Origin: Desulfatiglans anilini DSM 4660
Lineage (GTDB): Bacteria; Desulfobacterota; DSM-4660; Desulfatiglandales; Desulfatiglandaceae
Direction: 5' to 3'
DNA: 64,000 nucleotides
NCBI RefSeq assembly: GCF_000422285.1
Contig: NZ_AULM01000002.1
Span: 186,001 to 250,000 of the forward strand
Shown here piece after piece: positions 1 through 64,000 of the stretch (the stretch's first letter is position 1; the number at the start of each line of letters is the position of its first letter). Below the pieces are notes generated by a model. The model saw nothing but the letters and a program-made list of their open reading frames with translations. It made no database searches and was not told where the DNA came from. A program made the translations under genes and the position numbers.

Positions 1-424
1 ATTTCAATAGCTCGACGAAATTTTCGATTGAGAAGAGCCGCTTGAATCCATCCACCGGGTTGATTTTCGCCAGGTTCGGTTTGACAGGCTCCATCGCAAA
101 TAGCCCCCCCACTTGAATGAAGTGACTCAGAACGAGGAGACCGAAAACCGCTCCAAGGATCGGCAGGGAAAGGCTGATAAAGGCTTGGAGGGTCCCGTCG
201 AGCGTCCGTTTCAGGGCTTCGGTGAATGTCAGTTCATAAAAGCGGGGCGGCAGCAGGACCATTTCTTTTGCCTGTTCCAAGAAGGTGTCATAGCCGGCCC
301 AGAGGACACAGAAGGCGGCTGTTATGGCTGCTGCGGATCCGATCTCCCTGCTTTTTGCGACCTGGCCCTTCTTCCTGGCGTCTCGCAGCCTTTTTGGGGT
401 AGGCTGTTCCGTTTTCGTTTGCAT
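1..424 (-). CDS. sctU: Type III secretion export-switch protein SctU (partial)
   Basis: The first 141 codons of an SctU/FlhB-family protein, cut by the left edge of the window. The start is the ATG at 424, preceded by a GGAGG about 13 bases upstream. The N-terminus carries the family signature EQPTPKRLRDARKKGQVAKS, followed by the first membrane segment (AAAITAAFCVLWAGY) and a second hydrophobic stretch (LPILGAVFGLLVLSHFI). The conserved VKPNLAKINPVDGFKRLF motif follows. SctU sits in the inner-membrane export gate and switches substrate class through a self-cleaving NPTH loop, which lies outside the window. It is the last visible gene of the sct operon. The non-flagellar assignment follows from its neighbours. 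Confidence 0.93.
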   Translation of the reverse strand, partial: MQTKTEQPTPKRLRDARKKGQVAKSREIGSAAAITAAFCVLWAGYDTFLEQAKEMVLLPPRFYELTFTEALKRTLDGTLQAFISLSLPILGAVFGLLVLSHFIQVGGLFAMEPVKPNLAKINPVDGFKRLFSIENFVELLK

Positions 425-599
425 TTCAGGCTAGATACCTCCCTCGCTCGGCAAGAAAGACAGCCTCAGGGTGATGGGATAGGCCTCCAAGGGGAGACCG
501 TTTGTCTTCGAGATGAGGATGGACGCCCCTCGATTTCATCGCGGTTCTCCGCAAAAGTGCCCCGTCGGGCCGAAGCGATCACTGGGGGGGCGGCGCACG

Positions 600-1391
600 C
601 TAAGCTGGCCCTTCTATACAGGTCGACAACTCCTCGAGCAGGTGTTTGAATCCAAGGAATTCCTCCTCGAAATATACCTCGATAAACCTCACATAAAGGA
701 TCAAAAGAAAAACGGCTATCCCGCTTTTGATGGGCATGGATATGAAAAAGACATTGAGTTGGGGTGCAAAACGGTTGATGAGCCCCAGTCCGATTTCGCT
801 GATGAACATGACGATCACGATCGGCCCGCCCAAGAGGACGATTAGGCGCATGATGCGATCCGCCTGCGCCAGAAAAAAATCCGAGAAGCCCGGCGTCAAA
901 TGCGGAAAAAATGAAAAGACAGGCCACACGCGGTAACTTTCGAAGATCACGCCGAGGAGCAATAAGAATCCTCCTCCTGAAAAGAAAAGGACCGTGATCA
1001 GTTGGAGCAGGAGTGTTCCCAGTGAGGAGGTCTGGGATCCGGAAATAGGGTCGAAAAACCCCCCCATGCCGGCCCCGCGTTGATTGTCGATGAAGATCCC
1101 CATCCCTTCGGCGGCCCAGAAGAGGCCTCCGGCGAGGAACCCCAACAGGCAACCGAGAAACACCTCTTTGGCAACCAGTGCGACCAGCAAGGGATACGCC
1201 GGCAGGCTCCCTGCCGTAAGAGGCGCCCCCATCGGATACAGGATCAGGACGAACACCAGGGCGACGCTGTTGCGGACCAGTCCCGGCATCACCTCCCGGT
1301 TCAGAAAAGGCAGGATGGAAATAGCTGCCAAAAGCCTCGGGGTAAAAACCATGAAGGTCAGCAGGATCTGTTTTAGGGGAGTTATATCCAT
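600..1391 (-). CDS. sctT: Type III secretion export gate protein SctT
   Basis: A 263-residue polytopic membrane protein of the SctT/FliR/YscT family, starting MDITPLKQILLTF. Several hydrophobic segments and the internal sequence IDNQRGAGMGGFFDPISG fit the family. SctT is a single-copy part of the SctR-S-T export gate through which substrates cross the inner membrane. The ATG at 1391 overlaps the TGA of sctS (ATGA), which implies translational coupling and decides the start; the open frame continues 82 codons further upstream but that part lies inside sctS. A 175-bp stretch without a gene separates its stop from sctU. Confidence 0.93.
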   Translation of the reverse strand: MDITPLKQILLTFMVFTPRLLAAISILPFLNREVMPGLVRNSVALVFVLILYPMGAPLTAGSLPAYPLLVALVAKEVFLGCLLGFLAGGLFWAAEGMGIFIDNQRGAGMGGFFDPISGSQTSSLGTLLLQLITVLFFSGGGFLLLLGVIFESYRVWPVFSFFPHLTPGFSDFFLAQADRIMRLIVLLGGPIVIVMFISEIGLGLINRFAPQLNVFFISMPIKSGIAVFLLILYVRFIEVYFEEEFLGFKHLLEELSTCIEGPA

Positions 1392-1651
1392 CAGCCGGTA
1401 ATGGTCGGAAAGAGGGTGAAGAGGTTCTCCGAGAAGTGCAGGAGTTCCCAGCCGACCCACCGGGCCGTTACGATTAGGGTGACAATGATGGCAACGAGCT
1501 TGACGGCGAAAGACAGGGTCTGATCCTGGATTTGCGTGACCGCCTGAAGCAGACTCACGATGATGCCCACGACAGCGGCCACAGCGATGGCCGGCATGGA
1601 CAGGAGCAGCACCAGTATCAAGGCTTGAATCGTACAATCGAGGATCGTCAT
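1391..1651 (-). CDS. sctS: Type III secretion export gate protein SctS
   Basis: An 86-residue SctS/FliQ-family protein, the usual family length. It has two hydrophobic hairpin helices (LILVLLLSMPAIAVAAVVGI and LVAIIVTLIVTARW) joined by the conserved loop SLLQAVTQIQDQTLSF. Four copies of SctS normally pack with SctR and SctT to form the export gate. Its stop overlaps the sctT start. A 156-bp spacer separates it from sctR upstream, longer than most junctions in this operon; no gene was found in that spacer. Confidence 0.94.
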   Translation of the reverse strand: MTILDCTIQALILVLLLSMPAIAVAAVVGIIVSLLQAVTQIQDQTLSFAVKLVAIIVTLIVTARWVGWELLHFSENLFTLFPTITG

Positions 1652-1807
1652 GGAGTCCGGAACCTCATTCTATTATATCCTATAGATGGTTTTCCCCATC
1701 CTGACTCGAAGACAGAGGCGGTCCACTCTCGGCTCCCCCCACCCGGAGCGCTCAACGGTCCGATAAAGGTCCATCCGGTGCGATACCGCAAACAATTGCG
1801 TTGTCCA

Positions 1808-2458
1808 TCAGCGATAAGTCAGAATAAGCCCGTGGATCAGCTTCCCCCACCCGTCCAGCAGGACGAAAAGCAGGAGTTTGAACGGCAGCGAAATCGTCAT
1901 GGGGGAGACCATCATCATACCCATGGCCAGGAGAATATTGGAGATGATGAGGTCTATCGCGACAAAAGGCAGATAGAGCAGAAAGCCGATCTGGAAGGCC
2001 GATGTCAATTCACTGACGGTAAAAGCCGGTATCAGCACCATCAGGTCGTCGGATTTGAGTGCTTCCGCCTTGTCCTTGGGCCAGATCGCCTTGGCCGATT
2101 CCACAAAAAACAGCCGTTCCTTTTCTTTTGCATGTTTCAGCAGAAAGCGACGCAAGACCTCTTTGCCTTCCACCACCGCCTGAATGCAGTTTTTAAAATC
2201 TTTTTGGATCGCGTCTTGACGCTGCATCGCCGTCCAGCATTCATCCGCAACCGGTGCCATGATGTAAAAAGAAAGGATGATAGCCAGTCCGTTGATGACC
2301 ATATTGGGAGGAATCTGTTGGATGCCGAGGGCGTTTCTGAGAAGTCCGAATACGACCACCAGTTTGACGAAAGAAGTCACCATCACCGCCAGGAAAGGGG
2401 CCAGGCCCAGAAAGGCGAGTGCGGCAATGACATACAGAATGTCAGGAAGTTCATTCAT
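1808..2458 (-). CDS. sctR: Type III secretion export gate protein SctR
   Basis: A 216-residue SctR/FliP-family membrane protein. Recognisable family sequences are FLAVMVTSFVKLVVVFGLLR, the LGIQQIPPNMVINGLAI stretch and, near the C-terminus, a GMMMVSPMTISLPFKLLLF segment. SctR forms the pentameric core of the export gate. The start ATG overlaps the last codons of sctQ by 8 bases (GATGAATGA), which supports coupled translation. The periplasmic loop between the second and third membrane segments (about residues 75-125) is rich in charged residues, as in other SctR proteins. Confidence 0.94.
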   Translation of the reverse strand: MNELPDILYVIAALAFLGLAPFLAVMVTSFVKLVVVFGLLRNALGIQQIPPNMVINGLAIILSFYIMAPVADECWTAMQRQDAIQKDFKNCIQAVVEGKEVLRRFLLKHAKEKERLFFVESAKAIWPKDKAEALKSDDLMVLIPAFTVSELTSAFQIGFLLYLPFVAIDLIISNILLAMGMMMVSPMTISLPFKLLLFVLLDGWGKLIHGLILTYR

Positions 2459-3578
2459 CGCCGTTCCGCAGAAATGTCAATACTCGAACGCCGATCCGAT
2501 TGGCCACGCCTACCAGTTCCCCCCAGCCGATCCGCTTCCCGTTCGCACGGATGGCAACCGGTTTTTCCAGAGGGTTCTCCAACTCGAAGGTGTAGCCCGG
2601 GTGCAGATGCATCAGTTCCCCAAGAGACATGGTCTTGCGGCCGACCTCGAAAGTCAGCCCGATCATGATGTCATTCAGTTCTGCGGCAGGGACCTCATCG
2701 CTTTCCTCGTCTTTTTCGAAGTCTTGCTCTGCGGGATCCTCTTCGGATGCGGCGATTTCATCGAAATGGTCTTCTTCCATAAATCCTCTTGCGAGCCTCT
2801 GCACCGTGGCGGTGCGGCCGTTCAAATGAGCCTGAAAGGACAGACGGGGGGCAAGGCAGATCTCAACGCTTCCGTCGCCGCTCCGGGCATGTTCATCCAG
2901 TAACATGACATCTCCCGGTTCTATTTCACTGAGCGCGGAAAGTGCGAGGCGGGTACGGCCCACGAGGAGGGCCAACCTCAAGGGGATGGCGTCGCATGCC
3001 ATGCCAACCGTCCGTGGAATGTATTCCAGCAGCGGATCGATCCACCGGGACGCGCCCGTTTCCAGATGCAGACGCCCCATGATGGTTTGGTGGTTTTCAT
3101 TCGTGATGCCGCCACCTTCCGGCACGAATTCGAAATCCAGTTGTATAGGCCCTCGCGGAATACCTGCCGGCCTCCTTGTCTCGTTAAACCCCTGTTCCCT
3201 GAAGAGGACCTCACGAACTTCCACACGCAGGCCGCTCCATGTCTCGAAACCATCGAACAGATCTTCCAACGCAGCTTCGATCAACATCCCTCTCGTTTTT
3301 TCGGGCATCTCACGGAAAGTTTCCCAGTCGTAAAGAGTTTCCCGCCAGCCGGAAGGAAAGCAGGGGCCGAGGCCCATCAGTACAGTGGCTCTTCCTATCG
3401 AGAGTTTTAGGTATATCTCTTCCTGCAAGAGGGGATTATGAGCCTGAAAGCCAACACGACAGGGCTGATCCCCTATCCGGAAAAACAAATGGTCACACCT
3501 GCTGAAGATCTTGTTCAACAGAAGGATTGTTTCCTGAGAGAACATCTCCATGCGCAGCGCAGCTACGTCGTGTTTCAT
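2451..3578 (-). CDS. sctQ: Type III secretion C-ring / sorting platform protein SctQ
   Basis: A 375-residue protein with a C-terminal SpoA (surface presentation of antigens) domain in the last 75 residues: IMIGLTFEVGRKTMSLGEL, then PVAIRANGKRIGWGELVGV and RIGVRVLTF. This is the hallmark of SctQ/YscQ/FliN proteins, which build the cytoplasmic pods that sort substrates and carry the ATPase. The N-terminal 250 residues are divergent, as usual. A Met nine codons downstream is an alternative start. An acidic linker (EEDPAEQDFEKDEESDE, about 285-300) precedes the SpoA domain. In other species an internal start yields a separate C-terminal SpoA product; no clear internal site was picked here. Confidence 0.9.
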   Translation of the reverse strand: MKHDVAALRMEMFSQETILLLNKIFSRCDHLFFRIGDQPCRVGFQAHNPLLQEEIYLKLSIGRATVLMGLGPCFPSGWRETLYDWETFREMPEKTRGMLIEAALEDLFDGFETWSGLRVEVREVLFREQGFNETRRPAGIPRGPIQLDFEFVPEGGGITNENHQTIMGRLHLETGASRWIDPLLEYIPRTVGMACDAIPLRLALLVGRTRLALSALSEIEPGDVMLLDEHARSGDGSVEICLAPRLSFQAHLNGRTATVQRLARGFMEEDHFDEIAASEEDPAEQDFEKDEESDEVPAAELNDIMIGLTFEVGRKTMSLGELMHLHPGYTFELENPLEKPVAIRANGKRIGWGELVGVANRIGVRVLTFLRNGDE

Positions 3579-3699
3579 GTCTTTGTCACCGGACCTATCG
3601 TGATTGAACCCGGTCCGTTCGATAGGCCTCTTTCAATCTCCTTGTTGAGAAGGCGATCGCGCGACTGGCGCCGCATCGATCGGGTAGCTTTAGAACCTT

Positions 3700-5040
3700 T
3701 CATTCGTTTTCCTGCGGATCACGTTGCCGGTGCTGATGACTCGAGTGCCCACTCGGTCGATCCTCCGGTGTTTCGGAGTAGTGTAGGCTGACAGATGTAT
3801 TTTCTCCGATGCGGTTTTTCAGTATATGCGCGAGTTCTCCTGCCGCTGCAGAAAGCAGCGCATGGGCATCTGAGGAGGTCGTCAGGAGATCCACCTGGAG
3901 GTTCCCCGCATCCATACGGATGCGGATCTCGGTGTCTACGATATAGGCATCTTTGAGCGTGATGCGCACCTCTTCTTGTCCATCCGGCCTGTCCCGGAGC
4001 ACCCCGATCCGATCGGCGATCTGATGAACCAGAAGTTCCAAAGAGGGTTGCGCTTCGGTGGGAGGCAACTGCGACGGGACGGAGCCTCGGGTTGTCCCCA
4101 GGAATGATGAAAGAATGGCCATTGCGACTCCGCCCGGGTCCACAGACCTGTTTTCGGGCAGTGGGCTATCGATTGGCAGGGGCTGGCTTCTGCCAGCCCG
4201 GAAGAGGGGCTTTCGGATGATCGGTCCTGAAAGGTGGCCACGGTGCATGGTGCTATAATGAGAAAAGGGCGCCATTTTTTCTGTTCCTGGAAAAGGCTCT
4301 CGCCTCACGGGAGTGGAGGGCGTATCATTCGGTTTTCCTTTTTCAGGTCCGGGGAGGGGTCCTGATGAAGGTCTGTCGGAGTTCTCCATGGTGATCGGGT
4401 CCGCCCCTTCCTGAAAGGGAGGTCCGCCCGCGGGAGCGAGGAAAAGGCTTATCGAGGGCTTTGCATCACTGCCGGACGTGATAGGGGGCAGGGCTGCAAG
4501 CAGAGGGGTTGGTGCGACTGTCCCGTATCCATCCTGAAAACATGCGGCAAGGGAGGATCGGTGCATCGAGTAAAGCGGGGGTTGGCGATGCCTTGCCGCA
4601 GGCGGCGGATTTTGTCCTCGGCAGTTCCGGGAGCCGTGCCTGGGGTCCGCAGTAAAAGGCGTTTCCGGGCCTGGGGCTTGATTAGGCAAAAAACCGGAAG
4701 GCGCCGGTGAGGAGAGTTGAACAGGCGTATCCAGCAAATTTGGATGATGGTCAGAGGCCTTGGAGGAAGAAGCGGAGGAAGGCGGTTTCCGATCAGCGGC
4801 AAGCCCATCATCCGCGATGGGTTGACCGTGTGGTGCCGTATCCCGGTGGATTCGGGGTGGAGCCGTATGAGCCGATGGGACAGATTGGGGCGGGTGATCG
4901 GACATGGCGGTTTCGAACCGCTCGATATCCGCGGTATCGAGCGGGGCATCGCATATTGGTTTTGCATGGGGGATGCAGCGGGTGTTTGCGGGTTTGTCCC
5001 ACTTACAGCATGTCAAACCGGATGTGTTATGCCAATTCAT
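3700..5040 (-). CDS. sctP: Type III secretion needle-length regulator, SctP-like
   Basis: A 446-residue protein with a long low-complexity region rich in Pro and Ser (about residues 30-300) and a compact C-terminal domain (about 330-430) containing EEVRITLKDAYIVDTEIRIRM, the pattern of the YscP/HpaP substrate-switch domain. SctP proteins act as molecular rulers and trigger the export switch through SctU. The ATG at 5040 is chosen because GGAGG lies six bases upstream; it overlaps the end of sctO by 14 bases. The open frame extends 24 codons further upstream inside sctO. The family call rests partly on position between sctO and sctQ. Confidence 0.8.
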   Translation of the reverse strand: MNWHNTSGLTCCKWDKPANTRCIPHAKPICDAPLDTADIERFETAMSDHPPQSVPSAHTAPPRIHRDTAPHGQPIADDGLAADRKPPSSASSSKASDHHPNLLDTPVQLSSPAPSGFLPNQAPGPETPFTADPRHGSRNCRGQNPPPAARHRQPPLYSMHRSSLAACFQDGYGTVAPTPLLAALPPITSGSDAKPSISLFLAPAGGPPFQEGADPITMENSDRPSSGPLPGPEKGKPNDTPSTPVRREPFPGTEKMAPFSHYSTMHRGHLSGPIIRKPLFRAGRSQPLPIDSPLPENRSVDPGGVAMAILSSFLGTTRGSVPSQLPPTEAQPSLELLVHQIADRIGVLRDRPDGQEEVRITLKDAYIVDTEIRIRMDAGNLQVDLLTTSSDAHALLSAAAGELAHILKNRIGENTSVSLHYSETPEDRPSGHSSHQHRQRDPQENE

Positions 5041-5530
5041 GGGGATCCTCCATAAGGATGCGAATTCTGGAGTGCTGGAAGATCTCCATCTCGACCTCTT
5101 CCAGCCGTTCACTCTCCCTTCGCATGGCTTCTCTCAAAATGGCTTCGTACCCGTCTAACTTTTTCCTTTGCCTGACGGAGACGAAGTAGGCCGTTTTTGC
5201 CTCATTCAGGGCCTCTTGGGCCGTCTGCCGATTGGTTTCCGCCTGTGCTGCAGATTCCTCCAGGATCATCTCCTTTTCACGAAGCGAGTGAAACTGTCCT
5301 TTAAGTTCGGCCAGTCCGCGGACCGTCACACGCCGGTTTGTTATCTGGCGGAATAGATTGGACTCCTCTTCTATCCGCCATGTGCGGTAGGTCTTCAGCC
5401 CTTCCTGTTTTCGCCGGACGTCCTCTTGGGTTTCCGCGTAAGCGGCTGCACGGTTTTTGAGCAGGTTAGCGGCAGAGCTCTCACGGAGATCTCGAACACG
5501 TAATAATACGTCGAATGAGGTAGTACTCAT
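5027..5530 (-). CDS. sctO: Type III secretion stalk protein SctO (YscO-like)
   Basis: A 167-residue, highly charged protein predicted to be almost entirely alpha-helical coiled coil, the standard form of SctO/YscO/FliJ. It sits directly after the ATPase gene (ATGA overlap with sctN), the conserved position for sctO. SctO inserts into the ATPase hexamer and links it to the export gate. Sequence conservation in this family is low, so the call relies on length, coiled-coil composition and gene order rather than a fixed motif. Confidence 0.85.
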
Positions 5531-6888
5531 TGAAATGCGATTTCCTTCAGCCGGTTCGCGGTGTCTTCAAAAGAAATCCGTTCACTCGAATCCTGGCGCA
5601 GAAAACGGTTGATCGCTTCTATCTTGTGAATGGCCGTATCAGCCTCCGGGTCCGAGCCTTCTCTGTATTCACCGATTCTGACGAGAAGCTGGATTTCCTG
5701 GTATTTTGCCAACAGTTCCCGCAGCCGGGCGGCGGCCACCCTGTGATTTGCATCTACGATGCTGCTCATGACGCGGCTCAGGCTTCCCGGTATGTCGACG
5801 GCCGGGTAATGGCCGGCGGAGGCCAACTTCCGCGACAAGACGATATGTCCGTCCAGGATGGCCCGCATTTCATCGGCCACCGGTTCGTTTATGTCGTCGG
5901 CCTCGACAAGAATGGTGTACAATCCTGTGATGGAGCCTTTATCGGATTGCCCCGCGCGTTCGATGAGGCGCGGCAGAGTGGAGAATACGGAAGGGGGGAA
6001 GCCTCGCCGCGTCGGCGGCTCGCCTGAAGCGAGTCCTATTTCCCGCAGCGCGCGGGCAAACCGGGTCACGGAATCCATCAGCAAGAGTACGCTCTTGCCT
6101 TGATCGCGGAAATACTCCGCTATGGTCGTTGCCACGTAGGCGGCCTTAAGTCGTTCCATGGCGGGTCTGTCGGAGGTCGAAACCACCGCTACCGCTCGCC
6201 GCATACCTTCATCACCCAGGTCCTTCTCAAGAAATTCACGCACTTCACGGCCGCGTTCGCCTATGAGGGCCAGTACTTTGACATCCGCTTCAGCGCCTTT
6301 GGTCAGGATTGCCAGGAGACGACTTTTTCCCACTCCGGCGGCTGAGAAGATCCCCATACGCTGACCTTCACCGCAGGTGAGCAGTCCGTCGATCACCCTC
6401 AGCCCCAGCGGCATCGGTTTTGTGATGAATCGGCGAGTGAGCGGGGCCGGGGGCTCCGCGTAGACCGGGTAATGATCCTGGGCCTCAACCGGTCCAAGCC
6501 TCCCGGTGTCCATCGGATTTCCCAATCCGTCCAGGACCCTGCCAAGAAGGCTCGGTCCTACCGGGACCGTGTGGTACTTGCCGCTCGGGATGACCTCTGT
6601 TGAAGAGGAGATTCCTCCGATCTCTCCAAGGGGGGTCAGAAGGGCCGCCTGCTTGGAAAAGCCGACGACTTCCGCCTGTAGGCTCCTGTCTTCGAAAGGG
6701 TTTCGGAGAATGCAAATCTCCCCGATCCTCACGCTGGGGAGCACGGCTTTGATGATCGTTCCCAGGACTTGAGTGACGCGTCCCTTGATCTCGACGGAGA
6801 CGGCCTCTTTCAAGGCGGCGGCAAGAATCTTGTCGACAGGTTCCAAAGAGCGCGCGACGGTTTCTTCGTGCTGCACGAAAAACTCCAT
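5527..6888 (-). CDS. sctN: Type III secretion ATPase SctN
   Basis: A 453-residue F1-like ATPase of the SctN/FliI family that unfolds and releases substrates from chaperones at the sorting platform. Visible features are the Walker A loop AAGVGKSRL (about residues 185-193), the Walker B strand [11 protein letters not shown], the following sequence [19 protein letters not shown] and the [19 protein letters not shown] motif near residue 335. An N-terminal beta-barrel region and a C-terminal helical region complete the usual layout. The start ATG overlaps the sctL stop (TAATG). Confidence 0.96.
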
Positions 6889-7553
6889 TATTTCCGATTG
6901 AGGGCGTTTGTGAGGGCGCGCCGTATCGCTTCGATCTGGATGTCTACACCGGCGTCGACCACTCCCATCTCCGTTTCCAGGATGCAGCCGCCTTCTTTCA
7001 GACGGCCGTCCGGCACGACATCGATGAAGCGGATAGCCGGAAAATCCGTCATGATGGCGTTCAGCGAGGCGTTGAGGCTGTCCGCTTCGGCCGGGCAGAC
7101 CCTCAAAGAGACCTGTGGCTGATTTTTTGCGAAGGCCAGTACGTTGCGCACGACCTGGACGATCCGCTCCGCGGGGTCCATTTCCCCAACGATCTTTCGA
7201 AGGGCCGATAGGACTAATTCGACGGCTTTTTCTTCAAATTCAGCGAGATAGCGTGCAGTGGCGGCGGCGGTTCCGACCATTTGCTCCGCCAACTGCATTT
7301 TCCCTTCTCTCAGAGCTTCCCGGTAGCCCCTGGCCTTTTCCTCCGCAAAGGCTGTCCGGCCCCGCGCAGTGATCTCTTCGGCGGCTTCGTTGGCTTTGCG
7401 GATGATCTCTTCGGCCTTCAGACAGGTTGTATATTGACGAGCCTTGAGGACCTTTGCGCTTCCGGCTGTCCGAAGCCCTTCATGGTAAACGAGAAACAGG
7501 GGGCCCACTGCGGTGCCACCTCTTTCAGCAGTATCTTTCGGAGTACCGACCAT
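6888..7553 (-). CDS. sctL: Type III secretion stator protein SctL
   Basis: A 221-residue SctL/FliH-family protein. After an N-terminal region with [20 protein letters not shown], a segment common in YscL-type proteins, comes an Ala/Glu-rich coiled coil (about 50-120) and a C-terminal V-type ATPase subunit E-like domain. SctL links the ATPase to the SctQ pods. Two starts are possible: the ATG at 7553 (GGAG five bases upstream) and a GTG at 7508 (AGAGGT upstream) that would begin at VGPLFLV and fits the usual family N-terminus better. Either way the gene overlaps the end of sctK by about 90-135 bases. Confidence 0.88.
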
Positions 7554-8170
7554 GCGATCTCCTTCTTCACGGGGTTTGTCCGATGTCCGAAATAGTTTGC
7601 ATAGCTCCTGGGGAGTTTGAGCCGGAGCCGATCCTTCAAAGCCTGAGGGGCATCGGCCAGGCTGGCAGCAAGACAGATTGTTCCGCAAACCATCATGTGG
7701 GACCTGGGATCGGGGATTGAACAGGGACCATCCGAAAGAGGGATAACCGGTCCCAGCAAAAATGGCGCCCGCTTGACAGCGAACAGATATCCTTTTTCAC
7801 CAAGGGCACTCTTGAGTTTGAGAACGGACTCTCTGTCGACGGTCTTCAGAATCCTTTGCGCATTGAGGGCGATCCCCGTGCGCCAGACCAGTTCTTCAAG
7901 CGTATACCCATCGATAAGGGCTAGACGCCGGGGCGGTTCCTCGAAATGGAAGCAGTAACGGTCGCCCAGGTTATGTTCGTCCAGCAGGATGCGTGAAATT
8001 CTTCTCGAGGCCCTTGGTTTGCATCGGATGGTTTCCAGGGTCCTTTGATCCAGGAGATGTGCCATCCAACTCCAATGAACGGTCCGCCCGGGCGACAGGT
8101 TGAATTCGAGGATGAGCGGGACCAGTGGATGCCGCTTTTGAACCAGATGTTCAAAAAAAACGTTGCTCAT
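7418..8170 (-). CDS. sctK: Type III secretion sorting platform protein SctK
   Basis: A 250-residue protein at the conserved SctK position between sctJ and sctL. SctK links the inner-membrane ring to the SctQ pods. The sequence is divergent, but a central helical domain with ALIDGYTLEELVWRTGIAL and a hydrophobic C-terminal half fit YscK-type proteins. The ATG at 8170 is chosen because it lies 19 bases past the sctJ stop behind a GGGGG stretch; a start 14 codons upstream would sit inside sctJ. It is somewhat longer than typical SctK proteins (about 210 residues), partly because its 3' end overlaps sctL. Confidence 0.78.
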   Translation of the reverse strand: MSNVFFEHLVQKRHPLVPLILEFNLSPGRTVHWSWMAHLLDQRTLETIRCKPRASRRISRILLDEHNLGDRYCFHFEEPPRRLALIDGYTLEELVWRTGIALNAQRILKTVDRESVLKLKSALGEKGYLFAVKRAPFLLGPVIPLSDGPCSIPDPRSHMMVCGTICLAASLADAPQALKDRLRLKLPRSYANYFGHRTNPVKKEIAWSVLRKILLKEVAPQWAPCFSFTMKGFGQPEAQRSSRLVNIQPV

Positions 8171-8189
8171 ATCACTGATTCCCCCATTT

Positions 8190-9011
8190 TCAAGACGCCG
8201 TATAACCGGCATCCGGATGCAGAGAACGGTCGCCCTTTGGCCTTCCTTCCGACCGCGATGTTCGTTTGTAGCGGAGCACCCAAACGATTCCGATTGGGAT
8301 CAACGCCGAGACGAACGCGAAGCCTCCGACCAGGATCCAGAAGGGGATGACCGAACCGGGTGAAAGATCGATCAAAAAAATCCGCCGGTAATGGGGAGGG
8401 TCCAGGGGAAGGAAGGTTGATTCCGATGGGAAAAGCACCACCGTGACATTTTCATAGGAGAGCCCTTCGATTCCGTCCACAACCAGTTGCTTGATTTTTG
8501 AGATGCTGGTCTGGAGGTCGGTCGCCTCGATATGTTTAACGAAAACCGAAGCGGAGGAAGGGCGGATCTTGTCCGAAAGGGGATTGTTTTCCGGGATGAC
8601 CACCAGGACCCTTGCCGTCAGCACTCCGTCGATATGCGAAATGGTCTCGGAGATCTGCTGGGAGAGGGCGTATAGGTAAAGAATACGCTCCTGGAGAGGA
8701 GACGACACGAGCCCTTGTTTCTTGAAAACCTCTCCGATGCTTTCGAAACGATCTCGTGGAAGTCCTTCTTTTTCGAGAATTTGTATCGCTTGGGCCATGT
8801 CGGCCTTGTTGATTCTCAACCCCCAGGTTCGCTCCTTTCCAGCGATTTTTTGGACATCGATCCCCCTTCTGAGGAGGACCGAGAGGATCTGGTTCGCCTC
8901 CCGCTCCTCGAGGTTGGTGTAAAGTTCCATGCTGCAAGCCGGTAGCAGGAAGCAGAGGACAACCAAAAAAAACATGCGCCTGCAGCGTTTTTGGATCGGC
9001 ATAACGCTCAA
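8190..9011 (-). CDS. sctJ: Type III secretion inner-ring lipoprotein SctJ
   Basis: A 273-residue SctJ/PrgK/FliF-like lipoprotein. The signal peptide ends in the lipobox LLPAC (Cys about residue 26), followed by the family sequence MELYTNLEEREANQILSVLL. The two periplasmic ring-building domains include SISKIKQLVVDGIEGLSYENV. A transmembrane helix near the C-terminus (PFWILVGGFAFVSALIPIGIVWVL) and a short basic tail anchor it in the inner membrane. SctJ forms the inner ring of the basal body with SctD. The gene starts 10 bases after the sctI stop. Confidence 0.95.
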   Translation of the reverse strand: MSVMPIQKRCRRMFFLVVLCFLLPACSMELYTNLEEREANQILSVLLRRGIDVQKIAGKERTWGLRINKADMAQAIQILEKEGLPRDRFESIGEVFKKQGLVSSPLQERILYLYALSQQISETISHIDGVLTARVLVVIPENNPLSDKIRPSSASVFVKHIEATDLQTSISKIKQLVVDGIEGLSYENVTVVLFPSESTFLPLDPPHYRRIFLIDLSPGSVIPFWILVGGFAFVSALIPIGIVWVLRYKRTSRSEGRPKGDRSLHPDAGYTAS

Positions 9012-9021
9012 TGGGTTGCCT

Positions 9022-9468
9022 CTATCCCTGATTCCTGAAAAGCGTTTGTACGCCTTGGCCGCATTTATCGACGACCTTGCCGGCCAACTCCTGCTCGATG
9101 GTCAATTGCAGGATTTCATACTGCAACCGTATGAGTTCACTTGGCGACAAGGCCGGTGCGGCCCCTCGGTCGACGGTATCGTGTATCCTGTGGATCCGTT
9201 CACGATGCGCTGCTGACATGTCCTCGATGCTTTGAAGGATGACGTCCCCAAGGCCCGTGGCACGCTGAGGCGATGAAGATGCCCCGGGCCAGGAAATGGT
9301 TGCCGCATCGGCGCGCCCGATCAAAGACTCCGAATCGGTAACGATGGCCTTTTCAAATCCCGAAACATCACCGGATGGGTAAAACCCCGACATGCCGGCT
9401 TCTTCGGTCGCCCCTGCATCGAGCGGTGTTCGATGGAGGATCGAATCGAGCGGGTTCGTTATCTGCAC
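9022..9468 (-). CDS. sctI: Type III secretion inner rod protein SctI
   Basis: A 148-residue protein with a poorly conserved N-terminus and a helical C-terminus (SPSELIRLQYEILQLTIEQELAGKVVDK, then a short terminal tail). This is the polymerising helix of the YscI/HrpB rod family. It would form the adaptor between export gate and needle. The start is taken as the GTG at 9468 because GGAG stands seven bases upstream and it overlaps the sctG stop by 10 bases. The frame is open 49 codons further upstream, but that part lies inside sctG. Confidence 0.85.
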   Translation of the reverse strand: MQITNPLDSILHRTPLDAGATEEAGMSGFYPSGDVSGFEKAIVTDSESLIGRADAATISWPGASSSPQRATGLGDVILQSIEDMSAAHRERIHRIHDTVDRGAAPALSPSELIRLQYEILQLTIEQELAGKVVDKCGQGVQTLFRNQG

Positions 9469-9917
9469 GATGCTTCTCCTTCCTGTTGAAGAGAGGTGAA
9501 AAGGTTGCTGCGAAAGGCAGGGGCTGTAAAATGTTTCGGGTTCATTTCGATGAGGATCGCCTCGGCTATCCGCCCCGCGAAGACGTCTTCGGTGGTGTTC
9601 AGGATGTCGTTGCAAAGCGTTTGGCCCCGGTCGTTAAGTCCTGCCTGCCTGAACGCCTGCGCTAAAAACGCCTTGGCCAAATCGCTTTCGGGGTTGATCT
9701 CGAGGGCTTCACTTGTAAGGATCTGAATCGCCGATTCAGGATCCATTTCGTTCAATTTGTTCACCGCTTTCCCGATCGATGGGAACTCGCTTTGGGGCGA
9801 CATGGCCTGGATCCCTGAAAAGATGGTCTCCGCCTCCCTATAATATCCCGTTCCGCTGGCTATAAACCCAATCTGCATCAACAGTTTCAGTAGATCGGCA
9901 GGGAATTGCATCGGCAT
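9459..9917 (-). CDS. sctG: Type III secretion chaperone SctG / HrpB1-like TPR protein
   Basis: A 152-residue helical protein with TPR-like repeats, for example GYYREAETIFSGIQAMSP and later NPESDLAKAFLAQAFRQAG. It resembles the HrpB1/YscG group of type III proteins. YscG-type proteins bind the needle subunit in the cytosol together with a small SctE partner, preventing early polymerisation. Its position beside the needle gene sctF supports that role. The C-terminal tail overlaps sctI. The exact family (YscG versus HrpB1) could not be separated by eye. Confidence 0.78.
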   Translation of the reverse strand: MPMQFPADLLKLLMQIGFIASGTGYYREAETIFSGIQAMSPQSEFPSIGKAVNKLNEMDPESAIQILTSEALEINPESDLAKAFLAQAFRQAGLNDRGQTLCNDILNTTEDVFAGRIAEAILIEMNPKHFTAPAFRSNLFTSLQQEGEASCR

Positions 9918-9959
9918 ATGTTCTCCTCTTCATTTGGGGCATGGCGCCGCAACTGGCTG

Positions 9960-10214
9960 CTATTTGATATTCTGGTAGCAGTTGCGGATTCCGTCTGCCA
10001 GGGCTTTGACGGTGTTGGTCTGTGCTCCCATGTAAATCTGCCACTCATTGACAAGTTTTGAGAGTTCCATCTGCTGAGTGGTATCCGGGTCCTTACTTGC
10101 CTTTATTTCTTCGATCTTTGTTTTTATTTCTGTTTCTTTGCTCGTTCGTGCCAAATCAAGAGCATCAAAGATTGTACCTATATTCAGCGTTATGACATTG
10201 ATATTATCAGCCAT
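9960..10214 (-). CDS. sctF: Type III secretion needle subunit SctF
   Basis: An 84-residue protein with the helix-turn-helix build of needle subunits. The C-terminal helix contains MELSKLVNEWQIYMGAQTNT and ends in a short polar tail; the central turn has SKDPDT, matching the P-(S/D)-(D/N)-P type turn of YscF/MxiH. The ATG at 10214 follows AAGGAG by seven bases; eleven Lys/Arg-rich codons upstream are open but unlikely to be translated. It lies at the left edge of an AT-rich gap with its own putative promoter, so the abundant needle protein may be expressed apart from sctC-D-E. Confidence 0.9.
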   Translation of the reverse strand: MADNINVITLNIGTIFDALDLARTSKETEIKTKIEEIKASKDPDTTQQMELSKLVNEWQIYMGAQTNTVKALADGIRNCYQNIK

Positions 10215-10495
10215 GATAATCTCCTTTTTCCTTTTGGTTTTCTTCATAAATTGTATAAATATTTATAAAGAACATGCTTGTAAACAACAAGAGTATATCT
10301 GGAATTTATGCTTCTTATTTGCATGAGTGTGTTTTATTGCAAAACATATAATTAAGCATGTATTTTGAGTCAGAGATATATAAAATATTGGAGGAGCTCT
10401 GCAAGAAATGAATATGACAAAATGTCTAAAATGACATGGTAAGTTCCAATACAGAAATTGACAGTAGTCGTTTGGTTTTATTTTAGATATACACA
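10215..10495. other. AT-rich intergenic island between sctE and sctF
   Basis: About 280 bases with strikingly lower GC than the surrounding locus and no coding signal on either strand. It splits the otherwise overlapping sct operon into sctC-D-E and sctF onwards. It contains the candidate sctF promoter and several A/T tracts; the untranslated leader would be about 40 bases. Such AT-rich stretches often bind nucleoid silencing proteins, but that is inference. Confidence 0.7.
10262..10290 (-). promoter_or_regulatory. Putative promoter of sctF
   Basis: On the minus strand TTGTTG (10290-10285) and TATAAA (10267-10262) are separated by exactly 17 bases, a good sigma-70-type arrangement. The sctF start codon lies about 48 bases downstream of the -10 box. 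Found by eye in an AT-rich stretch, so a chance match is possible. Confidence 0.5.
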
Positions 10496-10747
10496 TCATT
10501 CTGTTCTATATTGTTCAGATAGATACTTTAATGTTTGTTCTGCAAAACGTTTGGATGTCTCCAGGGATTCCTTTATTTTTTCCAGGTCGGCGAATCTTTC
10601 CGGTGTTGCTCCGGAATCGATGGCGCCTTTTACGGCAATGAGATGGTGAGAGAGAGTGCGGATAACCGCGTCCAGGCATGTTCCGCTCTTGTCCGTTTTC
10701 AGTTCTCTTTCCAAATCGATTTCCGGCAAATCCACTCTGTCCTCCAT
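10496..10747 (-). CDS. sctE: Type III secretion needle co-chaperone, SctE-like
   Basis: An 83-residue helical protein. The central part HLIAVKGAIDSGATPERFADLEKI resembles the YscE/EscE/SsaE pattern in which a short loop with a Pro-Glu pair joins two helices, followed by a second helix. YscE forms a heterotrimer with SctG and the needle subunit. The start ATG overlaps the sctD stop (ATGA). Length and position next to sctD and upstream of sctF and sctG support the call; sequence identity in this family is low. Confidence 0.72.
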   Translation of the reverse strand: MEDRVDLPEIDLERELKTDKSGTCLDAVIRTLSHHLIAVKGAIDSGATPERFADLEKIKESLETSKRFAEQTLKYLSEQYRTE

Positions 10748-12147
10748 CAGTTTTCTCCAGGGTATATGTGCACGGTTTCAAATCCTTTAACGGCAATGAT
10801 CCCGTCCGGGCCGATGCGTCTGATGGCATAGCCGTTGCCGATCATGGCGCCTTCGAAGAGCCTTTCTCCCTGTGCGAGCAAAACATGCGGAAACGGCCCG
10901 AGGCTGATCGATTTCATAGGGAGGGTGAATCGGTGGTCACCGGATGTGGTGATCTGTTCACTGTGCCAGGCTTCAGGCGTTTTCGAGCCGATTTCATCTT
11001 CTGGAAGGAAAGCGGCCTGGAAGCTTTCTCGGATAGCGATATGGTCTCCGTACTCCTCGGTTAGGGCTTTCTTGACGGCCGACCATAGTCTGAGATCGTC
11101 CTCATGCAGCAAGCCTGTGGCGAGGATGTGGTCGGGATGAAGGGCGAAGTCGATTTTTCCTTTGAAGCCGGCTTTCGCCAGGCGGGCGTAAATCTCCTGT
11201 ACGAGGTTCTTGGGGGTCATGACGCGGTTGTCGATTTCTTCTATGAACGGGAGATCCTGTTTGATGACTTCGATACCCCGATCAAGGCGTTCTTCATCGA
11301 GTATGAAGCCGGTGAGGATGATCTTGCCCGGTCGTTCCGATGTCGCCTCCAGCGGGAGCCCCAAGGCCGCCAGTGTGTCTTTGCATATCCCTGCGACCTG
11401 TTCGTTGACGGTTATGCGGAAAGCAGGCAGGGGCCTATCATCCATCCTTCGCTGGATAGACTCCATCAGGGCCTGCTTTTCTTCCAACGTTTCCACAGAG
11501 CCTTTGAGCATGAGCCTGCCGTTTTCCAGGTGAAAGGCCTCCACTCCTGACAGCCCCAATTCGCCGATAACGGTTCGAGCCTCTTCAATGGGTGCCGTGG
11601 GGATCAAAGCGCTGAACGACTTGCCATGTGAGGGTTCTTTAGAAAAGGATACCAGAAAGATGCTAAGGGTAAGAACGCCTGCAAAGAAGACAGAGCTCGA
11701 GAGTAGCAGGCGGATGGATGCACGCTTTGGGCAGGTTTCTTTATCAGGTGAGACGTGAGCCGCATTTTTGGGAGGCGGCTCGGTCTTTTCCGGACCGGGG
11801 ATTTCAGGCAGGTTCAGGGGGGGCCATCTTTCACCCGCAGGGCCGATGCTGAAATGGGTGGTGCCGATCGTGACAATCTGAAAGGGAAGGAGGGTGGTTA
11901 CAGCCTGTTGAGGCCCTTCTCCGTCAATGTAGACAACGCCGTCCAGCGTTGAAAGCCCAAGGGTGCCGTCCGAGATGGAAAGGGATACGTGCCGGGATGC
12001 AACGCTTTCGTCGCTGAGCACGATATCGCATGCCTCCTGGCTTCCGATGACATAATGTCCCTCGCGGATCAGAACCTCGGCCCCAAGATGCGGCCCGGAG
12101 AGGATCTTCAGTACGTACGGCTTTTGCGGTTCTTGCGCGGGTTTCAC
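10747..12147 (-). CDS. sctD: Type III secretion inner-ring protein SctD with FHA domain
   Basis: A 466-residue SctD/YscD-family protein. The N-terminus is a cytoplasmic forkhead-associated-like domain (about 15-100), with EGHYVIGSQEACDIVLSDES followed by SRHVSL. After a Pro-rich linker there is one transmembrane helix (about 143-168, LLLSSSVFFAGVLTLSIFLVS). The periplasmic part has repeated ring-building modules such as GLSGVEAFHLENGRLMLKGS. The FHA part contacts SctK and the sorting platform while the periplasmic part stacks with SctJ and SctC. The start overlaps the sctC stop. Confidence 0.93.
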   Translation of the reverse strand: MKPAQEPQKPYVLKILSGPHLGAEVLIREGHYVIGSQEACDIVLSDESVASRHVSLSISDGTLGLSTLDGVVYIDGEGPQQAVTTLLPFQIVTIGTTHFSIGPAGERWPPLNLPEIPGPEKTEPPPKNAAHVSPDKETCPKRASIRLLLSSSVFFAGVLTLSIFLVSFSKEPSHGKSFSALIPTAPIEEARTVIGELGLSGVEAFHLENGRLMLKGSVETLEEKQALMESIQRRMDDRPLPAFRITVNEQVAGICKDTLAALGLPLEATSERPGKIILTGFILDEERLDRGIEVIKQDLPFIEEIDNRVMTPKNLVQEIYARLAKAGFKGKIDFALHPDHILATGLLHEDDLRLWSAVKKALTEEYGDHIAIRESFQAAFLPEDEIGSKTPEAWHSEQITTSGDHRFTLPMKSISLGPFPHVLLAQGERLFEGAMIGNGYAIRRIGPDGIIAVKGFETVHIYPGEN

Positions 12148-13958
12148 GGTTCGACTCCAAAGATGCCCCCTTTTTCGGGGCGGTGAAAAGTGGCTCGTGA
12201 CATCGATCCCCCGCCTTGTAAGGCGGTCAGATCGTTCTTGGGATCGGCTCCGGTGAAGGCCTCGTCCAGGATGATCCTCGGTGTGATCAAAAACATTCTC
12301 TCGGCCCGTTTGGAGACCCTCTGATCCTGTTTGAAGAAGATATTCAGGATCGGAACGTTCAGGAGACAGGGGATTCCGCTCGCGGTGGCAAAATGCGACT
12401 CGTGATAGTATCCGCCGATCAAAAGGCTCTGGTCCTCCTTGATGACGGCCTGGGTGTTCACGCTGCTCTTCTGGACGATCGGGATCTGGTCGACTTGCTG
12501 ATCGGGGGATATGTTGCCGTCTTCGATGCTGACGGCGAGTTTGATTCGCGTTTCCGAACCATCCCGGATGATATGGGGAGTCACCTTCAGGACGATCCCT
12601 GCGGTTACGGAGAAGAGGTCCACTTCCTGGTCTCCGGGTATTCTCACATAAAATGTCTGACTGTGCTCGAGGAGGGCGGCAACGTTGTCGAGTGTTAGGA
12701 CCGAGGGCTGCGACAAGACGCGGGCCTTCCCGTCTTGCTCGAGGGCGTGCACCTTGGCCAGGATATAGTTTGCGGCCGAGCCGATAACCGTAGCGAAGTT
12801 GAATCCCGGACCGACGATGAGGTCGGGATTGCCGGGTTTGAAATCCTCGTCGACATCGACTCCGGCATCGGTGAAGCGGGTTCCCTCGTTTGAACTTCCC
12901 CTGTGATGGAAACGCCAGTTGACACCCAGTTCGTGCAGGTAATCGGTGCTGATGTCCATGATAGTCGCCTGGATTTGCACCAATCCGACCGGGATATCCA
13001 ATTGAGGAATCATCTCTTCATAAAAGCGCAGCCGCTCTTCGGTATCCCGGACGATAACCGCATTCAATCGGGTGTCCGCCATAATAAACGCACTGCCATA
13101 TCTCCCGGTTCCCCTTTCACCCGGCGCATCCGATTCTCGATCGGCGGGTGGGCCCTCTTCAGCGGATTGAGCGGGTTGTTCTTCTTGAAGGGGGGCCCCA
13201 CTCGATGCAAGCCCCTTTCCTTTGAGTTTGCCGATGGTCCTGGGCAGGATCTTGAGCCGGGCCTCCGCCATCTGCCCGCCGGTGCCGTAGTCGGCGAACA
13301 GCTGACGGAGGATCGTGGCCACCCCAAGCACCGTCAACTGGGTATCCATGAAGGTGAAGGTCAGGTCCGCAGCCCAGGCATGCTTGAGAGGGAAGATCTT
13401 GATGACTTCCCGCGCGGCCTTGGCTGCAACCTCCGTCGCGCGCGTGTCGTTCAACTTCGAAGCGACGTCCGATACGAGTTCTACGTAGCGGGGCGGGCCT
13501 GAAACATAAAGCGTTCCGTCCTCGTTCAGCATTTCCAGACGAAACCTTTCGTCGAGCGCTCCCATTCGTTCCAGGGTTTCCTCGAGCATTTGGAAGGATA
13601 GATTCTTCATGATGATGATCTTGGAGCCCCATTCGCCCGATCGATTGAAGTAGAGCGTCTGGCCACCTTCGCAGTACCAGAGGAGGCTGTAGGCCCGGCA
13701 GATGTGCTCCAGAAAAACCTCCGGCTCCATCTGAATAAAACGGCCTTTGACCGTCCCCTTGACCTGTTCGCTGACGACTGCGCTCAAATGCTGACTCGAG
13801 CAAAAATCACGAAGCAGGTCCGCGAGATCTTCCCCTTCCGAGACATGGGAATACAGGTATTTCCTCCAGGGCAGGCCCCCGGCCTGGCTTTCTACGGTGA
13901 AGAGGATCGCGAAGGTGATGCAGCTCAGCACCGTTGTCTGAATGATCCGGGAGAACAT
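12144..13958 (-). CDS. sctC: Type III secretion outer-membrane secretin SctC
   Basis: A 604-residue secretin. A signal peptide (residues 1-26, cleavage probably after SQA) precedes N0/N1 ring domains and the N3 domain, then the secretin domain of the C-terminal 280 residues, with LDIPVGLVQIQATIMDISTD, ARVLSQPSVLTLDNVAALLE, VTPHIIRDGSETRIKL and INTQ-like SVNTQAVIKEDQSLLIGGYY. The sequence between N1 and N3 carries a Pro/Glu-rich insert (about 255-290). SctC forms the outer-membrane ring. It is the first gene of the operon; the transcript probably starts in the region to its right. Confidence 0.95.
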   Translation of the reverse strand: MFSRIIQTTVLSCITFAILFTVESQAGGLPWRKYLYSHVSEGEDLADLLRDFCSSQHLSAVVSEQVKGTVKGRFIQMEPEVFLEHICRAYSLLWYCEGGQTLYFNRSGEWGSKIIIMKNLSFQMLEETLERMGALDERFRLEMLNEDGTLYVSGPPRYVELVSDVASKLNDTRATEVAAKAAREVIKIFPLKHAWAADLTFTFMDTQLTVLGVATILRQLFADYGTGGQMAEARLKILPRTIGKLKGKGLASSGAPLQEEQPAQSAEEGPPADRESDAPGERGTGRYGSAFIMADTRLNAVIVRDTEERLRFYEEMIPQLDIPVGLVQIQATIMDISTDYLHELGVNWRFHHRGSSNEGTRFTDAGVDVDEDFKPGNPDLIVGPGFNFATVIGSAANYILAKVHALEQDGKARVLSQPSVLTLDNVAALLEHSQTFYVRIPGDQEVDLFSVTAGIVLKVTPHIIRDGSETRIKLAVSIEDGNISPDQQVDQIPIVQKSSVNTQAVIKEDQSLLIGGYYHESHFATASGIPCLLNVPILNIFFKQDQRVSKRAERMFLITPRIILDEAFTGADPKNDLTALQGGGSMSRATFHRPEKGGIFGVEP

Positions 13959-14525
13959 TTTGGGTTGCGGGGTAGACAGACCGGGGGTGCTGGTTGAACA
14001 GGCCGACCCTGATCGATCTCCTTGCGCGTTTTCCTCCCATGTCGGATTTCTTCCCGCTCCCGGATTTGCCGGCGGCGAGGAAAGGCAACCCGGTCATGGC
14101 GATTTTCCATGCTGGAAACATGCTACCCCTTTTAAATGCCCTTTGGAGGTCGGATGCGCTTCGATGTACGCCGGGCTTGTCCGTTCACAGGTTCGGCAGG
14201 GGCTCACAAGACCGATGAATCTCAGGCTGCGATGAAACGTATCAGCAATATCCATGCCGCAAGGTCCGAGTGTCTTTGCCTGCCTCGGTGTGTTTGGAGG
14301 TCCGGAGGGGTGGCCGATACAATTTATTGAAAACATAGGTTTTTGTGCAAAACTGTTCAGTCGTTTTACTCGGGTCGAGGCCTATGGGGCAGATCCCCGG
14401 GTGGCCGGGATGCTCCCTTCATCGACCGATTGTGCACAAAAGGTTGTGCTGTGGTGCCCAAATCAGGAGGCGTGTTTCTGATAGCGGTGTCCTTTTTATG
14501 TGGCTGCATTCATTCCAAGCTTGCA
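13959..14525. other. Non-coding region upstream of sctC
   Basis: About 570 bases between sctC and the degraded sigma-54 activator. Open frames on both strands lack homology, good start sites or codon bias. The right part (near 14320-14360) is AT-richer. I found no convincing sigma-54 (GG-N10-GC) box or strong sigma-70 promoter for sctC here, so its promoter is not assigned. The missing PAS portion of the neighbouring regulator would be expected at the right end but is not recognisable. Confidence 0.5.
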
Positions 14526-15767
14526 ATGGAACGAGCGCTCGGTAAGCACTGCTGGGAGGTCTTTCGGTCCAACATGTGCGAGAGGGATTGCGCGCTGCGG
14601 CGGACCATGGCCCAGGGGCGCCCCTTCGTCGACACGACCACGTATATCGTCGACCGCCGGAAACGTCGGATCCCGGTGGTGGTCTGCACGGCGCTGCTGA
14701 AGGATGAGGCCGGGCAGGTGCTTGGCGGGGTCGAGATCTTCCGGGATATGAGCCAGGTCGAGGAACTGCGCAAGGAGCTGGAAGGCCGGTATCATGTCGG
14801 GGACATGGTCAGCCGGAGCGCCGCCATGGCCGAGATCTTCAGGATTCTGCCACAGGTGGCGGGAAGCGGAAGCACGGTGCTGATCCAGGGGGAGACGGGA
14901 ACCGGTAAAGAGCTCCTGGCACGGGCGATCCACAATCTCAGCCCGAGGCGGAAGAAGCCGTTCGTGGCCGTCAACTGCGGCGCGCTGCCCGATTTCCTCC
15001 TCGAGTCGGAACTGTTCGGATACCGCGCCGGGGCGTTCACGGATGCCGTGAAGGACAAACCCGGGCGGCTCGCGCTTGCCGAGGGTGGGACGATCCTGCT
15101 GGACGAGATTGGCGATTTGAGCGCGGCATTCCAGGCCCGCCTTCTGCGTGTGCTCCAAGAGAGGACCTTCATGCCGCTGGGGGGCACACGTTCCATCAAG
15201 GCCGATGTCCGCGTGATCGCTGCGACCAACAAAGACCTGGCCTCGGAAGTGGAGGCTGGACGGTTCCGGCAGGATCTCTTTTACCGGGTCAATGTCTTGC
15301 GGCTGGATTTCCCGCCGCTGTGGGAGCGTAAAGAAAACATCCCCATGCTGGCCGAACGATTCATAGACCGGATGAACCGCCTGAGGGGATCGGCGATCAC
15401 GGGGATCTGCCGGGAGGCCGTCTCACGCCTCATGTTCTACAACTATCCGGGCAACATCCGGGAACTCGAGAACATCATCGAACATGCCTGTGTGCTTTGC
15501 CCGGGTGGACAGCTTGAAATCACTTGTTTGCCGGAGCATCTCAGAACGGGCCCTTCCCCGGTGGCTGAACGGGGGGGCGATGCGCAGGCCTTGCTCGAAT
15601 CGGCTGAAACCCGGGTGATCCTGGAAGTCCTCGAGTGCAACCGTTTCAACCGGGCGGCGGCTCGCGAACTCTGAATCCACAAGAGCACCCTCTACCGGAA
15701 GATTCGCCGACTTGGGATTGCGCTTCCCGCAGCCGATGGCCGGGCAGGCTCAGTTGAGCCCCGATAG
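14526..15767 (+). pseudogene. Degraded sigma-54-dependent activator (PAS-AAA+-Fis HTH)
   Basis: The AAA+ core is intact: Walker A GETGTGKE, the GAFTDA sigma-54 contact loop (ELFGYRAGAFTDA), Walker B GGTILLDEIG and the R-finger region. Upstream, only the end of a PAS domain is present (EVFRSNMCERDCALRRT onward); the sequence before MERALGKHCWEVF does not look like PAS, so the domain is cut. Downstream, TGA at 15672-15674 interrupts the Fis-type helix-turn-helix: the frame reads NRAAAREL, stop, IHKSTLYRKIRRLGI, where a Gly codon (GGA) would be expected. Both defects point to a pseudogene. A start at 14343 is also open. It lies beside, and divergent from, the type III operon, which it may once have controlled. 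Confidence 0.75.
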
Positions 15768-15800
15768 CGTCGCATTCATGCGACGCTATCGGGGCTCAAC
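15753..15800. repeat. 48-bp near-perfect palindrome
   Basis: Two 23-base arms (15753-15775 and 15778-15800) are exact reverse complements around a TC centre. The left arm overlaps the 3' end of the broken activator frame. It has no T-run on either side, so it is not a standard intrinsic terminator. It could form a cruciform or very stable RNA hairpin. Confidence 0.85.
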
Positions 15801-15850
15801 ATTGCAGATCTGCGATTTCATTCCATAGGAAGCCCTTTTGCCGCAGGCCC

Positions 15851-15878
15851 TTCTTTTTAAAAAACACTAAAATATAAT
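15851..15878 (+). promoter_or_regulatory. Possible promoter of the radical SAM gene
   Basis: A perfect TATAAT (15873-15878) lies 16 bases after a weak -35 (TTCTTT, 15851-15856) in a short AT-rich stretch, about 80 bases before the start codon at 15960. Confidence 0.35.
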
Positions 15879-15959
15879 ATGCTTATGCTGCATGGTCATC
15901 TGTGCCATTCTGTGGCGCGGCTTTTGCTTTCTTAGGGGGAAAAGCCGGGAGTTTCTTCG

Positions 15960-17321
15960 ATGAAGGTGGCCTTGACGGTATGGGAAGATCGTATTTCTCC
16001 CCTGTTCGATTCCGCAAGCATGCTCCTTGTCGCGGACATCGCCAGGGATGGGTTGAGCGGCAGGCGCCTCGTGCCTTTTGCCGGTGACTCCCCGCTGACG
16101 CGCGCCGCGCGGTTGGCTGATCTGGGAATCAAAGTTCTGATCTGCGGCGGGATATCCGGATCCTACGCGAATTTGATCGAGGTCCGCGGCATCCGGATCG
16201 TCCCTTTTGCAGCGGGCCCGGTGGAACGGGTCCTTGAAGCATATTTGACCGGCAAACTTGATCGGGAGGATTTTAAAATGCCCGGATGTGAGACTAGCGA
16301 GTGGGATGCCCCTTCGCAGGAAGAAGGATCTGTTTTGCCTGGAAGGCACCTTTTCGGGCCGGTTCCTTCCAGGCGTTTTGGGCGTTCTCTGGGTGTCGAT
16401 TTGACGCCCTACAAGACCTGTACGCTCGACTGCGTGTTCTGTCAGCTCGGCCGGACGACGCATAAAACGGTGGCGCGGGAGGAATATGTGCCGACCGAGG
16501 CGGTGATTTCGGAGATCCGCGCCTGGCTCGATGCGGGCGGCGAGGCCGATTACATCACGCTTTCCGGTTCCGGTGAGCCTACACTCCATTCCCGTTTCGG
16601 CGAAGTGATCGAGTTTGTCCGCACCCACAGCCGGATTCCAACGGCGCTCCTGACGAACGGGACCCTGCTTCACCTTCCCGAGGTGCGTGAGGCGTCTGCG
16701 GCGGCCGATGTGGTGAAGATTTCCCTGAGCGCCTGGAACCAGGCCTCCTACGGATGGGTGAACCGGCCGCACCCCAACCTGGAGTTCTCACAGTTGATGG
16801 CCGGGGAAAAGGCCTTCCGCGACTGCTTCAAGGGCCGGCTTTGGCTGGAGGTTTTCCTGGTGGCCGGTATGAATGCCACAGCGGCCGATGTCTCACGGAT
16901 CGCCGCCCTGGCAGGTGAGATCCGGCCCGATCGCATCCAGCTCAATTCGGCTGTGCGGCCGCCAGCCGAAGAATTTGCCGGAGCTGTGTCGGCGGAGCGT
17001 CTCCAGTCGTTCTGCCCGCTTTTTCGGCCCCAGGCTGAGATCATCGCGGAATTCCACGCCGAGAAAGAGGTTCCCGTGCATGCTACCCGGGAAACGATTT
17101 TCTCCATGCTGGAGCGCCGCCCCTGCACGGCGGACCAGATTGCCAGCGGATTCGGCATGCACCTGAACGAGGTTTCGAAGTATCTGGGAAATTTGCTGCG
17201 CGGCGGCCGCATCCGAATGGAGCGGAAAAACGGAACGGTCTATTATGCGCCGTCCGGAAGAGGGAAGGGGGCCGGCGGTAGTCGGAATACGCGATCGACC
17301 TCAGGGCCGTCGAAGGGGTGA
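15960..17321 (+). CDS. NifX-like domain / radical SAM / winged-helix fusion protein
   Basis: A 453-residue protein with three parts. Residues 1-105 resemble a NifX/NifB-type dinitrogenase iron-molybdenum cofactor-binding domain (MKVALTVWEDRISPLFDSAS, then ADLGIKVLICGGIS). Residues about 130-350 are a radical SAM domain with CTLDCVFC (CX3CX2C) binding the 4Fe-4S cluster and SGSGEPTLH as the glycine-rich SAM motif. Residues about 370-430 look like a winged helix (MLERRPCTADQIASGFGMHLNEV). The radical SAM part resembles the COG0731 group. A GGGAG stands eight bases before the ATG. Substrate unknown; the domain set suggests metal-cluster handling (inference). Confidence 0.82.
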   Translation: MKVALTVWEDRISPLFDSASMLLVADIARDGLSGRRLVPFAGDSPLTRAARLADLGIKVLICGGISGSYANLIEVRGIRIVPFAAGPVERVLEAYLTGKLDREDFKMPGCETSEWDAPSQEEGSVLPGRHLFGPVPSRRFGRSLGVDLTPYKTCTLDCVFCQLGRTTHKTVAREEYVPTEAVISEIRAWLDAGGEADYITLSGSGEPTLHSRFGEVIEFVRTHSRIPTALLTNGTLLHLPEVREASAAADVVKISLSAWNQASYGWVNRPHPNLEFSQLMAGEKAFRDCFKGRLWLEVFLVAGMNATAADVSRIAALAGEIRPDRIQLNSAVRPPAEEFAGAVSAERLQSFCPLFRPQAEIIAEFHAEKEVPVHATRETIFSMLERRPCTADQIASGFGMHLNEVSKYLGNLLRGGRIRMERKNGTVYYAPSGRGKGAGGSRNTRSTSGPSKG

Positions 17322-17384
17322 ACGGGCTGGCTCGTCTGATGGGAATCGAGGGAGGGACAGCCCCTTAGCGGGAGGATAGTTTCA

Positions 17385-17762
17385 TTGGCATTCAAAGATT
17401 ATTACCAGGTGCTGGAGATCGAGCCTGAAGCGTCGGGGGAGGAGATCAAGAAGGCCTGCCGACGTCAGGCGTTGGCCTACCATCCCGACAGGAACCAGGG
17501 CGACCCGGTCTGTGAAGAGCGGCTGAAGGAGATCAACGAGGGTTACCAGGTGCTGGGTGACGAAGCGAAGAGAAGCTGTTATGACGGCCTGTACCGGAGG
17601 GCGGAGGATGGGTTTGTGCCGCGCCGGACGGACTGGGACGACGTGTTGTTCGAAATGATGCGTGCCTTTGCGCGTGTGGGCTTCGGCCCGGGACGGCCCG
17701 GCGGATGCAGAGGCGGCAAATCCGGGAAGAGGGGCTGCCGGTGGAGAAACTGGAATTTATAG
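17385..17762 (+). CDS. Small J-domain (DnaJ-like) protein
   Basis: A 125-residue protein: an N-terminal J domain (residues 3-66) with the HPD motif in YHPDRNQGD, followed by a short Gly/Arg/Trp-rich tail. J domains stimulate the ATPase of an Hsp70. The G/F, zinc and substrate-binding domains of full DnaJ are absent, so it is a specialised co-chaperone. The start is a TTG at 17385 chosen because GGAGG stands nine bases before it and it starts the J domain directly. It ends five bases before the ferredoxin gene, suggesting co-transcription. Confidence 0.85.
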   Translation: MAFKDYYQVLEIEPEASGEEIKKACRRQALAYHPDRNQGDPVCEERLKEINEGYQVLGDEAKRSCYDGLYRRAEDGFVPRRTDWDDVLFEMMRAFARVGFGPGRPGGCRGGKSGKRGCRWRNWNL

Positions 17763-17766
17763 TCAA

Positions 17767-17955
17767 ATGGCTTACAAACCTGAAGTGGATGCTGAAAAGT
17801 GTGTGGGATGCGGCGAATGTGTGGAGGTGTGTCCCGTTGATGTGTATGAAATAATCGATGAAAAATCGGTGCCGGTCAATGAGGAAGAATGCCTTGGCTG
17901 CGAAAGTTGCGTAGAGGTCTGCGAGCACGAGGCGATTACCGTCTCAGAGGTTTGA
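17767..17955 (+). CDS. 2[4Fe-4S] ferredoxin
   Basis: A 62-residue protein with two CX2CX2CX3C cluster motifs: CVGCGECVEVCPV and CLGCESCVEVCEH. The second motif has Glu-His where Pro is usual after the last Cys. This is the common small dicluster ferredoxin of anaerobes, a low-potential electron carrier. The ATG at 17767 gives the typical length; the frame is open 35 codons upstream but that part overlaps the J-domain gene. The weak GGAG lies about 20 bases upstream. Confidence 0.92.
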   Translation: MAYKPEVDAEKCVGCGECVEVCPVDVYEIIDEKSVPVNEEECLGCESCVEVCEHEAITVSEV

Positions 17956-18090
17956 TGATGCTCTGCCGGGCTCGCGCAATGGACAGGCCGTATCCGTTGG
18001 AGTGCGGGGATCTGCTGCGCTCAGTCCGGACGGTTCCATCGCCTGCCCAGAGGGAAGGTGTCTTGCATAGGCGGCATTCGGGAGGCTTAT

Positions 18091-18291
18091 ATGTGTTTGA
18101 GTACGGTTTACATGGATTCAGGAGAACAGCAAACGGAAATCATGAAGGATGTAGCTCGGATCCAGGCCGAGGGCCGCGGTTTTTGGCTCTACGACATGTT
18201 CGGCGACAAACAATATGTTGAAGGGACGATCGAGACAGTCAATCTGATGGATGGGTATTTCGTGCTGCACCGAGCAGGTGGATCGCACTGA
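18091..18291 (+). CDS. CooT-family nickel-binding protein
   Basis: A 66-residue protein beginning MCLSTVYMDSGEQQTEIMKD and containing VEGTIETVNLMDGYFVL, which matches the small CooT family. In Rhodospirillum CooT binds nickel through its N-terminal Cys2 region and helps CO dehydrogenase maturation; many homologues stand apart from CODH genes, as here. Cys2 is present. GGGAGG lies four bases before the ATG. The C-terminus (HRAGGSH) is slightly longer than usual. No CODH gene is in the window. Confidence 0.82.
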   Translation: MCLSTVYMDSGEQQTEIMKDVARIQAEGRGFWLYDMFGDKQYVEGTIETVNLMDGYFVLHRAGGSH

Positions 18292-18498
18292 AAGCGTCCG
18301 ATACATGGAAGGATTTCAAGCCTATATCCGGCCGGGTGGCGGTGTGCCGCAGGACACGCCCGGCGGAAAACCGGTCGATCCCCGGGACCAGACCAGCCGG
18401 ATCCAAAAAAAGGAGGTTTCAAAATCGAGACGGGCTGTTTAACCCTTGTTGCTCGCGGGGCTGAACGGCCTGTCTTCTTCGATTCCGATCGCGTCGAA

Positions 18499-19107
18499 TT
18501 AGGCCGGCACGCGGTTGCCGTCGATCCCGTAAAGGAAGAAGTCGTATATCCGTTCGGCGAGGTCGTCCGGTTTGACATCGCCTCTTGCATTGTACCACTG
18601 ATAGATCCAGTTGCAGATCCCGACCAGAAAGTTGACGTAGACCGACAAAAAATCGAGTTTGATCGACTCCTTCAGGCAAAGCCGTTCGAGCCCGTTGCGC
18701 CAGTAGGCGATGTATTCGCGCTGCTTGTCCTTCAGTCTCCGGTAGTAGGCGCCGCTCAGACAGTTTTCGTCATGGATGATCAGCTTGCTGCGGATGCTGT
18801 CGCGATGGTACATCCCGACCTGGAAACGGATCGCCTCCTTCAGGAATTCATGCGGATCCTCCACTCTTTCGTGGATCTCTCGGATGCCCTTGATCAGCTC
18901 ATCCATATATCCATCCAGAAGCTGGTAGAGGAGATCCTCCTTGCTCTTGAAGTAGTAGTAGAGGCCGGCCTTGGTCATGTGGGTGGCCTCGGCGATGTCG
19001 CGCAGGGAGGCTTTCTCGTACCCGAGGTTGCACAGGACCCTCGCAGCTGTGCGAAAAATCCTTTCCTGGCGCCGCGACTTTTCCATTTCCCGTTCGGTGA
19101 TTGCCAT
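18499..19107 (-). CDS. TetR/AcrR-family transcriptional regulator
   Basis: A 202-residue TetR-type repressor. The N-terminal helix-turn-helix (about 15-60) reads RTAARVLCNLGYEKASLRDIAEA, then MTKAGLYYYFKSKEDLLYQLL. The C-terminal ligand domain resembles those of acyl-CoA-responsive TetR proteins. It lies downstream of a response regulator gene on the same strand, divergent from a TRAP transporter-acyl-CoA enzyme operon that carries twin repeats at its promoter, so that operon is the likely target. The ATG at 19107 is preferred (GAGG nine bases upstream); an upstream in-frame start at 19176 is less likely. Confidence 0.88.
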   Translation of the reverse strand: MAITEREMEKSRRQERIFRTAARVLCNLGYEKASLRDIAEATHMTKAGLYYYFKSKEDLLYQLLDGYMDELIKGIREIHERVEDPHEFLKEAIRFQVGMYHRDSIRSKLIIHDENCLSGAYYRRLKDKQREYIAYWRNGLERLCLKESIKLDFLSVYVNFLVGICNWIYQWYNARGDVKPDDLAERIYDFFLYGIDGNRVPA

Positions 19108-19183
19108 AAAGATGCCTCGCTGAAGATGGGTCTGAAGACACGGTCGAATCTTCAGGGCGAAGAGCCTTCCGCTCAACCGGAAT

Positions 19184-19675
19184 CTATGCCCCGTACTTGA
19201 TCATGTCCCAGATGTCCTTGTCGGCTTCCTTCCAGTCCGGACCGAACTTTCGGTCGTAGTAATCCCCGAGCCTGTCAAACCACCGCCACCAGAAGCTTTT
19301 GCCTTTTTCCTCGGCTTCCAGAATGTCGTTCAGGAAGGTCTCGAGGTTCAGCATTTCCTCCTTCGGCAGGTAGGAAGCCGCCCCCGACCTGAACGACTTT
19401 GCGGCGTCCTGGGGGGTCAGGGCATGGGCCGTCAGCATGACGGGGATTACGCCTCTCTTGTTGGCGATATCGAGCAGTTCGTAACCGTTCACGCCCATGA
19501 TGTCAAGGATCGCGATGTCGAAGCGCTCGCTTTCGAGCAGGGCCTTGGCAGCCTCGAAATGGTCCGCCGATGTCACCTTGCAGTCCGAAAGCAGCTCTTC
19601 GAGCGATTCAAGCACGTCGGGCTCGTCATCGACGATCAGCACCTTCTTTCCTTCCAGCAGATTCCTCTTTTCCAT
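19184..19675 (-). CDS. Single-domain response regulator
   Basis: A 163-residue protein: a CheY-like receiver (residues about 9-125) and a short C-terminal tail with aromatic residues (FWWRWFDRLGDYYDRKFGPD) but no DNA-binding domain. Phosphorylation features are present: the acidic pair in VDDEPD, the phospho-acceptor Asp in DIAILDIMG, Thr in MLTAHA and Lys in YLPKEE. It precedes the TetR gene by 76 bases and diverges from the TRAP operon. No kinase partner is adjacent. Confidence 0.88.
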   Translation of the reverse strand: MEKRNLLEGKKVLIVDDEPDVLESLEELLSDCKVTSADHFEAAKALLESERFDIAILDIMGVNGYELLDIANKRGVIPVMLTAHALTPQDAAKSFRSGAASYLPKEEMLNLETFLNDILEAEEKGKSFWWRWFDRLGDYYDRKFGPDWKEADKDIWDMIKYGA

Positions 19676-19798
19676 GGCTCAATCCTCGCATAAAAAAAGA
19701 TTCGAAATGGGTACGTGCAGGGAGCCGCTTCGAGGCGGGCCCCGGTGTCTCCGCTGCCGCATGTCGGAAAAATTCGATCTTTACTGCAAAAAAAATGG

Positions 19799-19828
19799 TT
19801 GACGGCCTAAAACCTTTATGGCTATATA
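19799..19828 (+). promoter_or_regulatory. Putative promoter of the TRAP operon
   Basis: TTGACG (19799-19804) and TATATA (19823-19828) are 18 bases apart, with dctP starting about 140 bases downstream. Transcription would begin at about 19835, just before the twin repeats, a typical repressor-operator geometry. Confidence 0.55.
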
Positions 19829-19839
19829 GACACCAATTC

Positions 19840-19881
19840 TACCGGTCGTCAAGTAGAAAAGTTTACCGGCCGACAAGTAGA
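19840..19881. promoter_or_regulatory. Twin direct repeat, putative TetR operator
   Basis: Two 18-base direct repeats (19840-19857 and 19864-19881) with the form TACCGGYCGWCAAGTAGA differ at only two positions and start 24 bases apart, about two helix turns. They lie immediately downstream of the putative -10 box of the TRAP operon and in the divergent region shared with the response regulator-TetR pair. Binding by the TetR protein at 18499-19107 is inference. Confidence 0.6.
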
Positions 19882-19966
19882 TCCGGTTGATTTTGGCAGA
19901 CTGCTTTTGGTGCCAACCGTTTGTTGTCCGATCTTTTTATCAATGGAAGGAAATGAGGAGGTCACA

Positions 19967-20965
19967 ATGAGGAGAGCAGTTCGTTTTTTTGGAGTGGTCA
20001 TGTGCGCGGTTTTGCTCGGGGCCTTTGGCGGCAACGCGCTGGCCGGCCCGGTATCCTTCAAGTTCGCCCACTTCATCCCGCCGAACGAACCCGGGGCCGA
20101 AGTCGGGTTGTGGATCGAAAAGGAGTTGAATGAAACGGCTGGAGACGTGGTCGAGGCGAAATATTTTCACAGCACCCAGATGGGCAGCACGATCGAGATC
20201 GTCAACAAGGTGCGGATGGGCACTTTGCAGGCCGGGTTTCTAACCAGTAACTACGCGCCGGACCTGGACCCGAAGTTCGGCATCGGCACGCTGGCCTATT
20301 GTATGGAATCTTACGCGAAGTGGGACGCGCTGCTGAAAAACGACGCGGTCCGTGAAGAGCTTTACACCTGCCTCCTCCCCAAAGGCCTGCGCGTTCTGGA
20401 CACGGCGTATTTCGGCGTCTACGGGCTCGTCACCACCAAGCCCGTCAATTCCTTCGATGATTTGAAGGCCATGAAGATGCGCACTACAGAGGCCCGCTAT
20501 CCGGTGGCCTTCTGGAAGGCCCTCGGCGTCAACCCCGTTCCCATGGCCTGGGGCGACGTCTTTCCGGCCCTGAAGCAAGGGGTCGTGGATGGCACGGACC
20601 AGACGATGAACGTCGCCCGCCTGCGGCTGACCGACGTGACCAAGTACTTTACGGAGACCAAGCACATGCTCGGGCTTTTTTTCCTGGTCGTGAATGAGAA
20701 GTGGTACCAGAAGCTGGATCCAAAGGAGCGCGAGGTCATTATGGGCAGCATCCATCGGAACTTCGTCAAGGCCCGGGAGGCCAGCATGCGCTTGACCGAG
20801 GAGGCGCCGGCGGCGCTGAAGGAGAAGGGCGTGACAGTGATTGCCCTGCCGGATGCCGAGATGGCCAAGTTCAAAGAGGCCCAGATGCAGGTCTGGAAGC
20901 AGTTCGAGCCTGAAATCGGCACCGAGTGGCTGAACAAGATCAAAGATCTGACCAAGGGAATGTAA
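19967..20965 (+). CDS. dctP: TRAP transporter substrate-binding protein DctP
   Basis: A 332-residue periplasmic solute receptor. A signal peptide (about residues 1-26, ending NALAG) is followed by the DctP fold with FKFAHFIPPNEPG at the mature N-terminus, FDDLKAMKMRTTEARYPVAF (the Arg that usually binds a carboxylate) and MAWGDVFPALKQGVVDGTDQ. It delivers an organic acid to the DctQM membrane pair encoded next. The ATG at 19967 has GAGGAGG seven bases upstream. The ligase and dehydrogenase downstream suggest an aromatic or aliphatic carboxylate substrate (inference). Confidence 0.93.
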   Translation: MRRAVRFFGVVMCAVLLGAFGGNALAGPVSFKFAHFIPPNEPGAEVGLWIEKELNETAGDVVEAKYFHSTQMGSTIEIVNKVRMGTLQAGFLTSNYAPDLDPKFGIGTLAYCMESYAKWDALLKNDAVREELYTCLLPKGLRVLDTAYFGVYGLVTTKPVNSFDDLKAMKMRTTEARYPVAFWKALGVNPVPMAWGDVFPALKQGVVDGTDQTMNVARLRLTDVTKYFTETKHMLGLFFLVVNEKWYQKLDPKEREVIMGSIHRNFVKAREASMRLTEEAPAALKEKGVTVIALPDAEMAKFKEAQMQVWKQFEPEIGTEWLNKIKDLTKGM

Positions 20966-21034
20966 GAGGTCCCGGCAAACCACGGGCCGCACCTTTCTGA
21001 TCGGGTGCGGCTCGATTCCGCAGGGGTGTCTACC

Positions 21035-21502
21035 ATGAAGAGACTCGGAACGTTTCTTGGCTGGCTCGAAAACGGGTGCATATTCCTCTGCTTTTCGGTC
21101 ACCCTCACCATCCTGAGCATCAGCATCCTGAGCCGCTATGTCTTCCGGCGGCCCCTTTCCTGGCCTGACGAGCTGACCACCTACCTGTTCATCCTGATGA
21201 CCTTCATGGGCGCGTGTGCGTCCGTGAAATGGGGTTCGGAGCTCAAGGTCAACGCCCTCTATGAACGATTCCCGCAATGGCGTTTCGGCCTGGATCTCAT
21301 CCTGAACCTGGTCCGGCTCCTGGCCTGCATCCTCTTCGTCGTGCTCGGGATCAAGTTTGTCGCCATTGCTTTCGATATGCAGACTTTTTCACCCATTCTG
21401 CGGATCCCGGTCTATCTGATCTTCTGTATGCTCCCGTTTTTCGGTTTCGTCATGGGTCTTCGGACCGTGGAATGCCTGGTCAACCTTTTCAAAGGGAGAT
21501 GA
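21035..21502 (+). CDS. dctQ: TRAP transporter small membrane subunit DctQ
   Basis: A 155-residue protein with four hydrophobic helices typical of DctQ. Family sequences are ILSRYVFRRPLSWPDELTTYLFI and MTFMGACASVKWGSELKV. DctQ joins the large subunit DctM to form the sodium- or proton-coupled transporter. The ATG at 21035 is preferred over the one 10 codons upstream because it follows AGGGGTG. It ends three bases before dctM. Confidence 0.92.
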   Translation: MKRLGTFLGWLENGCIFLCFSVTLTILSISILSRYVFRRPLSWPDELTTYLFILMTFMGACASVKWGSELKVNALYERFPQWRFGLDLILNLVRLLACILFVVLGIKFVAIAFDMQTFSPILRIPVYLIFCMLPFFGFVMGLRTVECLVNLFKGR

Positions 21503-21505
21503 CGC

Positions 21506-22798
21506 GTGGAAACGCTGATCATTCTGGCAATTCTGCTGTTTCTGCTGTTTATCCGGATCCCCGTCTACATCAGCCTTTTTCTGACAGGCCTGCTGGGGCT
21601 GGTCATCTTCACCGACCTGGAGTTGATCTTCGTCGCCCAGACCATGGTGAAGAAGCTGGACAACTTCTCTCTGCTGGCGATTCCGTTTTTCATCCTTCTG
21701 GGGGCGGTCATGGTCCACGGCCAGTCCGCCAACCGGATGATCCACCTGGCGAGGAAGTCCGTTTCGTTCATGCCCGGCGGGCTCGCCGTCACCGGCGTCA
21801 TCAGTTCGGGCGTCTTCGGCGCCATCTCCGGGTCCAGCATTTCGACCCTGGTGACCATCGGCAGCGTCCTGTTCCCGCACCTGGACAAATATAAATACCC
21901 GAAGAACTTTTCGATCGGCCTTCTGACCAGCTCGGCCATTCTGGGGATCATCGTGCCGCCGAGCATCATCATGATCATCTGCGCCCTGACGGCCGGTCAG
22001 TCGGTGGTACGGCTCTTCGCGGCCGGCTATCTGCCTTCGCTCCTGATCGTCGGAGGGCTGTGCCTTTATGCCTATATTGTCTCCGCCTGGAAGGGGCTCG
22101 GGAAAACCGCTATGGAGCCCTTCGACGGCAAAGGGCTCATAAAGGCTTTCAAAGACGCTTTCTTCCCCTTCATGGTCATCGTCGTCCTCTTCGCCGGCAT
22201 CTACACGGGCGCCTTCACGATCACCGAGGCATCGGTGGTCTCCTGTGTCATGGCCATATTCATCGAGGCCTTCATCTATCGGACCCTCAGCCCGGGTGCC
22301 TTTTACAAGATGCTCGTCAGCAGCGGCATCATCAGCGGTGCGCTGGTCATCACCGTTTCGGGGGCGGGGGTGCTGGCCGAGTACATCACGATCCAGGGCA
22401 TCCCCCAGCGGATCCTGGATGTTTCACTCCAGTACATCCCGAATGTCTGGGTCTTTCTGATTTTCACCAACCTCCTGCTGCTCATGGTTGGGACGTTCCT
22501 GGACCCGATCGGCGCGATCATGATCCTGGTGCCGATTCTGATGCCCATCTCCGACTCGTTTGGAATCGATCCGATCCACCTCTGCCTGGTGATCAGCGTG
22601 GCGCTCGGCATCGGGTACATCACACCGCCGCTCGGGCTGCTGCTCTATACGGCCTCCGCCATCACCAAGACGGATTTCGTGTTCGTGTCGCGGGCGATCA
22701 TGCCGACCTTGCTGGTCTATATCGCATTGTTGTTCTTGATATCCTTCTTCCCGGCCCTTTCGACCGCCGTTCCGAACCTGCTGCTGGGGAAGGTCTGA
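21506..22798 (+). CDS. dctM: TRAP transporter large membrane subunit DctM
   Basis: A 430-residue polytopic protein of the DctM family, the usual length. It has about twelve hydrophobic segments and the signatures SGVFGAISGSSISTLVTIGS and GIIVPPSIIMIICALTAGQS. DctM is the transport channel that uses the ion gradient. The start is GTG at 21506 with GGGAGAT upstream, three bases after dctQ. Confidence 0.94.
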   Translation: METLIILAILLFLLFIRIPVYISLFLTGLLGLVIFTDLELIFVAQTMVKKLDNFSLLAIPFFILLGAVMVHGQSANRMIHLARKSVSFMPGGLAVTGVISSGVFGAISGSSISTLVTIGSVLFPHLDKYKYPKNFSIGLLTSSAILGIIVPPSIIMIICALTAGQSVVRLFAAGYLPSLLIVGGLCLYAYIVSAWKGLGKTAMEPFDGKGLIKAFKDAFFPFMVIVVLFAGIYTGAFTITEASVVSCVMAIFIEAFIYRTLSPGAFYKMLVSSGIISGALVITVSGAGVLAEYITIQGIPQRILDVSLQYIPNVWVFLIFTNLLLLMVGTFLDPIGAIMILVPILMPISDSFGIDPIHLCLVISVALGIGYITPPLGLLLYTASAITKTDFVFVSRAIMPTLLVYIALLFLISFFPALSTAVPNLLLGKV

Positions 22799-22861
22799 GG
22801 GGAGGGCCGATCGACCATGGTGTGCTGCAATGAAGAACCCAACCTGTAAAGGAGCCAGGCC

Positions 22862-24376
22862 GTGAATATCGCTCAAAATCTGGTAAGGATGGCCGCCCTT
22901 TTCCCCGAGGCGACCGCCGTCAACGAAAATGATCGTGATATCAGTTATCTGCAGTTTCACGAGGAATCGAACCGCATCGCCGCTGCGCTGACGAACCTGG
23001 GTATCCAGCGCGGGGAACACGTCGCGCTGTGCACGCCCAACACCTATGCCTGGCTCGCCATGTATTACGGGGTGCTGAAGGCGGGGGCGGTGGCGGTGAC
23101 AATCTCGGCCGCCCTGAAGAAGGACGAGTTGACGGCTATTCTGGATGACTGCCGGCCGCGGCTCATCTATACGACCGATGACCGGTTGCAGGATCTGGCG
23201 GAGGCGCGGGACAGGGGCTATCTCGATTGGGTGGTGTCACCGTCCGGCGAGCACACCTTCGAGGGGTTGATCGAGAAAGGCAGCCCGGGGTTTCACTGGG
23301 TCAACCGTTTACGGGATGATGCCGCGGCGATCCTTTACACCGGCGGCACCACCGGGGTCCCTAAAGGGGTGATCCTGACCCACCAGAACCTCCAGACCTC
23401 GGTCCACAATGTGGCCTACAACGAGCGCTCCTCCCGGGCGGACCGGGCGCTCTGCTTCCTGCCCCTCAACCATGTCTTCGCGCAGGTGCATATCGCCGGG
23501 TCCACCGTTTACAGCGGCGGAACCCTGATCATGCAGCCGGCCTTCGAGATGGATCGTGCGCTCGATGCGATCAAACGGCTCGGCGTGACCAAATTCTACG
23601 CGGTGCCGACCATCTACGTGCGCCTCCTCGCGCTCAAGGATGTCACAGAGCGCTTCGCCTCGGTCCGCTACTGTTTTTCGGCGGCCGCCAGCATGGCCGC
23701 CGAACTGGTGCGGGAATGGAAGGGCCGGACCGGCCTCGATATCCATGAGGCTTACGGGATGACCGAGAGCGCCTCGATGGTGACCTTCAATCACTACCAT
23801 CGGCATGTGGTAGGCTCGGTCGGCACGCCGGCCAACCTTGTCGAGGTGGAGATTCGCGATCTCGAGGGAAACCCCGTCGGGCCGGGCGTCGAAGGCGAGA
23901 TCTGCATCCAGGGCCCGAATATCATGCGTGAGTACCTGGCCAAACCCTCCGAGACGGCCGCCGCCTTCTGGGATGACCGGTGGTTCCGGTCGGGGGACAT
24001 CGGGCTCATCGATGAAACCGGGTATCTCTACATCGTGGACCGGCTGAAAGACCTCATCATCACGGGCGGTGAAAATGTCTACCCGCGTGAGATAGAAGAG
24101 TGGCTTTATATGCGGCCGGAGATCCAGGAGTGCGCCGTCATCGGGGTGCCCGACCACGAGTATGGCGAGCGGGTGGTGGCCGTCTTGACGACCCAAGAAG
24201 GGCGCACCGTCGACCCTGTCGAGCTGAAGGCCTTCCTGAAGTCGAAGCTGGCTCCCTATAAGGTGCCTAAGGAATATATCACCGTCGATGCGATACCGAA
24301 GAGCAGTGCGGGCAAGATGCTGAAGCGCGAAGTCAAAAAGAGCCTGCTCGATCAGATCAACCTTCAAAAGGCGTGA
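22862..24376 (+). CDS. Acyl-CoA ligase (AMP-forming)
   Basis: A 504-residue class I adenylate-forming enzyme. The P-loop motif is ILYTGGTTGVPKGVILTH (about residue 160), the central motifs are EAYGMTES and WFRSGDIGLIDETGYLYIVD, and the catalytic Lys stands in PKSSAGKMLKRE near the C-terminus. It activates a carboxylic acid with ATP and CoA. Its place between a TRAP importer and an acyl-CoA dehydrogenase suggests it charges the imported acid; the sequence alone does not show whether that is fatty or aromatic. The start is GTG at 22862 after an AAAGGAG. Confidence 0.9.
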   Translation: MNIAQNLVRMAALFPEATAVNENDRDISYLQFHEESNRIAAALTNLGIQRGEHVALCTPNTYAWLAMYYGVLKAGAVAVTISAALKKDELTAILDDCRPRLIYTTDDRLQDLAEARDRGYLDWVVSPSGEHTFEGLIEKGSPGFHWVNRLRDDAAAILYTGGTTGVPKGVILTHQNLQTSVHNVAYNERSSRADRALCFLPLNHVFAQVHIAGSTVYSGGTLIMQPAFEMDRALDAIKRLGVTKFYAVPTIYVRLLALKDVTERFASVRYCFSAAASMAAELVREWKGRTGLDIHEAYGMTESASMVTFNHYHRHVVGSVGTPANLVEVEIRDLEGNPVGPGVEGEICIQGPNIMREYLAKPSETAAAFWDDRWFRSGDIGLIDETGYLYIVDRLKDLIITGGENVYPREIEEWLYMRPEIQECAVIGVPDHEYGERVVAVLTTQEGRTVDPVELKAFLKSKLAPYKVPKEYITVDAIPKSSAGKMLKREVKKSLLDQINLQKA

Positions 24377-24420
24377 GGGGGAAGACTTCACGCAACGTCA
24401 AGGATCAGGGACGAAACCAG

Positions 24421-25569
24421 ATGACCGATTCATTGTATACCGAAGAACATCAGATATTCCGCGACGCGTTCAGGAAGTTCGTCGCCAAGGAGATCACCCC
24501 CAACGTCGAACAGTGGGAGGCCGACCGGGCCGTGCCGAGGGACCTCTGGCTCAAGATGGGGGAGCAGGGCTATCTCTGCCCCTGGCTGCCCGAGGAATAC
24601 GGCGGCCTGGGACTGGGCTTCGAGTACTCCGTGATCATCAATGAGGAACTGATCCGGGGAGACGGCTTTGGAGTGGGTGTGCCGCTCCACAGCGACGTGG
24701 CAACCCCCTACGTCCATTCGTACGCCACCCCGGAGATGAAGGAGCGGTGGCTGCCCGGCTGTGCGACCGGGGAGGTGATCACCTCCATCGGCCTGACGGA
24801 GCCGAACGCGGGCTCGGACCTGGCCGCGATCCGCACCACCGCCCGGCGCGATGGTGACAGCTACGTCCTGAACGGGCAGAAGACCTTCATCACCAATGGG
24901 TTTTTCGCGGATCTGGTCGTGGTGGCCGCCAAGACCGATCCCAAGGCGGGGCATCGCGGGGTCAGCCTGATTTTGGTCGACAAGGATGCGCCGGGGTTCC
25001 ACCGCGGCCGAAGGCTCGAGAAGATGGGCTACCACATGCAGGATACGGCCGAGCTCTTCTTCGAGGACTGCCGCGTGCCGGCCTCCCACCTGCTGGGTGT
25101 CGAGGGCGCGGGCTTCAAGTACATGATGGAGAAGCTGCAGCGTGAGCGGCTCGAGGTCTGCATCAAGTGCCAGGTGAACGCCGAAGAGGCGCTGAAGGAG
25201 GCGCTCAGCTACGCCAAGGTGCGGGAGGCCTTCGGACGGCCGATCGGCAATTTCCAGTACACGGCCTTCAGACTGGCGGAAATGGCCACTGACGTGGAGT
25301 TGGGCCGCGTGTTTCTGGACCATCTCATCCGGCAGCACATCGAGGGAAACGACATCACCCAGCAGGTCTCCATGGCGAAATACTGGCTCGGCGAGATGGT
25401 CAACCGGGTGGCCTATCAGTCGCTCCAGATCCACGGGGGCTACGGCTACATGGAAGAGTACCGCATCTGCCGGATCTCCCGGGATGTCCGCTCGCTTTCG
25501 ATTTTCGCCGGGACGAGCGAGATCATGAAGCTGATCGTGAGCCGCAATCTCGGGCTTACCCCCCAGTAG
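24421..25569 (+). CDS. Acyl-CoA dehydrogenase
   Basis: A 382-residue flavoprotein of the acyl-CoA dehydrogenase family with the N-terminal helical, beta and C-terminal helical domains. Diagnostic sequences are ITSIGLTEPNAGSDLAAIRT and, at the C-terminus, QIHGGYGYMEEYRICRISRD. It forms the double bond of an acyl-CoA ester, passing electrons to an electron-transfer flavoprotein. The catalytic Glu is expected near FAGTSEIMKLIV or GYMEEY, as in the family. It is the last gene of the TRAP-ligase operon. The start at 24421 is chosen from family length; the frame is open 16 codons upstream. Confidence 0.92.
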   Translation: MTDSLYTEEHQIFRDAFRKFVAKEITPNVEQWEADRAVPRDLWLKMGEQGYLCPWLPEEYGGLGLGFEYSVIINEELIRGDGFGVGVPLHSDVATPYVHSYATPEMKERWLPGCATGEVITSIGLTEPNAGSDLAAIRTTARRDGDSYVLNGQKTFITNGFFADLVVVAAKTDPKAGHRGVSLILVDKDAPGFHRGRRLEKMGYHMQDTAELFFEDCRVPASHLLGVEGAGFKYMMEKLQRERLEVCIKCQVNAEEALKEALSYAKVREAFGRPIGNFQYTAFRLAEMATDVELGRVFLDHLIRQHIEGNDITQQVSMAKYWLGEMVNRVAYQSLQIHGGYGYMEEYRICRISRDVRSLSIFAGTSEIMKLIVSRNLGLTPQ

Positions 25570-25648
25570 TTTCCGGCACTAAAACGGTCTTTTTGCCTCG
25601 TCTTTGTGTCAACCGGCTGAACCGTTGTTGATGCAGTTGCGGGGCGGT

Positions 25649-26146
25649 CTATTTACGGCCAAGCAGGCAGTCGGCGAGGGGTTTCCGGCTGCCGGGCCTC
25701 TTCTTTTCGGCGGGATGGCCCAGCGCGATGACCGCCATCAGTTCGCAGGTCTCAGGGACTTCGAGGACGGCCTCGACGGCAGCGCGGTTTTTCAGGATCT
25801 CCCCCAGCCAGACTGCGCCGAGACCCATTTCGTGGATGGCGAGGAGCATGTTTTGGATGCATGCGCCGACGGCCTGGATGTCCTTCACCCGGTCGTAGCT
25901 TTGCGCGTTGTCGAGGAAGACGGCAATGCAGACGGGGGCCCCGAGGATCACCCGGCTGTATCTGGTCTGTTCGGCCAACCGGCCTTTCAGTGCCGGGTCG
26001 CGCACCACCATGAATTTCCATGGCTGATTGTTGAGGCCCGAAGGTGCCCAGGTCCCGAGGGTCAGGATCCGGTCGACGGCTGGGTCCTCGACCGGATCAG
26101 GGGTGAAGCTGCGTATGCTGCGTCGCTCGACGATCGCTTCGATCAT
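25649..26146 (-). CDS. Nitroreductase-family FMN protein
   Basis: A 165-residue protein of the nitroreductase fold. The N-terminus has EAIVERRSIRSFTPDPVED (FMN phosphate binding), followed by ILTLGTWAPSGLNNQPWKFM, and AVWLGEI-like and ALGHPAEKKRP sequences near the end. It is close to the short subgroup of about 170 residues. Such enzymes reduce nitro compounds, quinones or flavins with NAD(P)H; the native substrate here is unknown. The ATG overlaps the stop of the upstream hypothetical gene (ATGA). Confidence 0.9.
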   Translation of the reverse strand: MIEAIVERRSIRSFTPDPVEDPAVDRILTLGTWAPSGLNNQPWKFMVVRDPALKGRLAEQTRYSRVILGAPVCIAVFLDNAQSYDRVKDIQAVGACIQNMLLAIHEMGLGAVWLGEILKNRAAVEAVLEVPETCELMAVIALGHPAEKKRPGSRKPLADCLLGRK

Positions 26147-26421
26147 GGTCTTTCCCTTTTTGGTGATCCGCCGCCCGCCGAGCGGACGGTCTTGGTGCGA
26201 AAGTGGAGGCGCACCCAGTTCCGGGCTTCCGCCTCGCTGATCATCCTTCCCGTGAAGTCCGCCGCTGAAAAATCCGGACCGGCCACCCATACCCCTTCAC
26301 GCCATACCTCGCAAAGCAGCCCGGCCGGGAGCTGTTCCCGAATGCGGCAAAGTTCCCCTTTGTAGAGGGCATACCAGAGGATGATCGCCTGGTTTTTGGT
26401 TGAGTCCGAGTTTGAGAACAT
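26143..26421 (-). CDS. Hypothetical protein upstream of nitroreductase
   Basis: A 92-residue protein that I do not recognise. It contains NQAIILWYALYKGELCRIRE and a Trp-rich middle, ending in a basic tail (RTKTVRSAGGGSPKRERP). No signal peptide or membrane segment. Its stop overlaps the nitroreductase start, so the two are probably co-translated. The ATG at 26421 has no Shine-Dalgarno sequence; a TATACT -10-like box lies directly before it, so a leaderless or near-leaderless message is possible. A TTG start 11 codons upstream is also open. Confidence 0.6.
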   Translation of the reverse strand: MFSNSDSTKNQAIILWYALYKGELCRIREQLPAGLLCEVWREGVWVAGPDFSAADFTGRMISEAEARNWVRLHFRTKTVRSAGGGSPKRERP

Positions 26422-26480
26422 GTTTGTAGTATAGCGGAAACGGCCAGGCTCCAAAAGAGCGGATTTGAAAAAGGTGCGGT

Positions 26481-26562
26481 CCGAGAAATGCTTTCACGGT
26501 TGGTGGTCGCAGCAGAAGCGAGCGTGCAGGTTGACGCCGCGATCGGAAAAAAACCGTTTCCG
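26481..26562 (-). repeat. Shortened copy of the dispersed MITE-like repeat
   Basis: Read on the minus strand, this 82-bp stretch shares the form GGAAAYGGTYTTTTT, then GCGTCAAYCTGCACG with the full copies at 52551-52674 and 59859-59985. Its ends are imperfect inverted repeats (CCGAGAAATG and CGTTTCCGA) but the central palindrome is absent. It sits between the nitroreductase unit and the zinc-finger J gene. Confidence 0.6.
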
Positions 26563-26573
26563 AAGCGATTCGA

Positions 26574-27341
26574 TTACAGCGGGGGTGACCAGCGGTTGGT
26601 GGATCCGTCGTAGGACCAGCAGTCTTCGAGGGCCTTGCGCGATGTGTATTGGGGGTTTTCGGCCCAGATGAGCATCTGTTCGTGGGCCCGGCTGAGCTGT
26701 TTGAATTTCTCTGCGTCGCCGCCGACGTCCGGGTGGTATCGTTTGGCCATCTTCTTGTAGGCGTGCCTGATCTTGACCATGAGGGAATCGGAAGAAAGAT
26801 CCTCGTTCTCCAGGTCCAGGATCTTCAGGCACGTCCTCTCGTCCTTCGAGAGCCGGGGCTTGCTGTTGCGATCGGGCATGATGCTTTGGGGATCGATGCG
26901 CCCCTGCTGGTTGCGCTCTAGCATATAGAACGATGCATAGCTCCTGGAGGTGCGGTTGTGGACCATATCGTGCCACTCCTCGCCGGAGCGGAGGATCAGA
27001 TTCTTGAGATCCTGGGCGGGTTTGTTCCCGGGGGCGCGACGGGCGACGAAACGCGAGATGCGCTTCGAAAAGACCGGGAGGGTGTCGAGGATGACGTGGT
27101 TGCTGGTGAAAAAAAAGGCCGCATAGCGGGTGTTCAAAGCTTTGAGGAGCCCCTTGGACAAGGAAAGCACCCAATTCATCTGCTGCCGGCATTCCTTCGA
27201 GCAGTATCGGCGCCCCCCTTTGACCGGCATGATACCGCACGCAAGGCAACGCTTCACACGTTGGGCCTCGGGCTGGAGGGCGATTTCGAATGGCTCTATG
27301 GTTTGGGTGGCGGTGCGCATTTTCCGGGAAAGTCGGATCAT
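26574..27341 (-). CDS. Zinc-finger J-domain protein
   Basis: A 255-residue protein. The N-terminal part has a Cys cluster CLACGIMPVKGGRRYCSKEC (about residues 30-55), likely a zinc finger. The C-terminal 70 residues form a J domain with HPD in KRYHPDVGGD. The middle is helical and uncharacterised. It may recruit Hsp70 to a nucleic-acid or protein target (inference). The start is uncertain: 27341 fits the promoter at 27376-27404; 27320 is an alternative and neither has a clear Shine-Dalgarno. Confidence 0.75.
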   Translation of the reverse strand: MIRLSRKMRTATQTIEPFEIALQPEAQRVKRCLACGIMPVKGGRRYCSKECRQQMNWVLSLSKGLLKALNTRYAAFFFTSNHVILDTLPVFSKRISRFVARRAPGNKPAQDLKNLILRSGEEWHDMVHNRTSRSYASFYMLERNQQGRIDPQSIMPDRNSKPRLSKDERTCLKILDLENEDLSSDSLMVKIRHAYKKMAKRYHPDVGGDAEKFKQLSRAHEQMLIWAENPQYTSRKALEDCWSYDGSTNRWSPPL

Positions 27342-27375
27342 TCCTGATTGAATATATTTTTGCAGACTCGCTTCC

Positions 27376-27404
27376 CTTATATACTGAAATGACGCGGGAA
27401 GCAA
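27376..27404 (-). promoter_or_regulatory. Putative promoter of the zinc-finger J gene
   Basis: TTGCTT (27404-27399) and TATAAG (27381-27376) are 17 bases apart on the minus strand, between the epmA stop and the J gene start, so the J gene may have its own transcript as well as read-through. Confidence 0.45.
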
Positions 27405-27411
27405 GCACTTC

Positions 27412-28359
27412 CTAAAGATCCTCGGGGGTGAAGGCGACGATGTCGTCTACGCAGATGCGACCGGTGAAGAGCATCACGAGGCGGTCGATGCCGAGGGCGA
27501 TCCCGGCGGCTTCCCTGCCGGCCAGCTTTTCGAGATCACGCAGGAAACGCTCCGGTGCGGGATAGGCATCTTTGCCCGCCCGAAGCCGGACCGAGGCCTC
27601 TTCACGGAAGCGCCGGCACTGTTCTCCGGCGTCGGTCAGCTCCGAGAAGCCGTTGGCGAGCTCCAGCCCGCCGATGTAGAGCTCGACTCGCTCCGCCCAT
27701 CGGGGGTCCGCAGGCTTCAGCCGGGACAGGGAGCCGAGCGCGGCAGGGTAATCGCAGAGAAAAACGGGACGGGCTACTCCGAGGCGGGGCTCGATGTGAC
27801 AGACGAGGATCTCGTCAAAACGGTCCGCCGCGAGGGCTTCTTCGAGAGGCACGGGCGAGTGGCGTGTAAAGGCCTCCGCCACGGTCAGTCTTTCCCACGG
27901 CGGGGTGAGGTCGATCGACCACCCTTCGTAGCGGAGGACGGGTCCGGAATCGAAGGCCTCGGCAACCGCTCCGACGAGCTCTTCGCAGTCCGTCATCAGC
28001 CGCCGGTAGTCGGCGTCCAGCCGGTACCACTCCAGCATGGTAAACTCCGGCAGGTGGAGCCGGCCGCGCTCTCCCCTCCGGAAACATTTGCAGATCTGGA
28101 AGATGCGGTCGAAGCCATCGGCCAGCAGCCGTTTCATGCAGAGTTCAGGGGAGGTCTGCAGGAAGCCCCCGTCGGCCGGGACGGCGTCGATGTGGGTTTC
28201 CGGGGCAGGTCCAGGGATGAGGACGGGGGTTTCCACCTCCAGAAAGCCGTCTTCGAGAAAAAAACACCGCGCCGCCTGGATCAGGCGGGCACGCAGCCTG
28301 AGCAGGGCGGAGCGGTCGACGGCCGAGGAGGGTTGCTGCAGAAGGCTATTCTTTGACAC
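27412..28359 (-). CDS. epmA: EF-P lysine lysyltransferase EpmA (GenX/PoxA)
   Basis: A 315-residue class II lysyl-tRNA-synthetase-like enzyme lacking the tRNA anticodon domain, typical of EpmA. Visible class II motifs include GFLEVETPVLIPGPAPETHI, FRRGERGRLHLPEFTMLEWY (motif 2) and GIALGIDRLVMLFTG (motif 3). EpmA attaches beta-lysine to elongation factor P. The start is taken as GTG at 28359, overlapping the efp stop by 14 bases; the longer open frame would lie inside efp. It directly follows efp, its substrate gene. EpmB, which makes beta-lysine, is not in the window. Confidence 0.92.
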   Translation of the reverse strand: MSKNSLLQQPSSAVDRSALLRLRARLIQAARCFFLEDGFLEVETPVLIPGPAPETHIDAVPADGGFLQTSPELCMKRLLADGFDRIFQICKCFRRGERGRLHLPEFTMLEWYRLDADYRRLMTDCEELVGAVAEAFDSGPVLRYEGWSIDLTPPWERLTVAEAFTRHSPVPLEEALAADRFDEILVCHIEPRLGVARPVFLCDYPAALGSLSRLKPADPRWAERVELYIGGLELANGFSELTDAGEQCRRFREEASVRLRAGKDAYPAPERFLRDLEKLAGREAAGIALGIDRLVMLFTGRICVDDIVAFTPEDL

Positions 28360-28909
28360 GCGTAACGTATTCACCGGTGCGGGTGTCGATCTGAATCTTT
28401 TCCCCCTCCTGGATGAAGGGGGGAACCCGCAGAACATAACCGGTTTCGAGGGTGACAGGCTTCGAATCACCGGCCGCCGAATCCCCTTTGACCCAAGGGT
28501 CGGCCTTCGTAACGGTCAAATTGACGAAGTTGGGAAGGGTGATGCCGATCGCCTTTTCCCCGAAAAAGAGGATATCCACTTCCAGGTTGTCAATCAGGAA
28601 GTTCTTGGCGTCGCCGAGTTGATCTTCTTTGAGGAAGGCCTGTTCGTAGCTCTGGACGTCCATGAAGCAGAATTCGTTTTCCTGGTTGTAAAGGTACTGC
28701 ATGCGGCGTTCCTCGAGGGCCGCCTGCTGAAACGTGTCACCGGAGCGGTAGGTCCGGTCGAGGATGACCTCAGTGATCATGTTCTTCAGTTTGCACCGGT
28801 AAAGGGCCTGCCCCTTCCCGGGTTTCGAGAACTGAAACTCGGTGACGACGTAGGGTTCACCGTCGATTTCCACCTTGAGGCCTTTTCGCAGGTCGCTTGC
28901 TGTGTACAT
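28346..28909 (-). CDS. efp: Translation elongation factor P
   Basis: A 187-residue EF-P with its three beta-barrel domains. The loop SKPGKGQALYR contains the Lys (about residue 33) that EpmA modifies, consistent with the adjacent epmA. EF-P relieves ribosome stalling at polyproline. The ATG at 28909 follows AAGGA by nine bases; a TTG three codons upstream was rejected. The C-terminal domain ends IQIDTRTGEYVTRVKE. Confidence 0.96.
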   Translation of the reverse strand: MYTASDLRKGLKVEIDGEPYVVTEFQFSKPGKGQALYRCKLKNMITEVILDRTYRSGDTFQQAALEERRMQYLYNQENEFCFMDVQSYEQAFLKEDQLGDAKNFLIDNLEVDILFFGEKAIGITLPNFVNLTVTKADPWVKGDSAAGDSKPVTLETGYVLRVPPFIQEGEKIQIDTRTGEYVTRVKE

Positions 28910-28986
28910 AGGCTGCAATCCTTCATGGTGATGTGTGATGCCCCCGGAGGGGGGCCGGGTTTCCGATCGTTTTGCCGATGCCTTGA

Positions 28987-29014
28987 TTTATATAGAAAAA
29001 GGGCTCGGGTCAAG
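28987..29014 (-). promoter_or_regulatory. Putative promoter of efp-epmA
   Basis: CTTGAC (29014-29009) and TATAAA (28992-28987) are 16 bases apart on the minus strand, about 78 bases before the efp start codon. Confidence 0.5.
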
Positions 29015-29045
29015 AGAAAATCCTGTTGCCGCGGAGCGAAAAGAC

Positions 29046-29074
29046 TTGAGCGCGGAGGCCGAAACAGATATAAA
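29046..29074 (+). promoter_or_regulatory. Putative promoter of the acyl-CoA synthetase gene
   Basis: TTGAGC (29046-29051) and TATAAA (29069-29074) are 17 bases apart, about 48 bases before the start codon at 29122 and divergent from the efp promoter. Confidence 0.45.
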
Positions 29075-29121
29075 AATGCTAACATAATCAGGTGAATAAC
29101 GTTCACAAGGAGGCAGGCTTG

Positions 29122-30870
29122 ATGGAGAATCCCTTTTTTGTCCCGGAGTCGCGGCCCTGGTTTCGCCCCGAGGCGGGCTGGCCGGAGCAGGTCCCCAGGA
29201 ATTTCGATTTCCCCCGCATCTCACTGTATCAGATGTTGGCCGAATCGGCGGCGAAGCATGCCGACCTGCAGGCGATGTGGTTCCTCGAAACCTTCATGAG
29301 TTATCGCGAACTCGACCGCCATGTCAACGCCCTCGCGACGAGCCTGCACGGTCTGGGGCTCAGGAAAGGGGACGTCGTGGCCCTGGTTCTGCCGAACTCC
29401 TTCCAATACGTTATTTCCTACTATGCCTGTGCGCGTCTCGGTCTGGTGGTGACCGGGGTCAATCCCACCTACAAACCGGCGGAGGTCCTCCATCAATTCA
29501 ATGTGACGGGCGTGAAGGCGGCCATCGCCCTGGACGCTCTTTACGAGCCCTTGATCAAACCCATCGCGGAGGTCTACCCTCTCAAACCCGTGATTGTGAC
29601 CGGCATCGTCGATCTGGTCCGGATGTCGGGGCTGAAGCGCTGGCTCGGGAAAAAACTCAAGAAGATCCCGACCGGGGAGGTCCCGGCCTCGGCCATCCGC
29701 TTCAATGATCTCCTTGCGGTGACGCCGGCCCCGCCGGATGTCTCTGTTCTCCCCGATGACCCGGCCACCTATATCATGACGGGCGGGACGACCGGCGTGC
29801 CCAAGGCGGCTGTACTCACGCATTTCAACTGCGTGTCGAACGCGGTGCAGTGCTCCCTATGGATGTGGATGGGGGGAAAGGGCTTTGCCGACGTCGGGGT
29901 TTTGCCGCTTTTCCACTCCTTTGCGATGACCACGGTCATGAATACCAGCGTCCGGGTCGGCATGTGGATGATGCTGTTCCCGAAGCCGCCCGAGACCGGT
30001 GAACTGATCAAGACGATCTGCCGGCTCGCGCCCGACAAACAGACCATCTACTGCGGGGCCGAGGTGCTTTTCCAGCGGATGGCGGATTACCCGGAGATCG
30101 GGAAATTTCCGATCGCCCGGAAGATGCGTGCCTGCATCTCGGGGGCGGGTCCTCTTCACCGTCCGGTTCAGGAGCGCTTCGAGAAGGCGACGAACGCAGT
30201 CATTGTCGAGGGTTATGGGCTTACGGAAAGCTCCCCGGTCATCTCCGCCGGGCCGCTCACGGATTTTCGCACGACGGGTACCATCGGCCTGCCCCTGCCG
30301 GGAACTGAATGGAAGATCATGGATATCGCCACGGGGACCGAGGAACTCCCTGTCGGCGAGCACGGCGAACTGGTGGCGAGCGGCCCCCAGGTTATGCTAG
30401 GATATTTGAATCAACCGAAGGAGACGGCGGACACGATCCGGGAGTGGGACGGTAAGCGCTGGCTTTTTACCGGTGATATCGGCTATGTGGATGAACATGG
30501 GCGGGTCACGATCAGCGACCGCAAGAAGCAGCTCATCAAGGTGCGGGGCTACTCGGTCTTCCCGAAAGAGGTGGAAGAACTCGTCGGGCGGCACGAGTCG
30601 GTGCTGGAGGTGGCTGCCTCGGGCCTGCCTGACCCCGAGACGGGCGAACTCATCAAGGTCTGGGTGGTTCTTAAGGACAACTGGAAAGGGAAGATCACCG
30701 AATCGGAGCTGAGGGAGTGGTGCAAGGAGAATATCACCCACTACAAGGTGCCGAAGTTGATCGAGTTGCGGGATGATCTTCCGAAGACACTGGTCGGCAA
30801 GGTGATGCGCCGGCAGCTCATGGAAGCCGATCCGGTCTACAGGGCGTTTCACGAAAAGCCCAAGGCGTGA
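29122..30870 (+). CDS. Long-chain fatty acid-CoA ligase-like protein
   Basis: A 582-residue AMP-forming acyl-CoA synthetase. Motifs: TYIMTGGTTGVPKAAVLTHF (P-loop), VEGYGLTESSPV, the WLFTGDIGYVDEHGR and GYSVFPKEVEELV stretches, and the catalytic Lys in KTLVGKVMRRQ. Length and the N-terminal PEQVPRNFDFPRISLYQML resemble FadD-type enzymes. It has its own promoter and stands alone, so a general fatty-acid activation role is likely. The ATG at 29122 follows AAGGAGG; a GTG ten codons upstream is less likely. Confidence 0.9.
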   Translation: MENPFFVPESRPWFRPEAGWPEQVPRNFDFPRISLYQMLAESAAKHADLQAMWFLETFMSYRELDRHVNALATSLHGLGLRKGDVVALVLPNSFQYVISYYACARLGLVVTGVNPTYKPAEVLHQFNVTGVKAAIALDALYEPLIKPIAEVYPLKPVIVTGIVDLVRMSGLKRWLGKKLKKIPTGEVPASAIRFNDLLAVTPAPPDVSVLPDDPATYIMTGGTTGVPKAAVLTHFNCVSNAVQCSLWMWMGGKGFADVGVLPLFHSFAMTTVMNTSVRVGMWMMLFPKPPETGELIKTICRLAPDKQTIYCGAEVLFQRMADYPEIGKFPIARKMRACISGAGPLHRPVQERFEKATNAVIVEGYGLTESSPVISAGPLTDFRTTGTIGLPLPGTEWKIMDIATGTEELPVGEHGELVASGPQVMLGYLNQPKETADTIREWDGKRWLFTGDIGYVDEHGRVTISDRKKQLIKVRGYSVFPKEVEELVGRHESVLEVAASGLPDPETGELIKVWVVLKDNWKGKITESELREWCKENITHYKVPKLIELRDDLPKTLVGKVMRRQLMEADPVYRAFHEKPKA

Positions 30871-30974
30871 TCCGCGCAGCGTGCTGTTGCCGGATCCGGC
30901 AGGCGGTTCGGCGCTCCTCTCCTTCCAACATACAGAAAGGATGGTTTTGGCCCGTGACGCATCAGGAAGCCATT

Positions 30975-31313
30975 ATGGCGTTTTCCCAAAGTGAAAAGAT
31001 CAAAGCCGGCATCATCTGGGCGTCGACCGCCCTTCAGTCCACGGACGCCCTTCAGGGCATGGAAAAGCGCGGTGCAGAGGGGGTGATCAGGACCCTCGTG
31101 AACCTGATTGCCCATGATGTGCAGCTGTCCTCGCGGGTCGCCCCCGACGAGGGCTGGGGGGAGGTCCAGTCTTTTCTGGACCAGGCGCTGGTGATGGTTG
31201 CCTCCGGCGTGGGCTTCGATGCGGTGCACCACCTGACCAAGGCCCTCAGCCGTGTGACGACGATCGGCCAGCGGGCCATGACGGCTCTGAAAGAGGAACA
31301 TCTGCTCGATTGA
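30975..31313 (+). CDS. Conserved-looking hypothetical protein
   Basis: A 112-residue soluble, helical protein without a recognised family. Notable sequence: EKIKAGIIWASTALQSTDAL, then AEGVIRTLVNLIAHDVQLSS and a C-terminal AMTALKEEHLLD. The start is taken as ATG at 30975 (AGGA seven bases upstream); a GTG seven codons earlier is also possible. It lies 105 bases after the acyl-CoA synthetase on the same strand. Confidence 0.6.
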   Translation: MAFSQSEKIKAGIIWASTALQSTDALQGMEKRGAEGVIRTLVNLIAHDVQLSSRVAPDEGWGEVQSFLDQALVMVASGVGFDAVHHLTKALSRVTTIGQRAMTALKEEHLLD

Positions 31314-31581
31314 ACCGCCTGTGCGGGCCTGGCCGGGATGGGGGTCCCGGCGGGTCGTTTTCAGCAGCCGCCTCCTCATGTCTGTTGGGTTGGTTCTTTT
31401 CTCCGGTCCTCGAGGTCGCCGTCTGTGGCGTCTTTTACAGGGAATACCCCTGCAGCTTGGTTTGACGTGCGGATCCTGCCGCGATGGATGGCGGTGGGTG
31501 TCCAAGGAATGAAGGCCCGGCCGGCCGGCGGCTGAAAGGCGCCCCTTCGGCCCGAAGCGGAAGGGATGTGCGTGAAAGAGC

Positions 31582-32331
31582 GTGAATAGAGACCAACTGG
31601 AAGGCATTCTGAGGGAGTTGAAGCGCGGAGAGACCACCGTCGAGGCGTGTCTCGAGCGCCTGAAATCGCTCCCGTTCGAAGACATGGGGTTTGCCTGCCT
31701 CGACCATCACCGCCCTCTGCGGCGCGGCGCGGCCGAAGTGATCTACGGCGAAGGGAAGGATGCCGCCGACATCCAGGCGATTATGGAGCGGATGATCGAC
31801 GCGGGGGACAACGTCCTCGTGACCCGCCTCGCCCCCGAAAAGGCCGAGGTCCTCGAGCGGGCCTTCCCGGAGAGCGTCTATCACCCCCGCGGGCGCGTTC
31901 TCACCCTCATCCGCGAAAGCCCCGGGCCGGCAGGCCGGGGGACGATCCTCGTCGTGAGCGCCGGGACCTCCGATATTCCCGTGGCCGAGGAGGCGGCCGT
32001 CACGGCGCGCTTTCTCGGCCACACGGTGGAGACGCTCTATGACGTAGGCGTTGCCGGGCTGCACCGGCTGTTGCGGGCGCAGGAGCGCCTGCGGCAGGCC
32101 TCGGTCATCATCGTGGTCGCCGGTATGGAAGGGGCGCTTCCGAGTGTGGTGGGCGGGCTCGTAGACCGGCCGGTCATCGCAGTGCCCACGAGCATAGGGT
32201 ACGGCGCGGGTTTTCAAGGCCTGGCGGCGCTTCTCGGCATGCTCAATTCCTGCGCGGCCGGGGTGACGGTGGTCAATATCGACAATGGCTTCGGCGCGGG
32301 CTATGCGGCGAGTCTGATCAACCGGGTCTGA
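31582..32331 (+). CDS. larB: Nickel-pincer cofactor biosynthesis protein LarB
   Basis: A 249-residue LarB-family protein (AIR carboxylase-like). Characteristic sequences are VIYGEGKDAADIQAIMERM, VVSAGTSDIPVAEEAAVTA and ACASNIDNG-type MLNSCAAGVTVVNIDNGFGA at the end. LarB carboxylates nicotinic acid adenine dinucleotide at the start of nickel-pincer cofactor synthesis used by lactate racemase-type enzymes. No larC, larE or larA is nearby. Start is GTG at 31582; its Shine-Dalgarno is weak. The 268 bases before it hold no gene that I can support. Its 3' end overlaps the convergent radical SAM gene by 14 bases. Confidence 0.92.
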   Translation: MNRDQLEGILRELKRGETTVEACLERLKSLPFEDMGFACLDHHRPLRRGAAEVIYGEGKDAADIQAIMERMIDAGDNVLVTRLAPEKAEVLERAFPESVYHPRGRVLTLIRESPGPAGRGTILVVSAGTSDIPVAEEAAVTARFLGHTVETLYDVGVAGLHRLLRAQERLRQASVIIVVAGMEGALPSVVGGLVDRPVIAVPTSIGYGAGFQGLAALLGMLNSCAAGVTVVNIDNGFGAGYAASLINRV

Positions 32332-33727
32332 AGTCGGCTTCGGCCGTGACGGCATGCGGCGGGTGGGCGCTGCGGTCTCGGACGGATTCGCGGATGGTGC
32401 GCAGCTTGCCCCTCAGTTCCGGCAGGCGGGCCCGTTCGTGCGCACCCCAGCAGGGGAGCAGGGTGTTGTTGTGAAACAAGGGCTCGCCGGCCAGGTCGTA
32501 GGCCGAGGCGGCCCGGGCCGCCTCCCAGAGGGCCGTGTGCGGGATCGGCGAATATTCGGAGATGAAGGGCATGACGCCCGCCTTTTCCACCAGGGAGAGG
32601 GCCGCGTGGACGGCCTCGGCGGATTGGCCCGGCAGGCCGGCCAGGAGGTAGGCCCCGATCTCCGTCCCCTGGAATCCGGCGTGCAGAAGGTTTTCCACCG
32701 CCCTTTCGAATTCCCCCTGCCGCACCTTTTCGTCCATGCGCCGGTCTGAGAAATCCGCCGATTCGAGCCCCAGGCGGATGGTCCGGAACCCCGCCTGACG
32801 CATGAGGAGGGCGGTTCCGCGTGAGATCTCCCGGACGTGGAGGGCGTTCGGCGTGTGGAAGCGGACGTCCGGCGCCTCGCGGGCGATCCCTTCGAGGAGG
32901 CCCCGGATCGAATCCCCGGGGCCGGCGAGGAGCGCGTCGTCGTAAAAGGCCATATCGGCGACGCCCATTTCATGCCTCCAATAGCGGATTTCGTCAACGA
33001 CGTCTTGCGCTTCTCTCCGCGCCGTGTGCGGGTTCAGAAAGGGGCCTGCGCAGTAGCGGCAGCGGTAGGGGCAGCCCCGCGAGGCGAGCAGACAGATATA
33101 GTCTAGGCCGTGGAGGAGATCGAAGGCCGGGTAGGGGTGCAAGGGTTGTTTGCGTCCCGCCGCGGGCGGCGGGGGCAGCCCGAGGCAGGTCAGCAAGGCG
33201 ATGAGCGCCTGCGGGTCGTCTTCGTAAACCACGTGATCGGCGCCGCTTGTTGCCGCGGCGTGCCGACGGCAGAGGCGCGCGTAGATCCCTCCGAGGATCA
33301 CCGGCGCCTCAGGATGCACGGCGCGTGCAGCGGCGATGGCGGCCTGGACGCCCGGATACCAGTAGGTCATGAGAGAGGTCACCAGGATGGCGCCCGGTTC
33401 GGGGACGGCGGCCAGATCCGCCTGGAAGGCGGCCGGGCTGATGCCGTAGCGGCTGTAAGGGCGGGTGGCGAAGTTCAGGCAGGCAGGCTTCGGGATCTCG
33501 AGGCGCGGGTATTTACCCGTTCCGTAGAGACGCCGCCTGACGGCGAGGGGACCCTCGCCCTCGAGCAGGGACGGGTGGTGGACATCGAGGCAATCGATCA
33601 GATGGATGCGGTAGCCGCTGCGCCGCAGCGCTGCGGCCAGGGTGAGCAGGCCGAGCGGCTTGGCCCAGAGGTCATAGGCGGCGAAATCGTGGATCCAGGG
33701 GTTGATCAGGACCAGGGTCGGGCCCAT
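32318..33727 (-). CDS. B12-binding-type radical SAM protein
   Basis: A 469-residue protein with an N-terminal Rossmann-like cobalamin-binding-type domain ([20 protein letters not shown], then [20 protein letters not shown]) and a radical SAM domain with the 4Fe-4S motif CPYRCRYC (CX3CX2C, about residue 205). The cobalamin-ligating DXHXXG is not visible, as in many members. The later [20 protein letters not shown] fits the HemN/MiaB-like barrel. Substrate unknown. The start at 33727 follows AAAGGA; the frame is open for about 200 more codons upstream but those run antisense to dtd and lack family homology. It is convergent with larB. Confidence 0.85.
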
Positions 33728-33934
33728 CGAAGACGGTTCCTTTCGTTTAAATGTATCCCGCGCAGCCGGTGCGCCGGTGCGACCTTCCGTCCCCGCGCCC
33801 CGCAAATCTGTGGCGGAGCCGCTCGGCCCCGCCAGGTCCAGGTGCCGGCTGCAGTTCCTGCGCCCGGGCCGGTCGCCCGCATGGCCTCTTGCCCGTTCAA
33901 GGAAACTCGGTCTTTCAAGGGAGGCTTTCAGACG

Positions 33935-34384
33935 ATGCGCGCCGTTATACAAAGGGTGAAAGAGTCGCGGGTGGATATCGACGGAACGGTCGTCGGACGG
34001 ATCGGCCCCGGTCTCCTCGTGCTGCTGGGTGTCGGGGAGGCGGATACGGAGGCGGATGCGGCCTATCTGGCCCGGAAGATCGCCGAGATGCGGATTTTCG
34101 CGGATGCCGGCGGGGCCATGAACCTTTCCGTCCAGGATGTGCAGGGGGAGGTGCTGGTGGTTTCCCAGTTCACCCTCTGGGCCGACTGCCGCAAGGGGCG
34201 CCGCCCATCCTTCGTGCGCGCTGCCAGGCCGGAGAAGGCTCGCGAACTCTACGCCCGGTTCGTCGAGGAGATGAAGGGAACGGGCCTCACCGTGGCCACA
34301 GGCCGCTTTCAGGAAATGATGAAGGTCCACCTCGTCAATGATGGGCCTGTGACCATCCTCATCGACAGCGAAAAGACCTTCTGA
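33935..34384 (+). CDS. dtd: D-aminoacyl-tRNA deacylase
   Basis: A 149-residue Dtd, close to the usual 145. It starts [17 protein letters not shown] and has the family motifs [17 protein letters not shown] and, near the C-terminus, [16 protein letters not shown]; the NXGPXT element is present. It frees D-amino acids mis-attached to tRNA. GGGAGG lies ten bases before the ATG. A longer open frame upstream is antisense to the radical SAM gene. Confidence 0.97.
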
Positions 34385-34467
34385 AAACCCCTTCAGGCGA
34401 GATCCCTGCCGGCCGGCACCCGTTGGACTTTCCCGGGTCCGGCGGCCCCTCTCCGCACAACCCTGCC

Positions 34468-34614
34468 TCAGTCCATCTGCAGGTCGTGCTCCAGTTCTCG
34501 GATCCGCGCCTGAATGGCCTTCCGCGTTTCAGCGTCCATCTCCGATTCTTCGATTTGCAGCTTCAGACCAAGCAGTTCCATGGTCTTCCGATGTTGTTGA
34601 CAGTTGACTTGCAT
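34468..34614 (-). CDS. Very small helical protein (48 residues)
   Basis: A 48-residue protein, MQVNCQQHRKTMELLGLKLQ onward, strongly predicted to be a charged coiled coil (ESEMDAETRKAIQARIRELE) ending LQMD. AAAGGGG stands directly before the ATG and GAGGT about 13 bases upstream. A second Met at codon 12 follows GGAAG. The amphipathic pattern and high charge make it more coding-like than the antisense frames here. Function unknown. It lies between dtd and the rsmG fusion on the minus strand. Confidence 0.5.
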   Translation of the reverse strand: MQVNCQQHRKTMELLGLKLQIEESEMDAETRKAIQARIRELEHDLQMD

Positions 34615-34792
34615 ATCCCCTTTGTTGACCTCGTTGAATCCAGTCCCTTTTTCGAAAATCCTTCAGAGCGGCGCCGGTGCCCCCGGTTCTGTCCGGGGCG
34701 CCGGCGCCGGCCCGGATTTCAAGCGCTCAGTCCACCGCGCCGTAAGTATACGCCTTTTCCCGACCGTGATCGCCCTGAAGAAGGCCCGGGTT

Positions 34793-36262
34793 TCAGCCGT
34801 TCAGTCCGCGGCGCCAGAGATACAGGGCGATGCCGGCGGCGAGCGCGGCGTTCAGCGATTCGACGCCGCGGGCCATAGGGATCGAAAGCGTCTCCGCCTT
34901 TGCCAGGGTATCGGTCAGCCCGGGGCCTTCAAGTCCCGGTATCAGGCAGAAGCGCTCAGGAAAGTGGAACCGCCCGATGTCGCGCCCTGCCGGTGAGAGG
35001 GCGATCAGCGGCAGCCGGTCCGGGTGGAGCGCTTCGATGGAGGGGCCCTCCAGCAGCGGCACCCGGAAAAGGGTGCTGCCTGCCGCCCGCACGGCCTTCG
35101 GGTGGAAGGGGTGCGAGGCTTCCTGCAGGAGCACGACGCGGTCCACTGCGAAGGCTGCGGACGAGCGGATGACGGCGCCGACGTTGGCCGGGTCCTGGAA
35201 GGGGACGAGCAGGGTGCAGCCCGGCGGCGCGCCGGCCGCGGACCACGTTTCCATCGAGGGCAGGCGCACGAGGAGGACCGGGTAGCGCGTATCGAAAAGG
35301 TCGATCTGGCGGAAGAGGTCCCGGGCGAGCACATAGGCCGGCAAGCCGTTTGGCAGGGGAAGGTCCGGCGGGTCTTCCCCCTGGCAATAGATGATGCCGG
35401 CGGCCTGCGCCGGAAAGTCCGCGAGGATCTCGGCGATATTTTTCGCCCCCCAGAAGAGGGCTGTTCCGAGCTTTTTGATCCCGCGCGCCCGGGTCATTTT
35501 CTGGAGGTCTTTGAAGAAGGGGTTGGCCGCGCTGGTGATCTCCGCGGCCTCCCGCTGCGGGGCGGCCGCCGCGAGCGGGGCGGCCCCGGCCGTCAGCGGT
35601 CTTCGCGCCCGCGGCCCGGCCCCCTCCCGGCGTTTGAAGACGATGAGGCGGCGGCGGTGCGGGGTCTGCGGGATGATGTAGGCGCTGTCCCCCTTCAGTT
35701 CATAGGTTTCCCCGAGCCGCCTCGATGCCTCTGCCAGTTCTTCGTCGCAGTGCGGCCCCTTCATGAAGATCACCTCTCCGCCCGGCGGCAGAAAGGGCTC
35801 CACCCTCGCAAGCGTCCTCCCGATGGTTTCCACCGCCCGGGTGATAACCCCCTGGACCGGGAGGTCGAAATCGGGTTTAATAGTGGCATGAAGGATGGTG
35901 ACCCCCGACAGTCCCAGCAGATCGCAGACCTCCTGGAGGAAATCGACCCGTTTGCGGCGACCCTCGGCCAGGATCAGTTCGATCTCCGGCCGCCGGATCT
36001 TGATGGGGATGCCGGGGAACCCTGCGCCCGAGCCGATGTCCAGGAGCGGGGAGGGCAGGTCGATGAGTTGGGGCACCAGGGAGCAGTCTACATAGTGTTT
36101 GATGACCATGTTGTCGAAATGGGTGATCCGCGTCAGGTCGAGTTCGGCGTTCCGTTCGCGCAGGTGCGTGTGGAACCGCCAGAACTGCCTGGCCTCCTGC
36201 TCCGAAAGCATGATGCCGCTGCGCTCGAAGAGGGCGATCATGGCCTTGAGGCCTGGACGCAT
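34793..36262 (-). CDS. Fused RsmG 16S rRNA methyltransferase and SpoU/TrmH-type RNA methyltransferase
   Basis: A 489-residue protein with two enzymes. Residues 1-215 are RsmG (16S rRNA m7G527 methyltransferase), with LDIGSGAGFPGIPIKIRRPE and the RAV motif in VITRAVETIGRT. After an Ala/Pro-rich linker (about 220-250) the C-terminal 240 residues form a SpoU/TrmH module: an N-terminal substrate-binding part (NPFFKDLQKMTRARG, common in RlmB/TsnR-like proteins), then the knotted domain with PANVGAVIRSSAAFAVDRVV, CLIPGLEGPGL and IPMARGVESLNAALAAGIAL (motifs 1-3). The start is ATG at 36262, five bases after AGGAG. The sequence reads in one frame, so this is a real fusion rather than overlap. The SpoU target is unknown. 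Confidence 0.9.
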   Translation of the reverse strand: MRPGLKAMIALFERSGIMLSEQEARQFWRFHTHLRERNAELDLTRITHFDNMVIKHYVDCSLVPQLIDLPSPLLDIGSGAGFPGIPIKIRRPEIELILAEGRRKRVDFLQEVCDLLGLSGVTILHATIKPDFDLPVQGVITRAVETIGRTLARVEPFLPPGGEVIFMKGPHCDEELAEASRRLGETYELKGDSAYIIPQTPHRRRLIVFKRREGAGPRARRPLTAGAAPLAAAAPQREAAEITSAANPFFKDLQKMTRARGIKKLGTALFWGAKNIAEILADFPAQAAGIIYCQGEDPPDLPLPNGLPAYVLARDLFRQIDLFDTRYPVLLVRLPSMETWSAAGAPPGCTLLVPFQDPANVGAVIRSSAAFAVDRVVLLQEASHPFHPKAVRAAGSTLFRVPLLEGPSIEALHPDRLPLIALSPAGRDIGRFHFPERFCLIPGLEGPGLTDTLAKAETLSIPMARGVESLNAALAAGIALYLWRRGLNG

Positions 36263-36327
36263 CGGGTCTCCTCTCATCATATTGCGTTTCGTGCCGGCGC
36301 CGCCGGTCCGGAAGCGGGTGGTTCGAG

Positions 36328-37011
36328 ATGATCGCTCATCGAGAGACGGTTAGGGTCCTCTACGAGGACAACCACCTGCTGGGGCTTTACAAGCCGGCCG
36401 GGATGCTGGTGCAGGGCGACCACACCGGGGATTACTCGCTTCTCGAGTGGGCGAAGGACTATATCCGGGCGCGTTACGCAAAGCCCGGCGAGGTCTTCGT
36501 GGGGCTGGTGCACCGGCTGGATCGCCCGGTTGCGGGGGTGGTCCTCCTGGCGCGCACCTCCAAGGCGGCGCGGCGGCTTTCGGAACAGTTCCGTGAGCGG
36601 AGCTGCCGGAAGATCTATCGTGCCGTTGTCGTCGGCACGCCGCAACCCGCTGAGGGCGCCCTGACCTCCTATGTGAGCTGGAACGGAAAAAGGGCGCTCA
36701 TCGTACCAGCAGAGCACCCTGATGCAAAAAAGGCCGAACTGCGCTATCGAACCCTGGACCAGCGGGGCGGATCGAGCCTGGTCGAGGTCGAACTTCTGAG
36801 TGGGCGCCACCACCAGATCCGGTTGCAGCTCGCCTCCATCGGCTGTCCCATTCTCGGAGACCGGCTTTACGGCGGCAGGGCGGCAGGAAAAACCGGCCTC
36901 CTGGCCCTCCTGGCCTGCAGCCTGACCGTCCGCCATCCGACCCGGGACGAAGCGGTCACCCTCGTTTCCCCGATCCCTCCCGCCTGGCCCTGGCCTCCCG
37001 GCAAGGACTGA
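36328..37011 (+). CDS. RluA-family RNA pseudouridine synthase
   Basis: A 227-residue pseudouridine synthase without an S4 domain. The catalytic motif HRLDRPVAGVVLLART (Asp about residue 65) and GRHHQIRLQLASIGCPILGD are diagnostic of the RluA group. It converts uridine to pseudouridine in rRNA or tRNA; the target cannot be told from sequence. It diverges from the rsmG fusion gene, with 65 bases between the starts. Confidence 0.93.
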   Translation: MIAHRETVRVLYEDNHLLGLYKPAGMLVQGDHTGDYSLLEWAKDYIRARYAKPGEVFVGLVHRLDRPVAGVVLLARTSKAARRLSEQFRERSCRKIYRAVVVGTPQPAEGALTSYVSWNGKRALIVPAEHPDAKKAELRYRTLDQRGGSSLVEVELLSGRHHQIRLQLASIGCPILGDRLYGGRAAGKTGLLALLACSLTVRHPTRDEAVTLVSPIPPAWPWPPGKD

Positions 37012-37035
37012 AGGGCGCGAGCAGCGGCGAATCGA

Positions 37036-37161
37036 TCAGGCCTGTGCCTGGCCTCCGCGCGCGAGGCGCTCTTCACGGGCCCGCGCTTTGAGCCGTTTTT
37101 CCCGGCGGCGCCGACGGCGTTCGATTTCTCGTTTTCTTTCGATCTTCTTGTGCTTGGCCAT
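37036..37161 (-). CDS. Very small, highly basic protein (41 residues)
   Basis: A 41-residue protein starting MAKHKKIERKREIERRRRRR and ending GGQAQA; more than half of its residues are Lys or Arg. AGAGAGG lies ten bases before the ATG and a good promoter is 75 bases upstream, so it is probably expressed. Similar short Lys/Arg helices occur among nucleic-acid or ribosome-associated proteins (inference). It is convergent with the pseudouridine synthase, whose stop is 25 bases away. Confidence 0.65.
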   Translation of the reverse strand: MAKHKKIERKREIERRRRRREKRLKARAREERLARGGQAQA

Positions 37162-37232
37162 GGGGTTTTGTTCCTCTCTGGTTTCCGAACGGAAACGATT
37201 TTTTCTTATCGATGAAAAAGATGTGATCTTTC

Positions 37233-37261
37233 TTTCTAGCGAAGAAATCGCCCCAGGTCAA
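37233..37261 (-). promoter_or_regulatory. Putative promoter of the small basic protein gene
   Basis: TTGACC (37261-37256) and TAGAAA (37238-37233) are 17 bases apart on the minus strand. It lies between metF and the small basic gene, in a locally AT-rich stretch. Confidence 0.55.
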
Positions 37262-37313
37262 CGGTAAACTGCCGCTGAAGACCGGGCGGGGCAGGCTTTT
37301 TCCTGCCGTCTTT

Positions 37314-38201
37314 TCAGAGGAGCCCCGCCTCGGCCATGATCTCCGGGACGACCTCCTCCTTCCCGATGGCCATGATGTGCACGCCGTCGCAGATCTCCTC
37401 CTCCTCGATCCGGCGGATCATCCGCCCTGCGATCTCGATTCCCTTGCGGAGAGCGCCCCCTTTCGGAGCCGCCGCCATCTCGTCGATCAACGCCTGGGGT
37501 ACCACCACCCCCGCCACGTTCTTGTTCATGAACCGGGCCATAGGGGCGGAGGTGAGCAGGATGATGCCCGCCAGGATCTTGACGGGGAAACGCCGGGCGT
37601 AGTCCATGAAGCGCTTGAAGTTGTCGAGGTCGTAGACTGCCTGGGTCTGGATGAATTCGGCGCCGGCCTCGATCTTCTTCTCGAACTTGATCAACTGCGG
37701 CTCGATGGGGTTGGCCTCCGGCGTGACGATGGCCCCTGCGCACATTTCGATGGCCCCGTCGAGTTCGTTGCCGGCTATGTCCTTGCCGCGCTCCATGGTG
37801 CGGATGGCTGCGAGGAGCTGGGAGGAGTCGAGGTCGAACACGCCCTTGGCCTCTTTGTGGTCACCCAGCATGACCGAGTCGCCGGTCAGGCAGAGGACAT
37901 TGCGGATGCCGCGGCTGTAGGCGAAGAGGAGATCGGCCTGGAGGGCGAGGCGGTTGCGGTCCCGGCAGGTCATCTGGAGGATAGGCTCGCCGCCGTGCTC
38001 CTTGACCAAGAGGGCGCCCCCGAGGGACGGGTAGCGCATGACCGAACTCTGATGGTCGGTCACATTCAGGCCATCCACCTTGTCCTTCAGTATCTCCACA
38101 TGATGCTGCATCTTCTCGAGGCGGGTGCCCTTGGAGGGGGCCGCTTCGGCCGTCACCACGAACTTGCCGGAATCCAGGGCCTTCTTGAATGCAGAGGTCA
38201 T
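37314..38201 (-). CDS. metF: Methylenetetrahydrofolate reductase MetF
   Basis: A 295-residue MetF TIM-barrel flavoprotein. The conserved Glu stands in VVTAEAAPSKG, the Asp in LCLTGDS, and the Gln in FIQTQAVYDL, matching the E. coli MetF Glu28-Asp120-Gln183 set (knowledge). It reduces methylene- to methyl-tetrahydrofolate, the methyl branch of the Wood-Ljungdahl pathway in anaerobes. With MetV and the NuoF/NuoE/FdhA-like genes upstream it probably forms an electron-transfer complex (inference). The ATG at 38201 follows AAAGGATG. The frame is open 16 codons further upstream. Confidence 0.92.
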   Translation of the reverse strand: MTSAFKKALDSGKFVVTAEAAPSKGTRLEKMQHHVEILKDKVDGLNVTDHQSSVMRYPSLGGALLVKEHGGEPILQMTCRDRNRLALQADLLFAYSRGIRNVLCLTGDSVMLGDHKEAKGVFDLDSSQLLAAIRTMERGKDIAGNELDGAIEMCAGAIVTPEANPIEPQLIKFEKKIEAGAEFIQTQAVYDLDNFKRFMDYARRFPVKILAGIILLTSAPMARFMNKNVAGVVVPQALIDEMAAAPKGGALRKGIEIAGRMIRRIEEEEICDGVHIMAIGKEEVVPEIMAEAGLL

Positions 38202-38491
38202 GAGATCATCCTTTCCAGTTTCACACAGAGTGACGTTGGGGGCGTCCATTCATGCAGCCGCCCGGGCACCTGTGGCCGCCGGCGCCGCAACGCCTGCCGG
38301 CTGGCCGTATGCAGCCTGCAGCCCACTGCCCGGTCTTCGCTGCAGGCGGCCGGCCAAGCCCACCGTCCATCTTCGGTCGGGGGCATCGATTTCCGGCCTG
38401 CCTTACCGAAGGGGATCGACGGCCGGCGCCGCAATGCCTGCCTGGCGGCCTCCCTATGCAGCCTCTTTCCCCGAACCAGGCCGGCATCGCC
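38202..38491. repeat. Spacer between metV and metF with imperfect direct repeats
   Basis: About 290 very GC-rich bases without a supported gene. Two related stretches (38279-38316 and 38423-38463), both starting CCGGCGCCGCAAYGCCTGCC and ending TATGCAGCC, are separated by 107 bases; a third GCAGCC-containing fragment lies at 38252. Their role is unknown; they may be decayed duplications. The spacer breaks an otherwise tight operon. Confidence 0.45.
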
Positions 38492-39148
38492 TCAGGGGGC
38501 TGCGGGCAGGCGGTAGCGGCCGGGGCTCGGTTCGCCCAGGTGGTTCCGCGGGCGCTGGTAGCGGCGCATGGCGTCGAGCCGGTCCAGCTCCTTCAAACGG
38601 TTGTAAATCATCGTCCAGGCGCAGTCCTTGTCGGCGTCGATCTCGCACTTCCCGTTGTTGGTCCCGCCGCAGGGGCCGTTCACCAGGCCTTTGTGGCAGG
38701 CGGTGACGGGGCAGATCCCCCCGGTCTCCCCGATGATGCAGGTGCCGCACTGGGTGCAGACCTCGTCGAACCGCCCGTCCGGACGCTCCTTTCCGATGAA
38801 CAGGGTGTTCTGGGCTGGGATCACCAGCCGCCTCAGCTGACTCGCGATGGTCTGGACACCGAAGGCGCAGGACATCACCAGCAGGGCATCGGCCTGGTCG
38901 ATCCGGCCTCCCTGCTCGCTCAGGATCTGCGGCGTCAGGTTGTCGCAGGCAACCGGCACCACGGTCGTCCCGGTCACCACCTTGCCCTTCTCCGAGAGCG
39001 TCTGCTGCATGGCTGCGACTTCGGGTGCGCCGCCGGTGCGGGTCAGCGTGGTGCAGGTCCCGCAGCCGATGATGAATATCCTGTCCAACCCCTCGAGCAG
39101 GCGCTCGAGCTCCTCGATGGGCTTTGGCTGGGTGATGGTCCGGATCAT
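38492..39148 (-). CDS. metV: MetV, zinc/Fe-S partner of methylenetetrahydrofolate reductase
   Basis: A 218-residue protein of the MTHFR C-terminal (MetV) family. Cys-rich signatures are GCGTCTTLTRTGG near the N-terminus and the block CTQCGTCIIGETGGICPVTA followed by NGPCGGTNNGKCEID and KDCAW. In acetogens MetV forms a heterodimer with MetF and is thought to accept electrons from partner subunits. The start overlaps the stop of the NuoF-GltD gene (ATGA). Members bind Fe-S clusters and zinc. Confidence 0.93.
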   Translation of the reverse strand: MIRTITQPKPIEELERLLEGLDRIFIIGCGTCTTLTRTGGAPEVAAMQQTLSEKGKVVTGTTVVPVACDNLTPQILSEQGGRIDQADALLVMSCAFGVQTIASQLRRLVIPAQNTLFIGKERPDGRFDEVCTQCGTCIIGETGGICPVTACHKGLVNGPCGGTNNGKCEIDADKDCAWTMIYNRLKELDRLDAMRRYQRPRNHLGEPSPGRYRLPAAP

Positions 39149-42100
39149 GCTCGACTCCTCTCTTTTTCAAGGTCGCACCTGAGGCAGCGCCGTGCTTCCA
39201 CGTGGGCCTGTTCGGCGCTGAATCCCCTTTCAACCTCCCGAAAGTCCTGGACCCGCTCTGAGGGGTCCTCCATCTCGACCAGTATGCGAGGCCGATCCTC
39301 CGTCGATTCTTCCTCGAGGGCGAGGCCCGTATCCTGCGCCAGGGGCGTTTTTTCATCCACCATTCGAATTCCGGAGCTGTCCCCCTGCAGATACTTGTCG
39401 ATGGCCAGGGCCGCGCGGCGGCCGGAGGCGATCGCCCGGATCACGAAGGTCGGACCGGTGGTGAAATCCCCGCCGGCGAAGACCCCGGGGATATTGGTGG
39501 CGAGGGTGTTTTCGTTCACGGCGAGGGTGCCCCATAAAGCGCGTTCGAGCTGGCTGTCCTCGGGCAGGAACGACATGTCGGGCGCCTGGCCGATGGCGAT
39601 GATGATGTGGTCGGCCTTGATGAACTGGGTGTCGTCCGCGTCGCACTCCGGGCTGAAGCGGCCGTTCTGGTCGAAGACGGAAAGGCAGTGCATGAACTGG
39701 ATGCCGCTGACGGCGCCGTTCGTATGTTCGATCTGAACCGGCGACCAGGCTGGGTTGATGACGATGCCCTCCTCGATCGTCTCCTCCACGTCCTTCTCCC
39801 AGGCCGGCATCTCGTCGCGCTTTTCGAGACAGAAGAGCTGGACGTCCTCCGCCCCGGCGCGCAGGGCCGTCCGGGCCACGTCCATGGCCACGTTGCCCCC
39901 GCCGATGACCACGGTCTTTCCGGACAGCCGGCCGCCCAGCCCCATCCGCACATCTCTGAGGAACGTGAGGCCGTAATGGAGCCCGGCCAGCCCCTCCTCC
40001 TCCCCGGGGATGCCGATCCGCTTGCTCGCCTGGGCGCCCGCGGCGATGAAGACGGCGCTGAAGCCCTCCTTGAGGAGGTCGTTGATGGTGTGGTTGGCAT
40101 CGATGGGATGATTGCACACGATCCGGACGCCCGCGTTGGAGATCGATTGGATCTCGAGGTCGATGACGGCGCGCGGGAGGCGGAACTCCGGGACGGCGAT
40201 CCCGAGCATGCCACCCGGCACCGGCTGGGCCTCGAAGACGGTCGCGGCATACCCCATTTTGGCCAGGAAATAGGCGCAGGTGAGGCCCGCCGGTCCGGCG
40301 CCCACCACCGCCACCTTCTGGGGGCGGGTCACGGGGAACGGCGCGTGGGCCGCCCCGAAGCGCTGGTAATACCAGTCGGCGGCAAAGCGCTTGAGGGCGC
40401 GGATCGCGACCGGTTCGTCAAGTTCGCCGCGCCGGCACTTGTATTCGCAGGGGTGGATGCAGACCCGCCCGCAGACGGCCGGGAAGGGGTTGCGCTCGCG
40501 GATGATGTCGACCGCCGCCCTGTAATCCTTTTGGGCGATCGCCGCCACGTAGTTGGGGACGTCGATGCCGGCCGGGCAGGCGTGCTGGCAGGCCGAGATC
40601 ACCATGGCGTCGCAGACCGCCCCCGCGCAGCGGTGCTCCTGGATGTGCTCCCGGTACTCGTCCTCGAAGTACATCAGGGTGGACAGGGCCGGTTTGGGGC
40701 TTGCCTGCCCGAGGCCGCACAGGGACGCCTCGGTCATCGTGCGTCCGATCGATTGGATGGCCGCGATGTCCTCGGCCCGCCCGCGCCCATCGGTGATGCG
40801 GCTCAGGGTCTCGAGGAGCTGGGTGGTCCCGAGGCGGCACGGGGCGCATTTGCCGCAGGATTCCGACTGGGTGAAGTTGAGGAAGAAGCGCGCGATTTCC
40901 ACCATGCAGTTGTTCTCGTCCAGGACCACCATTCCGCCCGAGCCCATGATGGCCCCGATCCGCTGGATGGTGTCGTAGTCGATGGGCAAATTCAGAAAGC
41001 GCGCCGGGACGCAGCCGCCGGCCGGCCCGCCCATCTGCACCGCCTTGAAGCTCCGTCCCTTCGGGATGCCGCCCCCGATGTCGAAGACGACCTCCTTGAT
41101 CGTCGTGCCGATTGGGACCTCCACGAGCCCGGTGTTGTTGACCTTGCCGGCCAGAGAGAAGATCTTGGTTCCGCGGCTGGCCTCCGTGCCCATCTCCGCG
41201 TACCAGGCTGCGCCGTGGGCGACGATGAGCGGGATGTTGGCCAGGGTCTCGACGTTGTTGATGTTGGTGGGCTTGCCGTCGACGCCGGCCTGTGCCGGGA
41301 AGGGCGGGCGGGGGCGCGGCATGCCGCGCCGGCCCTCGATGGAGGCCATGAGCGCGGTCTCTTCGCCGCATACAAAGGCCCCGGCGCCCTTCTTGAGCGA
41401 CAGGTGAAAATCGTAGCCGGTGCCGAGGATGTTTTCGCCGGCAAGCCCGAGTTCCAGGCACTGCTCGATGGCCAGGTTCAGGTGTTCGACGGCGATGGGG
41501 TACTCCTCGCGCACGTAGATGATGCCGTATTCGGCGCCCATGGCATATCCGCCGATCATCATCCCCTCGATCACGGCGTGGGGGTCGCCTTCGAGCAGCG
41601 CCCGGTCCATGAAGGCCCCGGGGTCCCCCTCATCCGCGTTGCAGACGAGGTATTTCGGGGTGGCTTGAGACTGGCGGGCCAAACGCCACTTGAGGCCGGT
41701 CGGGAACCCCGCTCCGCCGCGGCCCCGCAGCTTCGACTGGACGACCTCCTCGATCACCGATTCCGGGGTCATCTTCGTCAAGGCCTTGACGAGGGCCTTG
41801 TATCCGCCCGCGGCGATGTAGTGTTCGATCCGGGTGGGGTCGATCCGGCCGCAGTGGGCCAGGACCCGCCGCACCTGCTTCTGATAGAAGGGGATCTGGT
41901 TGCGGTGGTAGATGGGCTGTCCGCTCTTCGGGTCGCGGTAGGCCAACCGATCGATCAACCGGCCCTCTTTCAGGGTGCTCCGCACGATCTCCGGCGCGTC
42001 CTGCGGATCGACCTCCTGGTACTGGACACCCAGGGGCTCGATCGCCACGACCGGCGCCTTGGCGCAAAACCCGTGGCACCCGGTCGAGCGGACCTCGACC

Positions 42101-42276
42101 TGGCGGTCGAGCCCGGCCCGCGCGACTTCCTCCTGCAGGGCGTCCCGCACGGCGGCCGCCCCGTAAGCCCGGCAGCCGGTCATGCAGACATGGACCTCGG
42201 TCCGCCCGGCGCCGGCCTCGGCCAGGATCTTGTTCCGCAGCCATTCCAGTTGGCCGATGGATGCGAGCTTCTGCAT
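39145..42276 (-). CDS. NuoF-GltD fusion: FMN/NAD(H) dehydrogenase fused to a GltD-like flavoprotein
   Basis: A 1043-residue multidomain oxidoreductase. Residues 1-110: thioredoxin-like [2Fe-2S] domain (HVCMTGCRAYGA, RSTGCHGFCAKAPVV). Residues about 130-540: NuoF core with GRGGAGFPTGLKW (FMN), CNADEGDPGAFMDR, and the 4Fe-4S motif CGKCAPCRLG. Residues about 560-680: a Cys-rich linker (VCDAMVISACQHACPAGIDV, CGRVCIHPCEYKCRRGE) as in GltD. Residues about 690-980: a GltD/NfnB-like module with VAVVGAGPAGLTCAYFLA (FAD) and VVIGGGNVAMDVARTALRAG (NAD(P)H). It ends EARRCLRCDLEKE. Similar fusions belong to HylABC/HydABC-type bifurcating complexes. It follows NuoE by four bases and overlaps metV. Confidence 0.92.
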   Translation of the reverse strand: MQKLASIGQLEWLRNKILAEAGAGRTEVHVCMTGCRAYGAAAVRDALQEEVARAGLDRQVEVRSTGCHGFCAKAPVVAIEPLGVQYQEVDPQDAPEIVRSTLKEGRLIDRLAYRDPKSGQPIYHRNQIPFYQKQVRRVLAHCGRIDPTRIEHYIAAGGYKALVKALTKMTPESVIEEVVQSKLRGRGGAGFPTGLKWRLARQSQATPKYLVCNADEGDPGAFMDRALLEGDPHAVIEGMMIGGYAMGAEYGIIYVREEYPIAVEHLNLAIEQCLELGLAGENILGTGYDFHLSLKKGAGAFVCGEETALMASIEGRRGMPRPRPPFPAQAGVDGKPTNINNVETLANIPLIVAHGAAWYAEMGTEASRGTKIFSLAGKVNNTGLVEVPIGTTIKEVVFDIGGGIPKGRSFKAVQMGGPAGGCVPARFLNLPIDYDTIQRIGAIMGSGGMVVLDENNCMVEIARFFLNFTQSESCGKCAPCRLGTTQLLETLSRITDGRGRAEDIAAIQSIGRTMTEASLCGLGQASPKPALSTLMYFEDEYREHIQEHRCAGAVCDAMVISACQHACPAGIDVPNYVAAIAQKDYRAAVDIIRERNPFPAVCGRVCIHPCEYKCRRGELDEPVAIRALKRFAADWYYQRFGAAHAPFPVTRPQKVAVVGAGPAGLTCAYFLAKMGYAATVFEAQPVPGGMLGIAVPEFRLPRAVIDLEIQSISNAGVRIVCNHPIDANHTINDLLKEGFSAVFIAAGAQASKRIGIPGEEEGLAGLHYGLTFLRDVRMGLGGRLSGKTVVIGGGNVAMDVARTALRAGAEDVQLFCLEKRDEMPAWEKDVEETIEEGIVINPAWSPVQIEHTNGAVSGIQFMHCLSVFDQNGRFSPECDADDTQFIKADHIIIAIGQAPDMSFLPEDSQLERALWGTLAVNENTLATNIPGVFAGGDFTTGPTFVIRAIASGRRAALAIDKYLQGDSSGIRMVDEKTPLAQDTGLALEEESTEDRPRILVEMEDPSERVQDFREVERGFSAEQAHVEARRCLRCDLEKERSRA

Positions 42277-42280
42277 GGGC

Positions 42281-42769
42281 TTACGCCTCCTCTTTGTCTT
42301 TGCGATACTCGCTGAGCACGCTGGCCACCTTGGTCGGGTTGAGCCTGCCGAAGTAATCGCGGTTGACCATCATGGTCGGGGCCAGAAAGCAGGCCCCGAG
42401 GCAGGCGACGGTCTCGAGGGTGAACTGGTAGTCGGGGCTGGTTTCGCCCTCCTCGAGGTCGAGTTCCTTCTGGATCAGGCGGAGGATGCTCCGGCTGCCC
42501 TTCACGTGGCAGGCCGTTCCGCGGCAGACCTTCAGGACGCAGCGGCCTTTGGGCTTGAGGGAAAAGCCCGAGTAAAAGGTCACCACCCCCTGGACCTGCG
42601 CGGGGAAGAGCTGCAGGGCGTCGGCGATGGGCTCGATGGCCTCGGGCGGGACATAGCCGAAGGCCTCCTGGACCTCCTGGAGGAGCGGGATCAGGCCCCA
42701 GCTTTCCTCGCGGTGTTTGGCGATGATCCGGTCGAGTGTCTCGCTGTCGAAACGGGTCGTGTCTTCCAT
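42281..42769 (-). CDS. NuoE-like [2Fe-2S] subunit
   Basis: A 162-residue NuoE-type protein: an N-terminal helical bundle with LQEVQEAFGYVPPEAIEPIA and a thioredoxin-like [2Fe-2S] domain whose four Cys stand in CRGTACHVKGS and VACLGACFLAPTMMVN. NuoE passes electrons from the FMN of NuoF. It is directly upstream of the NuoF-GltD gene (four-base gap). The upstream gap to the large FdhA-like gene (314 bases) is long for a co-transcribed operon. Confidence 0.93.
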   Translation of the reverse strand: MEDTTRFDSETLDRIIAKHREESWGLIPLLQEVQEAFGYVPPEAIEPIADALQLFPAQVQGVVTFYSGFSLKPKGRCVLKVCRGTACHVKGSRSILRLIQKELDLEEGETSPDYQFTLETVACLGACFLAPTMMVNRDYFGRLNPTKVASVLSEYRKDKEEA

Positions 42770-42979
42770 GGAAACGCTCCTTGATCCTCGGGAATGTCCT
42801 GGGTCGATAATCCTCGGGAAAAATTCCGCGGCGATGGTTCGAAGCCCAGCCGGTTTTACATGGCTTCGCTTGCGGTTCTCCCTACCTTATGCTCTTTCAT
42901 TTGGATAACCCTGGTGACGGCCGCGTTTCCGGGCCCCGCGTGGCCGCGCAACCTGCGGCGGAAGGGGGTCCTTTTCACG

Positions 42980-43007
42980 GCCCGGAGGCCTGATGAGGCT
43001 TCCGGGC
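42980..43007. repeat. Hairpin in the gap between the FdhA-like gene and nuoE
   Basis: GCCCGGAGGCC (42980-42990) and GGCTTCCGGGC (42997-43007) pair with one G-U mismatch around a 6-base loop. It lies about 77 bases after the FdhA-like stop on the minus strand. No T-run follows, so it is not a clear terminator; an attenuator or processing site is possible. The rest of the 42770-43083 gap shows nothing else. Confidence 0.45.
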
Positions 43008-43083
43008 GCCTTTCAGGGTCGAGACGGGCGGCGGTGGCGCCTGAAGGTGCTTGTTCCCGCCCCGGCCCCGTCCATGGCAACGG

Positions 43084-45738
43084 CTAGGCCTTTTCGACCC
43101 GGACCGGACAGGTCCGCCATCCCCCCTCGGGGGATTTCAGACGTTCGAGGCCGATCAGCCGCATGACATCGTTCCCTGCAAATCCCTGGGGGATGATCAG
43201 CCGCCCCGGCGGCAGTTCCCGGTTGACGATGAAGCCGCGCTCGATACTTCCCGCCGCGGATGTCACGCGGACCCTGCCTGCCGCACCGAGCGCGAGGGCG
43301 GCCTGGTCTTGCGGGGAGAGTTCGACCTCCCCGTGTTTGCCCGAATCACGGATACGCTCCGAACGGCTGGTGCGGGTTCCGCTGCCGAGATGCCAGCGCT
43401 GGGCGCTGATCAGGGCTTCATAAGGAAAAGCCGTGTCCAGGGCTTTTGGTTGCCACGAAGCCGGAGGGGCGAGCGCGAAGCGCACGCTGTTCGACCCCTG
43501 ACTTTCCCGGGTCTCCACCGGTGCGACCCAGCCCCAGCGCCGCGAGCCGATCTCGGCATAGGCGGGTATGGCGGTCCGGATCTCCTGACGGATTTTTTCC
43601 AGCGTGGCGTAATGCTCCGGATAGCCGAGGCTGCGGGCGAGCTGCGCCAGAATGGTCCAGTCGGGCAGCGCCTCGCCAGGGGGCTCGACCCCCGGTTCGA
43701 AGGCCTGCACCCGTCCTTCCAGGTTGGTGAAGGATCCCCCCTTTTCGGCGAACGCCGCCCCCGGAAGCACCACGTGTGCAAGGCGCGCGGTGCGCGTCAT
43801 CAGAATGTCCTGGACGACGAGAAACTCCAGCCGTCCGAGCGCCGCACCGACCCGCTCGGGGTCCGGCATCGAGCGGAGAGGGTTTTCCCCCATGATGTAA
43901 AGGGCCTTCAAGCGGCCCGCAAGCGCGGCCTCCACGATTTCCCCCGGATCGAGCCCGGTTCCGGCGGGCAGTTCACTCCCCCAGAGGGTTTCGAACCTCT
44001 GCCGCGCGGCGGTGTCCTCAAGCCGGCACCGGCCTGGCAGCAGGTCCGGCACCGCCCCCATATCGAAGGCCCCCGTCAGGTTGTTCTCGAGGCCGAGGAC
44101 GAAGATCCCTGCATTTCGCGGGCCAATGCTGCCGGTGAGGAGCGCGAGGTTCATGACCGTGTCGAGGACGGCGGGGCCTTGGTCGCGCTCCAGCAGATCG
44201 TGGCCGATCACGAAGGCGAGCTTGCGGTCGCGGAGCAGCAGGACGGCCTTTTCCATCTCATCCTGGAAGGCCGGATCTTCTGCCGCGGCCTTTTCAGGGG
44301 CAAGCGCACGGAAGCGGGCTGCCCAGTCCTCCCAGCCCGCCGTGCGCGCCTCGATGAAGGTCCGGTCCAAGGCCCGGGTGTTGTCGAGTTCCGCCGTGAG
44401 GGCGTTCAGCACCGTCAAAGACGGCTGCCCTCCCCGGCCCAGCCAGGCGCTGGCGATCTCGCAGCAGCCGGTGCGGACCGGGTCAACCACCACCAGAGGG
44501 GCGCCCCGGCGCGCCGCCCGCCGGATGTGGTAAGCCGCCACCGGCACGGTGTGGTCGGGGTCCGCCTCGACGATCACGATCGCGTCGGCTTGCTCGAGGC
44601 CGGCGAGGGGGCGCAGGCGGCCGGCGCCCTGCAGCCGGTCTTCGACCGCGCGGAGCAGCGCGTACCCGCTCAGGCTGCCGCCGCTCGTCACATGGGGGGA
44701 GCGGAAGCAGACTCGGGCGATCTTCTGCAGGAGGTAGTTCTCCTCGTTGCTGCATTTGCTCGAACCCAGGAAGGCGATGCTTTCGGGGCCGTGCCGGCGC
44801 TTCAGTTCAGCCAGCCGCCCGCCGACCAGGGAGAGGGCTTCGTCCCAGGCGGCCTGCTGGAGGCTGTCCTCTCCGCCTTCCCCTTTGCGGCGGATTAAAG
44901 GATGGAGCAGACGGTCGGACGCGGAGAGGAAGTCGTGCGCGAAATGCCCCCGGACGCACAAGGTGACGCCGTTGACCGTGTCCGGTTCGCGCGAAGGATG
45001 GACCTCGACGACGCGCCCGTCCGAGACCCCGAGGGCCAGGCTGCACCCGGCGCTGCAAAACCCGCAGACGGTGTTGCGCTCGTGCTCGGGGGTGCCGACG
45101 AAGGCGCCGCTGCGGGTGGACAGCGCCCCGGTGGGGCACAGGGAGACGCAGGTGCCGCAGAAGGTGCAGCGGGAGGATTCGAGCGGACGTTCGTGGAGGG
45201 TCGCGGGGCGAGAGGCGAAGCCGCGCCCGTAGTAGTCGATGGCCCCCGCCGCGACGAGCTCGTGGTCGGCACGAATGCACTTGCCGCAGAGGATGCACTT
45301 GGAGAGGTCCCGGACGATGAAGGGGTTGAGCGTTTCGAAGGGCTTGTAATTGGGCATGGGATAGAGCCCGGATTCCCCCACGCCGAGTTCGGCAGCCAAC
45401 CGGCGCAGTTCACAGCGGTTCCCCTTGCTGCAGACGATGCACGATTCGGGGTGTTCAGCCATCATCAGGCGCACGATGTTCCGCCGGTGCTCCATGACGC
45501 GCGGCGAGTGAGTGAGAACGGCCATGTCCTGCGCGGCCGGTGTCACGCAGGCGGCCATCAGCCGGCCGGTCTTCTCGTCCTCCACCAGACACATGCGACA
45601 GGCGCCATAAGGGGCGAGATCGCGGTGGTGGCACAGGGTGGGGATCGAAAAGCCGTTCTTCTCGGCGATGCTCAGAACGGACGCACCGGGCGGGCCGGAT
45701 ACCCTCTTGCCGTTGATGGACAGGACGATGGACTGCAC
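43084..45738 (-). CDS. NuoG/formate dehydrogenase-like molybdopterin-fold protein lacking the active-site Cys/Sec
   Basis: An 884-residue protein laid out like FdhA/NuoG. It has a [2Fe-2S] ferredoxin domain (TLCHHRDLAPYGACRMCLVE), a His-Cys cluster (HPESCIVCSKGNRCE), two 4Fe-4S motifs (CILCGKCI, CTFCGTCVSLCPTGA), then a molybdopterin-family domain with CGFCSAGCSLALGV and LCVRGHFAHDF. Where formate dehydrogenases have R-L-(Cys/Sec)-H, the sequence after ENYLLQKIARVCF reads SPHVTSGGSLSGYALL, with no Cys, Sec codon or His. It is thus unlikely to oxidise formate and may be an electron-wiring subunit like NuoG (inference). Start is GTG at 45738, after AAAGGAG; the open frame extends further upstream. 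It lies upstream of nuoE. Confidence 0.85.
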   Translation of the reverse strand: MQSIVLSINGKRVSGPPGASVLSIAEKNGFSIPTLCHHRDLAPYGACRMCLVEDEKTGRLMAACVTPAAQDMAVLTHSPRVMEHRRNIVRLMMAEHPESCIVCSKGNRCELRRLAAELGVGESGLYPMPNYKPFETLNPFIVRDLSKCILCGKCIRADHELVAAGAIDYYGRGFASRPATLHERPLESSRCTFCGTCVSLCPTGALSTRSGAFVGTPEHERNTVCGFCSAGCSLALGVSDGRVVEVHPSREPDTVNGVTLCVRGHFAHDFLSASDRLLHPLIRRKGEGGEDSLQQAAWDEALSLVGGRLAELKRRHGPESIAFLGSSKCSNEENYLLQKIARVCFRSPHVTSGGSLSGYALLRAVEDRLQGAGRLRPLAGLEQADAIVIVEADPDHTVPVAAYHIRRAARRGAPLVVVDPVRTGCCEIASAWLGRGGQPSLTVLNALTAELDNTRALDRTFIEARTAGWEDWAARFRALAPEKAAAEDPAFQDEMEKAVLLLRDRKLAFVIGHDLLERDQGPAVLDTVMNLALLTGSIGPRNAGIFVLGLENNLTGAFDMGAVPDLLPGRCRLEDTAARQRFETLWGSELPAGTGLDPGEIVEAALAGRLKALYIMGENPLRSMPDPERVGAALGRLEFLVVQDILMTRTARLAHVVLPGAAFAEKGGSFTNLEGRVQAFEPGVEPPGEALPDWTILAQLARSLGYPEHYATLEKIRQEIRTAIPAYAEIGSRRWGWVAPVETRESQGSNSVRFALAPPASWQPKALDTAFPYEALISAQRWHLGSGTRTSRSERIRDSGKHGEVELSPQDQAALALGAAGRVRVTSAAGSIERGFIVNRELPPGRLIIPQGFAGNDVMRLIGLERLKSPEGGWRTCPVRVEKA

Positions 45739-46083
45739 GGGGGCGGCTCCTTTCTCATGCGGGTGAAGGCCCTGCACCGGACAGCCGCCGGCAGGCGGCG
45801 AATGCTCCTCTCCGCGGCGGGACTGCCGGCGTCCGAACATGCGCTTTCAAACTGCAACATCAGGTGTCGCTGGGATAGTTCTTTCGGGAAACTCGACGGT
45901 CCATTCAGGGTCTGTTGGGACTCATATTCAGTTTTTAAGCCGGACTTGGATTTTTCACTCCTTCGGGGTGGTGCCGGGATCGCGGGAACCACATGCCGGC
46001 GGCGAGGCGATCCGTGGGCCGCTGCACAAGCATACGCGCAGTAGACGCCGGGATTGGCCGAAAAGACCATTTGCGGCTGGAAA

Positions 46084-46962
46084 CTAGCGCAGCTTGGCGG
46101 CGTCCAGATACTGCCGCAGCTTCGACTCCCCGCCGATGGTGATGATGTGGACGCCGTCGCAGATCTCTCTGAGTCCTTTAATCGTGTCGGCGAACAACTC
46201 CAGACTCGCCTTTTCGATGTCCGCGGCCTGGGCGAGTTTCCGGATCACCCATTCGGGCACAAGCCCGCTCCTGAGGTGGCGGTTCAGAAAACGGGCTACG
46301 CCGGCTGTCCGCAGGATGAGGACCTCGGCGATGACCGGCACACCGAATGTGTTGGTGCGGGAGAGGAATTTCTGAAAGCGGTCCAGATCGAAGACCGGGG
46401 TGGTCAGGAAGTAGCCGGCGCCGACCCGGACCATTTCCTCCATTTCCCGGAGTTCGAGGTCCGGGACGTTCCGCCCCCAGACCGATTCGACACCCGACCC
46501 CAGAAGGAACTCCGCCTTGTCCGGGATCTCCCGTCCGTCGACCGTGTGTCCTTCACGGATGTGATCGAGGACGGACTTCAGCTTGCCGGCGTCCACGTGG
46601 AAGAACATCATCTCCTGCAGGCTGTCTCCCGTGATCCGATAGTCCTCCGTGAAGACGAGAAGGTTTTCCACGCCCGCCTGGTGGGCGGCGATCAGGTCTT
46701 TCTGGAGTTGGATCCGGTTCTTCTCCCGGGTGGTGGTCTGATAGATCGATTCGAAGCGGTTCTGTTTGAGCAGTTCGCAGGTTTTGATCGTGTCGCCCAC
46801 CACGCCCTCGAGTTCGGTCTCGGACAGGGTGATCCCGTCGACGCGCCCGCGGATCCGCTCGAGGTTCTGGATGATCAGCCCGCCGGATTCCTGGTCGAGC
46901 GGTGTCTGGATCTCGGTCGTGACGACGAATCGCTTTTTTTGCAGGGCCTCCTTGAGTTTCAT
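46084..46962 (-). CDS. Divergent MetF paralogue
   Basis: A 292-residue protein of the MetF TIM-barrel family, distinct from the metF at 37314. The Glu is kept in VVTTEIQTP and the Asp in EDYRITGD, but the Gln position reads FLTTPVFDL (Thr instead of Gln), and several loops differ. The change could alter substrate or specificity. It precedes the FdhA-like gene by 345 bases, in which I see no gene. It follows the response regulator gene (47037) by 74 bases. Its stop is at 46084. The end, ICDGVHIITIGGESKLRQYL, is MetF-like. Confidence 0.85.
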   Translation of the reverse strand: MKLKEALQKKRFVVTTEIQTPLDQESGGLIIQNLERIRGRVDGITLSETELEGVVGDTIKTCELLKQNRFESIYQTTTREKNRIQLQKDLIAAHQAGVENLLVFTEDYRITGDSLQEMMFFHVDAGKLKSVLDHIREGHTVDGREIPDKAEFLLGSGVESVWGRNVPDLELREMEEMVRVGAGYFLTTPVFDLDRFQKFLSRTNTFGVPVIAEVLILRTAGVARFLNRHLRSGLVPEWVIRKLAQAADIEKASLELFADTIKGLREICDGVHIITIGGESKLRQYLDAAKLR

Positions 46963-47036
46963 GAACGACCTCCTCCCCTCTCTGCCGGACAGAGATCCGG
47001 CGTATGCGATGCAGGTGCGGCGGCAGGTGGACCCGC

Positions 47037-47612
47037 TTACGCCCTGTCCTCCAGTTGACGGCGCACCTCTTCTTTGAGGCGGGGCAGGGGCAGCGGCTTG
47101 GAAAAACAGGCGTCTGCGCCGTTCTCCTTCATGCGCTCGAACTTCTCGTCATCCAGATAGGCGGAAAGAACGATGATCCGGGTATCGCGCGTCTCGGGAG
47201 ACGACTTGATCTTCTTGCAGACCTCGTAGCCTTTGATGTCCGGCATCATGATGTCCAGGATGAGGAGATCGGGCTGGAAGTGCGCGACCTGCAACCCGGC
47301 TTCGAACCCGTCGGAGGCCGAGATGACGTCGTAATCATGTTCGTCCTCCTCCAGGGCCTGAACGATGCTTTCCACGATGATCGGATCGTCATCGACCACC
47401 AGGATCCGGCGGCGGGTGGCGGCCGGCGCCTCCGCCGGGATCGGGATCCCCTTTTCCCGCATGAACTGTTCCAGGTCGGTGCGCTTGATGCGCCGGTGCC
47501 CCCCGGCGGTTTCATGGGCCTTGATGCGCCCTGCTTCGATCCACTCGATGATGGTTCTGGAAGGGACATTGCAGTACTGGCCGGCGGCGAAAACGGTGAA
47601 GACGTCGTCCAT
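47037..47612 (-). CDS. Excisionase/MerR-type HTH fused to response-regulator receiver (copy 1)
   Basis: A 191-residue protein with an unusual domain order. Residues 1-55 are a MerR/excisionase-type helix-turn-helix (YCNVPSRTIIEWIEAGRIKA, AGGHRRIKRTDLEQFM). After a short linker, residues 68-190 form a receiver: VDDDPIIVE, phospho-acceptor Asp in LLILDIMMPDIKG, VLSAYL and the Lys in FSKPLPLP. It is very similar to 49997-50575, and shares its AT-rich promoter layout. It lies directly upstream of the second MetF gene and downstream of the kinase, so it may control the redox operon (inference). Confidence 0.9.
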   Translation of the reverse strand: MDDVFTVFAAGQYCNVPSRTIIEWIEAGRIKAHETAGGHRRIKRTDLEQFMREKGIPIPAEAPAATRRRILVVDDDPIIVESIVQALEEDEHDYDVISASDGFEAGLQVAHFQPDLLILDIMMPDIKGYEVCKKIKSSPETRDTRIIVLSAYLDDEKFERMKENGADACFSKPLPLPRLKEEVRRQLEDRA

Positions 47613-47655
47613 GGGAGCCCCCTTCGCGGCATGGGTTGTCGTTTTTTTAGGTATT

Positions 47656-47685
47656 ATATTAATTATAGATTTTAATGATTGTCAA
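47656..47685 (-). promoter_or_regulatory. Putative promoter of HTH-receiver gene copy 1
   Basis: Consensus TTGACA (47685-47680) and TAATAT (47661-47656) are 18 bases apart on the minus strand in an AT-rich stretch. The gene at 49997-50575 has the same arrangement and a similar flanking sequence. The 47613-47987 gap otherwise holds no gene. Confidence 0.6.
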
Positions 47686-47923
47686 GAAAAAAATCTTGGA
47701 TGCTCGGAAATAAAACATAAACTATTAGAATACAAAGATCTATTGTCCAGGCATCCCCTCGAATGCCCCGTAGGACGGAATTATCGTTTTTCAATTTATT
47801 ATAATTGTGATCTGTCCAGTCCAGAATCCACGGGCTCAAATCTCGCTCAACAGTCCGCGCATTTTCCATGGACGGGTTGGGATGAAGCAGTGGCAGACCG
47901 AGAAGATCGTGGTGGGTAGCGTC

Positions 47924-47993
47924 CCCTGAACATCTCACACCAGTGGGGTGCCCGCTATTTTGACACCCAGCCGATTCTTCGAGATGTTCAGGG
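47924..47993. repeat. 13-bp inverted repeat at the 3' end of the histidine kinase gene
   Basis: CCCTGAACATCTC (47924-47936) and GAGATGTTCAGGG (47981-47993) are exact reverse complements 44 bases apart; the right arm covers the kinase stop codon. A GGGTG/CACCC pair lies inside. It could form an RNA hairpin or be a protein-binding site. There is no T-run typical of intrinsic terminators. Confidence 0.5.
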
Positions 47994-49844
47994 CTGCGCC
48001 TTGATCTGCGCGGGCATTCCTCCGTTTTCAGCCTTGTGGGCCGGAAGCGCGATGGTGAAGGTCGTCCCCTGATTGGGCTTCGACTGGACGGTGATGTCGC
48101 CTCCGTGGTCCTGGATGAACGCGTAGCAGACCGACAACCCCAGCCCGACCCCCTTGACGCTGTCCTTGGTGGTGAAAAAGTTCTCGAAGACGCGGTGAAC
48201 GTTTTCCTCCGCAATGCCTTGCCCGGTGTCCGCGATTTCGATCAGGGCCTGCTCGCCTTTCCGACGGGTCCGGAAGGTCAGTGTGCCGCCGCCCGGCATG
48301 GCGTCCCGGGCGTTCGAGATCATGTTGAGGATGACCTGGCGCATCTGATTTTTCGAGACGCTCACCTCCCCGAGGTCCCCGGCCAGTTCGCGGACGATCC
48401 AGATGTTGTTTTCCTGGAGGATCCTTTCGTGGAGCAGGAGGAGTTCTTCGATGATCTGGTTGAGGTTGGCCGGGCACCGCTCTTCCTGATCCGGCTTGGA
48501 AAACGAAAGCATCTTCTTGAGCATGTCGGCGAGCCTGACCGTTTCGGAAAGGGACATCTCCAGAAGCCTGCGCCGCTTGTTTTCGGGCGGTATCTCGGTT
48601 TTCAGCAGTTCGAGGGTGTTCATGATGCCATAGAGCGGATTGTTCAGCTCGTGGGCGATCTGGGAAGTCAGCTTGCCCATGGCGGCGAGCTTCTCGGATT
48701 GCAGCAGCTGTTCCTGGATGTTGTGCAGGGCCCTTTCCATGCCGATCCGCTCCGTCATGTCGACGAAGGAGCCCACGGTCGCAACCTCGCGCCCTTCGTC
48801 GTCGTAAATCATGGCCGCCGAAAGGGTCCCGTCGATGACCTGGCCGTCCCTCCGCACATAGAGCATGGCGTGATTCTGCAGCAAACCTTTTCCTCCGTGC
48901 TCGGAACTGCGGATCATCTTCATGATCTTGCGGGCCACGCCTTCCGGGTAGATGCGGGAGATGTGCATTTTGCCGACCGTTTCATCCGCCAGGTACCCCA
49001 GGGTTTTTTCAGCCGCCCGGTTCCAGAGGATGATCCTGCCTGTGAGATCGGCTGCCATGATCGGGTTGGGCGAACTCTGGATGATTTTGTTCAGGAAATC
49101 GTGGGCCTCCTTCAACTTGCGCTCCATCCGGTAGCGCTCTGTCTGGTCGACGTTGATGCCCTCATAGCCGATGACGTTGCCGAGATGGTCGTGCCGCAGG
49201 TGGCCGGTGACCCACACCACAATGGGGTCGCCGTCCTTCCGCTTGAACTCGACCTCGTAATCCTTGACAAATCCTTCCCGCTCGATCAGCTGCTGGAACC
49301 GGATCCTGTCCTCCGGTCTGACGTACAGGTCCCTGGAGATGTCGATGTCCAGGAACTCTTCCTTGGTGTCGTAGCCTAGCATCTGCAGCAGGGCCCTGTT
49401 CGCGTCCAAAAACTTCCCTTCTTTGCTGCTGATGTAGACACCGACGTTGACGTGTTCGAAAAGGCTGCGGAATTTTTCTTCGGACAGCCGGAGCTCGGCC
49501 TCTCTGCGCTTACGGTCGGTGATGTCCTTGAAAAACCGGATCCGGGACTGGCTGCCGTCGAGGTAGGCCACGGGTTTTTCCGTGACCTCGAAGGTCCGGT
49601 TCACCTTGGGAATATAAATTTCGCCGCGCCGCTCTTTCGACAGGGGTGTTTCGTGGGCCCAGCACCACGGACACAAGGTGTCCTGATCGTTGATCACTTT
49701 GTGGCACTTCTCCCCGACCCCTTGCCCGAAATATTCGATCATGGTCCGATTCATATACTCCACGGTGAAGTCGGGGTCGATGACGTAAACGCCTTCGTCG
49801 ATCGACTCCACGATGGAGGCCAGCATGCGCTTTTCCTTGTCCAT
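47988..49844 (-). CDS. Three-PAS histidine kinase
   Basis: A 618-residue soluble histidine kinase with no membrane segment. PAS 1 (about 1-112) has Cys47 and a CPWC pair (Cys58, Cys61) in DTLCPWCWAHE. PAS 2 (about 120-240) and PAS 3 (about 250-370) follow. The dimerisation domain has the phospho-acceptor His398 in SQIAHELNNPLYG, followed by the HATPase with NMISNARDAMPGGG, IADTGQGI and GVGLGLSVCYAFI. It sits between two HTH-receiver genes, its likely phosphorylation partners. The Cys cluster suggests redox or metal sensing (inference). Confidence 0.92.
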   Translation of the reverse strand: MDKEKRMLASIVESIDEGVYVIDPDFTVEYMNRTMIEYFGQGVGEKCHKVINDQDTLCPWCWAHETPLSKERRGEIYIPKVNRTFEVTEKPVAYLDGSQSRIRFFKDITDRKRREAELRLSEEKFRSLFEHVNVGVYISSKEGKFLDANRALLQMLGYDTKEEFLDIDISRDLYVRPEDRIRFQQLIEREGFVKDYEVEFKRKDGDPIVVWVTGHLRHDHLGNVIGYEGINVDQTERYRMERKLKEAHDFLNKIIQSSPNPIMAADLTGRIILWNRAAEKTLGYLADETVGKMHISRIYPEGVARKIMKMIRSSEHGGKGLLQNHAMLYVRRDGQVIDGTLSAAMIYDDEGREVATVGSFVDMTERIGMERALHNIQEQLLQSEKLAAMGKLTSQIAHELNNPLYGIMNTLELLKTEIPPENKRRRLLEMSLSETVRLADMLKKMLSFSKPDQEERCPANLNQIIEELLLLHERILQENNIWIVRELAGDLGEVSVSKNQMRQVILNMISNARDAMPGGGTLTFRTRRKGEQALIEIADTGQGIAEENVHRVFENFFTTKDSVKGVGLGLSVCYAFIQDHGGDITVQSKPNQGTTFTIALPAHKAENGGMPAQIKAQP

Positions 49845-49996
49845 GGCCGACCCTTCCTGGAGGATGCCGCCGGTTCGTCTCCCGGCGGAAAAGGGTTTTC
49901 GATCGGGGAAAGGGGCTCTTGATGGAGGGCCGCGCCTGCAGATGGACGCTCTCGGAGTCTTCGGCGGTGTGCGCGGCGCGGCGGCCGGCTGCGGCT

Positions 49997-50575
49997 TTAC
50001 CGGTCGAGCCCTAGCTGGCGGGCCACTTCCTCCAGAAGCTGCGGCAGGGGCAAGGGCTTGTTGAAACAGACATCGGCCCCCTCCGCCGTCATGCGGTTGA
50101 ATTTCTCTTCATCCAGATAGGCCGAAAGAACGATGATCTTGACATGCTGGGTCTCGGGAGAGGCCTTGATCCTGCGGCAGACCTCGTAGCCTTTGATGTC
50201 CGGCATCATGATGTCGAGGATCAGAAGGTCCGGCTTGAAGTGGGTGACCTGCAGCCCCGCCTCGAACCCATCCGCGGCGGAGATGACCTCGTAATCGTGG
50301 GCATCTTCTTCGAGGGCCTGTACGATGCTCTCGACGATGATGGGATCGTCGTCCACCACCAGGATTCTTTTCTTCCGGCCTTCATCCGCGTTAGCCTGAG
50401 GAATCGGGATCCCCTGCCGAAGCATGAATGCTTCCAGATCCTCGCGGCTGATCCGGCGGTGTCCCCCGACGGTGCGATAGGCCTTGATGTGGCCCGCGTC
50501 GATCCAGTTAATGATCGTCTTGGAAGAAACGTTGCAGTATTGGCTGGCGGTATAAACGGTAAAAACATCACGCAT
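49997..50575 (-). CDS. Excisionase/MerR-type HTH fused to response-regulator receiver (copy 2)
   Basis: A 192-residue paralogue of the protein at 47037-47612, with the same layout: HTH (YCNVSSKTIINWIDAGHIKA, VGGHRRISREDLEAFM) then receiver with VDDDPIIVE, LLILDIMMPDIKG, VLSAYL and NKPLPLP. It is upstream of the histidine kinase on the same strand. Most differences lie in the HTH and linker, so the two copies probably bind different or partly overlapping sites. The duplicated promoter region argues for gene duplication including upstream sequence. Confidence 0.9.
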   Translation of the reverse strand: MRDVFTVYTASQYCNVSSKTIINWIDAGHIKAYRTVGGHRRISREDLEAFMLRQGIPIPQANADEGRKKRILVVDDDPIIVESIVQALEEDAHDYEVISAADGFEAGLQVTHFKPDLLILDIMMPDIKGYEVCRRIKASPETQHVKIIVLSAYLDEEKFNRMTAEGADVCFNKPLPLPQLLEEVARQLGLDR

Positions 50576-50617
50576 CTATAAAAGCCTCCCTCTTTGAGGC
50601 ATTAAATTTTATTTATT

Positions 50618-50647
50618 ATAATAATTACAGTTTTTGAAGAATGTCAA
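50618..50647 (-). promoter_or_regulatory. Putative promoter of HTH-receiver gene copy 2
   Basis: TTGACA (50647-50642) and TATTAT (50623-50618) are 18 bases apart on the minus strand. The -10 region overlaps the perfect palindrome TTATTATAATAA, which could be an operator for autoregulation (inference). Confidence 0.6.
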
Positions 50648-50802
50648 CCAAAAAGGTCTGAAGCCCTACCTGGTTCGGCAGGGTTCAAGTTCCAGATGCA
50701 GTTCCGTTCCGGGAGGAATCAAAAAGAGGTTGGGCGTGGACCGGAAAGCATTCCGGTTTCCCCAAGGGCGACGCGGCGGCAGAGGCCATGTTGCGGCGCA
50801 TT

Positions 50803-51222
50803 TCACACGTGGAAGATCAGCTCATTCAAAGAGGCTCCGATCTCGTCTGCAGAGGGTCGGTTCCTTCCATAGAAGTAGAGCAGGAGGTTGTCGAATTTTC
50901 TCCGTAACTGCGTGTCGGCTACGGCCTCGGCGAGTGTGAGACGGCTTTTCGGGTCATAGAAATGCTTCAGCCTGAGAAAGATTTCGCGGGTGGTGATGCC
51001 GAGGTCGTCCCTGAAGGATGGGGATCGGGAGATGGTTTCGAGCAGGGAGAGCAAGGGCTTGCGGTAGACGGAGATGGTGCGGTAGTTGTAGTAGTGTGTC
51101 AGCCTTTCGGTGTTGTACTCCCTGGGCGAACGGGATTCGATCAGCCGCACGAAATGCTCCACCTCCTCGTCGACCGGTTCTCGCGGCACTTTGTGTGCAG
51201 GGGTGAAAATGGGCCATTTCAT
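50803..51222 (-). CDS. Hypothetical protein upstream of the signalling genes
   Basis: A 139-residue protein with no recognised family. It is rich in Arg, Leu and aromatic residues and has a helical C-terminal half (RFDNLL-type RRKFDNLLLYFYGRNRPSAD). No signal peptide or membrane segment. GGAGGG precedes the ATG by about ten bases. It is on the same strand and upstream of the HTH-receiver gene, but that gene has its own promoter. No function can be given. Confidence 0.65.
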   Translation of the reverse strand: MKWPIFTPAHKVPREPVDEEVEHFVRLIESRSPREYNTERLTHYYNYRTISVYRKPLLSLLETISRSPSFRDDLGITTREIFLRLKHFYDPKSRLTLAEAVADTQLRRKFDNLLLYFYGRNRPSADEIGASLNELIFHV

Positions 51223-51639
51223 CCTGTTCTACCCTCCTTATTCATGGACAAGCGGCGCTGGTTAGAGTGGTCTTGCCGGATGGGCCTGCGGGCATGAACA
51301 ACCCCCGGCCGTGGCCGGATGGGGGGCGGCCCGTGGTGTCAGGGCAATTTCTGCTCTCCTCACGTTGTTTTTTCGCTGGACCAGCCGACTTCGTGCACCA
51401 TGCCTGCTCCCGGCTCTGCCTGATTTCTACCGGCCCTGGGAAGCGGCATCGCGGCCCGGCGCGCACGGCAGGGCCTGTGTGGCTTTCTTTCCAGTAAAAT
51501 CAGGTGTTGACCCTCTTGTGACATTTGCCTATAGTTCCCCCTGATGCTTTTGGACTGAAGCTATGACGGAACGATCAATCACCGCGGCGGCGGAGGCGTT
51601 TGGCCGCTTCGAATGCGTGCGGGATCGAAGAGGGAAAAA
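51223..51639. other. Divergent intergenic region upstream of speE
   Basis: About 417 bases between the hypothetical gene and speE. Apart from the speE promoter (51507-51535) no repeats or hairpins of note were seen. Short open frames on both strands lack start sites and codon bias. Confidence 0.5.
51507..51535 (+). promoter_or_regulatory. Putative promoter of speE
   Basis: TTGACC (51507-51512) and TATAGT (51530-51535) are 17 bases apart, about 105 bases before the speE start. Confidence 0.55.
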
Positions 51640-52539
51640 ATGACGCAAACGACATCCGAGAAGCATGTTGGTTTCAAAGTGGACGAGGCGGCGGGACAGG
51701 CGCTCAGCCTCTGGTTCAACGACAGCATAGAATTCGCCCATGGCTGCAGGATCAGTGTGAGGATCAAAGACGTTTTGTGCCACTACCGTTCCAGGTTCCA
51801 GGAGATCGCCGTCTTCGAAACGGAGCGGCTGGGCCGGATGCTGGTGCTGGACAATATCACCATGCTGACCGAATTCGATGAGGCAGCCTATCATGAAATG
51901 ATTGTGCATGTCCCCCTGTTGACTCATCCCAGACCGGTAAAAGTCCTGGTGATCGGCGGCGGCGACGGCGGCACGATCCGCGAGGTGCTGAAACACCCGT
52001 CCGTGGAAGAGGTGCATCTGTGCGAACTCGACGAAGAGGTCGTCAAGGCCTGCCGAGCCCACATCCCGTCGCTCGCCTGCGCATTCGACGATCCCCGGGT
52101 CAAGGCCTACTATGAAGACGGTGCGAAGTTCGTCAAGGAGCGCCCCGCCGCCTACGATGTCATTATCGTCGATTCGACCGATCCTATCGGACCCGGTCAG
52201 GTCCTTTTTCAACGGCCCTTTTACGCAGATATGTACAGCGCCTTGAAAGAGGACGGGATGGTCGTAACCCAGTGCGAATCCATTCACCTCCACAGGGAAG
52301 TGATCCGCGGCGTGGCGGACTTCGCCAAAGAGATCTATCCCAGAATCGGTTATTACTACACCCTCGTGCCGACCTACCCGAGCGGTGTGATCGGGTTCAT
52401 GTGCTGTTCCCGCCGCTATGATCCCCTGAGGGATTTCGATGAAAAGCGGGCGGAGGTGCTCACGGACCTGCGATATTACACGCCGGAGATTCACCGGGCG
52501 GCCTTCGTGTTGCCGCGGTTTGCACACGGCCTGGTTTAG
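51640..52539 (+). CDS. speE: Polyamine aminopropyltransferase (spermidine synthase)
   Basis: A 299-residue SpeE-family enzyme that transfers an aminopropyl group from decarboxylated S-adenosylmethionine to putrescine or a related amine. Key sequences: the glycine-rich VLVIGGGDGGTIREVLKH, the acidic CELDEEVV and the catalytic DSTDPIGPGQVLF region, with YPSGVIGF near the end. The ATG at 51640 follows GAGGGAAAAA; the upstream ATG at 51613 is less likely. The speD gene, which supplies the donor, is not in the window. Confidence 0.93.
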   Translation: MTQTTSEKHVGFKVDEAAGQALSLWFNDSIEFAHGCRISVRIKDVLCHYRSRFQEIAVFETERLGRMLVLDNITMLTEFDEAAYHEMIVHVPLLTHPRPVKVLVIGGGDGGTIREVLKHPSVEEVHLCELDEEVVKACRAHIPSLACAFDDPRVKAYYEDGAKFVKERPAAYDVIIVDSTDPIGPGQVLFQRPFYADMYSALKEDGMVVTQCESIHLHREVIRGVADFAKEIYPRIGYYYTLVPTYPSGVIGFMCCSRRYDPLRDFDEKRAEVLTDLRYYTPEIHRAAFVLPRFAHGLV

Positions 52540-52550
52540 CCCGTTCCCGC

Positions 52551-52674
52551 CCGGAAATGGTCTTTTTAGCCAATCTCTGCGTCAATCTGCACGTTTACTT
52601 GTGCGGCGACCTCCAGGTCGCCTCCGCGTAAACGCTTGATTTCCTTGATCTTGGCTAAAAATCCTCATTTCCGG
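52551..52674. repeat. MITE-like repeat, copy A (124 bp)
   Basis: Ends are imperfect inverted repeats of 23-24 bases (left CCGGAAATGGTCTTTTTAGC at 52551, right TTGGCTAAAAATCCTCATTT at 52651). The centre has nested inverted repeats (GTTTAC...GTAAAC and GCGACCT...AGGTCGC). A 44-base stretch from 52542 recurs exactly at 52724-52767. It begins 12 bases after the speE stop. Copy B is at 59859-59985. Confidence 0.8.
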
Positions 52675-52723
52675 TATGGGGCTCGTATAACGCTGGGTGG
52701 TGCTATTCAGAGCGGCATTGGTT

Positions 52724-52767
52724 CGTTCCCGCCCGGAAATGGTCTTTTTAGCCAATCTCTGCGTCAA
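52724..52767. repeat. Left half of the MITE-like repeat (44 bp, exact)
   Basis: Identical to 52542-52585, then it stops and non-repeat sequence begins. It lies 5 bases from the stop codon of the convergent metal-transporter permease gene. It looks like a truncated element or deletion footprint. Confidence 0.85.
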
Positions 52768-52772
52768 GGAGT

Positions 52773-53597
52773 TCAATTTTTGGCACTGGCGGTCCCCGGT
52801 TTGATCCGGCCCGAAAAGGCGGACAGGAAGAAGGCCGTCCCGGCCACCAGGATGATGGTGGCCCCGGATGTCAGGTCGAAACGGTAGGACAGCCACAAAC
52901 CCACCACCGTAAAACCCATGCCCAGGAGGGAGGAAAGCACCATCATCCGCCCGAGCGTGTGGGTGTACTTTTCAGCGATGTATGGCGGGATGGTCAGCAG
53001 GGCGATGACCAGGATCAGGCCGACGATCCGGATGATCATGACCACCGCCAGGGCGATCATCCCCAGCAGGGTGAAGTAAAGAATCTTGACCGGTATCCCC
53101 ACCACGAAGGCGAACTCCTCGTCGAAGGACATCGCGATGAATTCCTTGTAAAAGACGAAGACGGTCAGGCAGATCAGCAGGTTCATGGGAAGCATGCACC
53201 ACAGGTCGATCAAGGGCACGGCCAGGATGCTCCCGAAGAGGTAACTCATGAGGTCGACATGGTACCCGGGGGTCAGATCGATCAGGATGATGCCGACCGC
53301 CATTCCGACGGCCCAGAGGACACCGATGATGGTATCGGCCCGGTGACGGTTTCTGAAGCTGACGGCGCCCATGATCATGGCCACCGCCATGGAAAAGAGG
53401 CCCGCCCCCAGCGTGGGGGGGATCCCGGCATAAAAGGCCAGGCCGATGCCGCCGTAAGCCGCGTGGGCGATTCCGCCGGAGATGAAAACGATCCGGTTGA
53501 CGACCACAAGCGTCCCGATGACCCCGCAGACGATGCTGACCAGGATGCCCGCGGCGAGGGCGTTGCGCATGAATTCGTACTGAAGGGCTTCCCACAC
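52773..53597 (-). CDS. Metal ABC transporter permease (ZnuB-like)
   Basis: A 274-residue polytopic permease of the ABC-3 family (zinc, manganese or iron). It has about eight hydrophobic segments and the family sequences VNRIVFISGGIAHAAYGGIG, and LVIALLTIPPYIAEKYT. It starts one base after the stop of the ATPase gene. The periplasmic metal-binding protein (ZnuA) usually found beside it is not in the window. Metal specificity cannot be told from the permease. Confidence 0.92.
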   Translation of the reverse strand: MWEALQYEFMRNALAAGILVSIVCGVIGTLVVVNRIVFISGGIAHAAYGGIGLAFYAGIPPTLGAGLFSMAVAMIMGAVSFRNRHRADTIIGVLWAVGMAVGIILIDLTPGYHVDLMSYLFGSILAVPLIDLWCMLPMNLLICLTVFVFYKEFIAMSFDEEFAFVVGIPVKILYFTLLGMIALAVVMIIRIVGLILVIALLTIPPYIAEKYTHTLGRMMVLSSLLGMGFTVVGLWLSYRFDLTSGATIILVAGTAFFLSAFSGRIKPGTASAKN

Positions 53598-53598
53598 G

Positions 53599-54360
53599 TC
53601 AATGCTCCTCGTGTTTCGGCAGGACGCGGTGCGGGATCCCGTGCGCGATGAGGTCGACCGGGCAATGATAGGCCATGTTGAGCATCTCCGTGGTGATCTG
53701 GCCTTCGCCGTGAAAGATCATCTTGCGGTTGATGCAGGCGACCGACTTGACGTGCCTCGAGATGACGCCGATATCGTGCGTGATCACCACGATCGTTACG
53801 CTGCGGTTCAGGTCCCGAAGAAAGTCATAGAGGTCGACCTGAAACTCGGCGTCCACACTGGAGGTCGGTTCGTCCAGAAAGAGGATCTTGGGGTCCGTGG
53901 CGAGCGCCCGGGCGATGAAGACCCGCTGGCGCTGCCCGCCTGAAAGATGTCCGATGGGGGTGGCCCGCTCTTCCCACATCCCCACCCTTTTCAGGGCCTC
54001 CTCGACCTTGCCGCGGTCCTCCCGGCTGTACCGTCTGCCGATCCGGGCCTGGGAAAGGCGTCCCATCAGCGCCAGTTCCAGGGCCGAGATGGGGAAGCTG
54101 ATGTTGAAGTCGGTGTGCTGTGGGACGTAGCCGACCCGGTGCCTTGCATCGTTCGGCTCCTGCCCGAGGATCCGGATGGTGCCCTTGTCGGGTTTCAGCA
54201 GCCCCAGCAGCAGCTTCAGGAGGGTCGTCTTACCGCCCCCGTTGGGGCCGAGGATCCCTAGGAAATCGCCCTGTTCCAGGCGGAAATTGACATCCTGGAT
54301 GATGGGGCGTTCATCGAACGCGAACCAGAGATGTTCGACCTCGATTGCGGGGACACTCAT
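53599..54360 (-). CDS. Metal ABC transporter ATP-binding protein (ZnuC-like)
   Basis: A 253-residue ABC ATPase with Walker A GPNGGGKTTLLK, the signature LSGGQRQRVFIARAL, Walker B ILFLDEPTSSVD and the switch His in TIVVITHDIG. The gene is directly upstream of the permease gene (one base gap). The extended C-terminal tail (HCPVDLIAHGIPHRVLPKHEEH) contains several His residues and could bind metal (inference). Confidence 0.93.
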   Translation of the reverse strand: MSVPAIEVEHLWFAFDERPIIQDVNFRLEQGDFLGILGPNGGGKTTLLKLLLGLLKPDKGTIRILGQEPNDARHRVGYVPQHTDFNISFPISALELALMGRLSQARIGRRYSREDRGKVEEALKRVGMWEERATPIGHLSGGQRQRVFIARALATDPKILFLDEPTSSVDAEFQVDLYDFLRDLNRSVTIVVITHDIGVISRHVKSVACINRKMIFHGEGQITTEMLNMAYHCPVDLIAHGIPHRVLPKHEEH

Positions 54361-54491
54361 GGCGTTTCAGATCTCCTAAAAAGGCGCTTGAGCGGGGCAG
54401 GGGCTCTACCCCGGGCGCGGGCCCAGCGAGGCCCTCACGTCTGGCGCGTCCGCAATTCGGAGCTTTCTGCACCGGGCGCGGCTTCCTCCCT

Positions 54492-57140
54492 TCAGGAACG
54501 GATCTCCTCGAAGAAGTGGAGGTTCTGCTGCAGCTTTTCGAACTCGGCCTGCTGAGCGGCCAGTTTTTCACGCACCTCCTGTACGACCTCGGCCGGGGCC
54601 TTGTCCAGAAAGCCAGGATTGCCGAGCTTCCGTTCGGCGGTCTGCATGTCTTTCTGCAGTTTCTGCATGGCCTTGCTGATGCGCTTTTTCTCCTCCTCGA
54701 AATCGAGCAGCCCGCGCAGGAGGACATGCACCTGGTTCTGCTGGAATACCGCGGTCGCGGAGGCCTCGGGCTTGTCAAGGCCGGTTCCGAGGGTGATGCC
54801 GTCGACCCTGGCGAGCGTGTGGACGTGTTTGAGGTCCCGGCGCAGGAGTTCTTCGTCCTCGGCCCGGGCGAGGTCGATCACCACGCTGACCGTTTTGGAG
54901 GGGGAGATGTTCATCTCGCCGCGGATGTTGCGGATGCCGGTGATCACCCCCATCAGGAGGTCCATTTCGCGGATCGCCTGGGCATCCTCGGGGTAATCCC
55001 CCGCCTTGGGGAAAGGCGCCGTCATGATGCTTTGCCGGGTGCCGGGCAGACGCTGCCAGATCTCTTCGGTCACGAAGGGCATGAAGGGATGGAGCAGCTT
55101 GAGGGATGCGGCGAGCACCTGCTGTGCGGCCGCCTGGGCCGATTCCTTGACCGCGGGATCGTCGCTGTAGAAGCCCTGCTTGGCCATTTCGAGGTACCAG
55201 TCGCAGAATTCATGCCAGACGAACTGGTAGGCGAGCATCGCCGCCTCGTTGAACTTGTAATCGTCGATGGCTGTGGCCATGCCTTCGCTCACCTGCCCGA
55301 GACGGGTGAAAATCCACCGGTCGGCGAGCGTGAGGTCCCGGGGCGTCTCCGGCAGGGGACGGTCGTCCAGGTTCATCAGCACGAGGCGCGCGGCATTCCA
55401 GATCTTGTTGACAAAGTGACGGTAGCCGAGGATTCGCTCCTCCGAGAGCTTGATGTCGCGCCCCTGGGCCGCAAGGGCGGCGAGGGTGAAGCGGAAGGCG
55501 TCCGTGCCGAACTGGTCCATGACCACCAGGGGGTCGATGACGTTCCCCTTGGATTTGCTCATCTTCTTGCCTTCGGCATCCCGCACCAGGGCGTGGATGT
55601 AAACGTCCCGGAAGGGGACCCGGCCCATGAAGTGGATGCCCATCATCATCATCCGGGCGACCCAGAAAAAGAGGATGTCGAAGCCGGTCACGAGGGCTGC
55701 CGTGGGGTAAAAGGTCTTGAGCTCCGGGGTTTGGTCGGGCCAGCCCAGGGTTGAGAAGGGCCAGAGGGCGGAGCTGAACCAGGTGTCGAGGACGTCGGTC
55801 TCCTGGGTCAACCGCGTCGATCCGCAGGCCTTGCAGGAGTCCGGCGCCTCCTTGGCCACCTGGACCTCCCCGCACTCTTCACAGGTCCAGGCCGGTATGC
55901 GGTGCCCCCACCAGATCTGGCGGGAGACGCACCAGTCTTTGATGTTGGTCATCCACTCTTCGTAAACGGCCTCCCAGTTGGAGGGGTAGATGCGGGTCTC
56001 TCCCTGCTTGACCGCCTCCAAAGCCTCGGCGGCGAGCGGCGCGACCCGCACGAACCACTGCTTCGACAGCAGGGGCTCGATCATGGTCTTGCAGCGATAG
56101 CAATGACCGACGGCGTGGCGATAGGGTTCGATCTTCTCCAGGAGGCCCTGCGCCTCCAGGTCGGCCAGGACCTTCCTGCGGCACTCGAAGCGGTCGAGGC
56201 CCCGGTACGCCCCTGCAAGATCGTTCATCCGGCCGTTCTCGTCGATGACCTTGATCTGTTCGAGGCTGAACCTGCGGCCGATCTCGAAGTCGTTCGGATC
56301 GTGGGCGGGTGTGATTTTGAGGGCCCCGGTCCCGAACTCCTTGTCGACATAGGTGTCGAAGATGATGGGGATCGGTTTGTTGAGCAGGGGCAGGATGACG
56401 TGCAGCCCGGAAAAGCGGCTATAGCGCTCGTCCTCCGGGTTCACGGCCACCGCCGTGTCCCCGAGCATGGTCTCCGGCCGCGTGGTGGCTACGACGATGT
56501 GGCCGTCCCGGCCTTCGACGGGGTAGCGGATATAGTACAGGTGGCTGTCCAGTTCTTCGTGTTCGACCTCGAGATCCGCCAAAGCGGTGTGGCAGCGCGG
56601 GCACCAGTTGATGATATAGTCGCCGCGGTAAATCAGACCTTCATCGTAGAGTTGAACGAAGACCTCCCGGACGGCCCTCGAAAGCCCTTCGTCCATCGTG
56701 AAACGCTCCCGGCTCCAGTCGCAGCAGCATCCGAGGCGCTTCAGTTGATTGATGATGAGCCCGCCGTACTTCTTGCGCCATTCCCATACGAGGTCGATGA
56801 ACGCGTCCCTGCCGACCGAGTGCCGGTCCTTGCCCTCGGCGGCCAGGGCCTTTTCCACGACGTTCTGGGTGGCGATGCCGGCGTGGTCCGTACCGGGCTG
56901 CCACAGGACGTTGTAGCCCCGCATCCGTTTGAAACGGCAGAGAATGTCCTGCAGGGTGTTGTTGAGGGCGTGCCCCATGTGCAGAGTCCCCGTGACGTTC
57001 GGCGGGGGGATGACGATGCAGTAGGGAGGGGCATCCGAGGTGGCGGCGGCGCGGAAAAGCCCGTTGTCTTCCCAGTGGCTGTACCACCGTTTTTCCACGT
57101 CACCCGGTTCGTAGCTTTTCGGCAGGGTTTCACGTTCCAT
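54492..57140 (-). CDS. valS: Valyl-tRNA synthetase
   Basis: An 882-residue class I aminoacyl-tRNA synthetase of the Val type. HIGH reads HMGH in PPPNVTGTLHMGHALNNTLQ; KMSKS is in EGKKMSKSKGNVIDPL. Editing (CP1) features include TTRPETMLGDTAVAVNP, and a C-terminal coiled coil (about 815-880) typical of ValRS is present. A zinc-type ribbon CEECGEVQVAKEAPDSCKAC lies near residue 420. Length is normal. It precedes the metal transporter genes by 131 bases on the same strand. No T-box was found upstream. Confidence 0.97.
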   Translation of the reverse strand: MERETLPKSYEPGDVEKRWYSHWEDNGLFRAAATSDAPPYCIVIPPPNVTGTLHMGHALNNTLQDILCRFKRMRGYNVLWQPGTDHAGIATQNVVEKALAAEGKDRHSVGRDAFIDLVWEWRKKYGGLIINQLKRLGCCCDWSRERFTMDEGLSRAVREVFVQLYDEGLIYRGDYIINWCPRCHTALADLEVEHEELDSHLYYIRYPVEGRDGHIVVATTRPETMLGDTAVAVNPEDERYSRFSGLHVILPLLNKPIPIIFDTYVDKEFGTGALKITPAHDPNDFEIGRRFSLEQIKVIDENGRMNDLAGAYRGLDRFECRRKVLADLEAQGLLEKIEPYRHAVGHCYRCKTMIEPLLSKQWFVRVAPLAAEALEAVKQGETRIYPSNWEAVYEEWMTNIKDWCVSRQIWWGHRIPAWTCEECGEVQVAKEAPDSCKACGSTRLTQETDVLDTWFSSALWPFSTLGWPDQTPELKTFYPTAALVTGFDILFFWVARMMMMGIHFMGRVPFRDVYIHALVRDAEGKKMSKSKGNVIDPLVVMDQFGTDAFRFTLAALAAQGRDIKLSEERILGYRHFVNKIWNAARLVLMNLDDRPLPETPRDLTLADRWIFTRLGQVSEGMATAIDDYKFNEAAMLAYQFVWHEFCDWYLEMAKQGFYSDDPAVKESAQAAAQQVLAASLKLLHPFMPFVTEEIWQRLPGTRQSIMTAPFPKAGDYPEDAQAIREMDLLMGVITGIRNIRGEMNISPSKTVSVVIDLARAEDEELLRRDLKHVHTLARVDGITLGTGLDKPEASATAVFQQNQVHVLLRGLLDFEEEKKRISKAMQKLQKDMQTAERKLGNPGFLDKAPAEVVQEVREKLAAQQAEFEKLQQNLHFFEEIRS

Positions 57141-57542
57141 GAATCAATGACTCCTTCAGAGAAAATCGAAAACATTACTTTTACCAGGATAAACGCCGAC
57201 GATCAAGACGCTTCTTCACCGGCCCGCAAGGGTGTCGCTGCCAGGCCGCCGGAGCGGGGACCCGCGGACACCGGGCACATGGGGGTCCTGCCGGCCGCGA
57301 CCCTGCGCCCGGCGTTCCCGGGCGAGAAGTCCGGGCGCTGTCGTGTCGACTGCCGGAAATCGTGGGGAGATTCGACTGGCTGCCTCGGCAATTCGGGCGC
57401 TTCAAACAGAGAACCGGCGGGTTTGCAGGGGTTGCACGCGTTTCCGCGCACCGGCACGGCTGGCTCGGGTTCGGGTCGACAGAAGTTCGATCGGATCTTT
57501 GGCTGCGGCGGCAGGCCCTGGCTGCGACCCGGTGGATCGGCG
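57141..57542. other. Non-coding region between valS and an uncharacterised gene
   Basis: About 402 bases of GC-rich DNA. Open frames on both strands have no start site, codon bias or recognisable product. No terminator hairpin or riboswitch was recognised. Confidence 0.45.
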
Positions 57543-58085
57543 TCAATCCTGCTCGGACTGAAGACTTTCCTTCAGGGAGTCGATGGCCTCGCGAATCAGT
57601 TTTTCTGCAACCGTTGTCAGGGTTTCCCTTGCAACACGTTCAACGGTTTCTCCAACGATCCGCCGGATGATCTCCTCGATCCGATCCTCCGAGATGGCCA
57701 TAGGATGATCCGGGGGGCGTCCTTCCTGAGGAGTTGCGGCCGGGGTGCTCTCCGGCTGAAATACATAGAGGTCCTCGTCCGCTCCGGCGCCTTCGAAGCC
57801 GCTTGAACGCGGGCCTCCGCCCATGCCCTTGGAGTGATACCCCGGAGTCTCTTCCGTCTCCTCGGATTCAAGCGCCCTTTCCTGCCTCAAAGCGGCGTCC
57901 AGGTTGGACAGAGTGATAGCCTCAGCCTCTTCGTAACCGGGTCCTCGTTCCACCACGTCCGTCAGTTCGAGGATGTCTGAAGCGGCGTCAGGATCCGCGG
58001 CATCCAGATTGGAATAGGCGGTGTGATTGTTATCGAACGAAAAATCAAGCGGGGGCTTTTCTCGGGAATCTTTGTCATCAGCCAT
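57543..58085 (-). CDS. Acidic protein with conserved C-terminal helix
   Basis: A 180-residue protein. The first 120 residues are acidic and poorly ordered (Asp/Glu/Pro-rich). The last 50 residues form an amphipathic helix, ISEDRIEEIIRRIVGETVER then VARETLTTVAEKLIREAIDS. I have the impression that tails of this type recur in deltaproteobacterial proteins of unknown function, but cannot name a family. It could be an oligomerisation or polar-localisation element (inference). AGAGG lies ahead of the ATG and a strong promoter at 58129-58157 drives it. Confidence 0.7.
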   Translation of the reverse strand: MADDKDSREKPPLDFSFDNNHTAYSNLDAADPDAASDILELTDVVERGPGYEEAEAITLSNLDAALRQERALESEETEETPGYHSKGMGGGPRSSGFEGAGADEDLYVFQPESTPAATPQEGRPPDHPMAISEDRIEEIIRRIVGETVERVARETLTTVAEKLIREAIDSLKESLQSEQD

Positions 58086-58128
58086 GGGCAGCCTCTGGGA
58101 TCGGGGTGAAAATCCATCTCTGGGCGGA

Positions 58129-58157
58129 CCCTAACACAGCCTCCCTTGATTGTCAAC
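58129..58157 (-). promoter_or_regulatory. Putative promoter of the acidic protein gene
   Basis: TTGACA (58157-58152) and TAGGGT (58134-58129) are 17 bases apart on the minus strand, 44 bases before the ATG. Confidence 0.65.
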
Positions 58158-58729
58158 GGTTCAGAATCACAATGAAAAGGGTGAAGAATCCCCGTTCGGG
58201 CGCTTCCGGTTGCAGGAGCGCTGCAGGTCCAAGGGTGCCGACACGGGCCACCCCGCATCGGGACGCGCTGTTCGGATAGCCCGTGGTTTTTCACTTTTCT
58301 TGGGCAAAAGAGGCGGGAACGTGTAAAATACGGCGACGAAGCCACATGGTTCAGCCGGGTGCATGGATTCGGAGCCGTGTGACGGCGCTGCTCCGAACCC
58401 ATGCCGATGCCCGTTCGGGGTGATTCTCGGCCTCAAGGATTTGTCCATCGCGGGTCGTTCTCCATCTCAGGCTCGAAACCGCGTTTGGACCGGGGAAGCC
58501 ATGGACAGATCGTGGAAGGGCTCCATGGGCTGTGTTCTGCCGATTCCCCCGGCACTGCGCCATGGTGGCCTGAGGGTCGCATTCGCCGGAATTTCGAAGG
58601 TTTTGCGTGCGGATATTTTTTCCGTTCCTTGTGAACAAAGGGTTTCTGTGCACGCGTTGATCCGTATTTGACCCAGGCGCCGAGCATTGCGGGCCCGGTG
58701 GCCTTTTGAGGAGCGGAGTGAGCAGAAAG
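58158..58729. other. Divergent intergenic region upstream of the outer-membrane protein gene
   Basis: About 570 bases of non-coding DNA between two divergent genes. No repeats of the dispersed family, hairpins or RNA genes were recognised. An AT-rich patch near 58610-58630 could hold a promoter for the right-hand gene, but no good -35/-10 pair is visible. Confidence 0.45.
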
Positions 58730-59848
58730 ATGAGGATACGTTGCGCAAAGAGGTGGTTGGGAATGATGGTCGCGCTCGCATGCACGATGGGTTGCTGGCG
58801 GCCTGCGGGAGCCTCTGAAGAGAGGAAAGAAGACGCTTATCTTGCCGGTTACGCGACGGCGGTGATCGAGCGCGAGTTCCAGGTGGGGTGCCGCTCTGTC
58901 AGCGTCCGGAACGGCGTCATCACCCTGGAGTTGTCGGGCCTGCCGAGCGACGTGGAAGAGCGCCTTCGGAAGACGCTGCTCGATGTCCCGGGGGTCGAGC
59001 AGGTGGAGATCGTGGAGGTTCAGACGGTGGAGCCGGCTCCAGCTCCGGCTGCTTCCGAAAGGGTTTGCGCCGTGAAAGAAGCCTCTTTTTTCCCGAAAGG
59101 GGGCAGCCTTTTCGAGCCCCTCATCGCTGATCCCCGCTGGCCCCACTTTTCCGCGAGTTTCGTATGGCTCCTCGACGGCGAGGAGTTCAGCCACATGGGT
59201 GCGGTCAGTTTCGGCGAGCGCTTCCCGTTATACAGGGAAGTCTTTCCTTCGGGGCGAAGCTGGGAACTCGGGATCGAGGCCGCCGTCTTCTCCGTCTTCG
59301 ATATGGACGCTGATTCCTATGATCTGATCAACAGCGACTTCTGGGTCTCTTTCCCCTCTTGGACTTACCGGGATCGCGATTTCAGCGCCCTGATGCGTTT
59401 CTACCACCAGAGTTCCCATCTGGGAGACGAGTATATCCTGAGAGGCGGGGTAGACCGGGTCAACCTCAGTTACGAGGCCCTGAGCCTGACGCTTTCACAG
59501 CGCTTTTTGACGTCTTTCCGCGTCTACGGGGGCGGCGGGTACCTCGTTCGGAGGACCCCTTCCGAGCTCGAACCCTGGTTTTCCCATCTGGGCTTCGAAT
59601 ATGAAAGCCCGCGCCAGTATCTGAAGGATTGGGTGACGCCGCTGATGGGGTTGGATCTGCAGTTCAATCAGGAGAACGATTGGAGCACGGACCTGTCGCT
59701 GCGGGTAGGCGTCCGTTTCAAGTCGCTCGAAACGGGCACCCGGCGCTATCTCCTGACCCTCGATTATTACAACGGTCATGCCCCTAGCGGGCAGTTCTAC
59801 GACCAAAAGATCGAAAGTCTGGGGGTCGGCACCCATTTTTATTTCTAG
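58730..59848 (+). CDS. BON-domain DUF1207 outer-membrane protein
   Basis: A 372-residue exported protein. A signal peptide (about 1-28, AGA-SEE cleavage) is followed by a BON-like phospholipid/protein-interaction domain (about 35-95; VRNGVITLELSGLPSDVEER), then a DUF1207 outer-membrane region with FSASFVWLLDGEEFSHMGAV and LMRFYHQSSHLGDEYILRGG. It ends in alternating aromatic residues (GVGTHFYF), typical of beta-barrel proteins. The gene stands alone. Function unknown; BON domains often contact membranes. The ATG at 58730 follows GGAG; the frame is open 8 codons further upstream. Confidence 0.8.
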   Translation: MRIRCAKRWLGMMVALACTMGCWRPAGASEERKEDAYLAGYATAVIEREFQVGCRSVSVRNGVITLELSGLPSDVEERLRKTLLDVPGVEQVEIVEVQTVEPAPAPAASERVCAVKEASFFPKGGSLFEPLIADPRWPHFSASFVWLLDGEEFSHMGAVSFGERFPLYREVFPSGRSWELGIEAAVFSVFDMDADSYDLINSDFWVSFPSWTYRDRDFSALMRFYHQSSHLGDEYILRGGVDRVNLSYEALSLTLSQRFLTSFRVYGGGGYLVRRTPSELEPWFSHLGFEYESPRQYLKDWVTPLMGLDLQFNQENDWSTDLSLRVGVRFKSLETGTRRYLLTLDYYNGHAPSGQFYDQKIESLGVGTHFYF

Positions 59849-59858
59849 TCTGATCCAT

Positions 59859-59985
59859 CGGGAAATGGTCTTTTTGGCCAACCGCGGCGTCAATCTGCAC
59901 GTTTGGTTGTGCGTAGGCGACCTGCAGGTCGCCTACGCACAACCGCTTGATTTCCTTGGTATTGGCTAAAGATTCTCATCGCCGG
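59859..59985. repeat. MITE-like repeat, copy B, with a 40-bp perfect palindrome
   Basis: A 127-bp relative of copy A: left end GGGAAATGGTCTTTTTGGCC, right end TTGGCTAAAGATTCTCATCG. Its centre (59905-59944) is a 40-base perfect palindrome centred on CCTGCAGG. It begins about 10 bases after the stop of the outer-membrane gene. A further right-end-like fragment (ATCATTTCCGGATGG) lies near 60011-60025. Confidence 0.8.
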
Positions 59986-60414
59986 ATGGGAAACCGGGTT
60001 CTACCGGAAGATCATTTCCGGATGGACTCTAATGACACATTCGAAAAGAAGGCTTTTTCTTCAGACGCTTCGCGTGCTCAGTCCCACCCCCTCGGGATAG
60101 TTCCCGCTTGGCAATGTCCGTGAAACCAGCTGGTTGGGCGGAGGGATTGATGCCCAATCTGAAAGTTTGATGGGAGGAATCGGTTTCCCGTGTAAGCCAC
60201 TGAGGCGTTTAGACTTTCTGCCCGGACACAAACGGGGGGTCGGGCGAAAGAGGAGCGCGTTTCAACCAGGAACGCGGCATTGCATCCGCCGAGGGATCGG
60301 GGACGGAGCGTCGGCGGAGAGCGGTTCGATGGGCAGGATTTCAAGGACGGCGGTCTGGGCGCGTTGCCGGTCGTCTCAGGAAGAGGGCCGGAGGATGGAC
60401 GGGAGTCGAAAGAT
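59986..60414. other. Non-coding region upstream of nnr
   Basis: About 430 bases between repeat copy B and nnr. Besides the repeat-end fragment near 60011-60025, no supported gene. Open frames on both strands lack family matches. Confidence 0.45.
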
Positions 60415-61992
60415 ATGAAGATTGCACGGGTTTCACAGATGCGGGATATGGACCGGATGGCGATCGAGCGGTACGGTATCCGGGAGGAACTCCTGATGGA
60501 AAACGCCGGGGAGGCGGTTTATTTCGCCCTCTCGCGGCGGTATGCAATGAGCGGCAGGCGTTTTGCGGTTTTCTGCGGCGGGGGCAACAACGGAGGGGAC
60601 GGGTTTGTCGTTGCACGCAAGCTGCACGCGGCAGGCGCCGCCGTCGATGTCTGCCTGCTGGCGGATCCCGAGAGGTTCAGCGGCGCGGCGCAGTTGAACC
60701 GGGAGATCGTCATGGCCCTCGGCCTGCCGGTGAGGAGGATCGTGGATGCGGGGGAGGCCGCTCGCGTCGCGCAGGGGGCGGATGTCCTGATCGACGCCAT
60801 TTTTGGAACGGGCCTTGCGCGGGAGGTGTCGGGGATCTACCGCGAGGTGATCGAGGCGGTCAACCGGAGCGGAAAGCCCGTGGTGAGCGTCGACATCCCC
60901 TCCGGGGTGCAGGGCGACACCGGCCGGGTGATGGGTGCGGCCGTCAAAGCGGATCTGACGGTCACCTTCGGCCTGCCGAAGATCGGCAACCTGCTGTATC
61001 CGGGTTATGACCTGTGCGGTGAACTCTTCGTCACCCACATCTCCTTCCCTCCGGAACTGCAGGACGCCTCCTGGCTGGATGTGGCCGTAAACCTTCCGGT
61101 GGTTCTCCCGCCGCGTGATCCGGACGGGCACAAGGGGTCTTTCGGGCAGGCGCTCTTCATCTGTGGTGCCGCGAGTTACTACGGCGCCCCCTTCCTGGCG
61201 GCCTATGCCTTTCTGAGGGCCGGGGGCGGGTATTCCCGGCTTGCCGTGCCGGCGGCCATGGCCCCCTTCATCGCCGTGGAGGGCCGGGAGATCGTGCTGG
61301 TGCCCATGGCGGAAACCGACACCGGCAGCATCTCGGAAGAAAATGCGGATGAACTCCTGAGGCTGTCGGAAGGCATGGAAATGGTCGTCATGGGTCCGGG
61401 CCTGTCCCTGGATCAGGAGACGCAGCGCCTGGTCTTGGATCTCGCCGCCCGGATCGAGCGGCCGCTGCTGCTTGACGGGGATGGCATCACCGCGGTTTGC
61501 CGCGACCTCGACTGCATCCGGCAGCGCAAGGCCCCGACCGTGCTGACGCCGCACCCGGGCGAAATGGCGCGGATTGCGGGTGTGGCGACGGCGGAGATCC
61601 AGGCCGACCGGGTGGCCGCCGTCCAGAAGGCTGCGCGCGATCTGCGCGCACACGTCGTGCTGAAGGGGGCGCACTCTCTGATCGGGTGTCCGGACGGCCG
61701 GGTCTATGTGAATCTGAGTGGAAACAGCGGCATGGGCAGCGCCGGGTCGGGCGACGTCCTGACGGGGGTCATCGCCGCCATGCTGGGCCTCGGGCTGGGT
61801 TTCGAAGAGGCGGTGCTGAAGGGGGTCTTCATCCACGGGCTGGCGGGGGATCTGGCGGCCCAGGCGATGGGGGAGGACGGCATGACGGCGCGGGACGTGC
61901 TCGGACACCTCCCGCAGGCGGTTCGGCTCGACAGGGAGGGCCGCGCGGAGGACGTGCTCGGACGCTTCTACCGGGGCCCCATCATCATTTAA
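60415..61992 (+). CDS. nnr: Bifunctional NAD(P)HX epimerase/dehydratase Nnr
   Basis: A 525-residue bifunctional repair enzyme. The N-terminal 215 residues are the YjeF_N epimerase (FCGGGNNGGDGFVVARKL, VDIPSGVQGDTG), and the rest is the ADP/ATP-dependent dehydratase with TVLTPHPGEMARI and GMGSAGSGDVLTGVIAAML. It restores damaged, hydrated NAD(P)H. The ATG at 60415 follows GGGAG by about nine bases; the open frame runs 45 codons further upstream but without homology. It may end at the terminator at 61988-62011 together with the convergent gene. Confidence 0.95.
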   Translation: MKIARVSQMRDMDRMAIERYGIREELLMENAGEAVYFALSRRYAMSGRRFAVFCGGGNNGGDGFVVARKLHAAGAAVDVCLLADPERFSGAAQLNREIVMALGLPVRRIVDAGEAARVAQGADVLIDAIFGTGLAREVSGIYREVIEAVNRSGKPVVSVDIPSGVQGDTGRVMGAAVKADLTVTFGLPKIGNLLYPGYDLCGELFVTHISFPPELQDASWLDVAVNLPVVLPPRDPDGHKGSFGQALFICGAASYYGAPFLAAYAFLRAGGGYSRLAVPAAMAPFIAVEGREIVLVPMAETDTGSISEENADELLRLSEGMEMVVMGPGLSLDQETQRLVLDLAARIERPLLLDGDGITAVCRDLDCIRQRKAPTVLTPHPGEMARIAGVATAEIQADRVAAVQKAARDLRAHVVLKGAHSLIGCPDGRVYVNLSGNSGMGSAGSGDVLTGVIAAMLGLGLGFEEAVLKGVFIHGLAGDLAAQAMGEDGMTARDVLGHLPQAVRLDREGRAEDVLGRFYRGPIII

Positions 61993-62011
61993 AAAGGGGG
62001 CCGAAGCCCCC
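61988..62011 (-). terminator. Intrinsic terminator of the HdrA-like gene
   Basis: On the minus strand: GGGGGC, loop TTCG, GCCCCC, then TTTTTAAA. The stem (62011-62006 with 62001-61996) has six G-C pairs and a stable UUCG loop, followed by a T-run, an ideal rho-independent terminator. It starts 11 bases after the HdrA-like stop; on the plus strand it may also slow transcription past nnr. Confidence 0.85.
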
Positions 62012-62021
62012 GTCTGGTGTT

Positions 62022-64000
62022 TCAACCGGCCTGGTCGATCATGGCCATGATCTGCGAGGTGTCGAATCCCTTGAGGTGAATGGCCCCCGACCGGCAGGAG
62101 GCGGCGCACAGACCGCAGCCCTTGCAAAGCTCCGACTGGATTTCGGCCTTGCCGGTCTTCTCGTTGAACCGGGGGGCCGAGTAGGGGCAGATGGTCACGC
62201 AGACGCCGCACTGGCTGCAGAAGTTCGGGTCGACCTGGGCGACCGTGCCGCTGACCGGGATGATCTTCGCGGAGAGCAGGGTGACTGCCCGGGCGGCGGC
62301 CGCCTGGGCCTGGGTGATGGATTCGTCGATCGGTTTGGGCGCATGGGCGAGCCCGCAAACGAACACCCCGTCCGTGGCGAAATCCACCGGACGCAGCTTG
62401 ACGTGGGCCTCGGCGTAGAATCCGTCATCGTTCTGGGAAACCTTGTAGAACTGGGCGAGCGGGCTTTCCTTTTCGGGAACCACGGCCGAGGCGAGCACCA
62501 GGAAGTCCGGCTGGATCTCCATGGGGCGCCGCAGGACGCGGTCGATGAAGCCGACCGAGAGCTTATTGTCTTTGACGGCCACATCCAGGCCCTTCTCGGA
62601 GTTGTAGCGCACAAAGTGGATGCCGCGGGTGCGCGCCTCCCGGTAGAGGTCTTCGCGCAGTCCGTAAGGGCGCATATCCCGGTAGACAATGAAGATGTCC
62701 ATCCGTGGATTGATGTCCTTCAGCTTGAGGGCGCTCTTGATGGACTGGGTGCAGCAGACCTTCGAGCAGTAGGGGCGCTCGGGGATGCGGGAGCCCACGC
62801 ACTGGACGAAGACCGCCGTGTCGGCCTTTTCGAGTTCCGGGTCCTGATCGATGAAACGCTGTTGGAGTTCAAGCCCCGTCATGACGCGGGGGTCCTGCCC
62901 GTAGAGATACTGGTCGGGCTTGTACTCGGAGGCCCCTGAAGCGAAGATCGTTACGCCGTGTTCCAGGACCTGGTCTTCGCCGTTCGTCCGGATGGTGGTG
63001 CGGAAATTCCCGACAAACCCGTCGACCTGCGTGATCTGGGAGTTGAGGAAGACCTGGATCCGCTCGTTGGACCGGGTGGCTTCGATCATCTTGGCGAGCT
63101 GGGCCTGAATGTCTTCCCCTCTCCAGGTCTCGTGCAGATGGATGGCATTCCCGCCGAGCGCGCCGGTCTTCTCGACCAGGTACGTATCGTATCCCTGATC
63201 GGCCAGATTGCGTGCGGCGGCCATGCCGGCGATTCCCCCGCCGATGATCAGGGCCGACGGGGTGATCTGGAGCTTCGGTTCGGGAAGGGGTTCGAGGAGG
63301 GCGACCTTCGCGACGGCCATCCTGACCAGGTCCTTGGCCTTGGCCGTGGCGGCGTCCGGGTCGTCCTTGTGGACCCAGGAGCACTGATTCCGGATATTGG
63401 CCATCTCGAACAGATATTTGTTGATGCCCGCGTTGGTCAGCGTCTCCTGGAAGAGCGGCTCGTGCGTCTTGGGTGTGCAGGCGGCGACCACCACGCGGTT
63501 GAGGTGCTGTTCCTCGATCACCTGCCGCATTTTGTCCTGGGTGTCCTGGGAGCAGCTGAACATGTTCTGTTCGGCGTAGGCGACGCCCGGAAGCCCCTTG
63601 GCGAACTCGACGACGGAAGGAACATCAACCGTCCCGGCGATATTGGTGCCGCAGCAGCACACGAACACCCCGATACGGGTCGGCTCGCCGCGGATGTCGA
63701 TCTCTTTCGGGATCTCTTTGGTCTTCGTCAGAGACCAGCGCGCCTCGGTGAGCCGGCTGCCGGCCACCCCGGCCGCTGCACTGGAATCCACGACGGAGGT
63801 GGGGATGTCCTTCGGGCCTTGACAGACACCGCAGACGTAAACGCCCGGGCGCGAGCTTTCAACCGGGGCGAAGCTGCTGGTGCTGGCGAAGTTGTAGTGG
63901 TCCAGCTTGACCCCGAACCGGGCGGCGAGCTCCGCCGATTCCGGATTGGCCTCGAGGCCCACCGACAGGACCACGATGTCGAAGTCCTCCTCGATCCGTT
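62022..64000 (-). CDS. HdrA-like FAD/Fe-S oxidoreductase (partial)
   Basis: About 659 visible residues; the N-terminus is beyond the right edge (the frame is open to 64000, reading RIEEDFDIVVLSVGL, so the GTG at 63974 is not the start). The first 80 visible residues look like the end of one HdrA module (TSSFAPVESSRPGVYVCGVC). Then a new HdrA begins: VFVCCCGTNIAGTVDVPSVV, VVAACTPKTHEPLFQETL, FAD motif ALIIGGGIAGMAAARNLADQ, YCSKVCCTQSIKSAL, and C-terminal clusters CSQCGVCVTICPYS and CKGCGLCAASCRSG. This tandem form resembles fused HdrA proteins. HdrA enzymes bifurcate electrons between ferredoxin and other partners. Partners are outside the window. Confidence 0.9.
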   Translation of the reverse strand, partial: RIEEDFDIVVLSVGLEANPESAELAARFGVKLDHYNFASTSSFAPVESSRPGVYVCGVCQGPKDIPTSVVDSSAAAGVAGSRLTEARWSLTKTKEIPKEIDIRGEPTRIGVFVCCCGTNIAGTVDVPSVVEFAKGLPGVAYAEQNMFSCSQDTQDKMRQVIEEQHLNRVVVAACTPKTHEPLFQETLTNAGINKYLFEMANIRNQCSWVHKDDPDAATAKAKDLVRMAVAKVALLEPLPEPKLQITPSALIIGGGIAGMAAARNLADQGYDTYLVEKTGALGGNAIHLHETWRGEDIQAQLAKMIEATRSNERIQVFLNSQITQVDGFVGNFRTTIRTNGEDQVLEHGVTIFASGASEYKPDQYLYGQDPRVMTGLELQQRFIDQDPELEKADTAVFVQCVGSRIPERPYCSKVCCTQSIKSALKLKDINPRMDIFIVYRDMRPYGLREDLYREARTRGIHFVRYNSEKGLDVAVKDNKLSVGFIDRVLRRPMEIQPDFLVLASAVVPEKESPLAQFYKVSQNDDGFYAEAHVKLRPVDFATDGVFVCGLAHAPKPIDESITQAQAAAARAVTLLSAKIIPVSGTVAQVDPNFCSQCGVCVTICPYSAPRFNEKTGKAEIQSELCKGCGLCAASCRSGAIHLKGFDTSQIMAMIDQAG

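Follow-up and report, generated by a model that had tools for sequence, protein, structure and literature searches.

An FdhA-like protein without the formate active site is encoded in one operon with MetVF in Desulfatiglans anilini and Desulfobacterales

What is the role of a formate dehydrogenase-like protein when its formate site appears to be missing and its gene lies beside those of a methylene-tetrahydrofolate (THF) reductase? This question is raised by a gene in the window, the whole stretch of 64,000 nucleotides of Desulfatiglans anilini DSM 4660 analysed here (NZ_AULM01000002.1, positions 186,001 to 250,000). The gene (43084..45738, reverse strand) encodes an FdhA-like protein of 884 aa. 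Its start is a GTG codon at 45738 with AAGGAG 8 nt upstream, which supports the coordinates first assigned to it. A longer open reading frame, starting with ATG and reaching to 45840, is less likely. No Rfam element was found in the region.

The protein carries the cluster motifs for [2Fe-2S], a His-Cys3 [4Fe-4S], a dicluster of two [4Fe-4S], and the Mo-domain [4Fe-4S]. Pfam searches identified 2Fe-2S, NuoG-type His-Cys3, dicluster ferredoxin, Mo-domain Fe4S4, molybdopterin, and dinucleotide-binding domains. The best relatives with solved structures are the alpha subunits of NAD-linked formate dehydrogenases. The AlphaFold model based on 62 sequences (pLDDT 85.6, pTM 0.88), which superseded a model from 16 sequences with pLDDT 64, matches such an alpha subunit over its full length (TM 0.87). 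Both the full-length fold and the cluster motifs are shared with Rhodobacter FdsA (6TG9). In the translation, CGFCSAGC is followed by ...KIARVCFRSPHVTSGGSLSGYALL.

The active site is different. In active enzymes, the loop has the pattern TNNxDxCARxC/U-H. It is replaced here by the remodelled loop SPHVTSGGSLSGYALL (44653..44700, reverse strand). Sites are numbered after R. capsulatus FdsA by alignment; we take C386 to be the Mo ligand, H387 and R587 to be catalytic, and K295 to be the electron-relay lysine. Ser357 (44668-44670) and Gly358 (44665-44667) align with C386 and H387, a placement that is somewhat ambiguous because phmmer opens a four-residue gap there. The DNA at the site reads tcc ccc cat gtg acg agc ggc ggc agc ctg agc ggg tac and contains no in-frame TGA.

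The loss is common to the whole clade. Residues were counted in the window protein and 80 orthologues, mainly from Desulfobacterales (81 sequences), with 16 Sec/Cys paralogues as the active comparison. The Mo-ligand Cys/Sec is absent from all 81 and is replaced by Ser (40), Asn (10), and then Phe, Tyr, Thr, or Ala. H387 is likewise absent from 81/81 (Gly in 74), as is R587 (Ala in 48, Thr in 12, Ser in 8); in 80 of the 81, Arg takes the place of K295. The active paralogues retain C/U386, H387, R587, and K295 in 16/16. This pattern argues against chance or an assembly error. No replacement Cys was seen at the active site when Cys columns were counted across the 81 sequences. Apart from the cluster motifs, the pterin domain has a single Cys that is conserved throughout, Cys329, which FdsA also has (C358), away from the site. 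Three orthologues flagged for an in-frame TGA codon (L011-L013) were considered as selenocysteine candidates and rejected; the TGA is at match residue 1, upstream of the gene and not at the active site.

Family models agree with this picture. TIGR01591 (formate dehydrogenase alpha) is the top match, at 412 bits, 254 bits short of its equivalog cut-off of 666; an active paralogue scores 893. The original prediction had described an FdhA with its Fe-S motifs and CGFCSAGC intact, no Cys/Sec-His pair, and no in-frame TGA; the translation bears out the description, the counts extend it to the clade, and the 81 sequences have no other conserved Cys at the site. Its view that formate oxidation was lost is strongly supported by the disappearance of all four catalytic residues across the clade, by the TIGR01591 score, and by the presence of true Sec/Cys formate dehydrogenase paralogues in the same genomes. 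Thus, these sequences strongly support a catalytically dead formate dehydrogenase alpha subunit. The prediction that automatic annotation would call it a formate dehydrogenase also agrees with the top match, from which the models would name it formate dehydrogenase-like.

Loss of catalysis is not accompanied by decay. The ligand Cys residues of the [2Fe-2S], His-Cys3, and Mo-domain clusters are kept in at least 80 of the 81 sequences, and most pterin-domain motifs are kept. One dicluster [4Fe-4S] ligand, residue 158, is Asp instead of Cys in 78/81 and also in a deep clade described below, and is Cys in Desulfoluna. Several new residues are fixed: K295R (80/81), H387G (74/81), R713G (81/81), and Q589E (72/81). 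Between two sister species, dN/dS of the gene is 0.20, 2.6 to 6 times higher than that of its neighbours (0.03-0.08). The gene is under purifying selection, constrained but relaxed relative to its neighbours. Pseudogene decay is ruled out by this ratio and the fixed new residues, which indicate remodelling. The strict conservation of the Mo-domain cluster Cys residues and Asp158 mildly favours a working role of this cluster, as an entry point for MetV, over a structural remnant such as that in StnC.

The operon suggests partners for the protein. The order on the same strand is a receiver/DNA-binding regulator, metF2, the fdhA-like gene, nuoE, nuoF::gltD, metV, and metF. NuoE (42281..42769, 162 aa) is a [2Fe-2S] subunit like HydC and StnA. 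The next gene (39145..42276) encodes an in-frame fusion of 1043 aa, with a HydB-type FMN/NADH module (aa 1-560) and a GltD/NfnB-type FAD/NADP(H) module. As far as residue 560, the NuoF half most resembles the HydB proteins of bifurcating hydrogenases, and it retains the N-terminal [2Fe-2S] Cys residues (31/35/67/71) and the zinc motif. The GltD module, with two [4Fe-4S] motifs of its own and FAD and nucleotide folds, stands in place of the C-terminal ferredoxin domain. MetV (PF12225; 38492..39148) has 12 invariant Cys residues, and its gene shares 4 bp with the end of nuoF::gltD. MetF (PF02219; 37314..38249) adjoins it and has the invariant catalytic Glu35 and Asp124 of the MTHFR motif, so that the pair qualifies as MetVF. 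MetF2 (46084..46962) is a second MTHFR-family protein, 29% identical to MetF, and its Glu and Asp motifs are kept in the window family. The regulator, with an excisionase-type DNA-binding domain and a receiver domain (47037..47612), probably controls the operon. A PAS sensor histidine kinase (47988..49844), which often adjoins the operon, is flanked on its other side by a similar excisionase/receiver regulator (49997-50575). All of these genes up to the kinase are on the reverse strand.

The linkage was examined in 80 named loci, with a gene scored only where the contig reaches it. The downstream genes are invariant: nuoE was found in 68/68 testable loci, nuoF in 59/59, gltD in 54/54, metV in 43/43, and metF in 38/38. 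The upstream genes are frequent but not universal (metF2 in 56/68, where a few of the misses are overlaps, and the regulator in 52/62). Carriers include Desulfoluna, Desulfonema magnum, Desulfosudis, and Desulfatibacillum. A deep clade from another family of the phylum, ~40% identical and scoring 551 bits with TIGR01591, has the FdhA-like gene, nuoE, and nuoF::gltD in the same arrangement. It too is missing the active-site pair, and metV-metF follow nuoF::gltD in both loci with long enough contigs. The FdhA-like proteins and the deep clade are monophyletic (support 1.0), and the neighbouring branches are active NAD-linked formate dehydrogenase paralogues. This placement suggests that the formate site was lost, and the protein recruited, only once. 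NuoF::GltD fusions are observed elsewhere (L139 6330-9446 and L147 12808-15816), and the partners of such fusions are MetVF, active Cys-FdhA, and Sec-FdhA. The fusion seems to have arisen more than once. Since formate-using versions with an active FdhA exist in the same order, the MetVF-linked module looks like a reuse.

It is probable that the dead alpha subunit is a wired scaffold in a complex of the FdhA-like protein, NuoE, NuoF::GltD, MetV, and MetF, which serves MetVF. A physical complex is suggested by the gene linkage; its electron path, the direction of electron flow, and any bifurcation are inferred. The ancestor would have been the alpha subunit of a cytoplasmic NAD-linked formate dehydrogenase, whose formate site was lost as the NuoE/NuoF module turned to MetVF. 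In the five-subunit complex, the protein would resemble BfuA or StnC. The NuoF half would be the site for FMN and NAD(H), and its GltD counterpart the site for FAD and NADP(H) (or a ferredoxin). Both halves may be connected to MetV and MetF through the clusters of the FdhA-like protein. The module would probably be used in the oxidative direction of the Wood-Ljungdahl pathway, passing electrons of methyl-THF to NAD+, driven by a stronger reductant that donates alongside it, either reduced ferredoxin or NADPH. The reverse direction, for CO2 fixation, is an alternative.

A co-donor is energetically feasible. The methylene/methyl-THF couple is near -200 mV (PMC9430772), and the in vivo potentials of NADH and ferredoxin are about -280 mV and about -500 mV (PMC9304861). 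Computed from these values, methyl-THF alone would not reduce NAD+ under these conditions (-200 vs -280 mV), and methyl-THF together with reduced ferredoxin could reduce it downhill by ~70 mV per electron, a value that concerns feasibility only. All characterised bifurcating BfuB proteins carry a C-terminal ferredoxin domain (PMC9304861). The cluster set of bifurcating BfuB (HydB) runs from B2 to B5 and takes in the 2x[4Fe-4S] of this domain; the fusion does not have the full set. Bifurcation by the module is uncertain, as clusters B3/B4 of that domain are lacking.

The closest known system is StnABC (Nfn-Bfu) of Sporomusa ovata (8OH5; PMC10482914, PMC7483475). It also consists of NuoE, a HydB-type NuoF, GltD, and an inactive FdhF-like domain, and its genes are beside metVF. 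It is annotated as a formate dehydrogenase, and formate activity was tested and found absent. The inactive FdhF domain is in StnC (PMC10482914), to which the Stn GltD is fused, and the Stn NuoF retains its ferredoxin domain. In the module described here, NuoF carries GltD where that domain would be, and the FdhA-like protein is separate. The Stn-like paralogues of this order have lost the whole loop and keep Lys295, in contrast to the Lys295-to-Arg change in the FdhA-like protein. Another FDH-like protein without the active-site loop lies beside GltD and a formate dehydrogenase gene set (L147 7222-9402, L148 3653-5833, L149 5650-7869). Its arrangement is near that of Stn, and it is apparently a second, independent inactivation. 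In StnABC, the dead FdhF-like domain keeps the complex together, and electrons move between GltD, where NADPH reacts, and NuoF, where NADH reacts (PMC10482914). The same logic may apply here, with MetVF as a third partner.

The similarity to StnABC also allows another reading, in which the FdhA-like protein, NuoE, and NuoF::GltD are a free-standing NADH/ferredoxin:NADP+ transhydrogenase of the Stn/Nfn type that shares an operon with MetVF through the Wood-Ljungdahl pathway. The parts are the same, the GltD module suggests NADP(H), and the S. ovata stn genes are downstream of metVF and their product was purified as a separate enzyme (PMC7483475). On the other hand, metV-metF adjoin in every testable locus, including the deep clade where contigs suffice, metV overlaps the fusion gene translationally in the window, and GltD on NuoF is not the Stn architecture. 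MetVF is also seen to recruit redox partners in Hdr-type operons of the same genome. A free-standing transhydrogenase is considered rather unlikely.

The original prediction had proposed an electron conduit, "as NuoG", perhaps for MetFV, and suggested looking for homologues beside metF. The adjoining metF in 38/38 testable loci fits a link to MetVF, and a conduit would be consistent with the invariant operon. The comparison with NuoG of complex I is apt in that both are FDH-related subunits that have lost catalysis, NuoG carrying electrons from FMN. However, the protein is closer to FDH alpha, scores 323 bits with TIGR01973 (NuoG; equivalog cut-off 470), and is in an operon without complex I membrane genes. 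The inactive FdhF-like domain of StnC is the nearest functional analogue. Since the Mo-domain clusters of StnC lead no further and are required for its assembly, the predicted conduit is better read as a conduit and scaffold.

A different question is whether the pterin site serves another substrate. Mo or W sites without a protein ligand are present in arsenite oxidase and aldehyde:ferredoxin oxidoreductase. Many pterin-domain residues are kept, and the residues fixed round the old site (K295R, H387G, R713G, and Q589E) give it a remodelled look. Nevertheless, the formate dehydrogenase catalytic residues are all gone, no conserved chemistry is visible at the ligand position, which varies (S, N, F, Y, T, A), and dN/dS exceeds that of the neighbours several-fold; an enzyme for another substrate is improbable. 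Finally, the protein might still oxidise formate by means of another ligand, or its site might be recoded or mis-assembled. The top match to TIGR01591 might speak for this reading, which is very hard to reconcile with the agreement of independent genomes, the lack of an in-frame TGA, a Cys329 that lies away from the site, and a score of 412 against 666 bits.

Returning to the proposed scaffold serving MetVF, the module can be compared with the four methylene-THF reductase classes of acetogens: MetF, MetVF, MetVF-RnfC2, and MetVF-Hdr (PMC9430772). In MetVF-HdrABC-MvhD (Moorella, Sporomusa; PMC9430772) and MetVF-RnfC2, the operon likewise joins the MetVF core to a redox module for NADH and perhaps another carrier as well. 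Here the module is NuoE-NuoF::GltD with the FdhA-like protein, instead of Hdr or RnfC2. The chances are about even that MetVF on this module, with a dead formate dehydrogenase as the adapter, is a fifth type. The D. anilini genome has dsrAB and CODH/ACS and is that of a sulfate reducer. It has two Sec-FdhA genes on the same contig as the FdhA-like gene and three further metV-metF pairs (L189, L190, L191), so the MetVF of this operon is not the sole methylene-THF reductase. One of these pairs follows an HdrA-like protein of 910 aa, and one follows an HdrA/Fer4_20 protein of 1392 aa. Several wirings of MetVF are therefore found within one cell. A MetF2-like protein precedes both the NuoF-type (46084-46962) and the Hdr-type (L189 1583-2467) MetVF operons of this genome.

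Inactive FDH-like subunits are already known in StnC, NuoG, and the Dehalococcoides CISM protein DET0187 (described in PMC5736913); the MetVF-linked arrangement appears to be new. DET0187 is FDH-like, was shown to lack formate activity, and is reused for electron transfer, but it is hypothesised to couple a hydrogenase to reductive dehalogenase and has no link to a folate enzyme. No published account of the metVF-nuoEF-gltD-fdhA cluster was found in the literature searched, which leaves most subscription journals outside, and priority is not firm. MetF is absent from the text of the Bfu family review. In Seep-SRB1g, fdhF2 is beside nfnB (PMC10553843); this gene may or may not correspond to the FdhA-like gene.

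Among the major oxidisers of carbon in marine sediments are completely oxidising sulfate reducers of Desulfobacterales. The operon bears on the question of how electrons are taken from methyl-THF when these bacteria run the Wood-Ljungdahl pathway in reverse, and the reconstruction for D. autotrophicum includes an unnamed carrier X of reducing equivalents (PMC2702500). If the proposed role is true, the module would provide the electron carrier that is left unnamed for the methyl-THF step in Desulfobacterales, and methyl-THF (-200 mV) would reduce NAD(P)+ to NAD(P)H in sulfate reducers by confurcation with a low-potential donor. Because the order-wide operon links MetVF with a module for NAD(P)H, the question is testable in cultured strains such as Desulfoluna and Desulfonema magnum. 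Among the genes called formate dehydrogenase in genomes of Desulfobacterales, and in metagenome studies of syntrophic partners, is a large clade whose products are very probably unable to oxidise formate.
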